This document shows positions 1 to 64,000 of a DNA stretch of 64,000 nucleotides, in pieces; the stretch's first letter is position 1, and each line of letters begins with the position of its first letter. The stretch lies in NCBI RefSeq assembly GCF_026004055.1, contig NZ_BPIJ01000001.1, positions 1,178,001-1,242,000 of the forward strand, in the 5' to 3' direction. This DNA comes from Meiothermus sp. GTDB lineage: Bacteria > Deinococcota > Deinococci > Deinococcales > Thermaceae. The notes below the pieces were generated by a model. It had not been told where the DNA came from. It saw only the letters and a program-made list of their open reading frames with translations, and ran no database searches. The translations under genes were made by a program, and so were the position numbers.

Positions 1-1363
1 AGCCGGTGCCCAGGCGCATGGCCCGGTTCAGGTCGGTGGGGCCGGCCACGCCCTCGGCCAGGGCCGAGACCGCCTCGTTGATGAGCAAAGCCAGGATGCG
101 AAACCCCACCCCGCCGGGCTGGTCGGGCAACACCAAGGTGTTGTAACCATGCGCACCAAAATAGGTTTGGGCCAGCCTCAGGGCCTGGTTTGCCCCGCTC
201 AAAGGCGCGTAGAGTTCGACCACGGCCTTTTCCCCAACCGGCGGAACCAGGCTGAATCCTGCTAGGGCCCGACCCCGGAACTCGGCCTGTATAGAGCTGG
301 CGGAATGCCCCCAAACCAGCGAGACCACTGGCAGGTTCTCAAAAAAGTCGTGTTTGCGCTCCAGCATCACCCGGCAGTCCAGCACGAAGCGGGCCTCGGC
401 TACGTTTTCGGTGTGTTGGAAGCGAGCCCGCAGTTCTTTGGCGAGCGGATTTGGCCCGATGATGAGGGGGAGGGGAATTGCCTGGGTTTGAGCTGGCGGT
501 GGAGCGGGGAGTGGGGGCGGCCCAGGGGGGTAGCGATACCAACCCTGGCCGCTCTTGCGCCCCAATAACCCGGCGGCTACCCGTTGGAACTGGAGGGGAT
601 GGGGCCGGTAGCGGGGTTCGCCATAGAAGCTCTGGTAGACCGAGCTCGAGGCAGCATAGTTGACGTCCAACCCAATCAGATCCATCAGCTCAAAAGGCCC
701 CATAGGGAAGCCCAGCCCCCGCATGATCCAGTCGATGTGTTCCTTGGGAATGCCCTCGCCATAGAGCCGCAGGGCCTCGCCATAGAAGGGACGGGCCACA
801 CGGTTCACCAGAAAACCAGGGGCATCCACCACCTGCACAGGCTCCTTGCCCCAAGCCTGCATCAGTGTATGCATGCGCTCCAAGAGCGTCGGGTCGGTTT
901 GTAGACCCCCCACCACCTCCACCAGCTTCATACGCTGGGCGGGATTAAAAAAGTGCAACCCCAGTACCCGTCCGGGGTGCTCGACCCTGGCGGCGACCGC
1001 CGAGACCAGAAAGGTCGAGGTGTTGGTGGCCAGGATGTTGTAGGGGTTAAGCTCACCCAGCTTGCCGAGCAGTTCTTGCTTGAGCTCGAGCTGCTCCGGT
1101 ACCGCCTCGATCACCAGGTCGGCCCGCGCGCAATCCTCCAGCGACCCCGTGGGGTGCAGACGGGCCAGCACCGCTTCTACCGGCTCTGGCAAGCGCCCCT
1201 TCTCGGCCATTTTTTGCAGGTCGGCCCGAATCTCGGTTAGGGCTTTCTCGATGGCTGCAGGATAGGGGTCGTAAAGCCAGACCGGGTGCCGGGCCATGGC
1301 CGCTACCTGGGCAATTCCCCGGCCCATGGTGCCAGCCCCCAGAATCGCCACCGTTTCCTTCAC
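1..1363 (-). CDS. 3-hydroxyacyl-CoA dehydrogenase, C-terminus cut by window edge
   Basis: NAD-dependent oxidation of 3-hydroxyacyl-CoA to 3-ketoacyl-CoA in fatty-acid or phenylacetate-type degradation, in the cytoplasm. About 454 residues are present and the reading frame runs off base 1. The N-terminus has the Rossmann motif GAGTMG, followed by TNTSTF and the family block HFFNPAQRMKLVEVV. A PGFLVNR block and a second helical domain (VGFRILALLINEA) follow, so this is the two-domain bacterial form. The start is GTG at 1363, chosen because GGGAGG lies four bases upstream and the Rossmann fold starts at once. A perfect inverted repeat lies just upstream, so regulation by a TetR-like repressor is likely (inference). 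The acyl chain length it prefers cannot be told. Confidence 0.9.
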   Translation of the reverse strand, partial: MKETVAILGAGTMGRGIAQVAAMARHPVWLYDPYPAAIEKALTEIRADLQKMAEKGRLPEPVEAVLARLHPTGSLEDCARADLVIEAVPEQLELKQELLGKLGELNPYNILATNTSTFLVSAVAARVEHPGRVLGLHFFNPAQRMKLVEVVGGLQTDPTLLERMHTLMQAWGKEPVQVVDAPGFLVNRVARPFYGEALRLYGEGIPKEHIDWIMRGLGFPMGPFELMDLIGLDVNYAASSSVYQSFYGEPRYRPHPLQFQRVAAGLLGRKSGQGWYRYPPGPPPLPAPPPAQTQAIPLPLIIGPNPLAKELRARFQHTENVAEARFVLDCRVMLERKHDFFENLPVVSLVWGHSASSIQAEFRGRALAGFSLVPPVGEKAVVELYAPLSGANQALRLAQTYFGAHGYNTLVLPDQPGGVGFRILALLINEAVSALAEGVAGPTDLNRAMRLGTG

Positions 1364-1379
1364 CAAGCCTCCCTTTACC

Positions 1380-1399
1380 AAACAAACACTCGTTTGTTT
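1380..1399. promoter_or_regulatory. Perfect inverted repeat, likely repressor operator
   Basis: The sequence is AAACAAAC, a 4-base spacer ACTC, then GTTTGTTT. The 8-base arms are perfectly complementary. It lies 17 to 36 bases before the GTG of the dehydrogenase, where a repressor would block transcription. Its size and spacing suit a TetR-family dimer, the class that often controls acyl-CoA degradation genes. No regulator gene adjoins it in the window, so the partner is unknown. Confidence 0.5.
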
Positions 1400-1538
1400 A
1401 CCTTTACGTTGGGCGTCAGTCTAAACGCAGGTTTTCCCGCTGTCAAGGCAGCGCCGTTGCATTCTCGTCTGCAAGCTCAAGCCAGCCTGCTTGCTCACGG
1501 CATAGCATGCTTTATGTCTTTCAGCATACAATCGGAGC

Positions 1539-1919
1539 ATGAAAGCCTACCTAGGCCTCTACACCGCGCGCCTCGAGATGCCCTGGGTAAAAAGCCTCAA
1601 GGAAAAGCGGGCGCTGGTCAAACCGGCCATCGAGCGTTTGCGGGCGCGCTTCCCGGTTTCGGCAGCGCGGTTGGCCGGACAGAACGATTACGGCTGGGAG
1701 GTGGTGGGTTTTAGCCTGATCGGCCACGATGGAGTCTGGGTCGAGACCGTTCTGCGCGAGGCCGCCGACTTTATCGCGGCCCAGGCCGAGTACGAGGTAG
1801 TGGAGGTGAGCTGGAGCGTGGAGGAAGTGAGCCTGGAAGAACTCATTACCCCAGTGCCGTCCTCTAAATGGCCCTTCAGAGAAAAACCTGCCCCTCCCCT
1901 ACCCCGCGGGTCGGATTAA
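1539..1919 (+). CDS. DUF503 family protein (YlxP-like)
   Basis: A 126-residue protein of the DUF503 family. It shows the family opening (hydrophobic strand, then KSLKEKRALVKPAIERLRARF) and the internal pattern of a small ferredoxin-like alpha/beta fold. In many bacteria the family member lies near translation genes (ylxP beside rbfA), but here it stands alone between the dehydrogenase and tRNA-Lys, so the context says nothing about its role. The last 20 or so residues are proline-rich and look like a lineage-specific tail. A TACAAT box at 1527-1532 ends six bases before the ATG, so the mRNA is probably leaderless. The molecular function of the family is not established. Confidence 0.85.
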   Translation: MKAYLGLYTARLEMPWVKSLKEKRALVKPAIERLRARFPVSAARLAGQNDYGWEVVGFSLIGHDGVWVETVLREAADFIAAQAEYEVVEVSWSVEEVSLEELITPVPSSKWPFREKPAPPLPRGSD

Positions 1920-2186
1920 GTAGGGTTTTCCCCTGCCAGCCGTGCTGGGCAGAAAAGGAAGAACTGTAGCCGATGGTCGTCGTTTTCGTTTTGCCGCTGG
2001 CGGTCTGGTAAGTACGTTTTCGCGTCATTCAGAACAGAGCGAAGCAAGAAATCTGATACGCACTCCCACCCGCACCACCCCTTTGTATGCCCGCAAGAAG
2101 CCGAGGGCAGAAGTTGGGTTCATTTTTTGAATCCCAAAAGCAGATACCCGGTTGGCGAAAAGCCGGTTTTAGACAGGCCCAGACTA
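1920..2186. other. Intergenic stretch before tRNA-Lys
   Basis: No convincing gene is visible in these 267 bases. Short reading frames here lack a ribosome site and resemble no family I know. A stretch near 2024-2053 (CATTCAGAACAGAGCGAAGC) resembles scattered intergenic repeat debris common in many bacterial genomes. Confidence 0.4.
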
Positions 2187-2215
2187 TTGACAAAAGGCCC
2201 TATACTCACTATATT
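2187..2215 (+). promoter_or_regulatory. Strong sigma-70-type promoter of tRNA-Lys
   Basis: The -35 box is a perfect TTGACA (2187-2192), followed by a 17-base spacer and TATATT (2210-2215). Transcription should start near 2222, six bases before the mature tRNA. This is the best consensus promoter in the window, as expected for a stable RNA gene. Confidence 0.9.
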
Positions 2216-2227
2216 TATGTGTTGCTT

Positions 2228-2303
<76 letters not shown>

Positions 2304-2312
2304 GGCTTATCA

Positions 2313-2351
2313 AAGAGGCTGGGTTTTTGGCGAACCCGGCCTCTTCCTTTT
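2313..2351 (+). terminator. Intrinsic terminator of tRNA-Lys
   Basis: A 13-pair stem (AAGAGGC T GGGTT against AACCC G GCCTCTT, with one T-G wobble) closes a 7-base loop. It is followed by CCTTTT. It starts ten bases after the encoded CCA. Confidence 0.85.
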
Positions 2352-2485
2352 GGTGATTTTTGCGGTTTTGATGACAAGCTTTGGCCCTGGGTTGCCTGAT
2401 GGGTTCTCTTTGGCCTAAACCTCATGGGCCTGGAGGTGATAAATAACCCACCAACTGCAAAACCCAGTGCTACATTTAGGGCGAC

Positions 2486-3910
2486 GTGCGCGCTATGGGA
2501 ACAATGGATCGTATAAGCATAAAGCATCCGAACCTTCTCAGCCTGTTGGGTTTACTGGTCTGGGGCGTGGTTTCGTTTTTGTATTTGCCCGATAGCTACC
2601 AGGCTTTTAGTTTTCTATTTTTGATGCCGGGGGTCTGGAAGGGCGGCCTGAGGAGCCTGCGCTGGCTGGCACCGTTGCTGATTGTATACACGGCTACGCA
2701 GCATCTTTATCCCGCGTTCAACCTAAGCCTGGACAGTATGTTGGTGACGACGCTTCCAGGTCTGGTAGCGCTGGGTTTGGTGGCCTGGTTACGTGAGCGG
2801 GATCGGCGTACCCAACAAGAACTCGAGGAATCGCTGCGCTTCATGCATTTGCTCGAGGAAGGCAGCCTCAATATCAGCACCGCCGGCGACCCGCTGGAGC
2901 TCACCGAAAGCGCCATGTCGGCCCTGCACAACCTTAACATCGCACCCCACCTGGCCTTTGTGCGCTTCCGCGAGGGCAAGCCGGTGGTGGTGAGCGCACG
3001 CGGCGCCCTCGAGCGCTACCGTGGACGACACCTACCCCAACAAAAACTCAGCACCCATGCCTCGCTAACCGATAGCTTTACCGTCGGCAACTACCTCGAG
3101 GGCATCCCCGAAAGCGCCGGCTGGTCTACGGCGGCGGTTCCGGTCTCGGCCCGACAAAAACGCCCTTTGGGGGTAGTGATTCTGGCCCGGGACGGCAACA
3201 AACCCTTCCAATCCGACGAAAAAGCCATTGCCAACTCTTTAGCTCGGGTAATGGGGGCCCAGCTAGGGCAGATGGAGGCGCTCAAGCATCTCGAGGACGC
3301 CTACGACGGCACTTTACGGGCTTTGGGTCTGGCCCTAGAATTCCGCGACCACGAGACCCAGGGCCATACCAAGCGGGTGGTGGCCTGGGCCGACCAACTG
3401 GCCCAAGACCTGGGCCTAGATGCCTCCATGCGCAAATTCCTCCGTTGGGGCGCCTACTTGCACGATATCGGCAAACTCTCCATCTCCGATCAAATCCTGC
3501 GAAAACCCGACAAACTCGACGAGGAAGAATGGGAGATCATGAAGAGCCACGTGGTTAAGGGCTGGGAAATGCTTTCACGGGTGCCATTTTTGCCCCAAGA
3601 GACCTTAGAAGTGGTACGACACCACCACGAAAACTGGGATGGCAGCGGCTACCCCGACGGCCTAAAGGGTCAGGACATTCCCATTCTGGCGCGTATTTTT
3701 GCGGTAGTAGACACCTTCGATGCACTCTACAGCCCCCGCCCCTACAAGCGGGCCTGGAAACCTGCAGAAATTATCGAGGAACTGAATCGCCTGAAGGGTA
3801 AAAAGCTCGACCCCAAGCTGGTGGACATCTTCATCACACGCATCACCTCGCCCTCTGGCAAAGAAGCTATGGAGGTTGCCAACCCTAGCAAGGCTAATGT
3901 CAAAGCCTAA
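2486..3910 (+). CDS. Membrane-anchored GAF/HD-GYP phosphodiesterase
   Basis: Probable c-di-GMP phosphodiesterase of 474 residues. Hydrophobic segments fill about residues 15-95 (membrane anchor). A short charged helix with coiled-coil character, a GAF-like sensor domain (about 120-270) and an HD-GYP domain (about 285-460) follow. The metal-site His-Asp lies in YLHDIGKL (about 325-332), and the signature reads HHHENWDGSGYPDGLKG (about 378-394), so the catalytic residues appear intact. The start is uncertain: GTG 2486, or ATG 2495 or 2507; TACATT at 2471-2476 and AGG at 2478-2480 favour 2486. A GGDEF protein at 28.7-30.0 kb could supply the opposing activity. What the GAF domain senses is unknown. 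Confidence 0.92.
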   Translation: MRAMGTMDRISIKHPNLLSLLGLLVWGVVSFLYLPDSYQAFSFLFLMPGVWKGGLRSLRWLAPLLIVYTATQHLYPAFNLSLDSMLVTTLPGLVALGLVAWLRERDRRTQQELEESLRFMHLLEEGSLNISTAGDPLELTESAMSALHNLNIAPHLAFVRFREGKPVVVSARGALERYRGRHLPQQKLSTHASLTDSFTVGNYLEGIPESAGWSTAAVPVSARQKRPLGVVILARDGNKPFQSDEKAIANSLARVMGAQLGQMEALKHLEDAYDGTLRALGLALEFRDHETQGHTKRVVAWADQLAQDLGLDASMRKFLRWGAYLHDIGKLSISDQILRKPDKLDEEEWEIMKSHVVKGWEMLSRVPFLPQETLEVVRHHHENWDGSGYPDGLKGQDIPILARIFAVVDTFDALYSPRPYKRAWKPAEIIEELNRLKGKKLDPKLVDIFITRITSPSGKEAMEVANPSKANVKA

Positions 3911-3924
3911 AATCTGATAGTCCA

Positions 3925-4269
3925 TAGTGCTCTGGTAACTAAATTTCCGAAGTTTTGTACCGCACCCCGAATACATCGTTGTAGAGATTCCATCCCACTT
4001 CGGCCCCCGAGATGGCCTAAAAACGCCCTCCCTACCGCGTAGGGAGGGTGGGGGAGGGTATCAGGCAAGGCCCCCAATCCGCTGCGTGAAGGGCCAGGTC
4101 AGCCACCCCACCTGGCCTCCCCTACGCAGTAGGGGAGGAAAGGGGCGAAGCGGGGTGGGGTGCTTTTTGCATGACCGTACAGGCAAGGCACCGAAGGCCC
4201 AGGTTTACGAGACACGGCGCGTTCTGAAGGCTAAACCCCATACTGCGTATTTTGTTACCAGACCACTAA
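3925..4269 (-). repeat. Repeat family A, copy 1 (MITE-like)
   Basis: About 345 bp, with terminal inverted repeats TAGTGCTCTGGTAAC (3925-3939) and GTTACCAGACCACTAA (4254-4269). It lies in reverse orientation relative to the other four copies. The interior holds two strong hairpins: CCCTCCCTAC near 4049 with its partner, and CCTCCCCTAC with CTACGCAGTAGGGG near 4130. No real gene is inside; a frame encoding MKGQVSHPTWPPL recurs in copies only because the DNA recurs. Family B copy 1 abuts its right end. Confidence 0.9.
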
Positions 4270-4474
4270 ATGGTCTAGTAACAAAGTATGTGACCCCACT
4301 TCTCCCGTCATTGCGAGCATCCGCAGGATGCGAAGCAATCCAGAATCCCTGGCCTGGCCAGCCTGCACAAGGTTATTTGGATTGCTTCGTCGGCGGGGGC
4401 CTCCTCGCAATGACAAGGGGCTCACATTTGGATTTGTAAGGGCGAAGTGACGTAAATCAGCTTACCAGACCAAT
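4270..4474 (+). repeat. Repeat family B, copy 1 (short form)
   Basis: About 205 bp bounded by TGGTCTAGTAAC and TTACCAGACCA, almost the same tips as family A but a different interior. The core is the pair CATTGCGAGCATCC and GAAGCAATCC against GGATTGCTTC and CTCGCAATGAC, which can fold into a long hairpin. Similar core sequences are widespread in bacterial intergenic DNA (from memory). It directly follows family A copy 1, with no unique DNA between. Confidence 0.85.
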
Positions 4475-4628
4475 AGCTATGCCATACACGACATTAAGCC
4501 CTTTTCAGATTGCGTACGTTTCGATTCGTGATTCCAGTAAGATTTTTCGAGCAACACAAAAAACTTGATGGGCACAACCCAAACAGATCACAAGCTCCCA
4601 CAGCGACCTCACGATAAAATAGCTGACC

Positions 4629-5694
4629 ATGCAGCTATTTCCACCTCTTTATAACGACCCACTGGCCGAACTTTTCCATACTCGAGTACCCGCCGGCGAG
4701 CCCTGGGCCTGGGTGCTGTGCCAACGCATTCTGGCCGACGAAACCCTGGCCCGGCGCCTGCTATCTGAGCCCCTGAGCCCCGGAATGGCCGACTGGATTG
4801 GTCAGGAGTTGGGGCACCTGCGGCGGGAGTTGGAGCACCTCCAAAAGCAATACCCCTTTTCGGACTTCGGCCACCGCACCCCCAGCGCCGCCGAAAGCGC
4901 CGCGCTGAAAGTACTGCTGCAAGGTTCGCCCACCTCTTTACAACGCTTCTATCAAACCTACGGCTATGGCATCTACGTCCACCACACGGCCTTCCTTTTC
5001 AACCGCCAAATGCAGGCCATCGAGAAACCAGACCCCGCACGCTTTGACGACCTGGTGGGCTATGCCCGTCAAATCCATACCCTGCGGGCCAATGTAGAGC
5101 GTTTTTTTGGCGGGAAAGCCCGCCGTTCCAATGCTCCTGTATGGGGCCAGGGGCACCGGCAAGTCCACTTCGGTCAAGGCCCTGCGTACCCAATATGCCG
5201 ACCGGGGCCTAAGGCTGATAGAAGTGCTTGCGGATGGTCTGGAACAACTGCCCGCCCTGCTAGAGCTGCTGGCTCCATTGCCTTACAAGTTCGTGCTCTA
5301 CATGGACGACCTGGCCTTTGCCGGCGACGACGAGCGATTTCACAAGCTGAAGGCCCTGCTGGAAGGAGCTGTTTACGAGCGACCCTCCAACGTGCTGGTT
5401 GTAGCGACCTCCAACCGCCGTAACCTGGTGACGCAACACTGGTCGGATCGGCCCGCCCCCGATGCCAACGACCCCGCTTCCTGGGACACCCTGCAAGACA
5501 AACTGGCCCTGGCCGACCGCTTCGGGCTGGTGCTTACCTTTCCCCCTTTCGACCAGCAGCTCTACCTGGAAGCTGTGGCTTACATTCTGGGGCACGAACT
5601 CGACGAGGCCACCCACCAAGCTGCTTTGCAGTTTGCCCTCGAGGGCCGCGGGTTCTCGGGCCGCACCGCGCGGCATTTTGCCAACCAGCAGTAA
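4629..5694 (+). pseudogene. DUF815-type AAA ATPase with a +1 frameshift at a T7 run
   Basis: The two halves of one protein lie in different frames. Bases 4629 to about 5108 encode the N-terminal helical part (ending ANVERF). From about 5107 the frame shifted by one carries LAGKPAVP, the P-loop GARGTGKST, a Walker B-like YMDDLAF, the sensor VVATSNRR, and the C-terminal lid to stop 5694. Removing one T from the run 5102-5108 restores one protein of about 354 residues with the expected order. It may be a disrupted gene, a sequencing error, or a real slippage site. A TAAAAT box at 4615-4620 ends eight bases before the ATG, suggesting a leaderless start. The role of this predicted P-loop family is unclear. 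Confidence 0.85.
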
Positions 5695-5715
5695 CGCCCT
5701 GCACCGGGTTGTTGC

Positions 5716-7362
5716 TCAAGGGCGCTCGAGCGGCTTTAGCAAAGGCTGGCGTTTGCGCTCGAGGGCCGCACCAATAAATCCGGCAAAAGGCGGCGAGACC
5801 CGCATGGGGCGGCTGGAAAGCTCGGGATGGGCTTGCAGGCCGATAAAGAAGGGGTGATCGGGCAGTTCGATGGCCTCCACCAGCCCCGCTCCTCTCCCCT
5901 GCACCCCCGGCGTCACCGCCGAGACCGTCAGGCCACCTTCGATAAGTTGCTGGACATAAGCGGGGTTCACCTCGTAGCGGTGGCGGTGCCGCTCAAGAAC
6001 CAGTTCCTTGCCATAGAGCTTGTAGAGCAGGGTTTCGGGGTGGATCCGCATGGGCCAGTTGCCCAGCCGCATGGTGCCGCCCATGCCCTCGACTTCCAAC
6101 TGCTCGGGCATCAGGTCGATTACCGGGTGGGGAGTGTAGGGGTCGAACTCGGTGCTGTTGGCCCCCTCGAGTCCCAACACATTCCGGGCAAACTCGATGA
6201 CCGCAATTTGCAACCCCAGACAAATACCAAAGTAGGGCACGCGGTTCTCACGGGCATAGCGGGCGGCCCAAATTTTGCCTTCGATGCCACGAATTCCAAA
6301 CCCAGGCCCCACCAACACCCCATCCACATCGCCCAGCAATTCGGCGGCCCTGCTCAGGTCGGTGATGTCCTCGGCGTTGACCCACTTCACGTTCACCCGT
6401 GCATCGTGGGCAATCCCCGCATGACGGAAAGCTTCCAGGATGCTCAGGTAGGCATCGGGCATCTTCACATACTTACCTACGAAGGCCACCGTTACCTCGT
6501 CGGCCGGGTGTTTGAGCTTGCGCACGGCATTCTGCCAAAAGGTCAGGTTGGGCTGAATCGGCTCCAAACCTAGCTTTTTTTCCACTACCCGGCCCAAGCC
6601 CTGCTCCTCCAGCACCAGCGGCATCTCGTAGAGGTATTCCACGGTGGGACTGCTAAAAACCTCGCCCGCGTGCACATTGGTAAAGAGGGCCACCTTTTTG
6701 CGTACATCCTCGGGCACCATTTTTTCCGAACGCAGCACCAGCACATCGGGCTGGATACCCACCCCCCGCAGGGTGGAGACCGAGTGCTGGGTGGGTTTGG
6801 TCTTGAACTCTTCGGAGGTCGCCAGATAGGGCACCAAAGTCAAATGCAGGTACATCAAGTCCTGGTCGTCTTCGTCGAACTGGAACTGCCGAATGGCTTC
6901 TAGGAAGGGCAGGCTCTCGATGTCGCCCACCGTACCGCCTACCTCCACCACCACGATCTCGGCGTTTTGCTCCTGGGCAGTGCGGCGGATGCGGTCTTTG
7001 ATCTCGTCGGTGATGTGTGGGATTACCTGCACGGTCTGAGAGAGGTACTCCCCGCGCCGCTCTTTTTGAATGACCGAGAGATACACCTGCCCGGTGGTGA
7101 TGTTGTTGGCACGGGACAGGTCGATGTCCAGAAAGCGCTCGTAGTGGCCGATGTCCAGATCGGTTTCGGCACCGTCACCGGTGACAAACACCTCGCCGTG
7201 TTCGTAGGGCCGCATGGTACCCGCGTCCACATTGACGTAAGGGTCAATCTTGATGGCGGTCACGCGGTAACCGCGCCCCCGCAGGATGGCTCCGAGGCTC
7301 GAGGTGAGAATACCCTTGCCTAAACTGCTGACCACACCGCCCGTAACAAAAATGTATTTCAC
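5716..7362 (-). CDS. pyrG: CTP synthase
   Basis: Makes CTP from UTP, ATP and glutamine (pyrimidine synthesis). It has 548 residues, the normal family length. The synthase domain opens with KYIFVTGGVVSSLGKG, whose glycine-rich P-loop is complete, and contains KIDPYVNVDAGTM and GGTVGDIES. The C-terminal class I glutamine amidotransferase domain carries the nucleophile Cys in YFGICLGLQ and a catalytic His-Glu pair in the QAHPEL region. The frame extends upstream, but the real start is GTG 7362, because homology begins exactly there. It converges with the DUF815 pseudogene, 21 bases apart. Feedback control by CTP is expected from the family. Confidence 0.97.
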   Translation of the reverse strand: MKYIFVTGGVVSSLGKGILTSSLGAILRGRGYRVTAIKIDPYVNVDAGTMRPYEHGEVFVTGDGAETDLDIGHYERFLDIDLSRANNITTGQVYLSVIQKERRGEYLSQTVQVIPHITDEIKDRIRRTAQEQNAEIVVVEVGGTVGDIESLPFLEAIRQFQFDEDDQDLMYLHLTLVPYLATSEEFKTKPTQHSVSTLRGVGIQPDVLVLRSEKMVPEDVRKKVALFTNVHAGEVFSSPTVEYLYEMPLVLEEQGLGRVVEKKLGLEPIQPNLTFWQNAVRKLKHPADEVTVAFVGKYVKMPDAYLSILEAFRHAGIAHDARVNVKWVNAEDITDLSRAAELLGDVDGVLVGPGFGIRGIEGKIWAARYARENRVPYFGICLGLQIAVIEFARNVLGLEGANSTEFDPYTPHPVIDLMPEQLEVEGMGGTMRLGNWPMRIHPETLLYKLYGKELVLERHRHRYEVNPAYVQQLIEGGLTVSAVTPGVQGRGAGLVEAIELPDHPFFIGLQAHPELSSRPMRVSPPFAGFIGAALERKRQPLLKPLERP

Positions 7363-7541
7363 AAAACCCCCGTCCTGCGCCGGAGCCTGTCCAGCACTCC
7401 AAAAGCTTCTTTTCAAAGGCTCAACCGGTACGGTGGAGCCGCCAAACTATCACGGGATTTAATCGTACCATGACCTGCCCCCTCTATGTCCAGGCACGTG
7501 GGCACGGTTGGCCGTGCAGCTACGCAAAAAGTTTGACTTTG

Positions 7542-7547
7542 TACAAT
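7542..7547 (+). promoter_or_regulatory. -10 box of a leaderless promoter (metallo-beta-lactamase gene)
   Basis: TACAAT ends six bases before ATG 7554, so transcription would begin at or next to the start codon. A TTGACT lies only three bases further upstream, too close to be the -35 partner. The arrangement is one of about ten similar ones in the window. Confidence 0.6.
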
Positions 7548-7553
7548 CTTGAT

Positions 7554-8546
7554 ATGGCCGGGGCCATTCAACTTTCCCACCAGGTTGCACCGGGTATTTT
7601 CGCGATACCTGTTCCCATTCCCTACCCCTTCAAGTACGTAAATTGTTATCTCTTACACCCCAACCCGGGTTCTTCCGACGGCCCGGTACTGGTAGATTGC
7701 GCTCTGGACACCACCGAAGCGAGGGCCGGCCTGGAAGCGGCCCTGCGCGAGCACGGGCTGGAATTCAGCGACCTCGAGCACCTGGTAATTACCCACCACC
7801 ACCCCGACCACTACGGCCTGGCCGGCCTGATAGAAGCCCAGGGCCCCAGGGTATGGATGCTGGATGTGGAGCTAGAGCGCGGGCAGGTCTTCTGGACAGA
7901 GCCCGAACGCATGAACCAGATCGGCCAGCAACTATTTCGGCAACATGGGGTCGGTGAGCAATACCTGGCCGACCTGGGCCAGGAGATGGCCAAAACCCGC
8001 AGCCGGGTGCACCCCGCGCAGAACCCCCAGACCTTCCGCGATGGCGAGACCCTCCAGCTGGCAGGTATGCCCTACCGGGTGGTCTGGACACCCGGCCATG
8101 CCGACGGCCACGCCATGTTACTGCGCGAGGACGATGGGGTGCTGCTGGCCGGGGATCAAATCCTGGAGCGCATCTCCCCCAACATCGGCATCTGGGCCTA
8201 CTCCTATGCCAACCCCCTAAAGCACTACTTCGAGTCGCTGGAAAAAACCGCCGCCCTGGGGGCCTCGAGGGCCTTGCCGGGACACTACCGGCCCATCTTG
8301 GATATTGCGGGGCGGGTGGCCGAGCTTCGGGCGCACCACCTGGAACGGCTCGAGTTTTTAGCAGTCCTGATCGGCCATCAACCCCAAACCTGCTGGCAGC
8401 TATCGCTCTCGCTCTTCCCAGGCGACCTTAACCTGGCCCAGCGGCGCTTTGCCTGGTCGGAGACTTTGGCCCACCTAGAGTATCTGGTAGCCGAAGGAAA
8501 GGTAAAGCGGCTCGAGGAAAACGGGATTGTTCATTACAGCCGATAG
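7554..8546 (+). CDS. Metallo-beta-lactamase fold hydrolase
   Basis: A 330-residue cytoplasmic hydrolase of the metallo-beta-lactamase superfamily. The metal motif reads THHHPDH (about residues 80-86), with further ligands in PGHADGHAML and LPGHYRP, so the two-metal site looks intact. The last 70 or so residues (after about 255) look like the helical or winged-helix tail found in LACTB2-like members. The frame is open to 7470, but ATG 7554 is preferred because of the leaderless -10 box at 7542-7547 and because the protein family aligns from there. The substrate cannot be inferred; thioesters, lactones or RNA are all possible in this family. Confidence 0.88.
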   Translation: MAGAIQLSHQVAPGIFAIPVPIPYPFKYVNCYLLHPNPGSSDGPVLVDCALDTTEARAGLEAALREHGLEFSDLEHLVITHHHPDHYGLAGLIEAQGPRVWMLDVELERGQVFWTEPERMNQIGQQLFRQHGVGEQYLADLGQEMAKTRSRVHPAQNPQTFRDGETLQLAGMPYRVVWTPGHADGHAMLLREDDGVLLAGDQILERISPNIGIWAYSYANPLKHYFESLEKTAALGASRALPGHYRPILDIAGRVAELRAHHLERLEFLAVLIGHQPQTCWQLSLSLFPGDLNLAQRRFAWSETLAHLEYLVAEGKVKRLEENGIVHYSR

Positions 8547-8685
8547 TCCATAGCCATGTAAACTGGACTGAGACACCCACCCACCATTTACCCCACCCAC
8601 GGTATCTGCGAAGCCGGGTAAAGGCAGTCGGTAAAAGAGCATGGGAAAGCGGGAATTACGCAATGGGGAACACAGGAGGTAGGCC

Positions 8686-8895
8686 ATGAGCAAGGTCTAT
8701 AAAAAGGTGGAGCTGGTCGGCAGCAGTGCAGAGAGCCTCGAGGACGCTATCAAGGTGGCGTTGGCGCGGGCCCGCAAAACCCTGCGCAACCTGGACTGGT
8801 TCGAGGTCAAGGAGATTCGCGGCAGCCTGACCGACGGCTACGTGAACACCTACCAGGTGACGCTCCTGGTGGGATTCCGGCTCGAGGAGGAGTAG
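8686..8895 (+). CDS. Dodecin flavin-binding protein
   Basis: A 69-residue protein with the dodecin pattern: KKVELVGSSAESLEDAI at the N-terminus, then NLDWFEVKEIRG, whose Trp is the residue that stacks on the flavin. It ends with YQVTLLVGF. Dodecins assemble as hollow 12-mers that store or buffer flavins (FMN in Thermus thermophilus, from family knowledge). A strong ribosome site AGGAGGT lies seven bases before the ATG. It converges with the gamma-glutamyltransferase gene, one base separating the stop codons. Confidence 0.95.
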   Translation: MSKVYKKVELVGSSAESLEDAIKVALARARKTLRNLDWFEVKEIRGSLTDGYVNTYQVTLLVGFRLEEE

Positions 8896-8896
8896 T

Positions 8897-10486
8897 TCAC
8901 CAGGCCAGGGCCATGCCGTCGGCGCGGGGCTCGGTGGCCGCCAAGAAAGCATCTGCTGGTTTCAGAATGACCTGACCCCGGCCAAACGAGGCCCACTCGC
9001 TCTGCAAAACCACCTCGTGGCCACGCTCTTTGAGGCCCCATACCAGATGGGAGGGTAGGCTGAGCTCGAGTTCCACCTGCTGGTTGCGCGTCCACTGCCA
9101 GCGGGGCGCGTCTAGAGCCGCCTGGGGGTTCATGCCGTAGTCTTCCAGGTTCACCACCACCTGCAGGTGCCCTTGGGGCTGCATGTGCCCCCCCATCACG
9201 CCAAAAGGCCCCAAGGGCTTGCCATCGCGGGTCAGAAAGCCCGGAATGATGGTGTGGAAGGGCTTCTTGGCCGGGGCATACTGGTTGGGGTGCCCCTCCT
9301 CCAGCACAAAACAGGCCCCTCGGTTCTGTAGCGAGATGCCGGTACCATCCACCACGATCCCCGCCCCAAAGCCCATGTAATTGGACTGAATCAGGGAAAC
9401 CTGCAGCTCGCCATCGGCGGCGGCCAAATAGACGGTGCCGCCTTTGGGCGCACCAGCCTGCACAGGCAGCGCCCGCTCGCCAATTAGCCTGCGGCGCTGG
9501 GCCAGGTAGTCTGCAGAAAGCAGCTCGGCAGGCGAGACGGGCATGAAGCGAGGGTCGGCCACGTACTTTTGCACGTCGGCAAAAGCCAGCTTCATGGCCT
9601 CGATCTGGAGGTGAAAGCCCTCCACCGAGTCGCGCGGATACCGCCCTAGCTCAAAGCCCTCCAGGATTTTCAGGGCCATCAGGGCGGCAATGCCTTGCCC
9701 GGCCGGGGGTATCTCGTGCACCTCGAGCCCCCGGTAGCGCACCGAGAGCGGCTCCACCCACTCCGAACGGTAGGCGGCCAGGTCGGCCCGGGTCAAAAAA
9801 CCCCCGGTGGCGGCAGCAAAGTCGGCCATCTGAGCGGCCAGCTTGCCCCGGTAAAAACTCTCCGCGCCGGTGCGGGCAATCTCCCGCAGGGTTTCGGCAT
9901 GGCGCGGGCTGTGCCAGAGATCACCAGGCCGGGGCGCCCTTCCCCCCGGCATGAAGACCGCCTTGAAGGGCTGAAAACAGGGGTCTTGCAGAGGGCCATA
10001 TACGGCTTCGATGCGGGGCCAGGTGCGCCCAACCTCGGGCGTGACGGCAAAACCCTCCTCGGCGTAGCGGATGGCCGGGGCGAAGAGCTGCTCGAAGGGC
10101 AGCTTGCCAAACTTTTCGTGCAGCATCCGCCAGGCCGAAGGCGCGCCGGGTACCGTGACCGGCAGCCAGCCCCGGGTGGGTACTTGCCCGCTTTGGGCAA
10201 AGGTGGCAAAGTCCAGACCCGCCGGGCTCATCCCGTTGGCGTTCAGACCGTGAAGCTTCTGGCCGTCGTGCACCAGGGCAAAAGCGTCGGAACCGATGCC
10301 GTTGGAGGTGGGCTCGAGCACCGTCAGGGCAATGGCCATGGCCACCGCGGCATCCACCGCGTTGCCCCCGGCCAAAAGCATCTCCATGCCGGCTAGGGCG
10401 GCCTGGGGCTGGCTGGTCGCCACTGCGCCCCGCTTGCCGGCCACCACATTGCGACGGGAGGGATAGGGATACTGGTTGAGGTTCAT
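8897..10486 (-). CDS. Gamma-glutamyltransferase-like N-terminal nucleophile hydrolase
   Basis: A 529-residue member of the gamma-glutamyltranspeptidase family, which cleaves or transfers the gamma-glutamyl group of glutathione and related compounds. The N-terminal block AVATSQPQAALAGMEMLLAGGNAVDAA splits into known family motifs. The self-processing nucleophile is likely Thr in KGGTVYLAAADG, matching the usual TxxxxVVD site. No signal peptide is seen, so it should act in the cytoplasm. It is the last gene of a minus-strand operon behind a GntR regulator and peptide-type transporter genes, suggesting that it breaks down imported gamma-glutamyl compounds (inference). GTG 10489 is an alternative start. 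A cephalosporin-acylase-like specificity is also possible. Confidence 0.85.
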   Translation of the reverse strand: MNLNQYPYPSRRNVVAGKRGAVATSQPQAALAGMEMLLAGGNAVDAAVAMAIALTVLEPTSNGIGSDAFALVHDGQKLHGLNANGMSPAGLDFATFAQSGQVPTRGWLPVTVPGAPSAWRMLHEKFGKLPFEQLFAPAIRYAEEGFAVTPEVGRTWPRIEAVYGPLQDPCFQPFKAVFMPGGRAPRPGDLWHSPRHAETLREIARTGAESFYRGKLAAQMADFAAATGGFLTRADLAAYRSEWVEPLSVRYRGLEVHEIPPAGQGIAALMALKILEGFELGRYPRDSVEGFHLQIEAMKLAFADVQKYVADPRFMPVSPAELLSADYLAQRRRLIGERALPVQAGAPKGGTVYLAAADGELQVSLIQSNYMGFGAGIVVDGTGISLQNRGACFVLEEGHPNQYAPAKKPFHTIIPGFLTRDGKPLGPFGVMGGHMQPQGHLQVVVNLEDYGMNPQAALDAPRWQWTRNQQVELELSLPSHLVWGLKERGHEVVLQSEWASFGRGQVILKPADAFLAATEPRADGMALAW

Positions 10487-10610
10487 CACAAAAGACCTTT
10501 CTTCATCGCACCAAGCTCAGAGCGAACGCGCACCCGTTGCAACGACCCGGCTCGAGCAAAGAGCACACATCAGGGTGGGCTTTATAGGGGCACGACCTGG
10601 GCCGCACAGC

Positions 10611-11444
10611 CTATTTCTTCATGCGCGGATCGAAGGCATCGCGCAGGCCGTCCCCGATCAGGTTGAAGGCCAGCACCGCCAGAAAAATGGCCAAGCCGGG
10701 GAAAAGGGCCATGTGGGGAGCCTGGCTGAGGTAGCCTCGAGCGTCGTTGAGCATCGAACCCCACGAAGGGGTGGGCGGCTGTACCCCCAACCCCAGGAAG
10801 GACAGCGTGGCCTCGGCCAGAACCGCGGTGGCGGTGCTCAAACTCACCTGCACAATCAGCGGCCCCAGGATGTTGGGAAGTAGGTGCCGCACGATGATGC
10901 GACCATCACCCCCGCCCAGGGCCACCGCCGCCTGCACGTAGTCGCGGGGGCGCTCGGCCAACACCTGTCCCCGAATCAGGCGAGCAAACACAGGCGTTGT
11001 GACGACCCCAATGGCCAGCATAGTGTTTTGCAGACTCGGCCCCAGAACGGCAGCCAGGGCAATGGCCAGCACCAGAAAGGGGAAAGCCAGCATGGCATCG
11101 GTCAGGCGCATCAGCACATCATCGATCCATCCGCCGTAAAAGCCAGCGATGAGGCCAATCAGACCCCCCAGCACCAGCGCAATTACTACCGAGACCAGGC
11201 CCGCCGCCAGCGAGACTCGAGCTCCATAGAAAACCCTCGAGAGGATGTCTCGCCCCAGCTGGTCGGTGCCAAACCAGTGCTTGGCCGAAGGCCCCTGTTG
11301 CAAGGCGCTGAAGTCGGTGGCGGTGGGACTATAGGGCACCAGGGTGGGCGCGAAGATAGCCCCCAGCACCAGCAGCAACAAGATGACCATCCCGGCGATA
11401 GCCAGGCGGTTAGCAAGAAAGGCACGGAGCGTGCGGTTGTTCAT
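10611..11444 (-). CDS. Peptide-type ABC transporter permease (DppC-like)
   Basis: A 277-residue inner-membrane permease with six hydrophobic segments. The first (AIAGMVILLLLVLGAIFAP) is followed by the DppC-type sequence HWFGTDQLGRDILSRVFYGARVSL. The cytoplasmic EAA-like loop (YVQAAVALGGGDGRIIVRHLLPN) lies near residue 170. ATG 11444 is chosen because it sits two bases past the upstream stop (11446), the usual coupling of dppB and dppC. The longer frame to 11480 overlaps dppB without support. It should pair with the adjacent DppB-like permease. The ATPases are not in the operon. Confidence 0.92.
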   Translation of the reverse strand: MNNRTLRAFLANRLAIAGMVILLLLVLGAIFAPTLVPYSPTATDFSALQQGPSAKHWFGTDQLGRDILSRVFYGARVSLAAGLVSVVIALVLGGLIGLIAGFYGGWIDDVLMRLTDAMLAFPFLVLAIALAAVLGPSLQNTMLAIGVVTTPVFARLIRGQVLAERPRDYVQAAVALGGGDGRIIVRHLLPNILGPLIVQVSLSTATAVLAEATLSFLGLGVQPPTPSWGSMLNDARGYLSQAPHMALFPGLAIFLAVLAFNLIGDGLRDAFDPRMKK

Positions 11445-11445
11445 C

Positions 11446-12390
11446 TCAGTGGTAGCGGATGCGCGGGTCAATGGCCGCATACAAGAGGTCGGTAAGCACG
11501 TTAATCAGAAAGACCGCCAGAGCCGAAATCAGCACCACCGCCTGCAAGACCGGGAAGTCGCGATTGAAAACCGAGTCCACCAGCAAGCGCCCAAAGCCGG
11601 GAATCGAAAAGACCTGCTCGGTGACCACCGCCCCGCCCAACAGGCCGCCAAGTTGTAATCCGATCACGGTCACGACGGGAATGGCCGCGTTGCGCAGGGC
11701 GTGCTTGTAGACCACTACCCGGCCTTCCAGACCCTTGGCTCTTGCGGTACGTACATAGTCCTGCGAGAGTACCTCCAACATGCTGTTGCGGGTGAAGCGG
11801 GCAATCGCACCGGCCAGCGCCGTACCCAGGGTGAGGGCAGGCATCAGCATCAGCAGCAGGTTTTTTTGCAGGTCGACCCAGGGCTCGACGTAGCCCGAAG
11901 GGGGAATCCAAGCCAGTCGGATGCTGAACAAGTAGATCAGCAGGATACCCAGGAAAAAGTTGGGAATCGAGATGCCCGAAAGGGCCAGCACGGTCACGCC
12001 GGCATCGGCAACAGTGTTTCTTCGCAAGGCGGCCAGCACCCCTGCCGGAATACCAATCAGGATGGCCACCAGAAGCGAGAAAAAGCTGAGCTCGAGGGTG
12101 GTGGGCAGCTTCTGCCAGATGATTGGGGCCACTTGTTCGTTGCCCCGAATCGAACGCCCTAGATCGCCCTGCATCAGGCTCCACAGCCAGTCGGCGTACT
12201 GCACCAGGATGGGCCGGTTGAGCCCTAACTCTTCGCGTATCTGAGCCACCAGCTCCGGCGTGGCCTCCTCGCCCAGCAGCAACCGTGCAGGGTCACCCGG
12301 CAGAACCCGGGTCAGGGCAAACACCATCACCGTGACCAGGAGCAAGGTGGGCAACCCACCCACCAGACGCCGCAGGACGAAGAAGAACAC
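11446..12390 (-). CDS. Peptide-type ABC transporter permease (DppB-like)
   Basis: A 314-residue membrane permease. It starts with the conserved DppB opening (FFFVLRRLVGGLPTLLLVTVM) and has PGDPARLLLGEEATPE near residue 35. The EAA loop (YVRTARAKGLEGRVVVYKHALRN) is near residue 205. Six transmembrane segments are visible. It lies 12 bases downstream of the binding-protein gene and is coupled to DppC. The pair forms the channel of a transporter for peptides, glutathione-like compounds or nickel; the substrate cannot be told from permeases alone. Confidence 0.93.
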   Translation of the reverse strand: MFFFVLRRLVGGLPTLLLVTVMVFALTRVLPGDPARLLLGEEATPELVAQIREELGLNRPILVQYADWLWSLMQGDLGRSIRGNEQVAPIIWQKLPTTLELSFFSLLVAILIGIPAGVLAALRRNTVADAGVTVLALSGISIPNFFLGILLIYLFSIRLAWIPPSGYVEPWVDLQKNLLLMLMPALTLGTALAGAIARFTRNSMLEVLSQDYVRTARAKGLEGRVVVYKHALRNAAIPVVTVIGLQLGGLLGGAVVTEQVFSIPGFGRLLVDSVFNRDFPVLQAVVLISALAVFLINVLTDLLYAAIDPRIRYH

Positions 12391-12402
12391 CGTGCTTGAC
12401 TC

Positions 12403-13890
12403 CTACTGACCGCCCAGGCTCGCACCCCGGAAGCGCAGGATGCCATCGGGGATGACCGGAATTCCGCTCAGGCGGCGGCTCAGGCCGATGGTGGTCTGGG
12501 GATGGTACACGTAAATGTAGGGCAGGTCTTCCTGGATGATTTTGGTGATCTGGCTGTACAGGTCGCGGCGGGCTTCCGGCAAGCGCACGGTGCGGGCCCG
12601 GTTTAGCAGGTTGTCCACTCGAGCGTTGCAGTAGCCGGAGTAGTTGTTGGCGGCTTTACAGCGCACAAAGTCGTAGATGTTGCCGTCGGGGTCGGGGCGA
12701 CCACTCCAGCCCACCGCCACGGCCTCGAGCTCCAGTTTGGCCGCCCGATCGAGCAGGGTGCCAAACTCCACCTGTTCGATGCGAACCTGAATACCGGCCT
12801 CGGCGGCCATGGCCTGATAGACCTGGGCCAGTTGGGCCAGCACCGGGCCTGGGGCAATGGTCAGGGTAAAGCTGAACCCTTGGGGCCGACCTCCTTCGGC
12901 CAGCTTTTGCCGGGCCAGGGCCAGGTCGCGCTTGGGTACCGCAATGCTCTTATCGTGGGCCAGGGTGCCGGGGGGGAAGGGCCCGTTGGAGGGGAGGGCG
13001 GTGCCCAGGAACACCACCCGATCGACTACGTCGCGGTCAATGGTGGCGGCAAAAGCCTGACGCAGGGCTTTGTTGGTGAAGGGGCCCCGGGTGTGGTTGA
13101 GCCAGATGCCCTGGTAGCCGATACCGGGGAAGTTGTTGACGGTCAGGTTAGGGTTGTTGCGGATGGCCGCCAGATCCTTGGCAGCCACCGGGGTGATGAT
13201 GCTCACTGCCCCTGAAAGCAGGTTAGCCACCCGCACATCATCGTCGGGGAACGGGCGATAGACCAGTTGTTCGATGCGGGGAAAGCCGCGCTGCCAGTAG
13301 TTTTCGTTGCGGGCCAGCACAATACGGTCTTGCCGCCGACGCTCCACAAACTTGAAGGGGCCCGTTCCCACCGGGTTGTTGCCGAACTCGGCCCCCAGCC
13401 TCTGGACGGCGGTGGGACTGACCATCATACCCGAGCGGTCGGAGAGGATGGCCAGGAAGGGCGCAAAGGGCTCCTTCAGGATCACCCGCACAGTAGTGGG
13501 GTTGACCACCTGCACGTTGGTGATGAGCGAAAGTTCACCCGAGCGACGCGAACCCGGTGCGCTGCGGTAACGGTCGAGGTTAAACTTGACCGCCTCGGCG
13601 TTGAAGTCGGTGCCGTCGTGGAACTTGACCCCCTGGCGCAGGGTGAAGACATACACGGTTCCGTTTTCCTCCACCCGCCAACTGGTCGCCAGCATGGGCA
13701 CGATGCGCAGGTTTTCGTCTAGGTCTACCAGTTTGTCGTAGATCTGGTTGTGCACCTGCCGATCGACCAGGGCGGAAGAAAGTAGGGGGTCGAGGTTGGG
13801 TGGATCGGCGTCCAACCCCACCGTGACGGTCTGGGCCAGCCCCAGACCCCCCAGGCTCCAAAGAACAACTGCTGCCAACCACTGTTTCAT
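12403..13890 (-). CDS. ABC transporter substrate-binding protein, family 5
   Basis: A 495-residue periplasmic or cell-envelope protein. The signal peptide MKQWLAAVVLWSLGGLGLAQ has a likely cut after LAQ and no lipobox Cys. The mature part opens with the family 5 pattern VGLDADPPNLDPLLSS and contains GVKFHDGTDFNAEAVKFNLD and NNPVGTGPFKF, the signature region. Its ATG overlaps the GntR stop codon (ATGA), so the two are translationally coupled. Family members bind di- or oligopeptides, glutathione, nickel or opines. The gamma-glutamyltransferase at the end of the operon favours a gamma-glutamyl peptide (inference). Confidence 0.92.
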   Translation of the reverse strand: MKQWLAAVVLWSLGGLGLAQTVTVGLDADPPNLDPLLSSALVDRQVHNQIYDKLVDLDENLRIVPMLATSWRVEENGTVYVFTLRQGVKFHDGTDFNAEAVKFNLDRYRSAPGSRRSGELSLITNVQVVNPTTVRVILKEPFAPFLAILSDRSGMMVSPTAVQRLGAEFGNNPVGTGPFKFVERRRQDRIVLARNENYWQRGFPRIEQLVYRPFPDDDVRVANLLSGAVSIITPVAAKDLAAIRNNPNLTVNNFPGIGYQGIWLNHTRGPFTNKALRQAFAATIDRDVVDRVVFLGTALPSNGPFPPGTLAHDKSIAVPKRDLALARQKLAEGGRPQGFSFTLTIAPGPVLAQLAQVYQAMAAEAGIQVRIEQVEFGTLLDRAAKLELEAVAVGWSGRPDPDGNIYDFVRCKAANNYSGYCNARVDNLLNRARTVRLPEARRDLYSQITKIIQEDLPYIYVYHPQTTIGLSRRLSGIPVIPDGILRFRGASLGGQ

Positions 13891-14570
13891 CTGCCTACCT
13901 CCTTGGTTTTTGCCGAGCGTTCAACGGTATTCAAGTGGGCCAACATGGCTTTACGGGCTGCCTCGGGATTGGAAGCCCGAATAGCCTCGAGGATTTTGCG
14001 GTGTTCGGCCAAGGTGGATTGCGGTCGGAAGCGCTTGGCCGTGGCCGTCAGGCGGGTCTGGCGTAGCTCTGCTGCCAACAAAACCACAATCTCGCTCAAC
14101 ACCGCGTTCTGGCTCAGTTCGGCCAGGGTCTTGTGAAAATCCAGATCCAGTTCCACAAATCGGTACAGATCGGTGGTTGACGATTGTTGCAGGGAGAGTA
14201 GTTCTTCAAGGCGCTGGATTCCCTTGGCATCGCTCCGCTCTGCCGCTAATTCAGCCACCGCCGGTTCCAGGATGCGCCGCACTTCAAACAGCTCAGCAAT
14301 GAAATCTTCTTCGTGCAGCCTCGAGCGCAGGCGACGGCCAAAACTCTCTGAGGGATAGGCCACCCGCGTCCCGTCCCCCTGGCGGATGTCTACCCAACCG
14401 TGGAGCTCGAGGATTCGCAAGGCCTCCCGCACCGAGGAACGGCTTACCCCAAAGCGGCTAGCCAGGTCGCGCTCCCCCGGCAGTTGGTCGCCGGGCCGCC
14501 ATACGCCATCCTGGAGCAGTTGCTCGAGGTCTTTGGCCAGTTTCTCGGGAATTCGAGTCGGGCGCATCAT
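13887..14570 (-). CDS. GntR family regulator, FadR subfamily
   Basis: A 227-residue regulator. The winged helix (about residues 8-75) shows the GntR signature LPGERDLASRFGVSRSSVREAL. The C-terminal all-helical FCD domain (about 95-215) has a metal or ligand-binding pattern (FHKTL, LAEHRKIL). ATG 14570 or 14567 is chosen, because homology starts at RIPEKLAKDLEQLL. The longer frame to 14630 would run through the operator. It leads the operon with the binding protein, permeases and gamma-glutamyltransferase. The TGGTCTGACCA site 22 bases upstream suggests that it represses its own operon. The ligand is unknown. Confidence 0.92.
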   Translation of the reverse strand: MMRPTRIPEKLAKDLEQLLQDGVWRPGDQLPGERDLASRFGVSRSSVREALRILELHGWVDIRQGDGTRVAYPSESFGRRLRSRLHEEDFIAELFEVRRILEPAVAELAAERSDAKGIQRLEELLSLQQSSTTDLYRFVELDLDFHKTLAELSQNAVLSEIVVLLAAELRQTRLTATAKRFRPQSTLAEHRKILEAIRASNPEAARKAMLAHLNTVERSAKTKEVGR

Positions 14571-14591
14571 AAAAGAGTCAACCTCTCTTAT

Positions 14592-14602
14592 TGGTCTGAC
14601 CA
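14592..14602. promoter_or_regulatory. FadR/GntR-type operator
   Basis: TGGTCTGACCA is an exact match to the consensus TGGTCNGACCA known for FadR-subfamily GntR regulators. It lies 22 bases before the GntR start, where it would cover the promoter or transcription start. A second small palindrome, ACTGAACCAGT, overlaps its right end. Autorepression of the operon is the simple reading. Confidence 0.75.
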
Positions 14603-14639
14603 CTGAACCAGTAAATGCATGAAGATACAATAAGCTGAA

Positions 14640-14877
14640 ACTTCAGGCTTTATGTAGTAAGCACCACATTCGAGCCCAAGAAGCCCTACACGACTGGTAG
14701 TCCAAACCTTAAAAGCCGTTTGCCAGGGGCATCGGAGGAGTCTTTTCAACTTCTGGTCGTCCTGGCCATACCCTGCCAGACTCTGATTGATTCTGACAGC
14801 CGCTTGTAGTGAACCTCATTTGTCACGTGGCCCACCCTGCACAGCCAAGCCACACCGGGTCTTCGTGAAAGCCGATC
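14640..14877. other. Intergenic stretch between GntR operon and YmdB gene
   Basis: No gene, tRNA or clear terminator is visible in these 238 bases. It must hold the promoter of the GntR operon at its left end; no good -35/-10 pair stands out. No copy of repeat families A to F is present. Confidence 0.4.
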
Positions 14878-15642
14878 CTACTCCGGCTCGTCCCACCGCA
14901 GGGGCCGGATTTGCACACACTTACCGCCCTCCAACACCAGTTCGGTGGCACAGAACATGGCCCGTCCCGTGGCAGCCTTGAAGGGCGTGGGCCGCTGGGT
15001 AATAAAACGCCCCAGAAAGCTTTCAATCTCGCCGCCGATAATCGAGTGGATGGGGCCAGTCATACCCACATCACACTGAAGGGCGGTTCCGTTGGCCAAG
15101 AAGCCCGCGTCGGCGGTCTGGACGTGGGTATGGGTGCCCAAGAGGGCCGATACCTTGCCTCCCAGGTAGTGCCCCAGGGCATATTTCTCGCTGGTGGCCT
15201 CGGCGTGTACCTCGAGCAAGGCATAATCGTGCGGCACCTGGGCCAGCAAGGCCTCAGTGGTGCGAAACGGGTCGTACAGGTTCAGGCCCATATCCACCTG
15301 CCCCATCACTTGCATCACCAGCAGCCGTTCTCCGCCGGCTTCCAGTACCCAGTGCCCCTGGCCAGGGGTACCGGGGGGGTAGTTGAGGGCCCGGATGATG
15401 GGCTCGGTCTGGATGAGTTCATAGACGTCTTTGTGATCCCAGGCGTGGTTGCCCAGGGTAATTAAGTCGGCCCCGGCCTCTCGCAATTTTCGATAAGCGG
15501 GTTTAGACAGACCCTTGCCGTGGTGGGCGTTTTCGCCGTTGACGATTACCAGGTCGTAGTGGGGGCGCAGGTCGGGCAGGTGCATCGCCACTGCCCGCAG
15601 GCCGGGGTCGCCAAAAACATCCCCAACAAACAAAACACGCAT
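14878..15642 (-). CDS. YmdB-type metallophosphoesterase
   Basis: A 254-residue calcineurin-like phosphodiesterase of the YmdB family (2',3'-cyclic nucleotide phosphodiesterase activity is reported for members). The metal ligands are visible in order: GDVFGDPG at residues 7-14, NGENAHHGKG, TLGNHAWD, EVHAEATSEK, and the final GTHTHVQTADA. The length matches the family. It often neighbours rny in other bacteria, but no such gene is here. The start ATG 15642 is followed directly by the first beta strand (MRVLFVGD), so the start is secure. The physiological substrate is not settled. Confidence 0.93.
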   Translation of the reverse strand: MRVLFVGDVFGDPGLRAVAMHLPDLRPHYDLVIVNGENAHHGKGLSKPAYRKLREAGADLITLGNHAWDHKDVYELIQTEPIIRALNYPPGTPGQGHWVLEAGGERLLVMQVMGQVDMGLNLYDPFRTTEALLAQVPHDYALLEVHAEATSEKYALGHYLGGKVSALLGTHTHVQTADAGFLANGTALQCDVGMTGPIHSIIGGEIESFLGRFITQRPTPFKAATGRAMFCATELVLEGGKCVQIRPLRWDEPE

Positions 15643-15728
15643 GTGTCCAGCTTATCGTGCGGACGAAGCTGTGGAGGTGTAAAAGACCACACCCATCCGC
15701 CCAGGTTCGCATAACCCCTTAGGCGCCT

Positions 15729-17753
15729 TTATGCTTTGGTTGGCGCGCTTATGCCAGGATAGATGGCCTCGAGCTCGCCCCAGAGCCGCTCCAGGCTATC
15801 CGCAGGGAGCCGGCAAGCCCCCTGCCGGCACAAGTAGGCCAGTCTCGGCAAGCGGTTTTGCAAGACCGGCAGCAAATCGGGCGACCCATAGACCAGGGTG
15901 GTGAGGGGTAAGAACCACCGGCGCACCGGCTCAACGAGTTCCGACGGCGCTACCAATGCCAGCTCGGTGCCCTGGGTGCCCACCAGGTGCGCTTGTAGCA
16001 AAGCCGGAAAGCCAAAAGCGTTGCGAACCAGGCTCTGAGCAAAAAGCTCGACTGCCGACAGGGCTACTTGGTGCCAGTCGGGGCGTTCGTACAGCGCGGC
16101 CAGGCGGAACAAGAGCTCGGCGGCCGAGGCGCTCCCCGATGGATAGGGCCCCTCGTAGGCGTCCCGAGCCTTGACCGGCAGGGTCGGATCGAGCGAGTCG
16201 CGGAAGCCCCCCTCTGGCTCTTTGAAGTGGGTCAGGATGGCCTCGGCCAGACGCCGCGCTGCCTCGAGCCACTCCCCTTCCCCTGTGGCCTCGAAGAGTG
16301 CCAGCAGGCCTAGCCCGTAGTGGGCCTGATCACTCAAATAGGCTTGGGGCTTCAGCAGACCCCCGCGCCAGGTATGGCGCAGTAGACCGTCCTGGTACAT
16401 CACCTTCAGCACAAACCTGGCATTTTTTCGGGCGGCCTCGAGGTATCCAGGTTCGTCCAACCAGCGCCCCGCGTCAGCCAAAGCCCGCAGCATCAGGCCG
16501 TTCCAGTCGGCCAGCACCTTGTCGTCGGTAAGGGGCGGAATGCGTTGCCGGCGGGCCTCGTAGAGCCTCTTGCGCACGCTTTCGACCCAGTTTTGATAGG
16601 CTTCAGGCCCCAGGCCCAGATGCTGCATGAGGGCTTCGTCGGGGAAGCGGCGCTCGAGGATGTTGGTGTGCTCCCAGTTGCCGGCCTGCGAAACCCCAAA
16701 AAGCTGGATGGCCGCGTCGGCTTCTGGCCCCAGGATTTCGCGGATTTCGGCCTCCTGCCAGACGTAGAACTTGCCCTCCACCCCTTCCGAGTCGGCATCC
16801 TGGGCCGAGTAGAAGCCACCCTCCGGCCCGGTCATCTCGCGCAGCACATAGTCCAGGGTCTCCTTTGCAATCCGCCGGTAAAGGCGGGCCTGCGCCTCGC
16901 TGGCCTGGCCCAGCCTGCTTGCGCCTGCGTAGATGCGGGCCAACTGCGCGTTGTCATAGAGCATCTTCTCGAAGTGGGGCACCCGCCAGATGTGGTCTAC
17001 TGCGTAGCGGTGAAAACCACCCCCCACCTGGTCGTAGAGGCCCCCCTCGGCCATGCGCTCGAGCGTTAGTTGCAGGTGCTTCCAGGCGGTGGCATCCCCC
17101 AGCCAGGCGTGCGAAAGCAGGTACGCGAGGGCCGGCGACTGGGGAAACTTGGGCGCCCCGCCAAACCCACCATAGGCCGGGTCAAAGGCCCTGGAGAGCC
17201 CCGTCAGCGCAACGGCATGCAAGTCTTCCGGCAGGGTACCCCCTCGAGGCTGGAGCTGTTCTTGCAGGTAGGCAGTGAGTTGCTCGGCGTTTTCCAGCAC
17301 TTCTTTTTGCTGGTTGAGCCAGGCCTGGTGCACCCCAACCAGCACCCGGCGGAAGCTGGGAAAGCCCTGGCGATCTTGTGGCGGCCAGTAAGTACCGCCA
17401 AAAAAAGGCCGCAGATCGGGCATCAGGAACATGTTCATGGGCCAGCCGCCCGAGCCGGTCATGGCTTGCAAAGCCGACATGTAGACGTGATCCACGTCGG
17501 GCAGTTCCTCTCGATCTACCTTGATGGGCACAAAATGGGCGTTGAGAAAGGCCGCAACTTCCGGATCTTCGAAACTTTCCCGCTCCATCACGTGACACCA
17601 GTGGCAAGTAGCGTAGCCCACAGAGAGAAAAATGGGCTTGTTCTCGCTGCGGGCTTTTGCAAAAGCCTCCTCGCCCCAGGGGTACCAGTCCACCGGGTTG
17701 TGGGCGTGCTGCAGCAGATAGGGGCTGCTTTCATGAGCTAAGCGGTTAGGCAC
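15729..17753 (-). CDS. YyaL-type thioredoxin-domain protein (DUF255)
   Basis: A 674-residue homologue of bacterial YyaL and animal SPATA20. The N-terminal thioredoxin-like domain opens with [20 protein letters not shown] and has the dithiol motif CHWCHVME (about residues 50-57). A long (alpha/alpha)6-barrel-like region follows, with family blocks [11 protein letters not shown] and [17 protein letters not shown]. The C-terminal 150 residues contain a pair of Cys in [13 protein letters not shown] 17753 is the start, since homology begins three residues later. A TAGCCT box on the minus strand (17765-17760) ends six bases upstream, so the mRNA may be leaderless. The biochemical role of the family is unknown. 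Confidence 0.93.
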
Positions 17754-17766
17754 TCATCCAGGCTAG

Positions 17767-17782
17767 CTTTAGCACGCTAAAG
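17767..17782. promoter_or_regulatory. Palindrome in the divergent yyaL/RDD promoter region
   Basis: CTTTAGC, two bases, GCTAAAG: perfect 7-base arms placed between two divergent starts (17753 minus, 17793 plus) only 39 bases apart. It overlaps the likely -10 of the RDD gene (TAAAGT 17778-17783). It could bind a dimeric regulator that controls both genes. Confidence 0.4.
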
Positions 17783-17792
17783 TAAAAGTAGC

Positions 17793-18272
17793 GTGGCTCG
17801 CCTCCCGCTCTCGTCCGAGGCCCTCCGGTACCTGAGCTGCCGGCTATTGGCCGGCCTGATTGACCTGGGGGTGATGAGCGGATTGCAGTTTGGCATCGTG
17901 GGTGCGGCCAGGGCCTTATTTCCCCCCACCGTTCCAGGCCATCATTTTTCCGCCGAGGGCTTGCTTCTTTTTGGGGTGTTCTCGCCATTGGCCTGGTTTT
18001 TGTATTCGGTACAGCCCTTGACTCGGTCGGGCGCCACCCTGGGCAAGGAAATACTGGGGTTGCGGGTGGTTGGGCAAGGGGGTCACCATCCCACCCTGCT
18101 GCAAGCCTTTGTGCGCGAAAGCGCCGGGCGCTGGCTGAATGCAATGGTGCTGGGCTTGGGGTTGTTGTTTGTTTTTTGGGACAAAGATCGGCAAGCCCTG
18201 CACGATATGGTCGCAGATACTTTCGTAGTATGGACGAATACAGTACCCCGAACCAGCCATTTGCTACACTGA
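17793..18272 (+). CDS. RDD family membrane protein
   Basis: A 159-residue membrane protein of the RDD family. The family Arg-Asp pair appears as YLSCRLLAGLIDLGV near residue 15, followed by a first membrane segment. A second segment (FGVFSPLAWFLYSV) precedes GATLGKEILGLRVV, and a third (AMVLGLGLLFVFWD) precedes DRQALHDMVADTFVV. All are typical RDD blocks. The start is GTG 17793, and the open frame has no better candidate. Its stop lies seven bases before clpS. The function is unknown; ion or small-molecule transport has been proposed for some members. Confidence 0.85.
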   Translation: MARLPLSSEALRYLSCRLLAGLIDLGVMSGLQFGIVGAARALFPPTVPGHHFSAEGLLLFGVFSPLAWFLYSVQPLTRSGATLGKEILGLRVVGQGGHHPTLLQAFVRESAGRWLNAMVLGLGLLFVFWDKDRQALHDMVADTFVVWTNTVPRTSHLLH

Positions 18273-18278
18273 CATGTT

Positions 18279-18581
18279 GTGAGCGACAGCAACACCAAGA
18301 CCCGTAGCCAGAGCAAACCCGCCACCCGCACCCCGCCTTTGTACAAGGTCTTGTTGCTCAACGACGACTACACCCCCATGGATTTCGTGGTAGAGGTCTT
18401 GATGCGGTTCTTCAAGAAAAGCGAGCTCGAGGCCACCCGCATCATGCTTCAGGTACACCACGCGGGGGTAGGCGTGGCAGGTGTTTACCCCTTTGAAATT
18501 GCCGAGACCAAGGTGAGCCAGGTGATGGATGCTGCTAGTGCCGAGGGGCACCCGCTGCAATGCATCATGGAGCCGGAGTAA
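18279..18581 (+). CDS. clpS: ATP-dependent Clp protease adaptor ClpS
   Basis: A 100-residue N-end-rule adaptor. It delivers substrates with destabilising N-terminal residues to ClpA. The conserved sequence [21 protein letters not shown] and the pocket His pair in [15 protein letters not shown] are both present. The first 20 residues form the expected flexible tail. The start is GTG 18279. TACACT at 18265-18270, inside the end of the RDD gene, ends eight bases upstream and may be a leaderless -10 box. Its partner clpA is 1.5 kb downstream instead of adjacent, because a repeat cluster and a membrane protein gene lie between them. Confidence 0.95.
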
Positions 18582-18602
18582 TTTGGCCCTTGGCACAAGG
18601 AT

Positions 18603-18820
18603 TACAGCGCTCTTCACAGACGTGGCCGCCCACGAAAACGAGAAGGGACAAGCAGACGTGCCTCACCGAGGTGAGGCACGCTTGTCTGCGTTGCGTCTGG
18701 GCCAGGTTATCCACGTTGTGGCTAACCTGGCAGACGCATGTTACGCACTGGGGCGTGGGCCACGGGTGCTTGGGTTTCGAGTTTCCCGGCGGCCACTGTT
18801 CTGTCCTGGACAAAAGATTC
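18603..18820 (+). repeat. Repeat family E, copy 1 (long form with two hairpins)
   Basis: It begins TACAGCGCTCTTCACAGAC and ends with GGCGGCCACTGTTCTGTCC, then GGACAAAAG. The short copy at 55132-55199 has both ends in reverse orientation, but lacks the middle 150 or so bases. The extra middle holds two strong stem-loops. One is CGTGCCTCACC/GGTGAGGCACG at 18657-18680. The other has 19 pairs: GCGTCTG, CCAGGTTA and CCAC against GTGG, TAACCTGG and CAGACGC (18693-18737). No gene is seen. Confidence 0.75.
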
Positions 18821-18821
18821 T

Positions 18822-18949
18822 TATACCAGATTCGGTTAGTTCGTCACCGAATGGTGACGAACTAACCCGACCGAAGGGAGTGCTCTAGGATTCAAAAAGA
18901 TAGCCTCTTGGTTTTTGGTTTTGAAGAGTATCTTTTTGAATCCGGTATT
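18822..18949 (+). repeat. Repeat family C, copy 1
   Basis: About 127 bp with terminal inverted repeats ATACCAGATTC (18823-18833) and GAATCCGGTAT (18938-18948). It contains the palindrome GTTAGTTCGTCACC with GGTGACGAACTAAC and a second hairpin, ATTCAAAAAGATA with TATCTTTTTGAAT. The second copy is at 37053-37251. It is inserted directly between family E copy 1 and family A copy 2. Confidence 0.85.
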
Positions 18950-19292
18950 AGTGCTCTGGTAACAAAATACGCAGTATGGGGTTTAGCCTTCAGGACGCGC
19001 CGTGTCTCGTAAACCTGGGCCTTCGGTGCCTTGCCTGTACGGTCATGCAAAAAGCACCCCACCCCGCTTCGCCCCTTCCCTCCCCTACTGCCTAGGGGAG
19101 GCCAGGTGGGGTGGCTGACCTGGCCCTTCACCCAGCGGATTGGGGGCCTTGCCTGATACCCTCCCCCACCCTCCCTACGCGGTAGGGAGGGCGTTTTTAG
19201 GCCATCTCGGGGGCCGAAGTGGGATGGAATCTCTACAACGATGTATTCGGGGTGCGGTACATAACTTCGGAAATTTAGTTACCAGACCATTA
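18949..19292 (+). repeat. Repeat family A, copy 2
   Basis: About 344 bp, from TAGTGCTCTGGTAAC to GTTACCAGACCATTAG. It is nearly identical to the copies at 40455, 54788 and 59034. The hairpin CCCTCCCTAC/GTAGGGAGGG followed by CGTTTTT (19170-19199) has the form of an intrinsic terminator reading rightward. It lies between clpS and the cation-transporter-like gene. Confidence 0.9.
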
Positions 19293-19330
19293 GTCCCCGA
19301 TGGCTCAATATTTGTGAAGAGCGCTCTAAT
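19291..19330 (-). repeat. Repeat family F, copy 1
   Basis: About 40 bp, reading (minus strand) TTAGAGCGCTCTTCACAAAT and then ATTGAGCCATCGGGGACTA. The second copy is at 54750-54789 and also touches a family A element. Its end AGCGCTCTTCACA is shared with family E. It overlaps the tip of family A copy 2. Confidence 0.7.
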
Positions 19331-19439
19331 CTGCCGCTCGTATTCTAAATCTAGAACAGTGAAACTTGATGCTGGCTTTTCAGTATCCAAGGTGCCAACC
19401 GCACAAATCATCTCGCCTTGCCAAGTTAGCGTTGTAAGC

Positions 19440-20075
19440 ATGTATCTAGCCCCCCAGGTAAACCGCTGGTACAAGCTGGCTTTCTGGCTAGCCGTGCTGA
19501 CCATTGCCTACAACCTGCTCGAGGGCCTAGTCTCGGTCGGGTTCGGCCTGGCCGACGAATCGCTTACCCTCTTTGGTTTTGGCCTGGACAGCTTTATCGA
19601 GATGATCTCGGGAATGGGCATTCTGGCCATGGTGCTGCGCGTCTGGCGGCACCCCGGAGCCCCCAAGGGCCGCTTCGAGAAAACCGCCCTGCAAATTACC
19701 GGAACCGGCTTCTACGGGCTGGTGGTAATCCTCTCGCTGATGGCCGTTTACAACCTCGCCACCCAGCACAAGCCCGAGACCACCCTGGCCGGCGTGATTA
19801 TTGCGGTTATCTCCATTTCACTGATGTGGGCCCTCATTCACCACAAAACTCGAGCCGGCGTAGCCCTGGGATCGGAGGCCATGCTGGCCGACGCTCAGTG
19901 CGCTCGAGTCTGCATGTACATGTCTGGGCTGCTGCTGGCTTCCAGCCTGATTTACACCATCAGTAGCATCTGGTTTGTGGACAGCCTGGGGGCTTTGGGA
20001 CTGGCCTATTTGTCTTTTACCGAGGGCCGTGAGGCCTTTGCCAAGGCCAACGGCACCGATTGTGGTTGTCACTAA
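19440..20075 (+). CDS. Cation-efflux-like membrane protein
   Basis: A 211-residue membrane protein resembling the transmembrane half of cation diffusion facilitators. Five or six hydrophobic segments are seen. The CDF-type motif LFGFGLDSFIEMISG lies near residue 45, and the second half has ALGSEAMLADAQCARVCMYMS, with metal-site-like Asp and Cys. It ends in GTDCGCH, a possible metal-binding tail. The usual cytoplasmic C-terminal domain is absent. The frame stays open to 19140 through repeat DNA, but ATG 19440 is the likely start (TAGCGT box seven bases before). It separates clpS from clpA, so it was probably brought in or left there by rearrangement. Confidence 0.75.
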   Translation: MYLAPQVNRWYKLAFWLAVLTIAYNLLEGLVSVGFGLADESLTLFGFGLDSFIEMISGMGILAMVLRVWRHPGAPKGRFEKTALQITGTGFYGLVVILSLMAVYNLATQHKPETTLAGVIIAVISISLMWALIHHKTRAGVALGSEAMLADAQCARVCMYMSGLLLASSLIYTISSIWFVDSLGALGLAYLSFTEGREAFAKANGTDCGCH

Positions 20076-20139
20076 AACATCCGCCCGCACGACTGCACAA
20101 TCTGCCTTCGTCCCCCTGCTACACTAAGGGTCGGCTGGT

Positions 20140-22416
20140 ATGGAAACCCCACTGACGCCTACCCTGGAACAATCCATTCGTCGTGCATTGGAAATCGCCC
20201 TCGAGCGCGGGCACGAATATGCTGGGCTGGAGCATCTGCTGCTGGCGCTACTCGACGACCCCGACGCCAACCGCGTGCTGCGCCATAACCAGATAGACCT
20301 GGAGCATCTGCGACTTTTGCTGGAAGAGTCGTTGCAGCAGTTCGAGCGAACCCCCGGCATCGAGCCCGAGCCCACCAAAGCCTTCCAGCGTGTGATTCAG
20401 CGGGCGGTCTGGCAGATGCGCTCCGCCGGGCGCGACCAGGCCAACGGAGCCAATGTGCTGGTCGCCATCATGGACGAGCGACAGTCGGCAGCCTGTGCCC
20501 TGTTGGAGCAGTTGGGCCTGACCCGGCTCGACCTAACCGCCGCCATCTCAAGGGGGGCCTTACCCAAGGGAGCTGCTCCCCAAACCGAGCCCGTACAGAT
20601 TGGCGAAGAGAGCACGGGCGTTGCGCAAAACCCGCTGGAAGCCTACTGCACCAACCTCACCGAGCGGGCCCGCAAAGGCGAGCTCGACCCCCTGATCGGG
20701 CGCGAACGGGAACTCGAGCGCATCCTGACCGTCCTCTCCCGCCGCCAAAAAAATAACCCCCTGCTGGTCGGCGACCCCGGCGTAGGGAAGACTGCCTTGG
20801 TAGAGGGCCTGGCCCAGCTTATCGTAGCGCAGGACGGGCAGCATGGGCGAAAAAGCCACACTTCCGGCACGCTCCTGCCCGAAAAGCTAATGGGTGCCGA
20901 GGTTTTCGCCCTGGATATGGGCAGTCTGCTGGCAGGCACCCGCTACCGGGGCGACTTTGAGGAGCGCGTCAAGGCCGTGATGAAGGCCCTCGAGGCCCAT
21001 CCCAATGCCATTCTGTTCATCGATGAAATTCACACCATCGTGGGGGCCGGCTCCACCACCGGCTCCACCGTGGATGCCAGCAACCTGCTCAAGCCCGCCC
21101 TGACCGGCAGGCTCCGGTGCATCGGCGCGACCACCTTTGCCGAGTACAAACACTTCGAGAAAGACCGGGCCATCGCCCGCCGCTTCCAGAAAATTGACCT
21201 TGCCGAACCCTCCCACGCCGATGCGGTCAAGATTCTGGAGGGGCTCAAGCCCCGGCTGGAAGCCCACCACCGGCTCACCTACACCAAGCAAGCCCTGGAG
21301 CGCGCCGTAGAGCTCTCGGCCCGCCACCTTTCCGAACGCCGCCTGCCCGACTCGGCCCTGGACGTGCTGGACGAGGCCGGGGCCGCCCAAGCCCTGCTTC
21401 CTCCGGGCAAACGCAAGAGCCGGATCGGGGTGGCCGAGGTCGAGGCCACCGTGGCCCGCATCGCCCGCATTCCGGCCAAGAACCTGAGCCGCGACGACGA
21501 GGCGGTACTTGCCAACCTCGAGCAAGAACTCAAGGGCGCAGTTTTTGGACAGGACAAAGCGGTCGAGGAGGTCGCCAGCGCCATCAAGCTCTCGAGGGCC
21601 GGGCTGCGCGATCCGCAAAAGCCCATGGGATCCTATCTGTTTGCCGGCCCCACCGGCGTTGGCAAGACCGAGCTGGCCCGCCAACTGGCGGCCTCGCTAG
21701 GGGTGCCACTGCTGCGTTTCGACATGTCGGAGTACATGGAGAAGCACTCGGTCTCACGTTTGATCGGGGCCCCGCCGGGTTACGTGGGCTTCGACCAGGG
21801 CGGCCTGCTGACCGATGCCGTGCTGCAAAACCCTCACTGCGTGCTGCTTTTGGACGAGATCGAGAAAGCCCACCCCGACCTGTACGCCATCCTGCTACAG
21901 GTCATGGACTATGGCAAGCTCACCGACCACAACGGCAAAAACGTGGACTTCCGCAGCGTGGTGCTGATCATGACCACCAACGCCGGGGCCGCCGAGGCCA
22001 GCGAGCGGCGGGTAGGCTTTCTGGGGGGCACCCGGAGCGAGGCCAGCGACGAAGCGCTCAAGCGCATGTTCACCCCCGAGTTCCGCAACCGGCTGGACGC
22101 CATCGTGCACTTCGACCCGCTCTCCCCTACCGTCATGCAGCAGATTGTGGGCAAGTTCTTGCGCCAGCTCGAGGCCCAGCTCAAAGAGCGCAAGGTAACC
22201 CTCGAGGTGCGCCCCGAGGCCCTGGCCTGGCTGGCCGAAAAAGGCTACGACCCACTGATGGGTGCCCGCCCTTTGGCCCGGCTGATTCAGGAAAAAATCA
22301 AGAAGCCCCTGGCCGACCTGCTGCTCTTTGGCCCGCTCAAGCATGGGGGGCGTTTGAACATCTTGCGCCAGGGCGAAGAGATAGCGCTCGAGACCGAAGG
22401 TGTGAGCGTTCGGTAA
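20140..22416 (+). CDS. clpA: ATP-dependent Clp protease ATP-binding subunit ClpA
   Basis: A 758-residue AAA+ unfoldase that feeds proteins into ClpP. The N-domain (about 1-150) binds ClpS and contains two repeats with [16 protein letters not shown] module 1 has [15 protein letters not shown] (about residue 205) and Walker [18 protein letters not shown] module 2 has [15 protein letters not shown] (about 503) and [12 protein letters not shown]. No ClpB-type middle coiled coil is present, which supports ClpA or ClpC-like identity; the partner clpS upstream favours ClpA. AAGGG nine bases before ATG 20140 is a ribosome site. The last codons lie inside a 74-base tandem repeat. Confidence 0.95.
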
Positions 22417-22608
22417 CCCGCCGGGCAATTTATTGAGCTTTACGAAGGTCTCGTCTTTCGCTCGAGACCGAAGGTGCGAGCGCCCGATAACCTGCCGGGC
22501 AATTTATTGAGCTTTACGAAGGTCTCGTCTTTCGCTCGAGACCGAAGGTGCGAGCGCCCGATAACCTGCCGGGCAATTTATAGAGCTTTACCAACGTCTC
22601 GTCTTACG
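22387..22608 (+). repeat. Three tandem 74-bp repeats starting in the clpA 3' end
   Basis: Units start at 22387, 22461 and 22535 with CTCGAGACCGAAGGTG. The first covers the last ten codons and stop of clpA. Units two and three are almost identical; the first and the end of the third differ at several bases. Each unit holds GAGACCGAAGG and a later AAGGTCTCG, so each can fold. This is a partial tandem triplication of the gene end, without spacers, so it is not CRISPR. Confidence 0.9.
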
Positions 22609-22871
22609 CTCGTGGATCACCCCGCCTGATAGCCCCACGCAAATACTCGGTGCGGTTGTGGAGAATAACCGTCACCTCATTCGCCCCTCGAAGGCATTTC
22701 CCGGGCTGATTTCGTCGGCCTCGCGGTAATGAGCAGGTTTGCCAAAGACACGACTTCGCACAGATTTCTCTTCACGCCCTGCAGAACCTACATCTATTGA
22801 GGCTAAACCGGCGTTGCGGCATCCATCCAGGGTTGGACGAGCGGGCCGGCTATTTGGGTTATGCTCAGCTC
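22609..22871. other. Intergenic stretch after the tandem repeats
   Basis: No supported gene. On the minus strand, a short frame near 22690-22620 reads VTVILHNRTEYLRGAIRRGD, which looks protein-like but has no good start context and stops early. It may be a gene remnant. TATGCT at 22860-22865, six bases before ATG 22872, is the likely promoter -10 of the next gene. Confidence 0.35.
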
Positions 22872-23840
22872 ATGAACATTCTGCTTCTAGGGGGCACCCG
22901 CTTTGTGGGTCGGCATATTGCCGAGGCCGCTTTGCGGCGAGGCCATACCGTCAGCACCTTCACCCGTGGCACCAACCCCCTCCCCGGTACCCTTTCGCTG
23001 GTGGGCGACCGCCAGAAAGGCGACCTGAAGGCCCTCGAGGGCCGCACCTGGGATGCCGTGGTGGATGTGAACGCTTACCGGCCCCGCGAAGTGCGCGAAG
23101 CCATGGGTGTACTCAAAGGCCGGGTAGGGCGCTATGCCTTTATCTCCACGGTCTCGGTCTACCAGGAGTCCAGCCTGCCCGTGGACGAAACCTCGCCCCT
23201 GCAAGCCCTGGCCGACCCCACGGTTGAAGAGGTCACCGGCGAGACCTACGGCGGGCTCAAGGTGTTGTGTGAGCTCGAGGTGGAGCGGGCCTTTGGCAAC
23301 CAGAGCTTTATTGTCCGCCCTCATCTGGTGGTAGGGCCGCACGACCCCACCGACCGCTTTACCTACTGGCCGCGCCGTTTTGCCGGTGGGGGCCGGGTGC
23401 TGGTGCCGGGCAAGCCCGAGCACACCCTTCAGTTTGTGGATGCCCGCGACCTGGGCCAGTTTGTGGTGCTAGGCCTGGAAAAAGGACTGAGCGGGCCTTA
23501 CAACGGGGCCGCTACCCCGGTGTCCTGGGGCAGCCTGGTCGAAGCCTGTCAGCAAGCCGTCCCCCAGCCTGCCGAGGCCGTCTGGGCCGACGAACAGTGG
23601 CTACTGAAGCAAGGCGTAACTCCCTGGGCCGACCTCCCCGCCTGGATTCCGTCCTTTGCGCCCGGACGTGGGATTGCGCAAACCCAGAATGCCAGGGCCC
23701 AGGCTGCCGGTTTTACCATGCGCCCCCTCTTGCAAACCGTACAGGACGTCCTGGCCTGGGACACGACCCGCACAGAACCCCTCAAAGCAGGCCTGAGCCG
23801 GGAGCGGGAACTCGAGCTCATCCAGCACTTGTTGGGATAG
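22872..23840 (+). CDS. NAD-dependent epimerase/dehydratase-like protein
   Basis: A 322-residue short-chain dehydrogenase of the extended, atypical type. The N-terminal motif GGTRFVGRHIAEAAL binds the dinucleotide. The usual YxxxK catalytic motif appears as YGGLKVLCE (about 134-142), preceded by FISTVSVYQ. The C-terminal part (TLQFVDARDLGQFVV) is typical of the family that includes plant CSP41-like proteins and sugar epimerases. ATG 22872 is chosen because of the leaderless-type TATGCT box, and because the Rossmann strand starts at once. The substrate is unknown; a sugar nucleotide is a guess. Confidence 0.85.
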   Translation: MNILLLGGTRFVGRHIAEAALRRGHTVSTFTRGTNPLPGTLSLVGDRQKGDLKALEGRTWDAVVDVNAYRPREVREAMGVLKGRVGRYAFISTVSVYQESSLPVDETSPLQALADPTVEEVTGETYGGLKVLCELEVERAFGNQSFIVRPHLVVGPHDPTDRFTYWPRRFAGGGRVLVPGKPEHTLQFVDARDLGQFVVLGLEKGLSGPYNGAATPVSWGSLVEACQQAVPQPAEAVWADEQWLLKQGVTPWADLPAWIPSFAPGRGIAQTQNARAQAAGFTMRPLLQTVQDVLAWDTTRTEPLKAGLSRERELELIQHLLG

Positions 23841-23843
23841 AAA

Positions 23844-23875
23844 TCAAGGGGGCCTACCAGCCCCCAGGGATTTTC
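23844..23875. terminator. Bidirectional terminator between convergent genes
   Basis: The stem GGGGGC (23848-23853) and GCCCCC (23860-23865) has a six-base loop. Rightward it is followed by AGGGATTTT, leftward (minus strand) by TTGATTTCT. It lies between the epimerase gene and rplT, which end toward each other. Confidence 0.6.
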
Positions 23876-23898
23876 GAGCTGTAGCTTTGATCTTAACG

Positions 23899-24246
23899 TT
23901 AGGCCCGGGCTTTGTTCACCAGCTCGGCGAAGGCCTCGGGTTGGCGCACGGCGATATCGGCCAGAATCTTGCGGTCGAGCTCGATACCGGCTTTTTTCAG
24001 GCCGTGCATAAAGACGCTGTAGCTCAGACCATGCTGACGAGCAGCGGCATTGATGCGCACAATCCACAGGCGACGCATATCGCCCTTGCGCTTGCGGCGG
24101 TCGTTGAAGGAACGCATGGCCCCGCTAAACAGGGTTTCGCGGGCCTTGCGAACGCTCTTGGAGCGCAGGGCATAGAAGCCCTTGGCGCGCTTGAGAATGG
24201 CTTTGTGTTTACGGCGACGGACTACACCGGTTTTGGCGCGTGGCAT
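23899..24246 (-). CDS. rplT: 50S ribosomal protein L20
   Basis: A 115-residue primary 23S rRNA-binding protein needed for early 50S assembly. The sequence shows the full L20 pattern: [54 protein letters not shown], then DRKILADIA. The ribosome site GGAGAGGTGAAAT precedes ATG 24246. It lies 16 bases downstream of rpmI. In several bacteria L20 represses this operon by binding its leader; no infC is present here to carry that site. Confidence 0.98.
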
Positions 24247-24262
24247 ATTATTTCACCTCTCC

Positions 24263-24463
24263 TTATACGTCGTAGGGCATGAGCCGGTGGACACGGCGCT
24301 CTTCGCCTTTGGAGAAGGTGAAGTCGCGCCCTTTCTGACGACGGCTGCTGCCCGACTTGTGCCAGTTGAGGTGGCGTTTTCCCGGCTTTTTGCCTACAAC
24401 CTTGCCTGTAGCCGTAATCTTGACACGGCTTTTGGCGCCCTTGTGGGTCTTCATCTTGGCCAT
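24263..24463 (-). CDS. rpmI: 50S ribosomal protein L35
   Basis: A 66-residue basic protein of the large ribosomal subunit. MAKMKTHKGAKSRVKITATGKV and KRHLNWHKSGSSRRQKG are typical of L35. The ribosome site AGGAG precedes ATG 24463. It is the first gene of its transcript, with a consensus promoter about 60 bases upstream. The usual third member, infC, is not in the window. Confidence 0.98.
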   Translation of the reverse strand: MAKMKTHKGAKSRVKITATGKVVGKKPGKRHLNWHKSGSSRRQKGRDFTFSKGEERRVHRLMPYDV

Positions 24464-24527
24464 GGCGTGCTCCTGTGTCTGCGGCTCGAGTGCCTCTGCG
24501 AGGACTTATAAACTCGGCAGCCTTGTG

Positions 24528-24556
24528 AGTATAGCATTCCTAGCGCATTTTGCCAA
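24528..24556 (-). promoter_or_regulatory. Promoter of rpmI-rplT
   Basis: On the minus strand, TTGGCA (24556-24551), 17 bases, TATACT (24533-24528). Transcription should start near 24521, giving a leader of about 58 bases. Confidence 0.85.
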
Positions 24557-24594
24557 CGAGATGTGAAGGCTCTCGATTTGGACAATGGGGGACT

Positions 24595-24688
24595 ATTGGT
24601 CTTGTTACAAAGTATGACTCCACTTTTTCCATCCAGGCAACACCCCATTTGTATAAAGTGGCGAAAATCGGCTTACCAGACCACTAAT
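24595..24688 (+). repeat. Repeat family B remnant, internally deleted
   Basis: About 94 bp with a left tip ATTGGTCTTGTTACAAAGTATG and right tip TTACCAGACCACTAAT, but without the central CATTGCGAG core of complete B copies. Its right tip supplies the TAG stop codon of the amylase gene on the minus strand (24686-24684). Confidence 0.7.
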
Positions 24689-26138
24689 CCAGCGTCTGCC
24701 AGACTGCCAACGAAAAAGGCTCGAGCACGCCGTCCTCGAGGTAGCCCCCAACACAGCGACCCGACTTACCCGAAAGTAAATCGGTGGCTTGCTCGCCCCG
24801 CGGCCACAGGCCGTGCAAAGGAATGTTGATGCGCCAGGGCTCGGAGGAGGCATTGATGGTTACCACCACACTGGAGGACTCGAGGGTACGGGCAAAGGCC
24901 AGGTGAGCGTCCTGAGCATAAAGGTACTGGTAACGGCCCCGGCGCAACACCGGCAGCGATTGCCGCAAGGCTGACATCTGACGAATGGTCTGCTGGAGAG
25001 GCAGGTGCCAGCGGGTCTCATCCCAGATCATGCCCCGGCGATTGTCGGGGTCGTGGCCCCCGGCCATGCCGATTTCGTCTCCGTAGTAAACCGTAGGTGC
25101 CCCTGGCAGGGTAAAGAGCATAGCAAAGGCCAGTTTCACCCGCTCGAGCTCCCCCCTAAGAATGCTAAAAATGCGCGGGGTATCGTGCGAGGTCATGATG
25201 TTCATCTGGGCAGTGACGATATCCCAGTGGTAGCGCCGAAAGAGTTCCTCCATCCGGTGGTGGCAGGCCAGGGCCCCCAGGCTTTCCAGGCGCCCCAAAC
25301 CGCTCTTGGCGGCCAGCTCCTTGTCCAGCATCTCCGCTCCCACAAAGCCTAAGATGGCCCGCCCCAGTGGGTAGTTCATCACTGCATCGAACTGATCGCC
25401 TTGCAACCAGCGGCTGGCCTCGTCCCAAATTTCGCCCACAATGTAGGCCTCGGGGTTTTGCGCCTTCACCCGGCGGCGGAATTCGCGCCAGAATTCGTCG
25501 TCGTCAATTTCGTTGGGTACATCCAGTCGCCAGCCGTCAATGCCGTACTGCAGCCAGTATTCTGCCACCGACAGCAAATACGCGCGGCACTCCGGGTTGG
25601 CGGTGTTGAACTTGGGTAGCTCGGGGTTGTTCCACCAAGCCGCATAATTGGCGTGTTTGGCATAGGCATTTAGGGGGAACTTGTAGACATGGAACCAGTC
25701 GCGGTAGGGCGAGGCGGCCTCGTTTTCCATCACGTGTTGAAAGGCAAAATGGGCCCGTCCACAGTGATTAAAGACCCCATCCAACACCACCCGCATCCCG
25801 CGCCGGTGGGCTTCCTCTACCAGCCTCTGCAAGGCGAGATTGCCCCCTAAAATGGGGTCTACTTGAAAATAGTCGCTGGTGTGGTAGCGGTGGTTGGCCG
25901 TCGAGCTAAAAATGGGGCAGAAATAGAGCGCATTGAAGCCCTGCTCCCGGATGTAGTCCAGCTTCTCGATCACCCCCCAGAGGTTACCCCCCTTGAAGCC
26001 GCGCAGGGTAGGAGGAGCGTCCCAGGCCTCAAAAGCCTCTTGCACCGGCGCTGGCTGACCGGCAGGCCCCAGCCCTCTATAAAAACGATCGGGAAATATC
26101 TGGTAAAAAACCGCGTCCTTGACCCACTCTGGTGTCAT
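24684..26138 (-). CDS. GH13 alpha-amylase family enzyme (neopullulanase or maltodextrinase-like)
   Basis: A 484-residue cytoplasmic GH13 enzyme; no signal peptide. The barrel regions are in order: FNALYFCPIF, DGVFNHCG, DGWRLDVPNEID (nucleophile Asp), VGEIWDEASRW (acid/base Glu), and MTSHDTPRI (third Asp). These match the cyclomaltodextrinase/neopullulanase branch, which cuts alpha-1,4 and sometimes alpha-1,6 bonds in short maltodextrins. The extra N-terminal starch-binding domain of many neopullulanases is missing (484 versus about 580 residues). ATG 26138 begins directly before WVKDAVFYQIFPDRF. The stop codon lies in the tip of a repeat B remnant, so the extreme C-terminus may have been changed. 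Confidence 0.9.
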   Translation of the reverse strand: MTPEWVKDAVFYQIFPDRFYRGLGPAGQPAPVQEAFEAWDAPPTLRGFKGGNLWGVIEKLDYIREQGFNALYFCPIFSSTANHRYHTSDYFQVDPILGGNLALQRLVEEAHRRGMRVVLDGVFNHCGRAHFAFQHVMENEAASPYRDWFHVYKFPLNAYAKHANYAAWWNNPELPKFNTANPECRAYLLSVAEYWLQYGIDGWRLDVPNEIDDDEFWREFRRRVKAQNPEAYIVGEIWDEASRWLQGDQFDAVMNYPLGRAILGFVGAEMLDKELAAKSGLGRLESLGALACHHRMEELFRRYHWDIVTAQMNIMTSHDTPRIFSILRGELERVKLAFAMLFTLPGAPTVYYGDEIGMAGGHDPDNRRGMIWDETRWHLPLQQTIRQMSALRQSLPVLRRGRYQYLYAQDAHLAFARTLESSSVVVTINASSEPWRINIPLHGLWPRGEQATDLLSGKSGRCVGGYLEDGVLEPFSLAVWQTLD

Positions 26139-26341
26139 TCAAACTCCCAAAAGAGAACCGTCCCGTTGCCAGGGGTTAGTCTAAACCTTATTTGGTAAAT
26201 CTCAAGGTTAGATGCAGCTTTAATCAGCCATATGCCTTACTGGGGCAGAGGCAGAAAACCTCGCCTAGACCGGCCTCGGTTAGTTCGTTGCTATTCGGCT
26301 CAAGCTGCTCTACATAGCCAGTATGATAGGATTCCCGAGTT

Positions 26342-27010
26342 ATGCCGCGTGGAAATCTGTTTGTCATGACAGGGGCTTCAGGGGTGGGCAAGGGTACCAT
26401 CCGGGGAAGGCTCTTGGAATATCACCGGATGTACTACTCCATCTCCATGACCACCCGCCCCCCCAGGCTTGGCGAGCGCAACGGGGTCGATTACTACTTT
26501 GTCAGCCAAGCCGAGTTCGAAAGCAAAATTGCCCAAAACGGCTTTCTCGAGTGGGCCAAATACGTAGACGACTACTACGGCACCCCCAGGGAACCGGTAG
26601 AAGAAGCCTTGAATAAAGGGCAGGATGTCCTTTTAGAGATAGAAGTTCAAGGTGCTCTACAGGTAAAGCAGGCCATGCCGGAAGCCATCCTGGTTTTCAT
26701 TATTCCGCCTTCGCTCTCGGAGCTGCGGCGCAGGCTCCTGGTGCGCGGCACCGATAGCCTGAGCAAAATCCACAAGCGGCTGCAACGGGCCCAAGAAGAA
26801 ATCCGTATGGCCGATCAGTTCAAATATGTGGTCGTCAACGACCAACTCGACAAGGCCGTATCCGATTTTGCTGCTATTATCCAGGCCGAGCGGCTACTGC
26901 AACCCCGCATGACCGAGGCCATAGCGCGAGCCCTCGAGCTAGACCCAGCTCTGGAAAAAGAGCTCGACGAGCTCGAGCGCAAACGGCGAGAGGCCGGAGA
27001 GGGCCAATAA
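26342..27010 (+). CDS. gmk: Guanylate kinase
   Basis: Phosphorylates GMP to GDP with ATP in the cytoplasm. It has 222 residues. The P-loop is GASGVGKGT (about 11-19). The GMP-binding block is SISMTTRPPRLGERNGVDYYFVS, and LEIEVQGALQVK is also diagnostic. A charged helical tail of about 25 residues exceeds the family's usual 205. ATG 26342 is chosen because homology begins at GNLFVMTG. It is followed 51 bases later by rpoZ, the same order as in many bacteria, so the two are likely cotranscribed at least in part. Confidence 0.97.
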   Translation: MPRGNLFVMTGASGVGKGTIRGRLLEYHRMYYSISMTTRPPRLGERNGVDYYFVSQAEFESKIAQNGFLEWAKYVDDYYGTPREPVEEALNKGQDVLLEIEVQGALQVKQAMPEAILVFIIPPSLSELRRRLLVRGTDSLSKIHKRLQRAQEEIRMADQFKYVVVNDQLDKAVSDFAAIIQAERLLQPRMTEAIARALELDPALEKELDELERKRREAGEGQ

Positions 27011-27061
27011 ACTTTTTTCACTTTCTGGTGTACAATCAGCACTTAGTGTAGAGGTAGACCC

Positions 27062-27370
27062 ATGGCAGAACCCGGCATTGACACCCTTCTGGCCCTGACC
27101 GATTCCAAGTACCGCCTGACCGTTGTGACGGCCAAGCGGGCCCAGCAGCTTTTGCGCTACAATTTCAAGAACACCGTGCTAAGCCCCAACGAATATCCTC
27201 GCATGCGCACCCTGGAAGGCGAAAAGCCCGACCCCAATGCGGTTACCTGGGCTATGGAGGAACTCAAAACCGGGCGGCTTCTAATCGGCGAAAACCTGGT
27301 TGCAGAAGACCGTCTGACCAAGTTCCTCGACCAGATGTACCCGCGCGAGGTTCTCGAGCCGGCAGACTAA
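27062..27370 (+). CDS. rpoZ: RNA polymerase omega subunit
   Basis: A 102-residue subunit that helps the beta-prime chain fold and assemble. It matches the T. thermophilus protein closely from memory: [45 protein letters not shown] and GENLV. A GAGGT ribosome site lies six bases before ATG 27062. TACAAT at 27031-27036 could be its own -10 box in addition to readthrough from gmk. Confidence 0.97.
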
Positions 27371-27398
27371 CCCATTGCACGTAACCGCAATAAAACTT

Positions 27399-27450
27399 GG
27401 GAGGTACCTCCCCAACACTTGCGGGCTGACCTTTAGCAGCCCGCATCTTC
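27399..27450 (+). terminator. Double hairpin after rpoZ, probable terminator
   Basis: First, the perfect 14-base palindrome GGGAGGTACCTCCC (27399-27412). Second, a 9-pair stem TGCGGGCTG (27420-27428) with CAGCCCGCA (27437-27445), followed by TCTTC. The T-run is weak, so it may slow or stop polymerase only partly. Confidence 0.5.
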
Positions 27451-27507
27451 ATGCATGACCCAATGAGCCCAAAAATCGAGAATATGGCTCTTTGAAGCTC
27501 TTCTTCT

Positions 27508-27537
27508 TTGAAGGGTGGCACACCAACCCTGTATAAT
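27508..27537 (+). promoter_or_regulatory. Promoter of argR
   Basis: TTGAAG (27508-27513), 18 bases, TATAAT (27532-27537). It would start transcription near 27544, about 20 bases before ATG 27564, leaving room for the GGAGAG ribosome site. Confidence 0.8.
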
Positions 27538-27563
27538 CGCAAATCGGTACTTGGAGAGTCGCC

Positions 27564-28022
27564 ATGGCAAGCAAAGAACAGCGGCATCGAGCCATTCAAG
27601 AAATTATTAGCCGGGAAAGCATTTCCACCCAGGCCGAACTGGTAGATCGCTTGCGCAAAATGAACTACGAGGTAACCCAGGCTACCGTTAGCCGCGACAT
27701 CGCCGAAATGCGGCTGGTGCGGGTTCCCTTAGGACGAGGCAAGCACAAATACGCCTTGGCCCCTCACAATCTGGTCGAGGATGTAATGGAGGAGCTGCGG
27801 CGTATTTTTCCTACTTTTGTGCGGGATGTAGACCGGGGCGAGAATATAGTGGTGCTTAAAGTATCTGAAGGCCATGCCTCGGGTATCGCCCTGCTGATTG
27901 ATCGGCTGCGCCGCGACGATATTGTGGGCACCATCGCCGGAGAGGATTCGATTTTGGTGGTAGGCCGAACGGTTCAGGATGCTGAAGCCCTACAGGAAGA
28001 ATTTGGTGCGCTGCTCACCTGA
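27564..28022 (+). CDS. argR: Arginine repressor ArgR
   Basis: A 152-residue regulator that uses L-arginine as cofactor, represses arginine synthesis and may activate its breakdown. The N-terminal winged helix (about 1-70) contains [30 protein letters not shown], the ArgR recognition region. The C-terminal hexamerisation and arginine-binding domain (about 80-152) has [13 protein letters not shown] and [12 protein letters not shown] with the key Asp. No arginine genes are in the window. A good promoter and GGAGAG site precede ATG 27564. Confidence 0.96.
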
Positions 28023-28100
28023 GCCAAAGCCTAGTCAACAAACCGGCGCAGAAGACCTTGCTGCTGCGGGCCTGGCCATCCCGCAAGAACGGAAGCTAAT

Positions 28101-28721
28101 ATGGTTGAATTTGCTTTACAAGCCTTCTTGACCTTCCTGGTGCTGATAGACCCCATCGGCCTGATTCCGCTGTTCTTAGCCCTGGTAGGTACCCGCAGCT
28201 ACCAGGAGCAAAAACGCATTGCGCTCAGGTCAACTTTGGTGGCAGGCCTCCTGGTGCTGGCGTTTGCCTTGCTGGGCGGGATGGTTTTGCGCTATCTGGG
28301 CATCAGCCTCGAGGCACTAAAAGTAGCAGGCGGGTTGCTGCTGTTCAAGATTGCCCTGGACATGATTAACGCCCAGCTCGAGCGCGAGACCGACGAGGAG
28401 CAGGCCGAGTCGCAGGCCCGGGCCGACGTTTCGGTATTTCCCCTGGCTATTCCCCTGATTGCCGGACCCGGTACCCTGGCGGGGGTGCTGATCCTGGCCG
28501 GATCGGCCCCTGGAGGAGCGGGGGGATTCTTAGTGGTGCTGGGCATGGCTGCGTTGGTACTGTTTATCACCTACTGGTCGCTCCGGGCCGCCCTGAAGTT
28601 CTCCCGTTCGCTGGGGCGCACCGGCATCAACGTGGTTACCCGGGTGCTGGGCATTTTGCTAGCTGCCCTGGCTGTGCAGTACGTGGCCGATGGGGTGCGG
28701 GTGTTGCTAAAGCTCGAGTGA
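28101..28721 (+). CDS. MarC family membrane protein
   Basis: A 206-residue inner-membrane protein with six hydrophobic segments. The family features are visible: FLVLIDPIGLIPLFLAL near the N-terminus, AGGLLLFKIALDM, then FPLAIPLIAGPGTLAGVLIL and ITRVLGILLAALAVQYVADG-like C-terminal sequence. Members of this family have no proven transport substrate, and the old link with multiple-antibiotic resistance is not supported. GGAAG lies before ATG 28101. Its 3' end overlaps the convergent GGDEF gene by 15 bases. Confidence 0.93.
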   Translation: MVEFALQAFLTFLVLIDPIGLIPLFLALVGTRSYQEQKRIALRSTLVAGLLVLAFALLGGMVLRYLGISLEALKVAGGLLLFKIALDMINAQLERETDEEQAESQARADVSVFPLAIPLIAGPGTLAGVLILAGSAPGGAGGFLVVLGMAALVLFITYWSLRAALKFSRSLGRTGINVVTRVLGILLAALAVQYVADGVRVLLKLE

Positions 28722-30050
28722 GTCCCGCAGCCGGCGCTTGTCTGCGTACATGGCCGCATCGGCCTGAGCAAGAACGGCTTGCAAATCCTGGAGCGGGGAG
28801 ACCATCACAGCACCTGCGCTCACCCCCACATGGATGGCTGCGCGCACCCGCTGTACCAACTCAGGCACCTCGGAAAGCTGCAGCCCCAGGTGAAGGCTCA
28901 CAAACTCATCTCCCCCAATACGGAAAATCGGGTCTTCCTGGCGAAAAACACTTCGGAGGGCTGCGGCCAGAATCTTGAGCGCCTGATCGCCTGCGGCATG
29001 CCCATACCGGTCGTTGAGCCGCTTGAGACCATCCATATCCCAGTAAATGAGGGTTAGGGGCCAGTCCAGCCGTGCAGCCTGCGCCTTGAGCTTGGGAAAG
29101 CTCTCTTCCAAGGCATGCCGGTTACCCAACCCGGTGAGGGCATCGCTCAGGGCTAGCTCGGACAGGTAGCGGCGGGCAAGCAAACCGTACAAAACGGTGG
29201 CCGCCTGCAAAGCGAAGGTCTGGGCAATGGCAAGGCTTTCGGGCGGAAAGGCCTCGGTGGAGGTGAGAGAGTCTAGGTTCAGGGTACCCATGACCTGGCC
29301 CTGCAGCACAATCGGGACGGTGATGGTAGCTTTCAGCTCTTCCAGCTTACCCATCTGGTTAAACATATCCAGCTCGTGCGAGACGTGCTTTTGGGTTCTT
29401 TCTTGGATGTGGGGGGCAACCAGCAGACGGGGCTTCCCCAGCAGCCAGTCTTGTTCTCCTAGGCCGTACCAGGCCAGCTCGTGGTTATAGCTAAGAGCGT
29501 GCCCGGTCAGGTTATCGGCAAAACCGATCTGGGCTACAAAGCGAAACTCGCCCTTTTCCAGGAGGGTCAGGCTACCGGCCTCGGCCCCCGGAACTACCCT
29601 AACCGCTGCTTGCAGCACCCGCATAAGGAGTTCCTCGAGTTGTTCTTCCTGGGTAAGCAAGCTGGAAAGCACCTCGAGCGACGAAGCGTAGGCCAGGGCC
29701 TGGTTATACTCGTGGGTGACTTCGTGCAGAATACAGAGTTGCCCGTTTTTGTAGGGCGCTAGCGTACCCTGGAACCAGCGCCAGCGTTTGCCGGCAAGGC
29801 CCAGCAGTCCACGTTGGGCATGGTGGGGCCACCAGCTCCCCCTATCCTGTAGCACGCGCGATTCATCCACCACCGGTTGAAACCAGTTTTCCAAACGCTT
29901 ACCTAAAGGGTCGGTATCGGGGATGAGGGCAGCCGCTGCAGGGTTGCACCAACCGATCAGCCCTTTTTCATCCAGCCATACCCCTGCCTCTGGAAGTTGC
30001 TTAAGCCAGCTCAGGGTTTCTGGCTCGAGGGGTGGGGTGGAGGCGCTCAT
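28707..30050 (-). CDS. PAS/GAF/GGDEF diguanylate cyclase
   Basis: A 447-residue predicted diguanylate cyclase making c-di-GMP from GTP. A PAS-like N-terminal region (about 15-110, with GVWLDEKGLIGWCNPAA) is followed by a GAF domain (about 125-285). The GGDEF domain (about 295-447) has ALTGLGNRHALE, YWDMDGLKRLNDRYGH and FRIGGDEFVSL. The A-site GGDEF is intact. No clear RxxD inhibitory site is seen before it. There is no transmembrane segment, so it is cytoplasmic. It may oppose the HD-GYP enzyme at 2.5-3.9 kb. The signal sensed is unknown. Confidence 0.94.
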   Translation of the reverse strand: MSASTPPLEPETLSWLKQLPEAGVWLDEKGLIGWCNPAAAALIPDTDPLGKRLENWFQPVVDESRVLQDRGSWWPHHAQRGLLGLAGKRWRWFQGTLAPYKNGQLCILHEVTHEYNQALAYASSLEVLSSLLTQEEQLEELLMRVLQAAVRVVPGAEAGSLTLLEKGEFRFVAQIGFADNLTGHALSYNHELAWYGLGEQDWLLGKPRLLVAPHIQERTQKHVSHELDMFNQMGKLEELKATITVPIVLQGQVMGTLNLDSLTSTEAFPPESLAIAQTFALQAATVLYGLLARRYLSELALSDALTGLGNRHALEESFPKLKAQAARLDWPLTLIYWDMDGLKRLNDRYGHAAGDQALKILAAALRSVFRQEDPIFRIGGDEFVSLHLGLQLSEVPELVQRVRAAIHVGVSAGAVMVSPLQDLQAVLAQADAAMYADKRRLRDSLEL

Positions 30051-30108
30051 AAGCTACGGTGTGTCTTTAGTGTATGAGCCCACACTGCGCATTGCAATGG
30101 TGAACGGA

Positions 30109-31680
30109 CTAGGTGACTGAACCCATCAGGAGCTCGCGGGCATGCTCGAGCGCGGCTTCGGAGTAGCTACCCGAGAGCATGCGGGCCAGCTCGCGCACCC
30201 GTTCCTCGTCCTGCACCTTCTGCACCTGCACCGACTGGCTGTGTTTGACGACCCGGTAATGGGTATGCGCCCTAGCGGCGATTTGCGGCAGGTGGGTCAC
30301 CACCAGCACCTGGCGCTGCTGGGCCAGCCGCGCCAGGCGGTCAGCCACCTGCCAGGCTGCTTCGCCCCCTACGCCCGTATCTACTTCATCAAACACCACC
30401 GTATCGGCTTCCGAGCCGGTCAACAGGGCCAGTGCTAGCATCACCCGCGAAAGCTCCCCGCCCGAGGCGGCCTTTTCTAGCGGGGCCTCCCCCAGACCCG
30501 GGTTGGCCGAAAAGAGTAGCTGTACCTCCTCGAGCCCATCGGGGCCGGGCTCTTCCAGAGGCACCAACCCCACCCGGAAGCGGGCCGCGGGCATTCCCAA
30601 GGCCCGAATCTCCTCGCTGGCTTTGCTAGAAAGCCAGTCAGCAGCCTGCGTACGGGCCTCAGATAGCTGCTTGCCGGCTGCCAGCAGGGCCTTCCAGGCG
30701 CTCTCTTTCTGGGTGTGGAGTTCGGCCAGGCGATCTTCAGCACCCTCGAGCTCGGCCAGCTCACGCCGCGCAGCCTCGGCAAACGCCAGGATGGCCGGGA
30801 TGCCCTCGCCGTATTTGCGCCCCAGTTTCTCGATCAGCGCCAGTCGGGCCTCTACTTCATCAAGGCGATGGGGATCGGCCTCGAGGTTTTCCAGATAGTC
30901 CTCGAGTTCGCGGCTCACTGCCCTCAGGCCATCCAGGGCGCCCTCGAGATCCTGGCCCAGATGCTCCAACTGCACATCAAAACGCCCGGCCGCTTTCACC
31001 TCCCGCGAGGCCAGCGTGACCAGACCCAAAGCGTCGCCATCCCCGCTGAGCGCCGCAATGGCCGCCGCAACGCGCTCACGCAGGGTCTCGAGGTGGCGCA
31101 AGCGCTCCGCCTCCTGCAAGAGCTGCTCGTCTTCTCCTACCATCAGTTTGGCCTGGTCAATTTCGTTGGTTTGAAATCGCAGAATATCCAGCTTACGTTC
31201 ACGCTCGCGGGCCGCTGCCTCCAAACGCTCAGTCTCGCTCAGAATGGCCTGAAAATGGGTGTAGGCCTGCTGATACTGCTCCTTTAGCCGCGGCTCCACC
31301 TGCGAATCGAGCAGCCGGCGCTGGGCTTTTCGGCTAAAAAGGGCCAGCACCGCGTGCTGGGCATGGATGGTCAGATGCTGGGCGGCCTCTTCAGCAAGCT
31401 CCCTCATACTGACCACCTCCCCCTCGATCCGGGCGGTGCTACGCCCCTGCGAAACCTTGCGCGAAAGGCTCTTGCCATCAAAAAAAGCCGTCACCAGCAG
31501 GGTATCGGCCCCGGGCCGCACCAGGCCCTCGGCTTTTTCGCCCAAGAGAAGCGACAACGCATCCACCAGCACGCTCTTGCCCGCCCCGGTTTCGCCGGTG
31601 AGCACGGTCAGGCCGGGGCCAAACTCGAGTGCCACCCGCTCTAGCACCGCCAAGTTTTGCACCTCGAGGCGCTCCAACAT
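30109..31680 (-). CDS. recN: DNA repair protein RecN
   Basis: A 523-residue SMC-like ATPase for double-strand break repair. The N-terminal half-ATPase has LTVLTGETGAGKSVLVDAL (Walker A). The middle third (about 150-340) is long charged helix with coiled-coil character. The C-terminal half has the ABC signature ASGGELSRVMLAL and Walker B DTVVFDEVDTGVGG. It is slightly shorter than E. coli RecN (553). The start is ATG 31680. A near-perfect palindrome 26 bases upstream suggests control by DNA damage or another signal. Confidence 0.96.
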   Translation of the reverse strand: MLERLEVQNLAVLERVALEFGPGLTVLTGETGAGKSVLVDALSLLLGEKAEGLVRPGADTLLVTAFFDGKSLSRKVSQGRSTARIEGEVVSMRELAEEAAQHLTIHAQHAVLALFSRKAQRRLLDSQVEPRLKEQYQQAYTHFQAILSETERLEAAARERERKLDILRFQTNEIDQAKLMVGEDEQLLQEAERLRHLETLRERVAAAIAALSGDGDALGLVTLASREVKAAGRFDVQLEHLGQDLEGALDGLRAVSRELEDYLENLEADPHRLDEVEARLALIEKLGRKYGEGIPAILAFAEAARRELAELEGAEDRLAELHTQKESAWKALLAAGKQLSEARTQAADWLSSKASEEIRALGMPAARFRVGLVPLEEPGPDGLEEVQLLFSANPGLGEAPLEKAASGGELSRVMLALALLTGSEADTVVFDEVDTGVGGEAAWQVADRLARLAQQRQVLVVTHLPQIAARAHTHYRVVKHSQSVQVQKVQDEERVRELARMLSGSYSEAALEHARELLMGSVT

Positions 31681-31705
31681 ATCCGAAAATCAGGGTACCA
31701 CATTC

Positions 31706-31724
31706 GTTTTGTTGACAACAGAAC
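31706..31724. promoter_or_regulatory. Palindrome upstream of recN
   Basis: The 19-base site has the core TGTTGACAACA and is symmetric at all but two paired outer positions. It overlaps a possible -35 TTGTCA on the minus strand. It lies 26 bases before recN. It does not match LexA sites of E. coli or Bacillus as I know them; the binding protein is unknown. Confidence 0.5.
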
Positions 31725-31856
31725 ACTGGGGTAAACAAACTTGCACTCCTTCGCCAATCGTCCAAAGTCAAGGGCTGATATGAGCATGGCTCGTCAAGGC
31801 AAAAGTATTTTTGTCTCCCCCAAACCCTTATACTGTTGCCACCAAGGAGGTTACGC

Positions 31857-33827
31857 ATGATTCGCACCGTCGCCCTCGTAGGGCACAGCGGCAGCGGCAA
31901 AACCACCCTCGGCGAAGCGCTTCTTTACTTCACCGGGGGCAAGGATCGCATGGGCAAGGTAGAAGAGGGCAGCACTACCTCGGACTACACCCCGGAGGAA
32001 AAAGCCCACCGGGTCTCGGTTCGCACCGCGGTGCTGCCCCTAACCTACCAAGGGCACCGGATTTATTTGCTCGACGCCCCCGGCTACGCCGATTTTGTGG
32101 GGGAAATTCGCGGGGCTATGGAGGCCGCCGATGCGGCGGTGGTGGTGGTCTCAGCCGAAAGCGGGGTGCAGATTGGCACCGAGCGGGCCTGGACGGTGGC
32201 CGAGCGATTGGAACTACCGCGCATGGTGGTAGTGAGCAAGCTGGAAAAGGGGGGCGATTTTTTTGCTCTGCTCGAGGATCTGCGCTCTACCCTGGGGCAC
32301 ATCATCCCAGCCCACCTGCCGCTGTACGAAAACGGCCAGTGGGTCGGCCTGATTGACGTGCTGCACGACCGCGCCTTCCGCTACGAAAAAGGCCGCCCGG
32401 TGGTGGCCAGCATTCCCGAGGATCAGAAGGCCCAGGTCGAAAAGTACCGTAACGAGGCCCGAGAAGCTATCATCGAAACCGACGAGGGGCTGCTGGAAAA
32501 ATACCTGGAGGGAGGCGAGGTAGAAGAAGTGGCCCTCTCGAGGGCCTTCCACGAAGCAGTGCGCAAAGGCCAGGTCTTTCCGGTGGCCATTGGCTCCTCC
32601 GGGGCGCTGATCGGGCTGGATATGCTGCTCGATCTGTTCTTAGAAGCCCTCCCCTCCCCGGAAGAACGTTGGGGCGAGGGTGGCCCGGCGGCCAAGGTGT
32701 TCAAGGTGCAGGTAGACCCCTTCATGGGGCAGGTGGCTTTTGCCCGACTCTACCGGGGCAGGGTGAAGGTCGGCGACACTTTGCAATCGGATAATGGCTC
32801 GGTGCGACTGGCCCACCTCTACACCGCCAAAGGCAAGGATTTGGTCGAGCTCGAGGAGGCCGAGGCCGGCACCATCCTGGCCTTGCCCAAAGCCGACAAC
32901 CTGCACCGGGGCATGGAGCTCTGGCAGGGGGAGCGCCCCGAGTTCCCCTCGGCCCGCCTGCCCGACCCGGTGGCCATGGTGGCCATCGCACCCGAAACCC
33001 GCAGCGACGAGGCCAAGCTCGGCGATGCCCTGCGCAAGCTATTGGAGGAAGACCCCAGCTTGAAGTTTGAGCGCAACCCCGAAACCTCCGAGCAAATCCT
33101 GTGGGGCATGGGCGACCTGCACCTAGAAACCGCCAAAGAACGCCTGGCCGACTACGGGGTGAAGATTACCACCCGCCCCCCCAAAATCCCCTACCGCGAG
33201 ACCATCCGCCGCAAGGCCGAGGGCCAGGGCAAACACAAAAAACAAACCGGCGGACACGGCCAGTACGGCGACGTATGGCTCCGGCTGGAACCCCACGAAG
33301 ACTACGAGTTTGTCTGGGAGATTACCGGTGGGGTGATTCCCACTAAGTACATGGAATCGGTGGAAATGGGTATCAAGGAAGCCGCCAAGAGCGGGCCCCT
33401 GGCCGGATACCCGGTCATTGGTTTTAAGGCTGCGGTCTACCACGGTTCCTACCACGATGTGGACAGCTCCGACATGGCCTTCCAACTGGCCGCCCAACTG
33501 GCCTTCCGCAACGTAGTGGCCCAGGCTAGCCCGACCTTGCTCGAGCCCATCTACACCCTCAAGATTTTTGTGCCCCAGGAGCGGGTGGGGGATATTTTGT
33601 CGGATATGCAGTCGCGCCGCGGGCGCATTCTGGGCATGGATCAAGAAGGGGCGCTGGCAGTGGTGAACGCCGAGGCTCCGCTGGCCGAAATTCTGGAATA
33701 TAGCCGCACCCTTTCGGGACTCACCCAGGGCACCGGCGCTTACAGCCTCGAGTTCTCCCACTATGCCGAGGTGCCTCCCAATCTGGCCCAGAAGGTGATT
33801 GCCGAACGACAAAAGGCCGAAGCCTAG
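31857..33827 (+). CDS. EF-G-2, elongation factor G-like GTPase
   Basis: A 656-residue translational GTPase of the EF-G-2 subgroup, of which T. thermophilus EF-G-2 has a known crystal structure (from memory). G1 is GHSGSGKTTL, G3 is DAPGYADF, and the G4 motif NKxD is changed to SKLEKGG, as in relatives. Domains II to V follow, with the family blocks VKITTRPPKIPYRETI and GHGQYGDVWL in domain IV. The start is ATG 31857, chosen for the ribosome site AAGGAGG. The frame also has an in-frame codon at 31836, without support. TATACT at 31829-31834 is a likely -10. Its cellular role is less clear than that of the main EF-G. Confidence 0.93.
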   Translation: MIRTVALVGHSGSGKTTLGEALLYFTGGKDRMGKVEEGSTTSDYTPEEKAHRVSVRTAVLPLTYQGHRIYLLDAPGYADFVGEIRGAMEAADAAVVVVSAESGVQIGTERAWTVAERLELPRMVVVSKLEKGGDFFALLEDLRSTLGHIIPAHLPLYENGQWVGLIDVLHDRAFRYEKGRPVVASIPEDQKAQVEKYRNEAREAIIETDEGLLEKYLEGGEVEEVALSRAFHEAVRKGQVFPVAIGSSGALIGLDMLLDLFLEALPSPEERWGEGGPAAKVFKVQVDPFMGQVAFARLYRGRVKVGDTLQSDNGSVRLAHLYTAKGKDLVELEEAEAGTILALPKADNLHRGMELWQGERPEFPSARLPDPVAMVAIAPETRSDEAKLGDALRKLLEEDPSLKFERNPETSEQILWGMGDLHLETAKERLADYGVKITTRPPKIPYRETIRRKAEGQGKHKKQTGGHGQYGDVWLRLEPHEDYEFVWEITGGVIPTKYMESVEMGIKEAAKSGPLAGYPVIGFKAAVYHGSYHDVDSSDMAFQLAAQLAFRNVVAQASPTLLEPIYTLKIFVPQERVGDILSDMQSRRGRILGMDQEGALAVVNAEAPLAEILEYSRTLSGLTQGTGAYSLEFSHYAEVPPNLAQKVIAERQKAEA

Positions 33828-33883
33828 CGTCGCTTAACTTCCGCTTTGTTACGGACTTTGAGCTCTATGCGTTCAGCCTTCGG

Positions 33884-34564
33884 CTACCCTCGATCTCGTG
33901 TGGGATCGGGCCAGTGGCCTTTTTCGGTCATCCAGTCGTAGGTGCGAGCGGCCATGCTAATGGTCTCGACGGTAAGCAGGTAGGCCACCAGCTCCCTATT
34001 CAAGGCAGGCTCCCAGCGCAGGCTTTGCACCGAGCTGAGCAGCATGTTCACCATCAGGTCGGCCAGGTATGCTGCCTCGGGCCGGCCTCCATCGGGAATA
34101 TCCAGGGGCTTCAGCAAAGCCATGAGGTGGTGGGTTAGTTCATCGCGGATGCTTTGTTGTATGGCGGCCAGGGTATGCCCCAGGGGCGTGGGCTCGCGGA
34201 AGTAGCGCAGCAGAAGCTCTACAAACTGCCACTGGGCCTCGAGCTGATCCAGAATTCGGCGATACTGGGCTAACACCAACTCAAAGTCGCCCACCCCTTG
34301 TTCGCGCAAATGGGCCAGCCCTTCACGGATGGTATCGTGTATGCGCTGCCCAATGTGCTGTGCGGCCTCCACCACGCAGTCCTCGAGGCTGGCAAAGTGG
34401 GCGTAGAACCCCGACTGTACGATTCCCGCATCGCGGGCCACTCGAGCCGTCGAAACGGCCCCCAGTCCCTCCCGGCTTAGAATTTCAACCGTGGCCTGCA
34501 CAAGCCGCTCACGGGTAGCCTGACCATCACGGCGCTTTCGTTGAGCCTTAACCCGTACACTCAT
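33884..34564 (-). CDS. TetR family transcriptional regulator
   Basis: A 226-residue regulator. The helix-turn-helix (about 12-58) reads TRERLVQATVEILSREGLGAVST, then VARDAGIVQSGFYAHFASLE, which is typical of TetR. The C-terminal ligand domain has no recognisable subgroup. ATG 34564 is preferred to the longer 34588, since the usual lead is short. It is divergent from a lipoprotein gene (34673), and an AATGAT/ATCATT palindrome between them is a likely site of action. The ligand is unknown. Confidence 0.9.
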   Translation of the reverse strand: MSVRVKAQRKRRDGQATRERLVQATVEILSREGLGAVSTARVARDAGIVQSGFYAHFASLEDCVVEAAQHIGQRIHDTIREGLAHLREQGVGDFELVLAQYRRILDQLEAQWQFVELLLRYFREPTPLGHTLAAIQQSIRDELTHHLMALLKPLDIPDGGRPEAAYLADLMVNMLLSSVQSLRWEPALNRELVAYLLTVETISMAARTYDWMTEKGHWPDPTRDRG

Positions 34565-34626
34565 GATTCGTTGATCGAAAATTAACACACCTTTTAGGTT
34601 CCGACTCCGGTGGTTGTTACAAGCAA

Positions 34627-34644
34627 AATGATTGTACTATCATT
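34627..34644. promoter_or_regulatory. Likely TetR operator between divergent genes
   Basis: AATGAT, six bases, ATCATT, a perfect inverted repeat. It overlaps TACTAT (34635-34640), a likely -10 box of the lipoprotein gene, with TTGTTA (34614-34619) as a weak -35. Binding there would shut off the lipoprotein gene. Confidence 0.5.
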
Positions 34645-34672
34645 CTTTCGGGCTCAAGACCCTGGAGGTACC

Positions 34673-35542
34673 ATGCAACAGCGACCCTATCTGAGTTTAC
34701 TGGCAACCGGACTGCTGGGACTGCTTGCGGCCTGCGGCCAACAGCCCACCACCGACCCGCTCACCAAATCCGATGCACAAAAGCTCAAAGACTCCCTGGT
34801 GCAAAGCAACAAGTATCTGGTAGCGGCCATCGCCAGCCCTTCGGGGGTGGTCACCACCAACCGCGTGGGCGGCCAGAGTCTGCCCTCTCCGGTTGCGAAT
34901 ATCCTCCTGGCTTCGGGGCTAGAACCCCAATCCATCAACTGCACTGCCAGCGAAACCCCTCCCAAAGCCCAGCAGCAAGACCTGGACAACGACAAGATTC
35001 CGCTGCAAGCGCGCTACCAGGTGGATTGCACCGTAGGCGACACCCGGCTCAAGGGGGGCATCCTGCTGAAGGATAAAGACGACAACAACCCCAAAAGCGG
35101 CTATACCGTTGATACCGACCAGTACGAGCTCACCTTCAACACCGGCAAGGCCAACGAGTCGGGCCTCAAACTCGACCTGGATGTGGACGTAACCTGGAGC
35201 AACCCCAACTACGCGGTTCGCTACAGCTTCAATTTTGAAATCTACGGCAGCGACGGGCGGTTTGGCACCACCTACGCCTACACCGCCACCTACACACCCG
35301 ACAACCTCGAGGCGCCCTTTGCAGCCGGCACCTTCAACTACGAGGGTTCGCTGGATTTCCGCACTGCCACCAAGCTGTACCGGCTGAGCGGCAAAGCCAC
35401 CGACCTCAAGTTCAGCAGCGCCTGCAAGGAAACCTTTGTGAGCGGAAGCTGGAGCCTGGAAGACACTCGAGGCAACAAGCTATTGGTGGTGTACAACGCC
35501 TGCAAAAACGTGACTGTTACCTACAACGGAGAGGCTTTGTAG
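34673..35542 (+). CDS. Predicted lipoprotein of unknown function
   Basis: A 289-residue protein with a lipoprotein signal. The hydrophobic stretch LSLLATGLLGLLAAC ends with a lipobox (LAAC) whose Cys is residue 21. The mature part is beta-rich, with many Asp, Asn and Thr residues and two Cys pairs (INCTASE, QVDCTVGD; SACKETF, YNACKNV), which could form disulfides. The family is not recognised. The start is ATG 34673, behind GGAGG. It is divergent from a TetR regulator and probably controlled by it. Surface binding or stress response are guesses. Confidence 0.75.
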   Translation: MQQRPYLSLLATGLLGLLAACGQQPTTDPLTKSDAQKLKDSLVQSNKYLVAAIASPSGVVTTNRVGGQSLPSPVANILLASGLEPQSINCTASETPPKAQQQDLDNDKIPLQARYQVDCTVGDTRLKGGILLKDKDDNNPKSGYTVDTDQYELTFNTGKANESGLKLDLDVDVTWSNPNYAVRYSFNFEIYGSDGRFGTTYAYTATYTPDNLEAPFAAGTFNYEGSLDFRTATKLYRLSGKATDLKFSSACKETFVSGSWSLEDTRGNKLLVVYNACKNVTVTYNGEAL

Positions 35543-35607
35543 CATTAGCCCTGCTGTCAAGGCCAAAATCTGCACATCGTCTGGTCCAGGCGAGTACCAT
35601 AGTAGCT

Positions 35608-37029
35608 ATGGCTCGCCTGATAATTTTTGTGCTGTTATTGCTCGGCCCGGCCCTGGCCCAGAACCTGCTCGCCCTGGCCCCGCAGGGAGCCCTGGCAGGT
35701 TTTTATATAAACGACCTTCGCTCGAGCCTCTATCTAAAGGGGCTGGCAAACGACTGGAAGCAAAGCGGGTTGCAGGACTTGCTTAGCCGGGAATTCAAGC
35801 AGCAGGCCGGTTCCGATGCGGCCCTCTTGGGTATCGCGGCAGGCGGCGTGGCTGTAGCTCTGTACAGTGATGGTTTTTTTGCAATTGCCCGTCCCAGCGC
35901 AGAAGCCCTCCAAGCCCTCCGAAAGGAGACCAAGGGGCTCCGCCCCCAGGGCGGCTGGCTGGTAGGGGGCGACCAGGATGTGCAAACCGGTTTTAGTCGG
36001 GAGCTGGTGTTCCTGGCCTCGCCCAAGTATACCCGCCTGTTTCTGCAAAACCGCCGCGGCTTGCAAGCCCCGGTCAAGGGCGACATCGTGCTGTGGGGCG
36101 CTCCACCGCAAGACCTGTTGCAAAGCCTGAACCTGCCCCCCCGGGCCAACGGGGCTGCTCGCGCCCTCCGTCGCTTCAGCTATGCCATTCAGCTCACCGC
36201 CGGAGGCTACACCGAAGAGACCCGCCTGGAGGTGAACCCCGCCCCCGACCCGGCCCTGGCCAGCCTGCTCCTGCCCAAAGAGCGCCCCTACAACGCCGCC
36301 GACCTGCCCCAGGGCTATTCGGTTTCGACCGGGGTGTTGGATCTAAGCCGGCTGGGAGCCTACCTGCCCGGACTGCTGCGCGAGTTTGACGTGCGGCTCA
36401 ACCTAGACTTAAGGGCCTTTGGGGCCCGCTTCGCCACCGTGACGGTGCAGGGGCCGCCCCCCGCCCCCGATGGCCGCAGCGAGGCCATTCTGGGCCACAA
36501 CCTGATCTATTGGGAGGTGCGCGACCCGGCCACCGCCGAGGCCAACCTGCTGGCCATCTTGCAGAGCCTGGCCGCCTTCTCGACGCCCGACGGACAGGGC
36601 GGCTTCAAGGTGTTGGGTAACGAGGGCGACTTCAAAGTGGTAGAAGTGGGTCTGGGTGGAACCCTCTACTACAAGCTCGAGCCCACCCGACTGGTGATTG
36701 CGACCAGCAAGAGCGCGCTGCAAGCCAGCAAAAACCCGCCCTGGCGCAACAACCCAGATTTCCAACGTTTTCGCGCGCGCATTCCAGCCAACGCCGTAGG
36801 CTACACCTTTAGTAACCAAGGCGCCCTTTTGCGAGAGCAGTTTGGTTCGTTGAGCGCGATTCTGCCCCAAACCATTGGAAACCAGACAAGCCCCCTCGAG
36901 CGCGACCTGAGCAATTCCTTGGTTAATTTTCTGGAGCGTGTAGCCAAGCGCTTCGGCGTGGGGCTCTCGTATGCGGTGGTAGAGGGCAATAGCTTGGTGA
37001 GCCGGGGCTTCTACGAGGTGCGGTGGTAG
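35608..37029 (+). CDS. Exported protein of unknown function
   Basis: A 473-residue exported protein. The N-terminal signal MARLIIFVLLLLGPALAQ has a likely cut after LAQ. The rest is a soluble alternation of strands and helices, resembling the DUF3352-like class of large envelope proteins (weak resemblance, from general pattern). No catalytic motif is seen. The start ATG 35608 follows TACCAT (35595-35600) by seven bases, so the mRNA is probably leaderless. It lies 65 bases after the lipoprotein gene, with its own promoter. Confidence 0.7.
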   Translation: MARLIIFVLLLLGPALAQNLLALAPQGALAGFYINDLRSSLYLKGLANDWKQSGLQDLLSREFKQQAGSDAALLGIAAGGVAVALYSDGFFAIARPSAEALQALRKETKGLRPQGGWLVGGDQDVQTGFSRELVFLASPKYTRLFLQNRRGLQAPVKGDIVLWGAPPQDLLQSLNLPPRANGAARALRRFSYAIQLTAGGYTEETRLEVNPAPDPALASLLLPKERPYNAADLPQGYSVSTGVLDLSRLGAYLPGLLREFDVRLNLDLRAFGARFATVTVQGPPPAPDGRSEAILGHNLIYWEVRDPATAEANLLAILQSLAAFSTPDGQGGFKVLGNEGDFKVVEVGLGGTLYYKLEPTRLVIATSKSALQASKNPPWRNNPDFQRFRARIPANAVGYTFSNQGALLREQFGSLSAILPQTIGNQTSPLERDLSNSLVNFLERVAKRFGVGLSYAVVEGNSLVSRGFYEVRW

Positions 37030-37052
37030 ACAATTGCCACCACCCAAGGTGT

Positions 37053-37251
37053 AATACCAGATTCGGTTAGTTCGTCACCATTCGGTGACGAACTAACCCG
37101 ACCAAAGTTATCCGCGTAGCGGAGGGCGATACCGCCCCTTGGAAGGGAGACGTTTTTTTCGCCGACCGTCAGGGAGGGGTGTGCTCTAGGATTCAAAAAG
37201 ATAGCCCCCAGGGTTGTTTGTTTTGAAAACTATCTTTTTGAATCCGGTATA
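37053..37251 (+). repeat. Repeat family C, copy 2 (long form)
   Basis: About 199 bp with tips AATACCAGATTC and GAATCCGGTAT. It shares both ends with copy 1 (18822-18949), but has about 70 more bases in the middle (ATCCGCGTAGCGGAGGGCG and following). The hairpin ATTCAAAAAGATAG/CTATCTTTTTGAAT is conserved. Family D copy 1 abuts its right end. Confidence 0.85.
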
Positions 37252-37336
37252 AGAGCGGTTCCCACGAATAGTCCCTACAGCGGTTTTTCCTGTAGGGACT
37301 ACAATACGAGCCACCGCGTGGGCCCTTTTGGTGGGA
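37252..37336 (+). repeat. Repeat family D, copy 1
   Basis: About 85 bp, nearly identical to 38780-38864. A perfect 12-pair hairpin TAGTCCCTACAG/CTGTAGGGACTA is nested inside an outer pair CCCACG/CGTGGG. It lies about 180 bases before the BMP-type binding protein start. Confidence 0.85.
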
Positions 37337-37519
37337 AAGCGATAAGAATCCAGGTTAACAAAAGAACATCTCCAGGTTGCAGTACGCAATCAACGCTTTA
37401 GGCGCAGCTCATGCTTTTGTCAAGCCCTTTCAAGGTTGTCGTATTGTGCTCTATAATGCCGGTGGCTAACAGCCAGTTCAGCACTTGTGGCGCACACAAG
37501 TTGAATGGAGGCGAATCGC

Positions 37520-38653
37520 ATGAAGAAACTCGCAGTGCTCGGAGTTGCCGTGGCCACCGCGCTAAGCCTGGGTCTGGCCCAGGAAATTCGTGTAGGCATG
37601 GCCTTTGATGCCGGTGGTAAGAACGACCGCAGTTTTAACCAGTCCACTTTTGAAGGGGCCCAGCGGGCCGCCAAGGAACTCGGGGTCAAGGTCTTCGACT
37701 TTGAACCCGGCGACCCGGGCCAGGTAGGCCAGGGCATTCGCCGCTTCGCCGAGGAAGGCTTTGACCTGATTGTGGGGGTGGGTTTCGCCAACGAACCGTC
37801 CATTACCAAGAACGCCCAGGAGTTCAAAAACATCAAGTTTGCGGTAATTGATTCCGTACCTTGTGAGGGCAAGTGCGACAACGCCGTGGGTCTGGTGTTC
37901 CGCGAACACGAGGGTAGTTACCTGGTGGGCTATATTGCGGGCCGCATTACCAACACCGGTGTGGTGGGCTTTGTGGGCGGTATGGACATCCCCCTCATTC
38001 ACAAGTTCGAGCAGGGCTACCGAGCCGGAGCCATCGCCGGCATGCGCGAACGGGGCATTGCCAACCCTCGAGTGCTCATCAACTACGTGGGCAACACCCC
38101 CGCTGCCTGGAACGACCCCGGTAAGGCTAAGGAAATCGCCACTGCGCAAGCCAAGCAAGGTGCCGATATCATCTATGCAGCCGCAGGTGCCTCAGGTTTG
38201 GGCGTGCTGGACTTTGTGAAGCAGCAGCGCTGCCTCAAGCAAAACGAGCTACCCTCGGGTGTGCGCTTTATTTCCAACAACGGGGCCAATGTCCCGCGTT
38301 ATCCTGCCTACAACCAGTCCTGCCCGGCGGCTACCACCCGGCCTCTGTTCATGATTGGGGTGGATGCCAACCAGAACTACCTAGGCGACACCGATAACAA
38401 CCCCCGCACCCTCAACCACGTGCTCACCTCCATGCTCAAGCGGGTGGACGTGGCCACCTACGATGTGATCAAGTCGGTCAAGGACGGTACCTTCAAAGGC
38501 GGCGTGCGCGAGTTTGGGCTCAACAACAACGGCGTGGGTTACGCCTTGGACGATTACAACCGGGCCCTCATTCCCCAAGCCGTCATCAATCGGTTGGCCG
38601 TTCTGCGCAGCCAAATTATCTCTGGGGCCATCAAGGTACCCGACAAACGCTAA
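37520..38653 (+). CDS. BMP family ABC transporter substrate-binding protein
   Basis: A 377-residue exported binding protein of the Bmp/Med family, whose members bind purine nucleosides and related compounds. The signal peptide MKKLAVLGVAVATALSLGLAQ ends with a cut after LAQ and has no lipobox. The mature start IRVGMAFDAGGKNDRSFNQSTFEGA is the family hallmark. VGFVGGMDIPLIHKFEQGYRAGA also matches. ATG 37520 follows GGAGG. TATAAT at 37452-37457 gives a leader of about 60 bases. Nucleoside uptake is inferred from the family. Confidence 0.92.
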   Translation: MKKLAVLGVAVATALSLGLAQEIRVGMAFDAGGKNDRSFNQSTFEGAQRAAKELGVKVFDFEPGDPGQVGQGIRRFAEEGFDLIVGVGFANEPSITKNAQEFKNIKFAVIDSVPCEGKCDNAVGLVFREHEGSYLVGYIAGRITNTGVVGFVGGMDIPLIHKFEQGYRAGAIAGMRERGIANPRVLINYVGNTPAAWNDPGKAKEIATAQAKQGADIIYAAAGASGLGVLDFVKQQRCLKQNELPSGVRFISNNGANVPRYPAYNQSCPAATTRPLFMIGVDANQNYLGDTDNNPRTLNHVLTSMLKRVDVATYDVIKSVKDGTFKGGVREFGLNNNGVGYALDDYNRALIPQAVINRLAVLRSQIISGAIKVPDKR

Positions 38654-38668
38654 CTGTTCTGCCGCCTC

Positions 38669-38701
38669 AACGCTCAGGGGTTTTTCCCTGGGCGTTTTTT
38701 T
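38669..38701 (+). terminator. Intrinsic terminator after the BMP-type gene
   Basis: AACGCTCAGGG and CCCTGGGCGTT form an 11-position stem around a GTTTTT loop, followed by a run of T. It ends the transcript between the binding protein and its presumed ATPase, so each has its own promoter. Confidence 0.9.
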
Positions 38702-38779
38702 ACGCCAGTTGCCTCGTATTTTTCTGCTTGTGTCGTGTTTTGGCTCGTTGGGGATAAGGGTTGCCCGGCTTTTAGAATT

Positions 38780-38864
38780 AGAGCGGTTCCCACGAATAGT
38801 CCCTACAGCGGTTTTTCCTGTAGGGACTACAATACGAGCCACCGCGTGGGCCCTTTTGGTGGGT
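38780..38864 (+). repeat. Repeat family D, copy 2
   Basis: Nearly identical to copy 1 (37252-37336), in the same orientation, with the TAGTCCCTACAG/CTGTAGGGACTA hairpin. It lies between the binding protein terminator and the promoter of the ATPase gene, about 36 bases before its -10 box. Confidence 0.85.
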
Positions 38865-38913
38865 ACCGCGATTAGGCTGGGCCGGCACCAACCCAGCTTG
38901 TATGATTGAACGC

Positions 38914-40458
38914 ATGAATCATACCGCTACTGCTGTCAAGTCGCACGAAAAGGGTGCGGTGGCCCTCGAGCTCAAGAACATCACCAAACGCTACCCTCTG
39001 GTGCTGGCCAACGACCATATCTCACTGGATGTGCGCTGGGGCGAGGTGCTGGCGGTGGTGGGGGAAAATGGGGCGGGCAAGTCCACCCTGATGAAAATTG
39101 TCTACGGCCTGGTTAAGCCCGATCAGGGTGAGATCTGGGTCAACGGCCAGAAGGTACAAATCGACGAACCCGGTGACGCCATTGCCCAGGGAATCGGCAT
39201 GGTACACCAGCACTTCATGCTGGTGGATCCGTTTACGGTGCTGGAAAACGTAATTCTGGGCTCGGAGCCCACCCAGGGCGCCCAGCTCAATCTAGCGCAG
39301 GCCCGGGCCGAGGTTCTGGCCTTGATGAAAGACCTCGAGTTCGACCTGCCCCTCGATACCCCGGTCGAGGAGCTGCCGGTGGGCTTGCAACAACGGGTTG
39401 AAATCCTCAAGGCCCTTTACCGCAAGGCCAAAATCCTGATTCTGGACGAACCTACCGCCGTGCTCACGCCCCAGGAGGCCGACGAGCTCTTCGATTTCTT
39501 GCGCCGCTTCGTGGATCAGGGCAACGCCGTCATCTTCATCAGCCACAAGCTGGCCGAGGTTATCAAGCTCTCCGACCGCGTGACCGTCATTCGGGATGGC
39601 AAGGTAGTGGGTACCGTCAACACCCCCGAGACCAACGTGGCCCAGCTGGCCCGCATGATGGTGGGGCGCGAGGTGATTTTGTCGGTGGACAAGACCGAGG
39701 CCCGGCCCGGTGAAGCGGTGCTCAAAATTACCAACCTGACCATCCCCGGTAAGGACAAAAAACACCGCCTGAACGGAGTCTCGTTCGAAGTACACGCCGG
39801 TGAGATTGTGGGCATTGCCGGGGTGGAGGGCAATGGTCAGACCGAGTTGGTGGAGGCCATCACGGGCTTACGGCCTTATGAGGGCACAATTCAATACGAA
39901 GGGCAGACTCTTCGGCCAAACGCCCGGGTCGTGCGGGAGTGGGGAGTCTCACACATCCCCGAAGACCGCAACACGCGGGGGCTGGTGCTGGACTTTACCA
40001 CCCGCGAGAACCTGATTCTGGGCGACCACTACAAAAGCCCCAACGCGGGCTTTCTGGGCTTCATTGATGCTGAACAAATTGAGACCCAGGGCCGCCAGAT
40101 CGTGGAACAGTTTGATGTGCGACCCCGTAGCACCGAGCTGGCCGCCCGGCGCTATTCAGGCGGCAATGCGCAGAAAATCATTGTGGGGCGCGAGCTGAGC
40201 CGCAAGCCTAAGGTGCTGGTGGCTGCCCAGCCCACCCGTGGGGTGGACATCGGCGCTATCGAGTTCATCCACGAAAATATCGTCAAGGCCAGGGACGCAG
40301 GCATGGCCGTACTGCTGGTCTCCGCCGACCTCAACGAGGTACGCTCACTGGCCGACCGTATTCTGGTAATGTTTGAGGGCCGCATCATGGGCGAACTCAA
40401 AGCCAGCGAGGCCAGCGAGGAAAAGCTGGGGCTCTTGATGGCGGGCATTACGAATTAG
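38914..40458 (+). CDS. ABC transporter ATPase, tandem-domain nucleoside/sugar type
   Basis: A 514-residue protein with two ABC ATPase domains. The first has Walker [13 protein letters not shown] and Walker [16 protein letters not shown]. The second has a shortened Walker A-like [10 protein letters not shown] and the C-terminal [12 protein letters not shown], typical of the RbsA/BmpA-linked class. The partner is most likely the BMP-type binding protein upstream. The usual two permeases do not follow. ATG 38914 is chosen because TATGAT (38901-38906) lies seven bases upstream (leaderless). The TAG stop lies in the tip of repeat A copy 3, so the end of the gene was set by that insertion. Confidence 0.92.
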
Positions 40459-40798
40459 TGGTCTGGTAACAAAATACGCAGTATGGGGTTTAGCCTTCAG
40501 AACGCGCCGTGTCTCGTAAACCTGGGCCTTCGGTGCCTTGCCTGTACGGTCATGCAAAAAGCACCCCACCCCGCTTCGCCCCTTCCCTCCCCTACTGCGT
40601 AGGGGAGGCCAGGTGGGGTGGCTGACCTGGCCCTTCACGCAGCGGATTGGGGGCCTTGCCTGATACCCTCCCCCACCCTCCCTACGCGGTAGGGAGGGCG
40701 TTTTTAGGCCATCTCGGGGGCCGAAGTGGGATGGAATCTCTACATCGATGTATTCGGGGTGCGGTACAAAACTTCGGAAATTTAGTTACCAGACCAAT
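40455..40798 (+). repeat. Repeat family A, copy 3
   Basis: About 344 bp with tips TTAGTGGTCTGGTAAC and GTTACCAGACCAA. Its first bases include the stop codon of the ABC ATPase gene (40456-40458). A rightward stem-loop CCCTCCCTAC/GTAGGGAGGG with CGTTTTT is present, so it may end that transcript. ATTAG flanks both ends, a possible target duplication. Confidence 0.9.
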
Positions 40799-41070
40799 TA
40801 GTGCTCTGGTATGCTGATTTTCGCCACCTTATGCAGCTACAGTGTTTCCTGGACGGACGCCTCGGCCTTAGGCCGACGAAGCAATCTAGATAGCCTTGTG
40901 CAGGCTGGCCGGGGCAGAGATTCCGTCGCGTCTCCCAACATTGCGCCTCACGCGGTGAGGCGTAATGTACCCGGTATTCGTGGGAGGCCGCTCTGGATTG
41001 CTTTGCATCCTGCGGATGCTCGCAATAACGGGAGAAGGCCGGCGTCACATACTTTGTTACCAGAGTATTA
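40798..41070 (-). repeat. Repeat family B, copy 3 (long form)
   Basis: About 273 bp, reversed relative to copy 1: it starts with the CTGGTATGCTGATTT tip and ends CATACTTTGTTACCAGAG. It carries an extra module of about 70 bases with the hairpin CATTGCGCCTCACGC/GCGGTGAGGCGTAATG-like, also present in related form in copy 5. It is directly adjacent to family A copy 3. Confidence 0.8.
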
Positions 41071-41231
41071 GTGGTCTGGTAGCAAAGTAATCGGGATACC
41101 ACCAACGAACACAACTTCGGCCCCTCACTTCGTGGGTTCATTCCGAGCGCAGCCAGAATGCCCTACCGTCCCCCACCTTCACAAGCCTTGCACCGTACCA
41201 GATTCCTCCTCTTCGGTGTGCTACCCAAACC
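41071..41231. other. Intergenic stretch after repeat B, with a fragment of another repeat tip
   Basis: Bases 41071-41090 start with GTGGTCTGGTAGCAAAG, a lone family A/B-type tip without its body. No gene is visible in the remainder. Confidence 0.5.
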
Positions 41232-42224
41232 TCACGGGTCTTGAAACTCCCCCTTGACCCCCTCGAGCACCACCACATCGCTGGTATCAAGGTTGTAGAG
41301 CACCTTGGTTCCCTCTACAAAACCGTCTTTGTTCTGGCTTCGCACCGGCTTGTCCTTAGAACCATACAGGTAGGCCACCCGGTCTTTCTCGCGCACCACC
41401 GCACTTTCGGCGGTGGAGGTGCGTCCGTCCTGCACCAGCCTGACCCCGCCGAATAAGCGAAGAATTTCGTCGTCTACATTGTAAATCATGCGCTGTGCAC
41501 TGCCCTGAAGGGGTTTGTCGCCCGAGCGCTCGAGCTCGATGGGCCCCGCCACCCGCGCATCACCGCTCTCGTTGTCGTAGTCGAGGCGGCTGCCCCAAGC
41601 TTTGCTCTTGCCTTGCTGAACCTCCACCGCCCTGGGGGCGGGTTTAAGCTCGAGCTCGAGGCGGTCTTCTTCTTCAATGTACCTGGCCGTGCCTCCGGTC
41701 ATGAAAACAAAATCGTTGACCTCGCGGATCTGCTCCACCCGGGCAATGGCACCAAACGCCCTGGCATCCTCACCAAAGGTAATCTGCACCCGAAACGGGG
41801 GCGGGTCGGCAAAAAGCGAACGGCTCAGGGAGGGCCCCTCCCGCTTCCCCCCAATCTGCACGTCAAAGGCCCTGAGGCTTCCATCGTTTTGTTCGGCGGC
41901 CTCGAGGCGCACCTGCTGTCCTACCTTCAGGTCGGTAAACTGCGCCGGTTTACCCTCCTGCCAGAAGCGGGTTAGTTTGTCGGTGATGAATTCCTGCTCG
42001 CCCAGACGAATGGTTTTTTTCTCGGCGTCCAGCGCGGTAATGACCCCCCCATATAGGTCGCGCAGCTCGATGATGGCCGGAGGGTTATCCGGCCCGGTCT
42101 TGACCACCACAATCTTCTTGCCGCGCCGCTCAATCTCGGCGGTGGTCTGAAACGAGGGCTCCGGCTCCTGCTGGGCCAAGGCCATCAGCAACAACAACCC
42201 CGAGACCAGCCACGGCCAGCGCAT
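41232..42224 (-). CDS. OstA/LptA-like exported protein 2
   Basis: A 330-residue exported protein with signal peptide MRWPWLVSGLLLLMALAQ. Residues about 25-110 (IELRDLYGGVITALDAEKKTIRLGEQE) form a small beta-barrel-like domain. The rest (about 130-330) carries the repeating strand pattern of OstA/LptA domains: TARYIEEEDRLEL, GSRLDYDNESGDARV, RMIYNVDDEILRLFGGV, TKVLYNLDTSDVVVLEG. In Gram-negative bacteria such proteins bridge lipopolysaccharide transport; in a Thermaceae-type cell without typical LPS the cargo is unknown. It is the last gene of a four-gene operon with FemX, LptC-like and OstA-like 1. Confidence 0.75.
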   Translation of the reverse strand: MRWPWLVSGLLLLMALAQQEPEPSFQTTAEIERRGKKIVVVKTGPDNPPAIIELRDLYGGVITALDAEKKTIRLGEQEFITDKLTRFWQEGKPAQFTDLKVGQQVRLEAAEQNDGSLRAFDVQIGGKREGPSLSRSLFADPPPFRVQITFGEDARAFGAIARVEQIREVNDFVFMTGGTARYIEEEDRLELELKPAPRAVEVQQGKSKAWGSRLDYDNESGDARVAGPIELERSGDKPLQGSAQRMIYNVDDEILRLFGGVRLVQDGRTSTAESAVVREKDRVAYLYGSKDKPVRSQNKDGFVEGTKVLYNLDTSDVVVLEGVKGEFQDP

Positions 42225-42232
42225 GGTTCTTA

Positions 42233-43147
42233 TTATTGCTCGCTCAGCTTGCGGAAGTCGTTTACGGGCAGTCTGGGCGCCTGGGCCAGCACCCGTACCT
42301 GCGAACGGTTGACGTTGTGCAAAAGCGAGTTACCCGACAGGGTGGCCCGTTCCTTGGTGTTTACACTGCGGGCCGGCACATTCTGGTTGCCCACCCGACC
42401 CGCCACAATGGTGGCCTCGCCGGTGTTGTCGTTATAGACCAGGCTGGCCCCGGTGGTGGTGATGTCGCCATCCACCAAGGTGACGCCGCCGGTGGCTAGC
42501 AGGCGCTTCTCATCGGTCAGGCTGCGGATTTCCCTGGCTCGGATGATCAGGTCGCCCTTGCCTTCGCGCTTGCGCAGCAGCACCACTTCTTTTTCGTCGT
42601 TGAACACGGCCAGAGCCCGATCCTCTTCGTAGTAGACCTTCTCCGAACGCCCTTCCTGGCGGCCATTCTTGAGGGTCACGCCGCCTTCGCTGGTAGAGAT
42701 GTTGGTGTCCACCTCGAAGGTCATGCGCGGGGCCGAGACCTCCACCGGGTCGCTGTTTTTGTCTTTGGGCTCCTGGCGCATACGGGCGTTGCCCTCGAGG
42801 GTGCCGCGCCCGTTGGATTCGCGGTAGACCAGCTTGGGGCCGCTAGCGGTCATGCGGTCGCGCTTGACCACCACACTGCCCTCAAAAGAGGCCACCCGCT
42901 CGCCTTCGGCCTCCTGCATGGTCTTGCCCTGGGGGGCTTCCAGCGTAGCCCGGGTCGCATTGATTTCCAGATCCTTGACCCTACCAATCACCCCTCCGGG
43001 CTTACCCGCTTCGTAGACCCAGGGGCCATTGCGCAGGTTGCCCGAGCGCTGGCCACCGGGCGCTTCAATGGTGATGATGCGCTGTTCCTTGCCCTGGGCT
43101 AGCACCACCAGGGCCAGGAGAAAAAGAAGCCATCCAATATGTTTCAT
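42233..43147 (-). CDS. OstA/LptA-like exported protein 1
   Basis: A 304-residue exported protein with signal peptide MKHIGWLLFLLALVVLAQG. Repeated OstA-type units are clear: ATRATLEAPQGKTM, GPKLVYRESNGRGTLEGNARM, APRMTFEVDTNISTSEGGVTL and GASLVYNDNTGEATIVAG. Its ATG overlaps the stop of the LptC-like gene by four bases, so the two are coupled. It is likely an envelope beta-jellyroll that carries a lipid or glycan between membrane and outer layer (inference). Confidence 0.78.
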   Translation of the reverse strand: MKHIGWLLFLLALVVLAQGKEQRIITIEAPGGQRSGNLRNGPWVYEAGKPGGVIGRVKDLEINATRATLEAPQGKTMQEAEGERVASFEGSVVVKRDRMTASGPKLVYRESNGRGTLEGNARMRQEPKDKNSDPVEVSAPRMTFEVDTNISTSEGGVTLKNGRQEGRSEKVYYEEDRALAVFNDEKEVVLLRKREGKGDLIIRAREIRSLTDEKRLLATGGVTLVDGDITTTGASLVYNDNTGEATIVAGRVGNQNVPARSVNTKERATLSGNSLLHNVNRSQVRVLAQAPRLPVNDFRKLSEQ

Positions 43148-43755
43148 GAACTACCACCTTCGATCGGGCAGGGCGGCTGCTCCCCGCCGGAGATGAACTT
43201 TTCGATGGGGTCGCGCCAACTGGGGTTCTCGATGCCGAAGTCGCTTTTGAAGTCCCTGCCCTGCACCTCCAGGCTGGGCGCGGTGATGAAAACGCTGGGC
43301 GCCCTAAAACCCTCGCGCTGGTCAATGATGACCGGCATCTCGCCCGGTTTGCCCAGGTTGACGGTGTAGCAACCCTTCAGGATTTCCACCCTGGCGTAGG
43401 GCAGCCGCAGGTTGTCGGCCCGGTCAATGGTCACTTCGGGCGCGGAAAGCCGCATATCGAGCCGTCCTTGCACAAAACGCTGCCCCGACTGCAAACCCGT
43501 TACCTTGGCCTCGCGGGTACCGGGGTCTTGCTCGACCTGGGCGGCAGCAAACTCCCAGCGGGCCTTGGGGTCTTGTTCGGGGTAGAGGGTCAGGCGAACG
43601 TTCTCGAGTTTTACCCCTCGGTTGGGGGTGGGGGGTGTGGGAACGGGGCGGCTCACCAAAAAAAGCGAGAGTACCCCTATGACAACTAAAGCGATGAGTG
43701 CAGGTCGAACCACGGCTTTGAGGGTAGAAGCAAGCTTGCTAAGAAGCGTGAACAA
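43144..43755 (-). CDS. LptC-like membrane-anchored protein
   Basis: A 203-residue protein with one N-terminal membrane segment (VRPALIALVVIGVLSLFLV), and a periplasmic-type beta-rich domain (about 45-195). The layout and position before two OstA-like genes match LptC, which sits in the inner membrane and feeds LptA. It is short and diverged, so the assignment rests on context as much as sequence. The FemX-like gene precedes it by 14 bases. Confidence 0.6.
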   Translation of the reverse strand: MFTLLSKLASTLKAVVRPALIALVVIGVLSLFLVSRPVPTPPTPNRGVKLENVRLTLYPEQDPKARWEFAAAQVEQDPGTREAKVTGLQSGQRFVQGRLDMRLSAPEVTIDRADNLRLPYARVEILKGCYTVNLGKPGEMPVIIDQREGFRAPSVFITAPSLEVQGRDFKSDFGIENPSWRDPIEKFISGGEQPPCPIEGGSS

Positions 43756-43769
43756 AGGGCTAAGGCGGG

Positions 43770-44792
43770 CTACAGCACATCCCGCGTGGTGCCACGGGTG
43801 CGGTAGTTCACCCAGTTCTTACGTAGCCGCAGGGCTTTTTTGATCACACCGTACAGCGGCGAGAGGCTTACATCGTAAGCGGGGAAGCGCACCCGCTTGC
43901 CCCCGAAGCCTTCCTTGAAGGCATCGATTCCGGCAGCGTGGCTACCCTCGGTCTGGCGCGGCACCCCCCACAGGTCGTAGATGCGGTAGCCGTGCTCGAG
44001 GCCCCAGTTGATGGCCCCCCAGTGCATGCCATTGGGGGCTTTAGCGTTGGAATTTTCGCGGCTGCTCCCGCCATAGAGGTAGTCCACCTTGCCTGCAAAA
44101 GCCACAAACAAACCCGCCGCCAGCGCCTTGCCTTCCAAACGTGCAATCGAGATGAAGGCCCGGCCCAGCGGCTGGTTCATCTCCCTCAGTACGGTCTGGT
44201 AGTAGGCTTTGGCATGCTGCAATAGCCGGGCCCGCCGGTTGGTCTCCTCGAAGAGCTGCCAGAACTCCTCGAAGGCTTCCATGCCTTCGATGCTGGTTAC
44301 CACGCGCTTCTCGGCCAGCTTGGTATTGCGACGGTGCATGTTTTCCATCTGGGCCAGCAGCCCCTCGCGCCCCAGCGTCAGGTCGAGCCAGATGGTGTAC
44401 TCGGGCTGGATGGTCTCTTCTAGGCGCATCTGGGGAAATTCTGGGGCAGGTTGCATGGCCGGCTGGCCGGTCTCGGGCTCGAGCTTCAGGTAGACCGCAC
44501 CTCCGGCCCGTTGCTTGAGTACCTCGACCACCTTGGGCAAATCCCCGATGTCACGCAGTGCGGGGCCCCTGGAAGCATAGAGCATAGAAACAGGGCCAAC
44601 GAACCGACGACGAAAAAGCTGAGCCGCTGCGATTAACTCGTCGTTTTCATAGACGGCGATCCGCTCCAGCTGCCAACCCGAGAGCTTCTTGACCTCCCCC
44701 CAGCCCCACGACTGCAAGGCGCTGCTGATGGGCAAGGATGAAACCAGTTGATTCCAGGTAATCGCCTCGGTAATGGGCTCCAATCTCAACAC
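43770..44792 (-). CDS. FemX/FemA-like peptidoglycan bridge aminoacyltransferase
   Basis: A 340-residue enzyme of the FemABX family. It adds amino acids from aminoacyl-tRNA to lipid II or peptidoglycan stem peptides, in the cytoplasm at the membrane. The two GNAT-like halves are visible: SALQSWGWGEVKKLSGW at the N-terminus, and AAGLFVAFAGKVDYLYGGSS with PNGMHWGAINWGLEHGYRIYDLWG in the second half, both typical. Thermaceae walls contain ornithine with Gly-Gly bridges (established), so glycine transfer is plausible. GTG 44792 is the start (AAGG four bases before). It leads the LptC/OstA-like operon. Confidence 0.88.
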   Translation of the reverse strand: MLRLEPITEAITWNQLVSSLPISSALQSWGWGEVKKLSGWQLERIAVYENDELIAAAQLFRRRFVGPVSMLYASRGPALRDIGDLPKVVEVLKQRAGGAVYLKLEPETGQPAMQPAPEFPQMRLEETIQPEYTIWLDLTLGREGLLAQMENMHRRNTKLAEKRVVTSIEGMEAFEEFWQLFEETNRRARLLQHAKAYYQTVLREMNQPLGRAFISIARLEGKALAAGLFVAFAGKVDYLYGGSSRENSNAKAPNGMHWGAINWGLEHGYRIYDLWGVPRQTEGSHAAGIDAFKEGFGGKRVRFPAYDVSLSPLYGVIKKALRLRKNWVNYRTRGTTRDVL

Positions 44793-44876
44793 GCCTTACC
44801 ATTATGCCGCAAAAGTGGGGCTGGTCTGGTTTTACTGCACTATTAGAGACAACGCTAAAAACTTATACTGAGCCAT

Positions 44877-45722
44877 GTGATGCGAATTGCTTTCCAGGGA
44901 ACCGAAGGAGCTTACAGCGAGGAAGCCTCTTTGCGTGCTTTCCCCGATGCACAAACCATCGGACTGCCCACCTTTCACCAGGTTTTTTCGGCTGTGACCA
45001 ACCAAGAAGTAGACCTGGGGGTGGTTCCGGTGGAAAACACCACCGCCGGCATCATCAACCAGACCTACGATCTGCTCCTGGAGACCGACCTGCACGTGGT
45101 GGGCGAGCTGGTGCTAAAGGTTGAGCACTGCTTGCTGGCCCCGCCCGGAACCCGCCTGGAAGACATCCGTAAGGTCAAGAGCCATCCCCAGGGCCTGGCC
45201 CAGTGCGATGGCTTTATTGCCCGCTACAAGCTCGAGGCCGAACCCGTCTACGACACCGCCGGTGCCGCCCGCGAGCTGGCCGAACACCCCCAGCCCGGCC
45301 TGGCCGCCATTGCCAGCCGCCGCGCCGCCGAGCGTTATGGATTGGTGGTGCTGGCCGAGGCCATACAAGACTTTATTGGCAACTATACCCGCTTTTTCGT
45401 GCTCTCGAGGGAAGATTTTCCCCGCCGCGAAGGCCCCTACAAAACCTCGGTGGTCTTTACCACCCGCCACCGGCCCGGCGAACTGCTGGCCGCCTTGCAG
45501 GCTTTCGCCGACCAGGGCATCAACCTGACCAAGCTCGAGTCCCGTCCCCGGCGCGACCCCGACCGCCCCTTCTCTCCCATCTTCTATGCCGACTTCGAGG
45601 GCCACGCCGAAGACCCCGGCCCTTCCCAGGCTTTGCTCACCCTGCTGCGTCGGGCTTCGTTTGTCAAAGTATTGGGCTCTTATCCCGCCGTGACCAGTTG
45701 GGGTTTGCTCAAGGAACCCTAA
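44877..45722 (+). CDS. pheA: Prephenate dehydratase
   Basis: Converts prephenate to phenylpyruvate in phenylalanine synthesis. It has 281 residues. The catalytic domain has RIAFQGTEGAYSEEAS, VVPVENTTAGIINQTYDLL and the diagnostic NYTRFFVLSRE. The C-terminal ACT domain (about 195-275) has the phenylalanine-binding ESRP motif, so feedback inhibition is expected. No chorismate mutase domain is fused. TATACT (44864-44869) ends seven bases before GTG 44877, a leaderless start; ATG 44880 is an in-frame alternative. The out-of-frame ATG TGA at 44875-44880 overlaps it. Confidence 0.95.
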   Translation: MMRIAFQGTEGAYSEEASLRAFPDAQTIGLPTFHQVFSAVTNQEVDLGVVPVENTTAGIINQTYDLLLETDLHVVGELVLKVEHCLLAPPGTRLEDIRKVKSHPQGLAQCDGFIARYKLEAEPVYDTAGAARELAEHPQPGLAAIASRRAAERYGLVVLAEAIQDFIGNYTRFFVLSREDFPRREGPYKTSVVFTTRHRPGELLAALQAFADQGINLTKLESRPRRDPDRPFSPIFYADFEGHAEDPGPSQALLTLLRRASFVKVLGSYPAVTSWGLLKEP

Positions 45723-45737
45723 ACCCCAAAACCCGCT

Positions 45738-46175
45738 TTAGCGAAAGGTGGCCCCAAACAAAACCCGCCCGTAGGGCGAACTGTTGAAGGGGAACACGCT
45801 CTGCCCCCCAATGAACAGGCCGGTGTCGCGGTCGAGGGCAAACTCGAGCCCGGCGTCTAAAGTTAGGGCAAAGTTGGCATTGGGTAAGCGAAGGCCCAGC
45901 CCACCGCCAAAGTAGGGCTTAATGCCGCGCAGGTCGCGGTCAAACTGGCCCAGATCGGGCTTAAAAAGCACCTCTCCCCCAATCAAGAAAGCCGGCCCCT
46001 GAAAAATCACATCGCCATAGATCAAAGCCACCAGGTCGCGTTGAAGGTTGGCCTCGAGGCCAAACCCTAAAGCGGGCGCGGGCACCGAGACCCGAAGCTG
46101 AAAGGACCTTTGAGCAAAGCCCATCGAAGCAAAAGCTACCAGCAACAAAACCACCAAGACAGGCAAACGCTTCAT
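45738..46175 (-). CDS. Small outer-membrane barrel-like protein
   Basis: A 145-residue exported protein. The signal peptide (MKRLPVLVVLLLVAFASMGFAQ) is cut after FAQ. The mature 123 residues are a run of short amphipathic strands rich in Gly and aromatics (ALGFGLEANLQR, PYFGGGLGLRLPNANFALTLDAGLEFAL), and the last residues are VLFGATFR, aromatic as in barrel proteins. That suggests a small outer-membrane beta-barrel. It faces the two OmpH/Skp-like genes, whose products could be its chaperones. ATG 46175 follows GAGGT; the first ATG at 46184 is less likely. Confidence 0.65.
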   Translation of the reverse strand: MKRLPVLVVLLLVAFASMGFAQRSFQLRVSVPAPALGFGLEANLQRDLVALIYGDVIFQGPAFLIGGEVLFKPDLGQFDRDLRGIKPYFGGGLGLRLPNANFALTLDAGLEFALDRDTGLFIGGQSVFPFNSSPYGRVLFGATFR

Positions 46176-46277
46176 GACATACACCTCGCAGGCGATACCT
46201 TAACCCAACACGGTCTAAATCGCCAGGGGTCTGGCTCTCACCCTATGCTAAGGGCCAGCCCGTACAGTGTGGCGCGT

Positions 46278-46769
46278 ATGAAGCGTTTTTCGCTGTTTGT
46301 GCCCATTCTGGCCGGACTGCTCCTGAGCAGCCTGCTGGTGGCACAAACTCCGCCCACAGCCGACAAGATTGGTTACCTGAACGCCAGGGCTGTGGTAGAG
46401 GCCCACCCCCAGTTTGCCCAGATAAAGGAGATTCAAGCCAAAGCAGAAGCCGAACTCAAACCGCTGCGCGAGGAACTTCAGCCGCTAGAAGCCAAGCTCC
46501 GGGCGGGCAGCGCCTCTGCCCAGGAGCAACAAAACTACCGTACCGTATCGCAAAAACTACAAGAAGCAAGCAAAAAGTGGTCAGACCAGCAAAACGCCGC
46601 GCTGCGTCCTATCACCGAAGAGATCGACAAGCTCATCGGTAAGGTGGCCAAGGAGCAGGGCTTTGCTATAGTACTCGACCAGGAAGTCGCCGCCGGCAGT
46701 GGTCTGGTGGTGTATGCGGCCCCGGAGCTCGACCTAACCCAGGCCATCGTGCGGGCTTTGCCCAAGTAA
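46278..46769 (+). CDS. OmpH/Skp-like periplasmic chaperone 1
   Basis: A 163-residue exported protein with signal peptide MKRFSLFVPILAGLLLSSLLVAQ. The mature part has IGYLNARAVVEAHPQF, a long charged helical arm (EIQAKAEAELKPLREELQPLEAKL) and a beta C-terminus, as in Skp/OmpH chaperones that hold unfolded outer-membrane proteins. It is followed 12 bases later by a close paralogue, which may share the transcript. TACAGT at 46263-46268 lies nine bases before ATG 46278. Confidence 0.85.
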   Translation: MKRFSLFVPILAGLLLSSLLVAQTPPTADKIGYLNARAVVEAHPQFAQIKEIQAKAEAELKPLREELQPLEAKLRAGSASAQEQQNYRTVSQKLQEASKKWSDQQNAALRPITEEIDKLIGKVAKEQGFAIVLDQEVAAGSGLVVYAAPELDLTQAIVRALPK

Positions 46770-46781
46770 CGGAGTGAAAAG

Positions 46782-47273
46782 ATGAACAGAAACTGGTTGT
46801 TTGTGGTGATGTTGGCAGGTTTGCTGTTGGGTGGTTCGCTCATCGCGCAAAACCGCCCCACCCCTACCCGTATCGGCTACGTGGATGCCGAAAAAGTGGT
46901 GCAGGCACACAAAGACTTCAAGAAAGTGCAGGATATCCGCACCCAGGCCGAGCGAGAGCTCAAGCCTCTGCGCGACCAGCTTCAGCCCCTGGAAGCCAAG
47001 CTAAGGGCCGGGAATGCCACCGCCAAGGAGCAGCAAGACTACCGTGTCCTGGCTCAAAGCCTGCAAGAGGCCGGCAAGAAGTGGACCGACCGTACCAACG
47101 CGGCCCTGAAGCCGATTACCGAGGAAATTGATCAGGTTATTGCCAAGGTGGCCCAGCAACAGGGTTTTGCCATGATACTCGACAAAAAGGTGGCAGCCAC
47201 CAGCGGTCTGGTGGTATATGCTGCCGAGGAGCTCGAGATCACCGACGCCGTAGTCAAGGCCCTGCCTAAATAG
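46782..47273 (+). CDS. OmpH/Skp-like periplasmic chaperone 2
   Basis: A 163-residue paralogue of the gene before it, about the same length, and alike across most of the mature chain (LKPLRDQLQPLEAKLRAGNATAKEQQDYR). The signal peptide MNRNWLFVVMLAGLLLGGSLIAQ is cut after IAQ. The pair is a tandem duplication that has kept both members open. A GGAG ribosome site precedes ATG 46782, and a strong terminator ends the unit. Confidence 0.85.
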   Translation: MNRNWLFVVMLAGLLLGGSLIAQNRPTPTRIGYVDAEKVVQAHKDFKKVQDIRTQAERELKPLRDQLQPLEAKLRAGNATAKEQQDYRVLAQSLQEAGKKWTDRTNAALKPITEEIDQVIAKVAQQQGFAMILDKKVAATSGLVVYAAEELEITDAVVKALPK

Positions 47274-47287
47274 ACCGAAATCTACGT

Positions 47288-47321
47288 AAAGCACAGGGTG
47301 CATTGCAACCCTGTGCTTTTT
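47288..47321 (+). terminator. Terminator of the OmpH pair
   Basis: AAAGCACAGGGT with ACCCTGTGCTTT, a 12-pair stem with a 7-base loop, ending in a run of T. Confidence 0.92.
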
Positions 47322-47570
47322 GCTAAAGCCGGCGATTTCAGCCATAGCAGCGCCTCGAGGATATTGGGCGAAACCACCTGCTCAACGGCTTCTGTAGGTG
47401 GTATAGGTGGAAACCCCTCCGGCCTAAGCCAGCCCGTAGTTGGCAAATGCGCCCAACAAGTATGGAATGACGCTGGGCTGATCCCAAACCTTGTCGGCAC
47501 CGGTCACACAAAAAACCTTTGGTTGCTGTTTGGCGCAAGTTTAATTGCCGATATGTTACACTCATAAGCG

Positions 47571-50345
47571 ATGGCGAAGGGCAAATCCAAGGCAAACAAA
47601 GCCGACAAGGCCTCCGTAGAGCGAAAGCGCGACCTCGAGGCTTTTTCTCTGCTCATTCTGGGGCTGGCGGGGCTCCTCGCCGCAGCTATTTATTTTGGCT
47701 CCAACCTGGCCGGGCAACTCGGCAGTGGAATCCAGGCCTTTTTTTGGGGCAATTTGGGGTATGTGGCCTGGCTAATACCGCCCATCCTGGCCTTGTTGGG
47801 GGTCTGGCTCCTGCTGGATCGTCCTCTGGGTGGCTTTGCCAGAACGGTTGCTTTGGTGTTCGCCGGAGGTTTGGTCAGCCTGCCGTTGGTGGCACATGCC
47901 TCCAAGCCCCACGGGGGCCAGCTTGGCAGCGCCCTTCATGCTTTATTGGTGGGTAATCTGGGCAATTTTGGCCTGCTTTTGCCGCTGCTGGCCTTGAGCT
48001 TTGTGGCCGATCTGGCCCTGGGGCAGCGGCCCGGCTTCTTATTGGGCAAAAGCGTCCGGCGGGTGGTGCTGGCCGGACAACGCCTGTACCGGGCCTACAC
48101 CCGCTCACAAAGCGCTACGCGCCTCTTGCGCGAAGCCCATGCACTGGCCGAACGCTACCCCGAGCACAAGGCCCTGCAAACCCTGCAAGACGACCTAAAA
48201 ACCTTCCGGCGTAACCCCCTGGAGGGGGAAGCCCTTGCCGGATTTGCCCGTTTGCTGAGTGATTTTAGAGCCGAGCGGGCTAAAGAGCTGGCCGCCAAGC
48301 TGGCCGAAGAGCCCAGGCCCCTTCCGGTACGTCTGGAGCGCCTGGCAGCAGCCCTGGCGGCCCCCCTAAAGGGCGAGGGGCTGGCTCAGGCCCTCGAGGA
48401 ACGCCGCACCGCGTTGCTGCTGGAAATCGGCGCCCTGATTACCAAAACCCAGGCCCTCACCCGCCAGGCCGAACACGCGGCTAAAAACCTGGGCCACGCC
48501 CATAACGCCAAAGCGCTGCTGACCGCCTTAGACGAGCATCAGCACCGGATGGCGAGCTGGCGCGAAGTGGAAGAATTAACCGTGGGCCTGGAAGAACGGG
48601 TAGACGGCTGGCTGCGCTGGGCCGAGTGGGTGGAGGCCGCCCCGGCAGAAGCCCACCCGGCGGGGCTGCGGGCTCTGCTCGAGAAGGGCCTACAAGCCGA
48701 GCCGCCGGCCTTCGAGGTAGCAACCGCCAAACCCCCCATCGAGCCGGTATTCGACTTCGACTTCGTGTTTCCCGAACCCGATAAGGTAGAAGCCGCCCAT
48801 AAAACCCCTCTACCCGCCGAAAAACCCAAAAACGCACCGGCCAAAAGCAGTCCGGCGCCTTCTGGTTCCTCAGCCCGCCCCTCCACCGCCTTGCAGCTCC
48901 CCACCTTTGACCTGCTGGATAAGCCCGAAGCCCCGCGCTACGACCCCAAGGCCTTGGAGATCATCACCCAGCGCCAGGTCGAACTGATCAACAACACCCT
49001 GCAGCACCACGGGGTAGAGGCTAAGGTAGTGAGCTGGTCACGCGGCCCCACGGTCACGCGCTTTGAGCTCGAGCCCGCCCCCGGCGAGAAAATCAGCCGG
49101 GTGCAAAACCTGCACAACGATCTAGCCCTGGCCCTGGCCGCGGGCTCGGTGCGCATCGAGGCCCCCATTCCGGGCAAGAGTGTGATTGGCCTCGAGGTGC
49201 CCAACGCCGAGCGCGAGCTGGTGCGCTACAGCGAGGCCATTCAGTCTGCTGCCTTCGCCCGCAGCAAGGACATCCTGCCCATGGTGCTGGGCAAGAGCAT
49301 CGACGGCGAGGTCTGGGTGCGCGACCTGGCCAAAATGCCCCACCTCCTGATTGCAGGGTCTACGGGTTCAGGCAAGTCGGTGGCGGTGAACACCCTCATT
49401 ACCAGTCTGCTCTTCAAATATCTCCCCACCGACCTGCGCTTCCTGATGATTGACCCCAAGATGGTCGAGCTCACCCCCTACGAGGGCATCCCGCACCTGG
49501 TGCGTCCGGTGGTCACCAACCCCGCCGACGCCGCCGGGGTGTTGTTGGGGGCGGTGGCCCACATGGAGCGGCGCTACAAGATGATGAGCCAGGTAGGGGC
49601 CAGGAACCTCGAGCAGTTCAACCAGAAGATGCGCGCGGCGGGTGAGCCCACCCTCCCCTACCTGGTGATCGTGATAGACGAGCTGGCCGACCTGATGATC
49701 ACCGCCCCCAAGGAAGTCGAGCAGGCCATCTTGCGACTCGCGCAGATGGCCCGGGCCACCGGCATGCACCTGATTCTGGCCACCCAGCGCCCCTCGGTGG
49801 ACATCCTGACCTCGCTCATCAAGGTCAACATCCCGGCCCGGATGGCCTTTGCGGTCTCTTCGGGCTTCGACTCCCGCACCATCCTGGACACCTACGGGGC
49901 CGAGCGGCTGGTAGGGCAGGGCGATATGCTCTTCCACCAGCCGGGCCTGCCCAAACCGGTGCGGTTGCAGGGGCCCTTCCTCTCGGAAACCGAGGTGCAC
50001 CGCATTGCCGAGTTCCTGCGCGAACAGAGCTTCGAAGACACCTTTGTGGCGCAGTACGGCCCCGACTTCGAGGGGCCCTTGAACCTGGGCGGGGGCGGGG
50101 GTGGGGAGGCCGGCGAGATTGACTTTGGCGACCCCCTGCTCAAAAAAGCTGCCGAGATCGTGATTGAGGAGGGCTACGCCTCGGTAAGCCGGCTCCAGCG
50201 GCGGCTCTCGGTGGGCCACGCCCGGGCCGGCAAGCTGGTAGATGCCCTCGAGGCCATGGGCATTGTGGGGCCACACCAGGGCAGCAAGCCCCGTGAGGTG
50301 CTGATCACCCGCGACCAGTTGCCGGAGTATTTCGGGGGGGAGTAG
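47571..50345 (+). CDS. ftsK: DNA translocase FtsK/SpoIIIE
   Basis: A 924-residue septal DNA pump that clears chromosome ends from the closing septum. Four or so membrane segments lie in about residues 24-165. A long charged linker (about 170-440) ends in a Pro/Ala-rich part. The RecA-like motor has [12 protein letters not shown] (about 595) and [14 protein letters not shown] (Walker B). The C-terminal gamma domain, which reads chromosome polarity signals, is a winged helix ([24 protein letters not shown]). TACACT (47557-47562) ends eight bases before ATG 47571, a leaderless-type promoter. The last 41 bases overlap a convergent hypothetical gene. Confidence 0.96.
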
Positions 50346-51030
50346 GCTCATCCAGCCAGGGAAACCCTGAGGGATTGGCCCGCACCCGCTCCATCAGCTC
50401 ATGGTCGTCATGGGCTCTGACTTGGTGAAGAAAGGGGAAGTCCTGCGGTCTGACCCGTACTCGAGCCAGGGGTCGTACAGAATTTGGATTGGCCCAATGG
50501 GGATCGTGCACCGTCCAAGGCCCCAAGCGATAGGGGGGTTGCTGTACGAACCCTTCTCTAGGTAGTACGTAGACCACCCCCTCGCGCCAGGGGTTCTGCT
50601 GCAGCGCCCCACGAGACACCGAAAAAAAGTAGCGCATCTCGCTCAAGCGACCCTGCGGAAGCTCAAACTGGAGCGCAGCGTTGAGCATTCGCAACCTGAA
50701 CTTTGCCCTATCTAGCACCGCATAAAACATAGCCCATATCCCATCGCTGGCTGCAAACACGGCCCTTTGCTGGCTGAAAACATCGTCGTCCTTGGCAGCA
50801 GGAACCCGTGGTTCAAACCTCTCGATGCCAGGGCTACCTGATCCGTGCAACAATAATCCCTTGACCTCGCAGAGCCAGTTGAGAAAAACCCACTTTGGCA
50901 CACTTGTGGGCTCGATCCAAGAACCGTTATCCGGTTGCACAAAGGTCTGATAGAGGGCCTGGAGTTCAGCCTGCTGGTGTGCCGAACACTGAAAATCAGG
51001 GCGCTGAAGCCAGTAATCAGGAATCTTCAT
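50305..51030 (-). CDS. Conserved-looking hypothetical protein
   Basis: A 241-residue protein not matched to a family I can name. It is rich in Trp, Phe and Arg, with no signal or membrane segment. The region [20 protein letters not shown], then ERFEPRVP (residues about 45-75), has a compact, motif-like character (His-Gly-Ser after a hydrophobic stretch), vaguely like the entry of ADP-ribosyltransferase folds; that is only a resemblance. Its C-terminal 41 bases lie over the end of ftsK in the opposite direction, an unusually large overlap. An IS982-type element starts 30 bases upstream, and could affect its expression. Confidence 0.6.
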
Positions 51031-51060
51031 GGCAGCGATGAAATCCTTATTATATTAATA

Positions 51061-51998
51061 ACCCAAGTTGCTACCTAAGCGACCTTCTCCGTGATGAGAC
51101 GGATGTTGTGCGCCAACATAAACGTGAGCACCTTCAGGACAAACCCCTCCTGGGTCACAACATGAATCCGTCGAGGGAAAAGGGTATGCAGCATGCTCCC
51201 TACGGTCTCCACCACCCGCCGCCCCAGGAGGGCCAGGTACTGCAACCAAGGCGCATACCGTCGGCTCCTTTTTTTGCGTACCGCCATGACCTTGATCCCC
51301 GTAGCCTCCTGCATCACATCCTCCCACACATAGCTCTCATACCCTCGATCCAGATGCAATCGCTTCCCCTCCTCCACCTCCAGGGGCAGCAGGAATAGCG
51401 AGCTCAGGTCGTGCATGCTCCCGGGGTCAGCGCCACCTCATGCGCGAAGAAGCCATCATCTTCCAACACGTGCAGCTTGAAGCCGTAGAAGTAGACCCGC
51501 TGGCTGGGAATGTAGCCTCGGTAGACCCGCTCCGGGGCCAGCCTGCACCTTGGAGCCCAGATGTTCTCGCAAAGGGGAAGGGGGACGATCCCCTGTCGGG
51601 ACGGGCAGGGCCCGTACACCCAGGGGAAGGTATCCAGGGCGTACCCCTGGGCTTGGTGCAGGTCTCTCCAGAGGCGGGAGAGGAGGGGGAGGAGGGCCAG
51701 GAGGTAGGGCTGGAGGGGGTGGATCCTACGGCCGAAGCGGCTTGGGGAGGGGAGGTGGGAGAAGAGGGCGAAGTCTTTGGCGAAGGCCAGGGTTTTTTTG
51801 TGGTTGCCGCCCGTGTGGAGGGCGGAGAGGACGGCGAGGGTGAGGATGACGCTGGAGGGGGTCTTGGTCTCTTGGTCGTCCTTGTGGCCCAGAAGGGGGA
51901 GGAGGTCGTCTATAATGCAGAAGGCCGCTATCGTCGTATTTAGCATAGCGGCCTTTATTTTTGCATCCCCGAGGCAAAGGATAGGTGGCAACTTGGAT
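51061..51998 (-). mobile_element. IS982-family-type insertion sequence
   Basis: About 938 bp. The inverted ends are ACCCAAGTTGCTACCTA (51061-51077) and, on the other strand from 51998, ATCCAAGTTGCCACCTA, with two differences in 17. Size, ends beginning ACCC-like, and transposase type suit IS982. No clear target duplication is visible next to the ends. It lies between the hypothetical gene and acuB, and its right end is only 44 bases before the acuB -10 box. Confidence 0.85.
51075..51946 (-). pseudogene. IS982-type transposase, frameshifted
   Basis: The N-terminal frame (from ATG 51946: LNTTIAAFCIIDDLLPLLGHKDD) runs to a stop at 51404 after VALTPGACTT. The C-terminal frame (LSSLFLLPLEVEEGKRLHLDRGYESYVWEDVMQEA, then SRRYAPWLQYL) continues one frame over, from about 51416 to 51075. 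One missing base near 51417 explains this: LTPGS-MHDLSS would be the unbroken sequence. DDE-type acidic residues are spread over both halves. The element is therefore probably not able to move by itself, unless the shift is programmed, as in some IS families. Confidence 0.85.
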
Positions 51999-52054
51999 TA
52001 GTTTACCAACAAATGCCCCTAGCCCTCTCACGGTTGTGGCTTAGACTGGTGCAA

Positions 52055-52690
52055 ATGTTGGTCAAAGATGTCATGCACAGCCCGGTGTTGACCGTGGACG
52101 CCTCGGTGACGCTCGAGGCCGCCTATCACATCATGCTCCAGCGCAACATCCGGCATATCCCGGTTACCCGGGAGGGCCGCCTGGTGGGCATGATTACCGA
52201 CCGCGATATTCGCCTGGCTACCAGCCCCTTCGCACCCGGAGGGGCCAGACCTACCGAGACCCCGGTGGAACAGGTAATGTCTCAGCCGGTATTTACCGGC
52301 GAGACCCTGGATCCGGTAGAGGAAGCCGCACGGGTTATGCGGGAGCGCAAAATTGGGGCGCTGCCCATTCTGGAAGGGCACGAGCTGGTAGGGATCGTAA
52401 CCGGAATCGATTTGCTGGATGCCTTGTTGCGATTGACCGGGGTGCAAAAGCCCAGCGGACGGCTCGAGGTCTGCCTCGACGACCGTCCTGGCGAGTTGGC
52501 CCGGCTTAGTAGCGAGCTGGCCCACCAACATATCAACATCCATTCCCTGCTCACCTACCCCTGCGACGAGGGTACCGTGACCACCGTGGTACGGGTTGGC
52601 ACTCTGGACACCCGCCGGATTGCCCGAGATTTGCGACAAAAGGGGTTTGAGGTACGCTGGCCGCCCGAAATTCCCGGCAAGAGCTTATGA
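52055..52690 (+). CDS. CBS/ACT domain protein (AcuB-like)
   Basis: A 211-residue cytoplasmic protein. Two CBS domains (about 1-60, DVMHSPVLTVDASVTLEAA; and about 75-130, VMSQPVFTGETLDPVEEAARVM) are followed by an ACT domain (about 140-205, LEVCLDDRPGELARLSSELA). This is the AcuB layout; AcuB modulates the acetyl-CoA synthetase acetylation system in Bacillus. Its stop overlaps the acuC start by four bases (ATGA). ATG 52055 is chosen because of TAGACT at 52042-52047, seven bases upstream (leaderless). An adenosyl ligand for the CBS pair is expected. Confidence 0.88.
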   Translation: MLVKDVMHSPVLTVDASVTLEAAYHIMLQRNIRHIPVTREGRLVGMITDRDIRLATSPFAPGGARPTETPVEQVMSQPVFTGETLDPVEEAARVMRERKIGALPILEGHELVGIVTGIDLLDALLRLTGVQKPSGRLEVCLDDRPGELARLSSELAHQHINIHSLLTYPCDEGTVTTVVRVGTLDTRRIARDLRQKGFEVRWPPEIPGKSL

Positions 52691-53823
52691 GCGTTCCCGT
52701 TATCTACAGCCCCCAGTACAAGCTCTACAACTTTGGGCCACAACACCCCTTTAGCCCGGTACGCCTCGAGATGTTGCTGGACTTGCTGGCGCAGCTAGGC
52801 CACCCCTTGCACTTTGTGGAACCTGCCCCGGCCACCCGCGAGGAAGTGCGCAGCGTGCACCTGGAATCGTTTGTGCGGCGGGTGGAGGCTGCTGGACGGG
52901 GGGAGCACTCGCCCGATTTCGATCACTACGGGCTCGGAACCGCCGACACCCCCATCTTTCCCGGTATGGACGAGGCCGCTCGCTGGCTGGTAGGGGGTAC
53001 GCTCACGGCAGCGCGGATGATCTCGAGCGGCCAGACCAAGGAGGTTTTGCAACTGGGGGGCGGCCTGCACCACGCCCAAAAAGACCTGGCTTCGGGTTTT
53101 TGCGTTTACAACGACCTTTCGGTGGCCATCCGCCACCTGACCGACCAGGGTCTACGGGTAGCCTATATAGACATCGACGTGCACCACGGCGACGGGGTAC
53201 AGTGGATTCACTACGACGAGGCCAACGTGCTCACCTTCTCGATTCACGAGTCGGGTCGCTATCTCTATCCCGGTACCGGCCACACCCACGAAATCGGCAA
53301 GGCCCTGGGCACCGGGCGCAAGCTCAACCTTCCGCTGGAACCTTTTACCGAGGATGACTCATACCTGGAGGTGCTACAGATGGGCCTCGAGCCCGCCCTC
53401 AACTGGTTCCGCCCCGATGTCATGGTGATTCAGTGCGGGGCCGATGCCCATTACCAAGACCCGCTAGCGGAAATCTTGCTCACAGTCCAGGCCTATCACA
53501 AAATTTTTCCGCTCCTGCGGCAGTACGCAGCAGCGTACGCCGGAGGCAGGGCAGTCTACACCCTGGGGGGAGGCTACAGCCTAGACGCCACCAGCCGCAT
53601 CTGGGCTTTGCTCTACCTAACCCTGCAGGGCCTGCCCTTACCTGAACACCTACCCGAACCCTGGCTCAGGCGCTGGGGCTCCCAGCTCGGCCACCTCCTG
53701 ACCCATACCCTCTTTGACCCCGAAGGTGCCTATCCCGAAATTCCCCGCAAGCTCGAAATAGAGCGGCGCAACCGCCAGGTGGCCGAGCGAATGCTCGAGT
53801 CGGTACGGCCTTACTGGAACTGA
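52687..53823 (+). CDS. Histone-deacetylase-family protein (AcuC-like)
   Basis: A 378-residue zinc-dependent deacylase. The class I deacetylase landmarks are present: GGLHHAQKDLASGF (His pair), YIDIDVHHGDGVQ (zinc-binding Asp and His), QCGADAHYQDPL (second zinc Asp), and GGGYS (catalytic Tyr). AcuC deacetylates and activates acetyl-CoA synthetase in Bacillus, and the coupled acuB gene supports that role here. No acsA or acuA is in the window. The start ATG overlaps the acuB stop. Confidence 0.92.
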   Translation: MSVPVIYSPQYKLYNFGPQHPFSPVRLEMLLDLLAQLGHPLHFVEPAPATREEVRSVHLESFVRRVEAAGRGEHSPDFDHYGLGTADTPIFPGMDEAARWLVGGTLTAARMISSGQTKEVLQLGGGLHHAQKDLASGFCVYNDLSVAIRHLTDQGLRVAYIDIDVHHGDGVQWIHYDEANVLTFSIHESGRYLYPGTGHTHEIGKALGTGRKLNLPLEPFTEDDSYLEVLQMGLEPALNWFRPDVMVIQCGADAHYQDPLAEILLTVQAYHKIFPLLRQYAAAYAGGRAVYTLGGGYSLDATSRIWALLYLTLQGLPLPEHLPEPWLRRWGSQLGHLLTHTLFDPEGAYPEIPRKLEIERRNRQVAERMLESVRPYWN

Positions 53824-53888
53824 ACCCGGTGAAACCGGCTAGAAGAGCGCTGTAAAATCTGGGTATTATCAACCTGGCGAGACAGGGT

Positions 53889-54122
53889 ATGCGACTAAAA
53901 CAAGGCCTATACCAACATTACAAGGGCAAGCACTACTGGGTGCATGGCCTAGCCCGCCATTCCGAAACCGAGGAGTGGTATGTGGTCTACGAAACTCGTT
54001 ACGGCATCGAGCCGGAAACTTTGTGGGTGCGCCCGCTGACCATGTTTTTGGAAGATGTGGAGGTAGATGGCAGGCGAGTGCCCCGCTTTCGCTACATTGG
54101 AGATAGCTCGAGCCCCGAGTAA
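53889..54122 (+). CDS. DUF1653 family protein
   Basis: A 77-residue protein with the DUF1653 pattern: LKQGLYQHYKGKHYWVHGLARHSET, then VVYETRYG, LWVRPLTMF and PRFRYIG. The family is small, cytoplasmic and widespread, and its function is unknown. TATTAT at 53864-53869 may be the -10 box. There is no strong ribosome site. Confidence 0.88.
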   Translation: MRLKQGLYQHYKGKHYWVHGLARHSETEEWYVVYETRYGIEPETLWVRPLTMFLEDVEVDGRRVPRFRYIGDSSSPE

Positions 54123-54153
54123 AAGTTTCCTATCCTACCCATCCAAGCTTTAC

Positions 54154-54627
54154 CTACTTCAGCGGCTTCATATACCAGCTCAAGGTGGGGCCGCTATCGC
54201 GCAGGTGCTCAAAACCCACCCGCTCCCAGAAGCGCTTGGCCTGGTCGTTGTTGCCATAAACCACCGCGTAGAGCCGATCCATCCGGCCACGAAGCAGGGC
54301 CTCGAGCCGTTCTACCGCGGCTTTGCCCAGGCCTCGCCCTTGCAAACTTTCTTCAATCAGGAGCAAGCTGATGGTAGCCGAGTGTAAATCGGGATAGGCC
54401 ACCTTGTAATCGAGAAAGCCCACCACCTGACCATCTTGCTGCAACAGCAAAGCCTGGCGGCGGGTGTCGTGGCGCAGGGTCTCGAGTTCACGCTGTATAT
54501 CGTTCAGGGTAGGCGTATCGCCGCCAATCAAGGCGATATAGGTAGGGCAACTCAAGTACAGGCTATGCACAACAGGAGCTGAATCGACGGTGACGGGCAG
54601 GAAGTCGAGTTGCACAGAAACTTTCAT
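54154..54627 (-). CDS. GNAT family N-acetyltransferase
   Basis: A 157-residue acetyl-CoA-dependent acetyltransferase. The acetyl-CoA pyrophosphate loop is in SLQGRGLGKAAVERL (Q/RxxGxG/A), and the strands before it (ATISLLLIE) and after (VVYGNNDQAKRFWERVGF) are typical of GNAT. The N-terminal part is less conserved, so the substrate is unknown. The gene ends 32 bases from the convergent DUF1653 stop. Confidence 0.88.
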   Translation of the reverse strand: MKVSVQLDFLPVTVDSAPVVHSLYLSCPTYIALIGGDTPTLNDIQRELETLRHDTRRQALLLQQDGQVVGFLDYKVAYPDLHSATISLLLIEESLQGRGLGKAAVERLEALLRGRMDRLYAVVYGNNDQAKRFWERVGFEHLRDSGPTLSWYMKPLK

Positions 54628-54749
54628 AGTTTGCCTAGATTGTATTCGCCGAGGTTAGATTTGGGTGTAATTTGCAACCCAGCGCTGGTGTCCATTTTCA
54701 CGTACCGACCGACACAGCTCTTCTATTGAGGTTGGATGCCCATTTATCG

Positions 54750-54789
54750 TTAGAGCGCTCTTCACAAATATCGAGCCATCGGGGACTAA
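54750..54789 (+). repeat. Repeat family F, copy 2
   Basis: About 40 bp, TTAGAGCGCTCTTCACAAAT followed by ATCGAGCCATCGGGGACTAA, two bases different from copy 1 (19330-19291 reversed). Directly joined to family A copy 4. Confidence 0.7.
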
Positions 54790-55131
54790 TGGTCTGGTAA
54801 CAAAATACGCAGCATGGGGTTTAGCCTTCAGAACGCGCCGTGTCTCGTAAACCTGGGCCTTCGGTGTCTTGCCTGTACGGTCATGCAAAAAGCACCCCAC
54901 CCCGCTTCGCCCCTTCCCTCCCCTACTGCGTAGGGGAGGCCAGGTGGGGTGGCTGACCTGGCCCTTCACCCAGCGGATTGGGGGCCTTGCCTGATACCCT
55001 CCCCCACCCTCCCTACGCGGTAGAGAGGGCGTTTTTAGGCCATCTCGGGGGCCGAAGTGGGATGGAATCTCTACATCGATGTATTCGGTGTACGGTACAA
55101 AACTTCGGAAATTTAGTTACCAGACCACTAA
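54788..55131 (+). repeat. Repeat family A, copy 4
   Basis: About 344 bp, TAATGGTCTGGTAAC to GTTACCAGACCACTAA. The terminator-like stem carries one change (GTAGAGAGGG), which weakens it relative to copies 2 and 3. It is the centre of an F-A-E cluster downstream of the cold-shock gene. Confidence 0.9.
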
Positions 55132-55199
55132 GCATCTTTTGTCCTGGACAAAACAGTAGCCGCCGGGATGGGCGGCCAGGTCTGTGAAGAGCGCTGTAG
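55132..55199 (-). repeat. Repeat family E, copy 2 (short form)
   Basis: About 68 bp. Reversed, it reads TACAGCGCTCTTCACAGACC, GGCCGCCCATCCCGGCGGC and TGTTTTGTCCAGGACAAAAG, the two ends of copy 1 joined without the long middle. GTCCTGGAC is itself palindromic. Confidence 0.75.
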
Positions 55200-55212
55200 G
55201 CTTGGCTCGAGG

Positions 55213-55238
55213 CAAAAAACCCTCGGCAAACCGAGGGT
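55213..55238 (-). terminator. Terminator of the cold-shock gene
   Basis: On the minus strand, ACCCTCGG, TTTG loop, CCGAGGGT, then TTTTTT. Eight pairs, about 25 bases after the stop. Confidence 0.93.
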
Positions 55239-55263
55239 CTAAGGATCTATCGGTTCTAAAAAC

Positions 55264-55491
55264 TTAAAAACGCTTGGCCGCTTCCACCACGTTCACATTG
55301 GCCGCCTGAGGGCCTTTACCATTCTTGCCCGGCTCAATCTCGAAGGTCACCACATCGCCCTCGTTCAGAGTGCGGAAGCCACGGGACTGGATGGCACTGT
55401 AGTGAACAAATACGTCCGGCTCGCCTTCTTCGCGCTGAATAAAGCCATAGCCCTTTTCCGCATTGAACCACTTCACTTTACCTTTTTGCAT
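55264..55491 (-). CDS. Cold-shock domain protein
   Basis: A 75-residue single-strand nucleic acid-binding protein that melts mRNA structure. It opens [19 protein letters not shown], containing RNP1-like KGYGFI, and has RNP2-like VFVHYS. The length is a little above the usual 66-70. ATG 55491 follows AAGGAG. The promoter lies about 160 bases upstream, so the leader is long, as in temperature-controlled cold-shock mRNAs. Confidence 0.96.
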
Positions 55492-55655
55492 ACTGCTCCT
55501 TACCACGGGCAACCCCTGCTACAGAACGTAACCCGGCCCAGGATCAAGGCGCTGAACTACCCAAAGCCAGTCCGTCCGCTTCTCGTGCCATGGAGCCAGT
55601 ACTTCCATAGCCAGACCTGCGGACGAACAACATGGGCCACCTCAGAAAACTCCCA

Positions 55656-55700
55656 GACACCCCAAGATAACACCCCACGGCACTTGGTGTCTAGCACAAA
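55656..55700 (-). promoter_or_regulatory. Candidate promoter and inverted-repeat element of the cold-shock gene
   Basis: On the minus strand, TAGACA, 17 bases, TTATCT. Inverted half sites AGACACCAAG and CTTGGGGTGTCT flank the spacer, so a dimeric regulator or an RNA fold is possible. The 15-base word GTGGGGTGTTATCTT around the -10 recurs exactly before fabH. Transcription from here gives a leader of about 160 bases. Confidence 0.5.
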
Positions 55701-55860
55701 AATAAACCTGGGAGCTCAGGCCCCCAAGGCTACACGAAATCTCGGTGCGGTTTTCACAAATACCCGGCACTACCAGAACTGCTTTGGGCAACATACTTAC
55801 AGCCCGCAGATAGGTGGCCTCCGGGATAAGAGGGCACAGCTCCGCAACCGCACCTCGAGC
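55698..55860 (-). ncRNA. Candidate structured RNA between acpP and the cold-shock gene
   Basis: The minus strand folds well. An outer stem CTCGAGGTGCGGTT pairs with AACCGCACCGAG (one bulge). Inside is an irregular arm, CCCGG, CACC, CTGC and GGGC against GCCC, GCAG, GGT and CCGGG. After it, CCTTGGGGGC/GCTCCCAGG and a T-rich tail (55729-55698) make an intrinsic terminator. It may be a free small RNA of about 160 bases, or the 3' end of the acpP transcript. The outline is like 6S RNA, but I do not see its known conserved bases. Confidence 0.35.
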
Positions 55861-55881
55861 CGACTCAATCAGAACAACCCA

Positions 55882-56115
55882 TCAGGCCTGCTTGCTCTGA
55901 ATGAAGTCGATCGCATCCTGCACAGTACGAATCTTTTCCGCGTCTTCGTCGGAGATTTCCAGCCCGAACTTGTCTTCCAGGCCCATGATGAGTTCTACGG
56001 TATCGAGGCTGTCGGCACCCAGGTCTTCGATAAAACGGGCCTCGGGTACTACTTTGTCGGCATCTACACCCAGCTTGTCCACGATCACTTCTTTTACATC
56101 GTCTAGGATAGCCAT
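55882..56115 (-). CDS. acpP: Acyl carrier protein
   Basis: A 77-residue acidic carrier of growing fatty acyl chains. The phosphopantetheine Ser is in [12 protein letters not shown] (about residue 37). [12 protein letters not shown] follows. The ribosome site GGAGG lies before ATG 56115; the ORF frame extends to 56166 without support. It is last in the fabH-fabD-fabG-acpP operon. Confidence 0.97.
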
Positions 56116-56199
56116 GCTTGAACCTCCATCGGTTAGGGTCTGTACTACCGTGCGGGATTCTACCACATCAAAACCAGCACCGGGGTTGAGCTTTGGGTT

Positions 56200-56937
56200 T
56201 TAGTGCGGGGTCATGCCCCCATCCACACACAGGGTCTGGCCGTTGATGTAGGCAGCGTCATCCGAAGCCAAAAAAGCCACCGCCTTGGCCACCTCCTCGG
56301 GTTTGCCCAGGCGCCCAGCAGGAATTTGCTTGAGGTATTCGGCCACCACGTTCTCGGGCAGCTTGGCGGTCATATCGGACTCGATGAAGCCCGGTGCCAC
56401 CGCATTAACCGTGATACCCCGGGTGGCGTATTCCTTGGCCACCGACCTGGTAAAGCCAATCAGGCCCGCCTTGGCCGCCACATAGTTGGCCTGGCCAGGG
56501 TTGCCCAGAATGCCCACCACGCTGCTGATGTTGATCACCCGGCCCCACTTGGCCCGCATCATGAGTTTGATGGCCTCGCGGGTGGTGTGAAAGATGGCGC
56601 TCAGGTTGGTGGCGATCACCGTGTCCCAGTCTTCGTCTTTCATGCGAATGAGCAGGGTGTCTCGGGTGATGCCGGCGTTGTTGACCAAGACCTCGAGGCC
56701 CCCCAGGGCTGCATGGGCATCCGCCACAAGTTTCTGAGCCGCCTGCGGGCTATTGAGGTCAGCTCCCAGAACCACCACCTGGCTTGCGCCTAGCTCCCTG
56801 GCCTCGGCAGCAGTAGCCTCGGCAGCCGCCTGGTTGCCGGCATAGTGCACGGCCAGCGCATAACCCCGCCGGGCCAGCTCCAGCGCAATGGCCTTTCCGA
56901 TACCGCGGGACGAACCTGTTACCAGCGCTTTTCGCAT
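56200..56937 (-). CDS. fabG: 3-oxoacyl-ACP reductase FabG
   Basis: NADPH-dependent reductase of the first reduction step in fatty acid elongation. It has 245 residues. The SDR cofactor motif is TGSSRGIGKAIALELA (about 7-22). NNAGIT, the catalytic Ser in NISSVVG and the YVAAKAG pair (Tyr and Lys) follow in order. The start is ATG 56937, for GGAGG upstream. It lies 14 bases after fabD. Confidence 0.97.
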   Translation of the reverse strand: MRKALVTGSSRGIGKAIALELARRGYALAVHYAGNQAAAEATAAEARELGASQVVVLGADLNSPQAAQKLVADAHAALGGLEVLVNNAGITRDTLLIRMKDEDWDTVIATNLSAIFHTTREAIKLMMRAKWGRVINISSVVGILGNPGQANYVAAKAGLIGFTRSVAKEYATRGITVNAVAPGFIESDMTAKLPENVVAEYLKQIPAGRLGKPEEVAKAVAFLASDDAAYINGQTLCVDGGMTPH

Positions 56938-56951
56938 ATTTCCTCCAGACC

Positions 56952-57872
56952 TTAGCCCTGGGCCATAGCGGCCAGACACTCGGCAATCTCCTGGGGGTTG
57001 GTGAGGGCACGGGCTTCAACCCCCTCGAGGGTTCGCCCCACCAAGCCGGTCAAAACCCGCCCCGAGCCGAACTCGAGGAAGGTCTTGACCCCCTTCTCCT
57101 TCAGGTGCTGCAAAATCTCCACCCAGCGCACCGCGTGGGTAATCTGCTGCAAAAGCAGTTCGCGAATCATGGCGGGGCGGGTCTCAGGCTGGGCCAGTAC
57201 ATTGGAGTAAACCGGGAAACGGGGGGGGTGGAGCTCGACCCGGGACAGCTCGGCTTGCAATCGCTCGCGCGCGGGCCGCATCAGAGAAGAGTGAAAGGGA
57301 GCCGAGACCGGTAGCGGTACTACCCGGGCCCGATGACCCTTAAGCACCTCAGTAGCCCGAGCTACCCCCTCGGCGGTGCCGGAGATAACGGTTTGCTCGG
57401 GCGAGTTGTAGTTGGCGACCTCCACCCCTTCGATACCTGCGATGAGTTCTTGGAGGGTCTGGGCCGGCACCTTGAGCACCGCTGCCATCGCCCCCACCCC
57501 CACCGGTACGGCCTCCTGCATATACTCGCCGCGCTTGCGCACCAGTCGAAGCCCATCCTCTAGGCTCAGGGTTCCGGCAGCTACATGGGCTGTCCATTCA
57601 CCCAGACTGTGCCCTGCTGCGAAGTGGGGAAGCGCCCCCCCTGCTTCTAGATAGGCTTGAAAAGCCGCGTAACCCACGGCCAACAATGCCGGTTGCTGAT
57701 TGACGGTGAGTTTGAGTTCTTCTTCGGGGCCTTCCCACATCAGCCGGAGGAGTCCGGGCAGGGTGGCCTCGGCCCGATCCAGGGCTTCTCTGGCGGCTCG
57801 AGAGCCTTCGTACAAAGCCTTGCCCATGCCAATTTCCTGCGACCCCTGACCGGGAAACAACGCTGCAATCAT
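56952..57872 (-). CDS. fabD: Malonyl-CoA:ACP transacylase FabD
   Basis: Moves malonyl from CoA to ACP. 306 residues. The opening MIAALFPGQGSQEIGMG is diagnostic. The nucleophile Ser lies in GHSLGEW (about residue 90), the catalytic His in APFHSSLM (about 198). GGAGGTGAGGA lies before ATG 57872. It lies 83 bases after fabH. Confidence 0.97.
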   Translation of the reverse strand: MIAALFPGQGSQEIGMGKALYEGSRAAREALDRAEATLPGLLRLMWEGPEEELKLTVNQQPALLAVGYAAFQAYLEAGGALPHFAAGHSLGEWTAHVAAGTLSLEDGLRLVRKRGEYMQEAVPVGVGAMAAVLKVPAQTLQELIAGIEGVEVANYNSPEQTVISGTAEGVARATEVLKGHRARVVPLPVSAPFHSSLMRPARERLQAELSRVELHPPRFPVYSNVLAQPETRPAMIRELLLQQITHAVRWVEILQHLKEKGVKTFLEFGSGRVLTGLVGRTLEGVEARALTNPQEIAECLAAMAQG

Positions 57873-57955
57873 TCCTCACCTCCATCTCAAAAACGACGAA
57901 GCTACACCGCAAAGTTTGTTGCTGGTCTTGAGCTTTTGGCTTTCGGCATTCTGTC

Positions 57956-58933
57956 TCAATCCGGCTGCCACCAGGTCAGGACACTGGCCGCCCAGGTCAA
58001 CCCAGCGCCAAAGGTTACAAACAAGATGTGGTCGCCATCGTGGATTTTCCCTGCGTCCAGGGCTTCTTGCAGTGCAATGGGCATGGAGGCCGTAGAGGTG
58101 TTGCCATAGCGATCTACATTGACCCACACCTGCTCGGGAGGCAGCCCTAAACGCTCGCGGGCCGCCTCGATGATGCGGGCGTTGGCCTGGTGGGGAATCA
58201 GGTACTTGATGTCCTCGGGCCGAAGCCCCGCTTTTTCGATGGCCTCGAGGGTTGCGGTGTTCATCACCCGTACTGCAAACTTGAAGACCTCGCGCCCGTT
58301 CATATAGGCGTGCGGCCCCATGGGGCTGCCATCGGGCAGCTTATCGGCGATGCAGCGCAGCATGAGTTCTTTGCCCCCCGAACCATCGGCCCCCAGCACA
58401 AACGACTTAAAACCGTAGCCCTCCGGCACCGGGCCGATCACCGCCGCCCCGGCCCCGTCGCCAAATAGCACAGCGGTGGAACGGTCGTTGTAGTCGAGGA
58501 TTTTGGAAAGAGTCTCCGAGCCGATGGTGAGCACCTTGCGGGCCAGGCCGCTTTGCACCATGGCATGGGCCTGGGCAACCGCATAGCCCCAGCCGGGGCA
58601 GCCGGCCAAAAGATCGTAGGCACCTGCATTCAGGCCGAAGTGGTTTTGTACCAAGGCCGCCGTAGCCGGGAACAGGGCATCGGGGGTATTGGTGGCTACA
58701 ATTACTAGATCGACCCCCTCGAGCGCACCCCGCCCGTGCCGGCGAATCAGGTCTTCTACCGCCCTAAAGGCCATGTGTGAGGTGAACTCCCCCTCAGCAG
58801 CCAGCCTCCGCTCGCGGATGCCGGTACGGCTTACAATCCACTCGTCAGAGGTGTCCAAAATCTTCTCGAAGTCGTGGTTGGTCATGACCCGCTCGGGGGC
58901 ATAGGTGCCAAGGGCAAGGATTCCAGTAGTCAA
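57956..58933 (-). CDS. fabH: 3-oxoacyl-ACP synthase III FabH
   Basis: Condenses acetyl- or branched acyl-CoA with malonyl-ACP to start fatty acid synthesis; branched starters are expected in this group. It has 325 residues. The catalytic Cys is in DLLAGCPGWGYA (about 113), His in IPHQAN (about 248) and Asn in YGNTSTASMP. The start is TTG 58933, unusual but supported by AGGAGG five bases before and by the start of homology (TGILALGTYAPE). It heads the fab operon. Confidence 0.96.
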   Translation of the reverse strand: MTTGILALGTYAPERVMTNHDFEKILDTSDEWIVSRTGIRERRLAAEGEFTSHMAFRAVEDLIRRHGRGALEGVDLVIVATNTPDALFPATAALVQNHFGLNAGAYDLLAGCPGWGYAVAQAHAMVQSGLARKVLTIGSETLSKILDYNDRSTAVLFGDGAGAAVIGPVPEGYGFKSFVLGADGSGGKELMLRCIADKLPDGSPMGPHAYMNGREVFKFAVRVMNTATLEAIEKAGLRPEDIKYLIPHQANARIIEAARERLGLPPEQVWVNVDRYGNTSTASMPIALQEALDAGKIHDGDHILFVTFGAGLTWAASVLTWWQPD

Positions 58934-59033
58934 CTTTGCCTCCTAAACTGCCCTCAAATTACGGGGCACTCTATCAAAGATAACACCCCACCCCGCTTTC
59001 GCGTCGGGATGTGGCTTGAACCAAGTCCAGATA

Positions 59034-59380
59034 CTAAGTCCTCTGGTAACAAAATACGCAGTATGGGGTTTAGCCTTCAGAACGCGCCGTGTCTCGTAAA
59101 CCTGGGCCTTCGGTGCCTTGCCTGTACGGTCATGCAAAAAGCACCCCACCCCGCTTCGCCCCTTCCCTCCCCTACTGCGTAGGGGAGGCCAGGTGGGGTG
59201 GCTGACCTGGCCCTTCACGCAGCGGATTGGGGGCCTTGCCTGATACCCTCCCCCACCCTCCCTACGCGGTAGAGAGGGCGTTTTTAGGCCATCTCGGGGG
59301 CCGAAGTGGGATGGAATCTCTACATCGATGTATTCGGTGTACGGTACAAAACTTCGGAAATTTAGTTACCAGACCACTAA
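59034..59380 (+). repeat. Repeat family A, copy 5
   Basis: About 347 bp, from ACTAAGTCCTCTGGTAAC to GTTACCAGACCACTAA. The sequence ACTAAGTCC stands at both ends, a nine-base candidate target duplication, followed at the right by the next family B element. It is 100 bases upstream of fabH, antisense to that operon. Confidence 0.9.
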
Positions 59381-59657
59381 GTCCTCTGGTAACAAAGTAT
59401 GTGACGCTAGCCTTCTCCCGTCATTGCGAGCAACCGCAGGATGCGAAGCAATCCAGAGCGGACTCCCACCCATACTCGGTACAGTGAACTTTGCTGTACC
59501 GGGGACATTACGGTGGGAGACGCGACGGAATCTCTGGCCCGGCCAGCCCAGCCGACCCTATCTGGATTGCTTCGTCGGCGGGGCCTCCTCGCAATGACAA
59601 GGGGGTCACACATGGATTTGTAAGGGCAAAGTGGGGTAAATCAGATTACCAGACTAC
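59381..59657 (+). repeat. Repeat family B, copy 5 (long form)
   Basis: About 277 bp, from TCCTCTGGTAACAAAG to TTACCAGACTAC. It contains the CATTGCGAG/CTCGCAATGAC and GAAGCAATCC/GGATTGCTTC pairs, and an extra module of about 70 bases (GGACTCCCACCC to GGTGGGAGACG) that short copies lack. It abuts family A copy 5. Confidence 0.85.
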
Positions 59658-59680
59658 TGGCCCCCCTTTCTTCCAAAAAT

Positions 59681-59722
59681 AAAGCACCCCGGAGGGCAAC
59701 ATTTGCACGTCCAGGGTGCCGA
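59681..59722 (-). terminator. Terminator of rpmF
   Basis: On the minus strand, GCACCC-TGGA and TCC-GGGGTGC form the stem, with a loop of about 16 bases, followed by TTTATTTTT. Confidence 0.75.
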
Positions 59723-59734
59723 GGGCTCGAAAGC

Positions 59735-59926
59735 CTACGCTTTAATCTCTAGGACTTTTTTTCCGGCATAGTAACCGCAACTATCGCAAACGGCGTGCGG
59801 GGGAATTAGGGCGCCACAGTTGGCGCACTTGATGAGGGTGGGGGCGGTGAGGGTGGACACCGCAGCCCGGCGGATGTCCCGGCGGGACTTGGATACTTTT
59901 TTCTTGGGTACTGGGTGCTTGGCCAT
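59735..59926 (-). CDS. rpmF: 50S ribosomal protein L32
   Basis: A 63-residue ribosomal protein: MAKHPVPKKKVSKSRRDIRRA, then the zinc-type Cys pairs CANCG and CDSCGYY. This is the Cys-rich (zinc-binding) form. No yceD or plsX neighbour is present. It is alone on its transcript, with a terminator after it. Confidence 0.98.
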   Translation of the reverse strand: MAKHPVPKKKVSKSRRDIRRAAVSTLTAPTLIKCANCGALIPPHAVCDSCGYYAGKKVLEIKA

Positions 59927-60014
59927 CTCAGGTCACATCCTTTTGAAGAAAACAGCCCCAAGGGGGTTGCTTCCGGCAAACCGTTCTCCAATCTACAAGC
60001 TGTGGCCTAAAAGG

Positions 60015-60773
60015 TCAACCCAGCTCCACCCGGTCACCCTGCTTGAGGCCGAGCTGTTCTTGGGCATTGCCCAGATGTACTGCTACCTCCAAAAGCCCCG
60101 CACTCCCCACATAGGCCAGGGCTGTTCCTACCGGCACCTCGGCATAGTGCGAGGCTACCGGAATCCGGTGGTACCGGATGCGCACCGTCTTACCCCGAAT
60201 CTGGGCAGGGGTGGCCAGCAGGGTGGTGATGGCATTGCCAAAGCGGTCGAAGGTCAGAATCTCACCCTGGGTGCCAAAGTTCAGGTGGATGGGCAGCCGC
60301 ACCAGCTCGTGTACGGGCAGCTCGGGGCCAAAACGGGGAGGCTCAACCCCCAGGGCCAGGTGAGCCGCGACCGGCCCAAACACATCTCGTCCGTGAAAGG
60401 TGGCCGATTTCCGGGGCAGGTGATAGGCGGGGTTCTCGAGCAGGTAGGCTTTCCGGGGCGGGTCTTGCAGATAGGCCAGGGTGAGCAGCCCGTTGTCCGG
60501 GGCTACGTAACAAAGCCGCTCCCCTACCACCAAGACTGCTCGACGGCTCGAGCCTACCCCAGGATCCACTACCGCCAGCACCACCGACTGCCTGGGCAGA
60601 TAGGGCACCGACTCATACAAGATGTAGCTGGCCCGGTTCAGGTCGCCGGGGGGTAGGTTGTGGGCTAGGTCATGTATCACCACCCCGGGGGCGGTTTGCC
60701 GCATGACCGCTTTCACCACGGCAGCATAAGGGTCGGCTAGGCCAAAATCGGAGAGAAAAAAAATTTCCCGCAT
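60015..60773 (-). CDS. SAM hydroxide adenosyltransferase (DUF62)
   Basis: A 252-residue enzyme that splits S-adenosylmethionine with water into adenosine and methionine. The N-terminal domain has LSDFGLADPYAAVVKAVM and the family Asp near residue 10. VVDPGVGSSRR and APDNGLLTLAY are typical. The C-terminal beta domain has FDRFGNAITTL. The halide-binding loop of fluorinases is absent, so hydrolysis is expected. ATG 60773 lies eight bases after a TAGACT box (60787-60782). Confidence 0.93.
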   Translation of the reverse strand: MREIFFLSDFGLADPYAAVVKAVMRQTAPGVVIHDLAHNLPPGDLNRASYILYESVPYLPRQSVVLAVVDPGVGSSRRAVLVVGERLCYVAPDNGLLTLAYLQDPPRKAYLLENPAYHLPRKSATFHGRDVFGPVAAHLALGVEPPRFGPELPVHELVRLPIHLNFGTQGEILTFDRFGNAITTLLATPAQIRGKTVRIRYHRIPVASHYAEVPVGTALAYVGSAGLLEVAVHLGNAQEQLGLKQGDRVELG

Positions 60774-60811
60774 CTACCCGCAGTCTATCCAAAAAAATGT
60801 CGCAGGTTGCA

Positions 60812-61020
60812 TTGCTCTGGTAACAAAGTATGTGATGCTGGCCCTCTCCCGTCATTGCGAGCATCCGCAGGATGCGAAGCAATCCAGAATCTCTGCCCCG
60901 ACCAGCCTATACAAGGCTATCTGGATTGCTTCGTCGGCGGAGGCCTCCTCGCAATGACAAGGTGCTCACGTTTGGATTTGTAGGGGGCAAAGCAACGAAA
61001 GTCAGATTACCAGACCAGTA
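60812..61020 (+). repeat. Repeat family B, copy 6 (short form)
   Basis: About 209 bp, GCTCTGGTAACAAAG to TTACCAGACCAG, with the CATTGCGAG...GAAGCAATCC hairpin and no extra module; very like copy 1. It lies between the SAM enzyme and the TPR/CPBP-like gene and stands without an A partner. Confidence 0.85.
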
Positions 61021-61106
61021 TGTCAATCAGCTATCGGCCATGAACTATCGGGTATTGACCGCTCTTCCGGCCAGGATGCCTTCCGCTTTCACCCCTGGGC
61101 CTCACC

Positions 61107-62603
61107 TCAGCTACCTATCAAGGTGCGTACCCAGGGCAGGTTGGCCACCAAAGCCAGAATCAAGCCGGCCAGCACCCAGGCCGTAGCCCCGGCCAAAGCC
61201 CCTTTGGTGCGGGAGTAAAGCCAGCCCAAAAAAACGCTCGCCATCAGAAAGAAAACCGTGGGGCCCGGTATGGCCAGGGCAAACAGCACCGGAATCATAA
61301 AGGTGCTCAGCTCCTTGTAGCGCTCCTGAAAAATTGGATGGCCCACCCCACGAATGACGACCTCGAGCAAAGCCAGCCCAAAGAAGATGGGGTACATGGT
61401 GCCCAGGCTGCTTAGGCCAAGGGGCTTGGCCAGGTAAGCGTACACACCCAGCAGCGCCAGCAGTACCAGCCCTGCCCAGGTACCTTCAATCCAGCTCGAC
61501 CTCGGCCCCAAAGCCCGAACCATACCGGCCGGGCCAACCATCTGGTAGGCGACCAGAAACGCAAAGGCCCCCAACAGGAAGTAAAACACCGGCCGCACCA
61601 CCTGGCCCTGGAAAGGGGTAAACAAGGCCAGTAGATTCTGGTAGAGCAACTGCCCGACGCCCACGCTGGCCAGCCCCGCCAAAACCAAGGCCAAGAGGAG
61701 CCATAGGTGAAGGGAACCCGGGCCAAAACGCCGCTCGTTCCCCATCTCCACCGTGCGCATGGGCTCGATGCGACTCTCTCCATAGAGCACCAGCCCTAGG
61801 TACACCAACAACACTACCAACCACGGCCACACCTTGCTCAACAGGTTGCTGGGCAGGCTCACCCTCGAGGACAACTGGCGCACAACCAGCGCACCTTTAT
61901 CGAACTCGCCCAAGCCGTAGTAGATCATCGCCAACAAGCCCAGGGTGCGGGTGTAATCGCCATCGAGGGAACCCAGGCGGGGCAGAACTTCCTCGAGGGC
62001 CTCTGCGGCCGCACGGGTATCGCCCGAAAGCCACATCAGGCGAGCTCGAGCGACCTGCTCCTTTGGGCTATTACCCAACAAACCCAGGGCCTCCTGCGGA
62101 CGGCCCAGTCGCTCCGCCAAGCGGGCTGCGCCCAGGCGGGCCTCCTCGGAAGCCGTCACCCGGCGGAAGGTGGCATAGGCTTCCTCGTAGCGGCCCAGGG
62201 CTTCATAAATCTGAGCACGAAGAAGTACTGCTTCGGTGTTCAAACCCTTGGGCAAGCGGGCCAGGGCATCGGCGGGGCGGCCTAGCAATAGTAGATAGCG
62301 GGCATCCAGCAAGGCCACTTCGGGGTCTTCCGGACTCAGCCGGATCATTTGCTGGAGGAAAGGCTGGGCCCCACTGGGATTATTTTCTTCCAGATATATT
62401 CGCCCCAACAGCTTGATGCTGGGCAGATGATTGGGATCGGCCACCAACGCAAGCTGACAGGTTGCCCGGGCGCTATCCCGCACCCCTTGGTCGTATAGGG
62501 CTTTGCACTGGGTGTAGTATCCCTCTGCACCAAGCTGAGCCAGCGCCGTGAACGCAAATAGGGCGATTCCCACGGCAAAAGGAACCGCTCGTAACGCTAT
62601 CAT
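61107..62603 (-). CDS. TPR protein with a CPBP-like membrane domain lacking key residues
   Basis: A 498-residue membrane protein. An N-terminal signal or anchor (ALRAVPFAVGIALFAFTALA) is followed by tetratricopeptide-like helices (about 30-240; CQLALVADPNHLPSIKLLGRIYLEENN). The rest has about eight membrane segments. The end resembles CPBP intramembrane proteases (LLEVVIRG, FALAIPGP), but the His in FxxxH and the second His motif appear to be missing, so it may be inactive or wrongly classed. ATG 62603 lies six bases after TACACT (62615-62610), a leaderless promoter. Confidence 0.75.
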   Translation of the reverse strand: MIALRAVPFAVGIALFAFTALAQLGAEGYYTQCKALYDQGVRDSARATCQLALVADPNHLPSIKLLGRIYLEENNPSGAQPFLQQMIRLSPEDPEVALLDARYLLLLGRPADALARLPKGLNTEAVLLRAQIYEALGRYEEAYATFRRVTASEEARLGAARLAERLGRPQEALGLLGNSPKEQVARARLMWLSGDTRAAAEALEEVLPRLGSLDGDYTRTLGLLAMIYYGLGEFDKGALVVRQLSSRVSLPSNLLSKVWPWLVVLLVYLGLVLYGESRIEPMRTVEMGNERRFGPGSLHLWLLLALVLAGLASVGVGQLLYQNLLALFTPFQGQVVRPVFYFLLGAFAFLVAYQMVGPAGMVRALGPRSSWIEGTWAGLVLLALLGVYAYLAKPLGLSSLGTMYPIFFGLALLEVVIRGVGHPIFQERYKELSTFMIPVLFALAIPGPTVFFLMASVFLGWLYSRTKGALAGATAWVLAGLILALVANLPWVRTLIGS

Positions 62604-62634
62604 GGGGGTAGTGTAACACGTCATCCTCAGGTTC

Positions 62635-62662
62635 TTGCCCTCAGATGCACATCCGGTAGAAT
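62635..62662 (+). promoter_or_regulatory. Promoter of the TPR protein gene at 62717
   Basis: TTGCCC (62635-62640), 16 bases, TAGAAT (62657-62662). It points rightward, with about 48 bases of leader before ATG 62717 and a GGAGG site. Confidence 0.6.
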
Positions 62663-62716
62663 CCATAGGGTATGTTGTCGGCTGCTGGCCGATAAACTGC
62701 TTCTGGAGGAATCGAT

Positions 62717-63406
62717 ATGAAGGGTCTGATGGTGTGGTTGGTGCTTTTATTGCCTTTGGGTTTGGCCCAAACCCCCGCGGCGGTTTTAAAACTGGTGGAT
62801 GAAGGTAAGTTTCAAGAAGCCTACGAAGCCGGCTTGCGCCTGGGCAGCGCTGAAGGTTTGACCCTGGCGGCCAAGGCGGCTAGCTACTTTGCAGGTTATC
62901 TGGCCAAGGACAGCGAAAAAGCCGACTGGTTTGGCCGGGCCGAAGCCGCCGCCCGCCGCGCCATTCAGGCCGATACCGACTATGCTGAGGCCTACTTTGA
63001 ACTGGCCCGCGCCCAGGGCCGCCTTTCACAGTACCGGGGCATCCTGGAAAGCCTGGGGCTGGCAGGCAGCATCAAGGAGAACCTGGACAAAACCCTACGC
63101 CTGAACCCTCGCCATGCCGGGGCCAAGGTCGCCCTGGCCTTGTGGCACCATTCGCTGATTTCTAAGAACGTAGGCTGGCTCTATGGGGCCAACGGCAACG
63201 TGATTTTGCCGCTTTTTAACGAGGCTATTCAGCTCGAGCCCCAGACCATCATTCATAAGGTCGAGCTGGCCGGGGTACTCGCCGCCCAGGGCAAGAAAGA
63301 AGACGCCCGCAAGCAGTACGAAGCCGCGCTGGCCATTGCCCCCAAAACCGCCGCCGACCGCTTCGACCTAGAACGAGCCCGGCAGGAGATGGCCGCTCTT
63401 CGCTAA
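62717..63406 (+). CDS. Exported TPR-repeat protein
   Basis: A 229-residue protein with signal peptide MKGLMVWLVLLLPLGLAQ. The rest is helical tetratricopeptide-like sequence: LVDEGKFQEAYEAGLRLG, RAIQADTDYAEAYFELARA, LDKTLRLNPRHAGAKVALAL and AGVLAAQGKKEDARKQYEAAL. Such proteins act as scaffolds in the envelope; the partner is unknown. GGAGG lies before ATG 62717. It is divergent from the TPR/CPBP-like gene 113 bases away, and a joint role is possible. Confidence 0.85.
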   Translation: MKGLMVWLVLLLPLGLAQTPAAVLKLVDEGKFQEAYEAGLRLGSAEGLTLAAKAASYFAGYLAKDSEKADWFGRAEAAARRAIQADTDYAEAYFELARAQGRLSQYRGILESLGLAGSIKENLDKTLRLNPRHAGAKVALALWHHSLISKNVGWLYGANGNVILPLFNEAIQLEPQTIIHKVELAGVLAAQGKKEDARKQYEAALAIAPKTAADRFDLERARQEMAALR

Positions 63407-63436
63407 AACTGCCTACCCCCCTGCACAGCGGTTTGA

Positions 63437-63442
63437 TACAAT
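63437..63442 (+). promoter_or_regulatory. -10 box of the NYN-domain gene
   Basis: TACAAT about 50 bases before ATG 63493; no good -35 is visible, but TTTGA just before it (TTTGATACAAT) resembles an extended -10. Confidence 0.45.
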
Positions 63443-63492
63443 TTGCTGGGCGTTGCCCAGGTTTTTCAGGTCTTTTTTCAGAAGGAGCTTTT

Positions 63493-64000
63493 ATGAACGA
63501 CCCTTTTGGCCGTGTGCCCGGCTGGAGCCCGAATCAGCGTGTGGGCCTGTTTGTGGATACCCAAAACCTCTACCACTCCGCCCGCGACTACTACGGGCAG
63601 AACGTCAACTTCGAGAGCCTGATGCGCTTTGCCATCGGCAACCGCCAACTGGTGCGGGCTACGGCATATGTGGTCGAGCGGGAAAACGACACCTCGGCCT
63701 GGCCCTTCATCTACAAACTCTCCACCATCGGCTTCCGGGTGCGCCGCATGAACCTGACCCTCAAGGAGACCACCGACGAGGGCAAACCCATCTACGAGGG
63801 CAACTGGGACATGGGCATCGCCGCCGACATGGTGCGCCTCATGCACACCCTGGATGTGGTGGTGCTGGGCAGCGGCGACGGCGATTTTGTGGACATCGTG
63901 GAGGTGTTGATGGAGCGCGGCATCCGGGTCGAGGTAATTGCCTTCAAGGAGACCACCTCGCAAAAGCTGATAGACGCAGTAGACCGCTTCGTCCATCTGC
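63493..64000 (+). CDS. NYN-domain protein (LabA/DUF88), cut by window edge
   Basis: The first 169 residues of a predicted metal-dependent RNase-like protein. The NYN hallmarks are present: VGLFVDTQNLYHSAR at the N-terminus with the acidic Asp, GNWDMGIAADMVR, and LGSGDGDFVDIVEVLMERGIRVEV with three more acidic residues. ATG 63493 follows AAGGAG. The C-terminal part lies beyond base 64000. Confidence 0.93.
   Translation, partial: MNDPFGRVPGWSPNQRVGLFVDTQNLYHSARDYYGQNVNFESLMRFAIGNRQLVRATAYVVERENDTSAWPFIYKLSTIGFRVRRMNLTLKETTDEGKPIYEGNWDMGIAADMVRLMHTLDVVVLGSGDGDFVDIVEVLMERGIRVEVIAFKETTSQKLIDAVDRFVHL

Follow-up and report, generated by a model that had tools for sequence, protein, structure and literature searches.

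A DUF815-type ATPase gene of Meiothermus sp. is split into two reading frames at a run of seven T in the genome assembly, and the most probable explanation, to which we give a probability of about 0.55, is that the extra T is a one-base overcall made in sequencing or assembly. The true DNA of the cell would then read CGT TTT TTG, with six T and the seventh absent from the living cell, and would carry an intact gene for a 354-aa DUF815 AAA-type ATPase. The stretch analysed, here called the window, is 64,000 nucleotides long.

The sequence TTTTTTT occupies exactly window positions 5102-5108, and an earlier note on this DNA, which had placed a break of the DUF815 ATPase there, was accurate to the base. 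The open reading frame at 4629..5423 encodes 264 aa, of which the N-terminal 158 residues (MQLFPPLYND...ANVER) are followed by a tail out of the frame used in relatives. The P-loop half lies in the adjacent frame, beginning FLAGKPAVPMLLYGARGTGKS... and remaining stop-free over 5104-5694, so the translations bear out the claim that the two halves are in different frames that meet at the run (Table 1). Removal of one T does restore a full-length protein, as had been proposed: the predicted product is 354 aa with six T, 264 aa with seven and 194 aa with eight. A single protein in a relative spans both halves consecutively, with the matches overlapping at the T run (for example L058, with 83% and 90% identity), and these consecutive matches to one protein indicate that the split is beyond chance. 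The run itself is ordinary in its surroundings, as 12 T7 and 7 A7 runs were counted in the window.

Table 1. Features at and around the frame break, in window positions.
Feature	Position	Strand	Observation
Neighbour gene of the ATPase gene	2486-3910		
N-terminal half, DUF815-type ATPase gene	4629..5102	+	158 codons, ATG start; aligns with N-terminal part of relatives' single ORF
T7 run, frame-break site	5102..5108	+	One T in excess of the open frame, judged from sequence, relatives and run-length variants
Out-of-frame tail under seven T	5103..5423	+	Translation; ends at the stop of the 264-aa ORF
P-loop half, DUF815 (PF05673)	5104..5694	+	196 codons and stop, no internal stop; profile match
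G+C stem-loop GGCGGG-AAAG-CCCGCC	5109..5124	+	-13.1 kcal/mol, z -3.32; abuts the T run, within the coding region
Neighbour gene of the ATPase gene, opposite strand; presumably CTP synthase	5716-7416	-	

The P-loop half matched the Pfam DUF815 profile (PF05673.19) with an E value of 2.5e-65 and a score of 220.6 bits, far above the cut-off of 23.8, which identifies it as a DUF815 member. The match covers most of the profile (positions 47-244 of 249), and the break, peculiar to this genome among those searched, comes before position 47. The N-terminal half had no Pfam match and aligned with the start portion of the single ORF of relatives. No NCBIfam family was found for either half, a PDB sequence search with the P-loop half returned no match, and a PADLOC search gave just one weak match, 27 residues long. 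Searching this genome with the P-loop half showed the ATPase gene to be present in one copy. The surrounding DNA also carries repeats. A palindrome of CCCTAC, 2-8 bases and GTAGGG occurs in the window at 4030, 4120, 19173, 40590, 40680, 54921 and 59170, with 64 copies in a 652-kb sample of this genome and two upstream of the ATPase gene. An intergenic, near-perfect inverted repeat, TTTGTTACCAGACCACTAAATGGTCTAGTAACAAA, lies at window 4251-4285, and a distinct inverted repeat of similar form is found at about 15,900 in L099.

When 60 relatives and the genome itself were searched with the P-loop half, the DUF815 gene was present in 50 of the relatives, including 16 of the 17 genomes of the same genus. 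All 50 carriers have an uninterrupted frame through the site, at least 346 aa long and with no stop within the match; in this genome it measures 198 aa. The site was read base by base in the best-scoring 29 of these 50 carriers (L004-L032), where the longest T run measured two in 10 loci, three in 9, four in 3, five in 5 and six in 2, and where the Phe-Leu codons at the site vary freely. A run of seven T was seen in none of these 29 loci. In two loci of the same genus, L009 and L011, the in-frame run is exactly six T, as would be required here. With every carrier open and none of the loci read having seven T, the split belongs to this genome alone among those searched.

Nei-Gojobori dN/dS ratios were calculated between this genome and ten of the 16 same-genus relatives. 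The N-terminal half gave 0.09-0.19 and the P-loop half 0.08-0.14, compared with 0.10-0.21 and 0.06-0.28, respectively, among the relatives themselves. These ratios show strong purifying selection on both halves, equal to that in the relatives, so the full protein was under selection until very recently. Neither relaxed selection (from dN/dS with the ten relatives) nor a second lesion (from a check of the frame) was seen in either half. As purifying selection is undiminished on both halves, the break is either very young or not in the cell at all.

In order to gauge how accurately this assembly records homopolymers, about 652 kb of the genome (the window and 30 further stretches, with some 4 kb of overlap with the window) were compared with 1.36 Mb of G002, a relative, and with stretches from three more relatives, giving matches to 264.7 kb of the genome's own sequence. 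A total of 138 runs of at least seven bases touch such a match. One continuous frame crosses 124 of them, two are internal breaks, and the other 12 sit at gene ends, close to a start or where a fetched stretch stops. Besides the T7 run, the internal breaks comprise a C8 run at L157:19204 (G000 C2, about 919,204), also with one extra base, in a galactose-oxidase-like gene with Kelch and GO-like_E_set halves; the corresponding frame in G002, taken from stop to stop, has 1017 aa. G002 has a gene of its own broken at a C9 run (L138, about 1160-1195), which we take to be an acyl-CoA dehydrogenase gene and of which this genome has an intact orthologue (L101:10461-12074). The assembly is thus mostly sound at runs of at least seven bases, with occasional single-base gains. 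The break counts are compatible with either rare errors or ordinary mutation, and the rate that they imply is biased upward by the choice of the window for its break. Runs of A7 and T7 are denser here than in G002 (17.8 and 11.9 per 100 kb, respectively); systematic overcalling was considered as a reason for this excess and dropped, since most of the runs sit in intact frames.

Further candidate breaks were considered. A listing of the window against stop-to-stop reference ORFs gave positions near 7320, 7500, 11400, 14520, 20100 and 23820; the candidates at 7528 and 11445, which came up again in a later comparison, and those at 20100 and 23880 were gene starts, ends or boundaries, and those at 7320 and 14520 failed to recur in two later comparisons. 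Candidates in L095, L099 and L101 were dropped as a gene boundary, non-coding sequence and a gene intact here, respectively. Ten candidates were listed in the 652-kb sample, of which only the window T7 and the L157 C8 stand: those in L101 and L154 have an intact frame on the side of this genome, and those in L090, L144, L148, L150, L158 and at window 7528 were judged by eye to be boundaries or non-coding. The G002 side gave 16 candidates, with L138 the one checked on that genome's own ORFs; seven of the 16 came from two short frames of this genome (L142, L094) with many matches, which are probably dispersed repeats.

Directly 3' of the T run lies a strong stem-loop (Table 1). At the equivalent position in the 29 relatives the stability ranges from 0.0 to -12.5 kcal/mol and the shape is not fixed; L017 has a stem-loop nearly as stable, and most of the others are weaker. 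The structure probably arises as a side effect of the Ala-Gly-Lys-Pro-Ala codons, and its position beside the run may have aided slipping in replication or in sequencing.

Several observations favour a one-base overcall. This is the only split genome among the relatives searched, the gene is a single-copy one that nearly all of the genus retains and that selection kept until very recently, and two same-genus loci show the six T in frame. The C8 break in L157 is a change of the same kind and direction, and the stem-loop abutting the run is a context that would be expected to be hard to read. PMC3711429 adds that singleton frameshifts validated by BLASTp are expected to be sequencing errors and not true indels. 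The case also resembles the single-base homopolymer indels of bacteria that arise as errors or mark recent pseudogenes: there is one extra base, neither half is otherwise damaged, each carrier examined has an undamaged orthologue, and the change is confined to one genome; no difference from these was found. Against an overcall, this assembly shows no general weakness at homopolymers, and a true fresh mutation predicts the identical picture. The earlier note had named sequencing error and fresh mutation as the simpler explanations, a caveat that still stands with the break unique among the genomes searched, and we regard all other readings, even taken together, as improbable.

A genuine and very recent gain of one T by replication slippage, inactivating the gene in this strain, is possible, though we put it at less than even odds. 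Six T is the likely prior state, from which seven is a single slippage step; most runs of at least seven bases are correctly framed in this assembly, which argues for a real change, and the C9 break in G002 is a similar one. Against it stand the single-copy retention of the gene throughout most of the genus and the lack of relaxed selection or a second lesion; a sequence error likewise predicts this lack of decay. If the mutation is real, RNA polymerase might slip by accident and restore a little full-length protein, with no selection for this. According to PMC6260861, the RNA polymerase of E. coli prefers poly(T), with slippage undetectable below seven T and about 10% deletion at T8. This puts T7 at the very edge of the slippage range, where weak accidental slippage may occur. 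That the polymerase of this thermophile slips often enough to maintain a functional ATPase, with the lesion tolerated through repair in the transcript, seems to us a long shot.

The earlier note had further called controlled slippage like that of Thermus dnaX conceivable. The T7 run would then yield both the full-length ATPase and a 264-aa truncated form, in the manner of tau and gamma. The run is of the minimal length for the E. coli enzyme, no stop interrupts the downstream frame, which is under purifying selection, and the genus retains a slippage run in dnaX. That run served as a positive control. Among dnaX loci, obtained for 30 of the 37 genomes searched, 15 of the 17 from the same genus (including L068, from this genome) have an A9 run in a conserved context, and L076 and L080, the other two, are short loci that seem to stop ahead of the site. 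The Meiothermus context is mostly GGG(A)9CTAGCGGAT or a close variant. The dnaX A9 is kept across species, so slippage runs retained in this group are conserved, whereas the ATPase run is not: its length drifts between two and six T in all 29 loci read, no second split genome was found among those searched, and the tails of the seven-T and eight-T products are absent from relatives. Both are A or T homopolymers inside a coding region of related bacteria, but the dnaX run is nine long and conserved where the T7 is shorter and unique, and an unslipped dnaX message gives the long product where an unslipped T7 message gives the broken one.

Published run lengths point the same way. PMC1088944 describes the Thermus A9 and reports that in many genomes selection against slippage becomes visible at a length of nine nucleotides, and PMC3711429 gives programmed slippage runs as typically at least eight bases, with T runs longer than eight; together with PMC6260861, these place efficient slippage at about 8-9 bases or more, above the seven T found here. 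Restoring the frame would also need a deletion, and deletions in homopolymers are rare in E. coli according to PMC5574713. The mxiE-type slippage of Shigella, which PMC1088944 describes, is alike in that the full product would need slippage; it uses one added nucleotide, whereas the ATPase T7 needs a deletion or a two-base gain and is split in no relative. A literature search found no relevant report of a homopolymer frameshift in Meiothermus. We consider programmed slippage at this run very improbable.

Phase variation, in which changes of run length would turn the gene on in some cells and off in others, is less probable still. The break is one unit of a homopolymer, but an out-of-frame run length occurs in no relative (50 carriers, 29 read at the site), and seven bases is short for a contingency tract.

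Programmed ribosomal frameshifting has next to no standing. Slippery heptamers for -1 shifts follow the pattern X XXY YYZ, which the zero-frame U UUU UUU fits, with the strong stem-loop directly 3'. However, stem-loop and run are not a useful -1 site, because a -1 shift enters the eight-T frame, which stops after 194 aa without reaching the downstream coding region. The P-loop frame requires +1 or -2, the zero-frame A-site codon is UUU with no stop codon to drive a +1 shift, the stem spacing is 0 nt, and stem and run are both unconserved. Equally negligible is a real gene split into two separately translated proteins: both halves are open, but the 264-aa ORF overlaps the second by more than 300 bases, the first in-frame ATG (5131) is just past the stem-loop without a clear ribosome-binding site by eye, and no carrier is split.

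Should the extra T be an error, annotation ought to record the ATPase gene as intact, and the run would need rechecking; a real mutation would mean a loss, at the level of this strain, in a conserved gene whose function is unknown. Significance beyond this genome would come only with proof of slippage, and transcript repair at T7, if true, would be a natural test of the shortest rescuable run at high temperature. As a by-product, the comparison provides a clean contrast between the dnaX A9 run, conserved through Meiothermus, and the DUF815 run, which is not.
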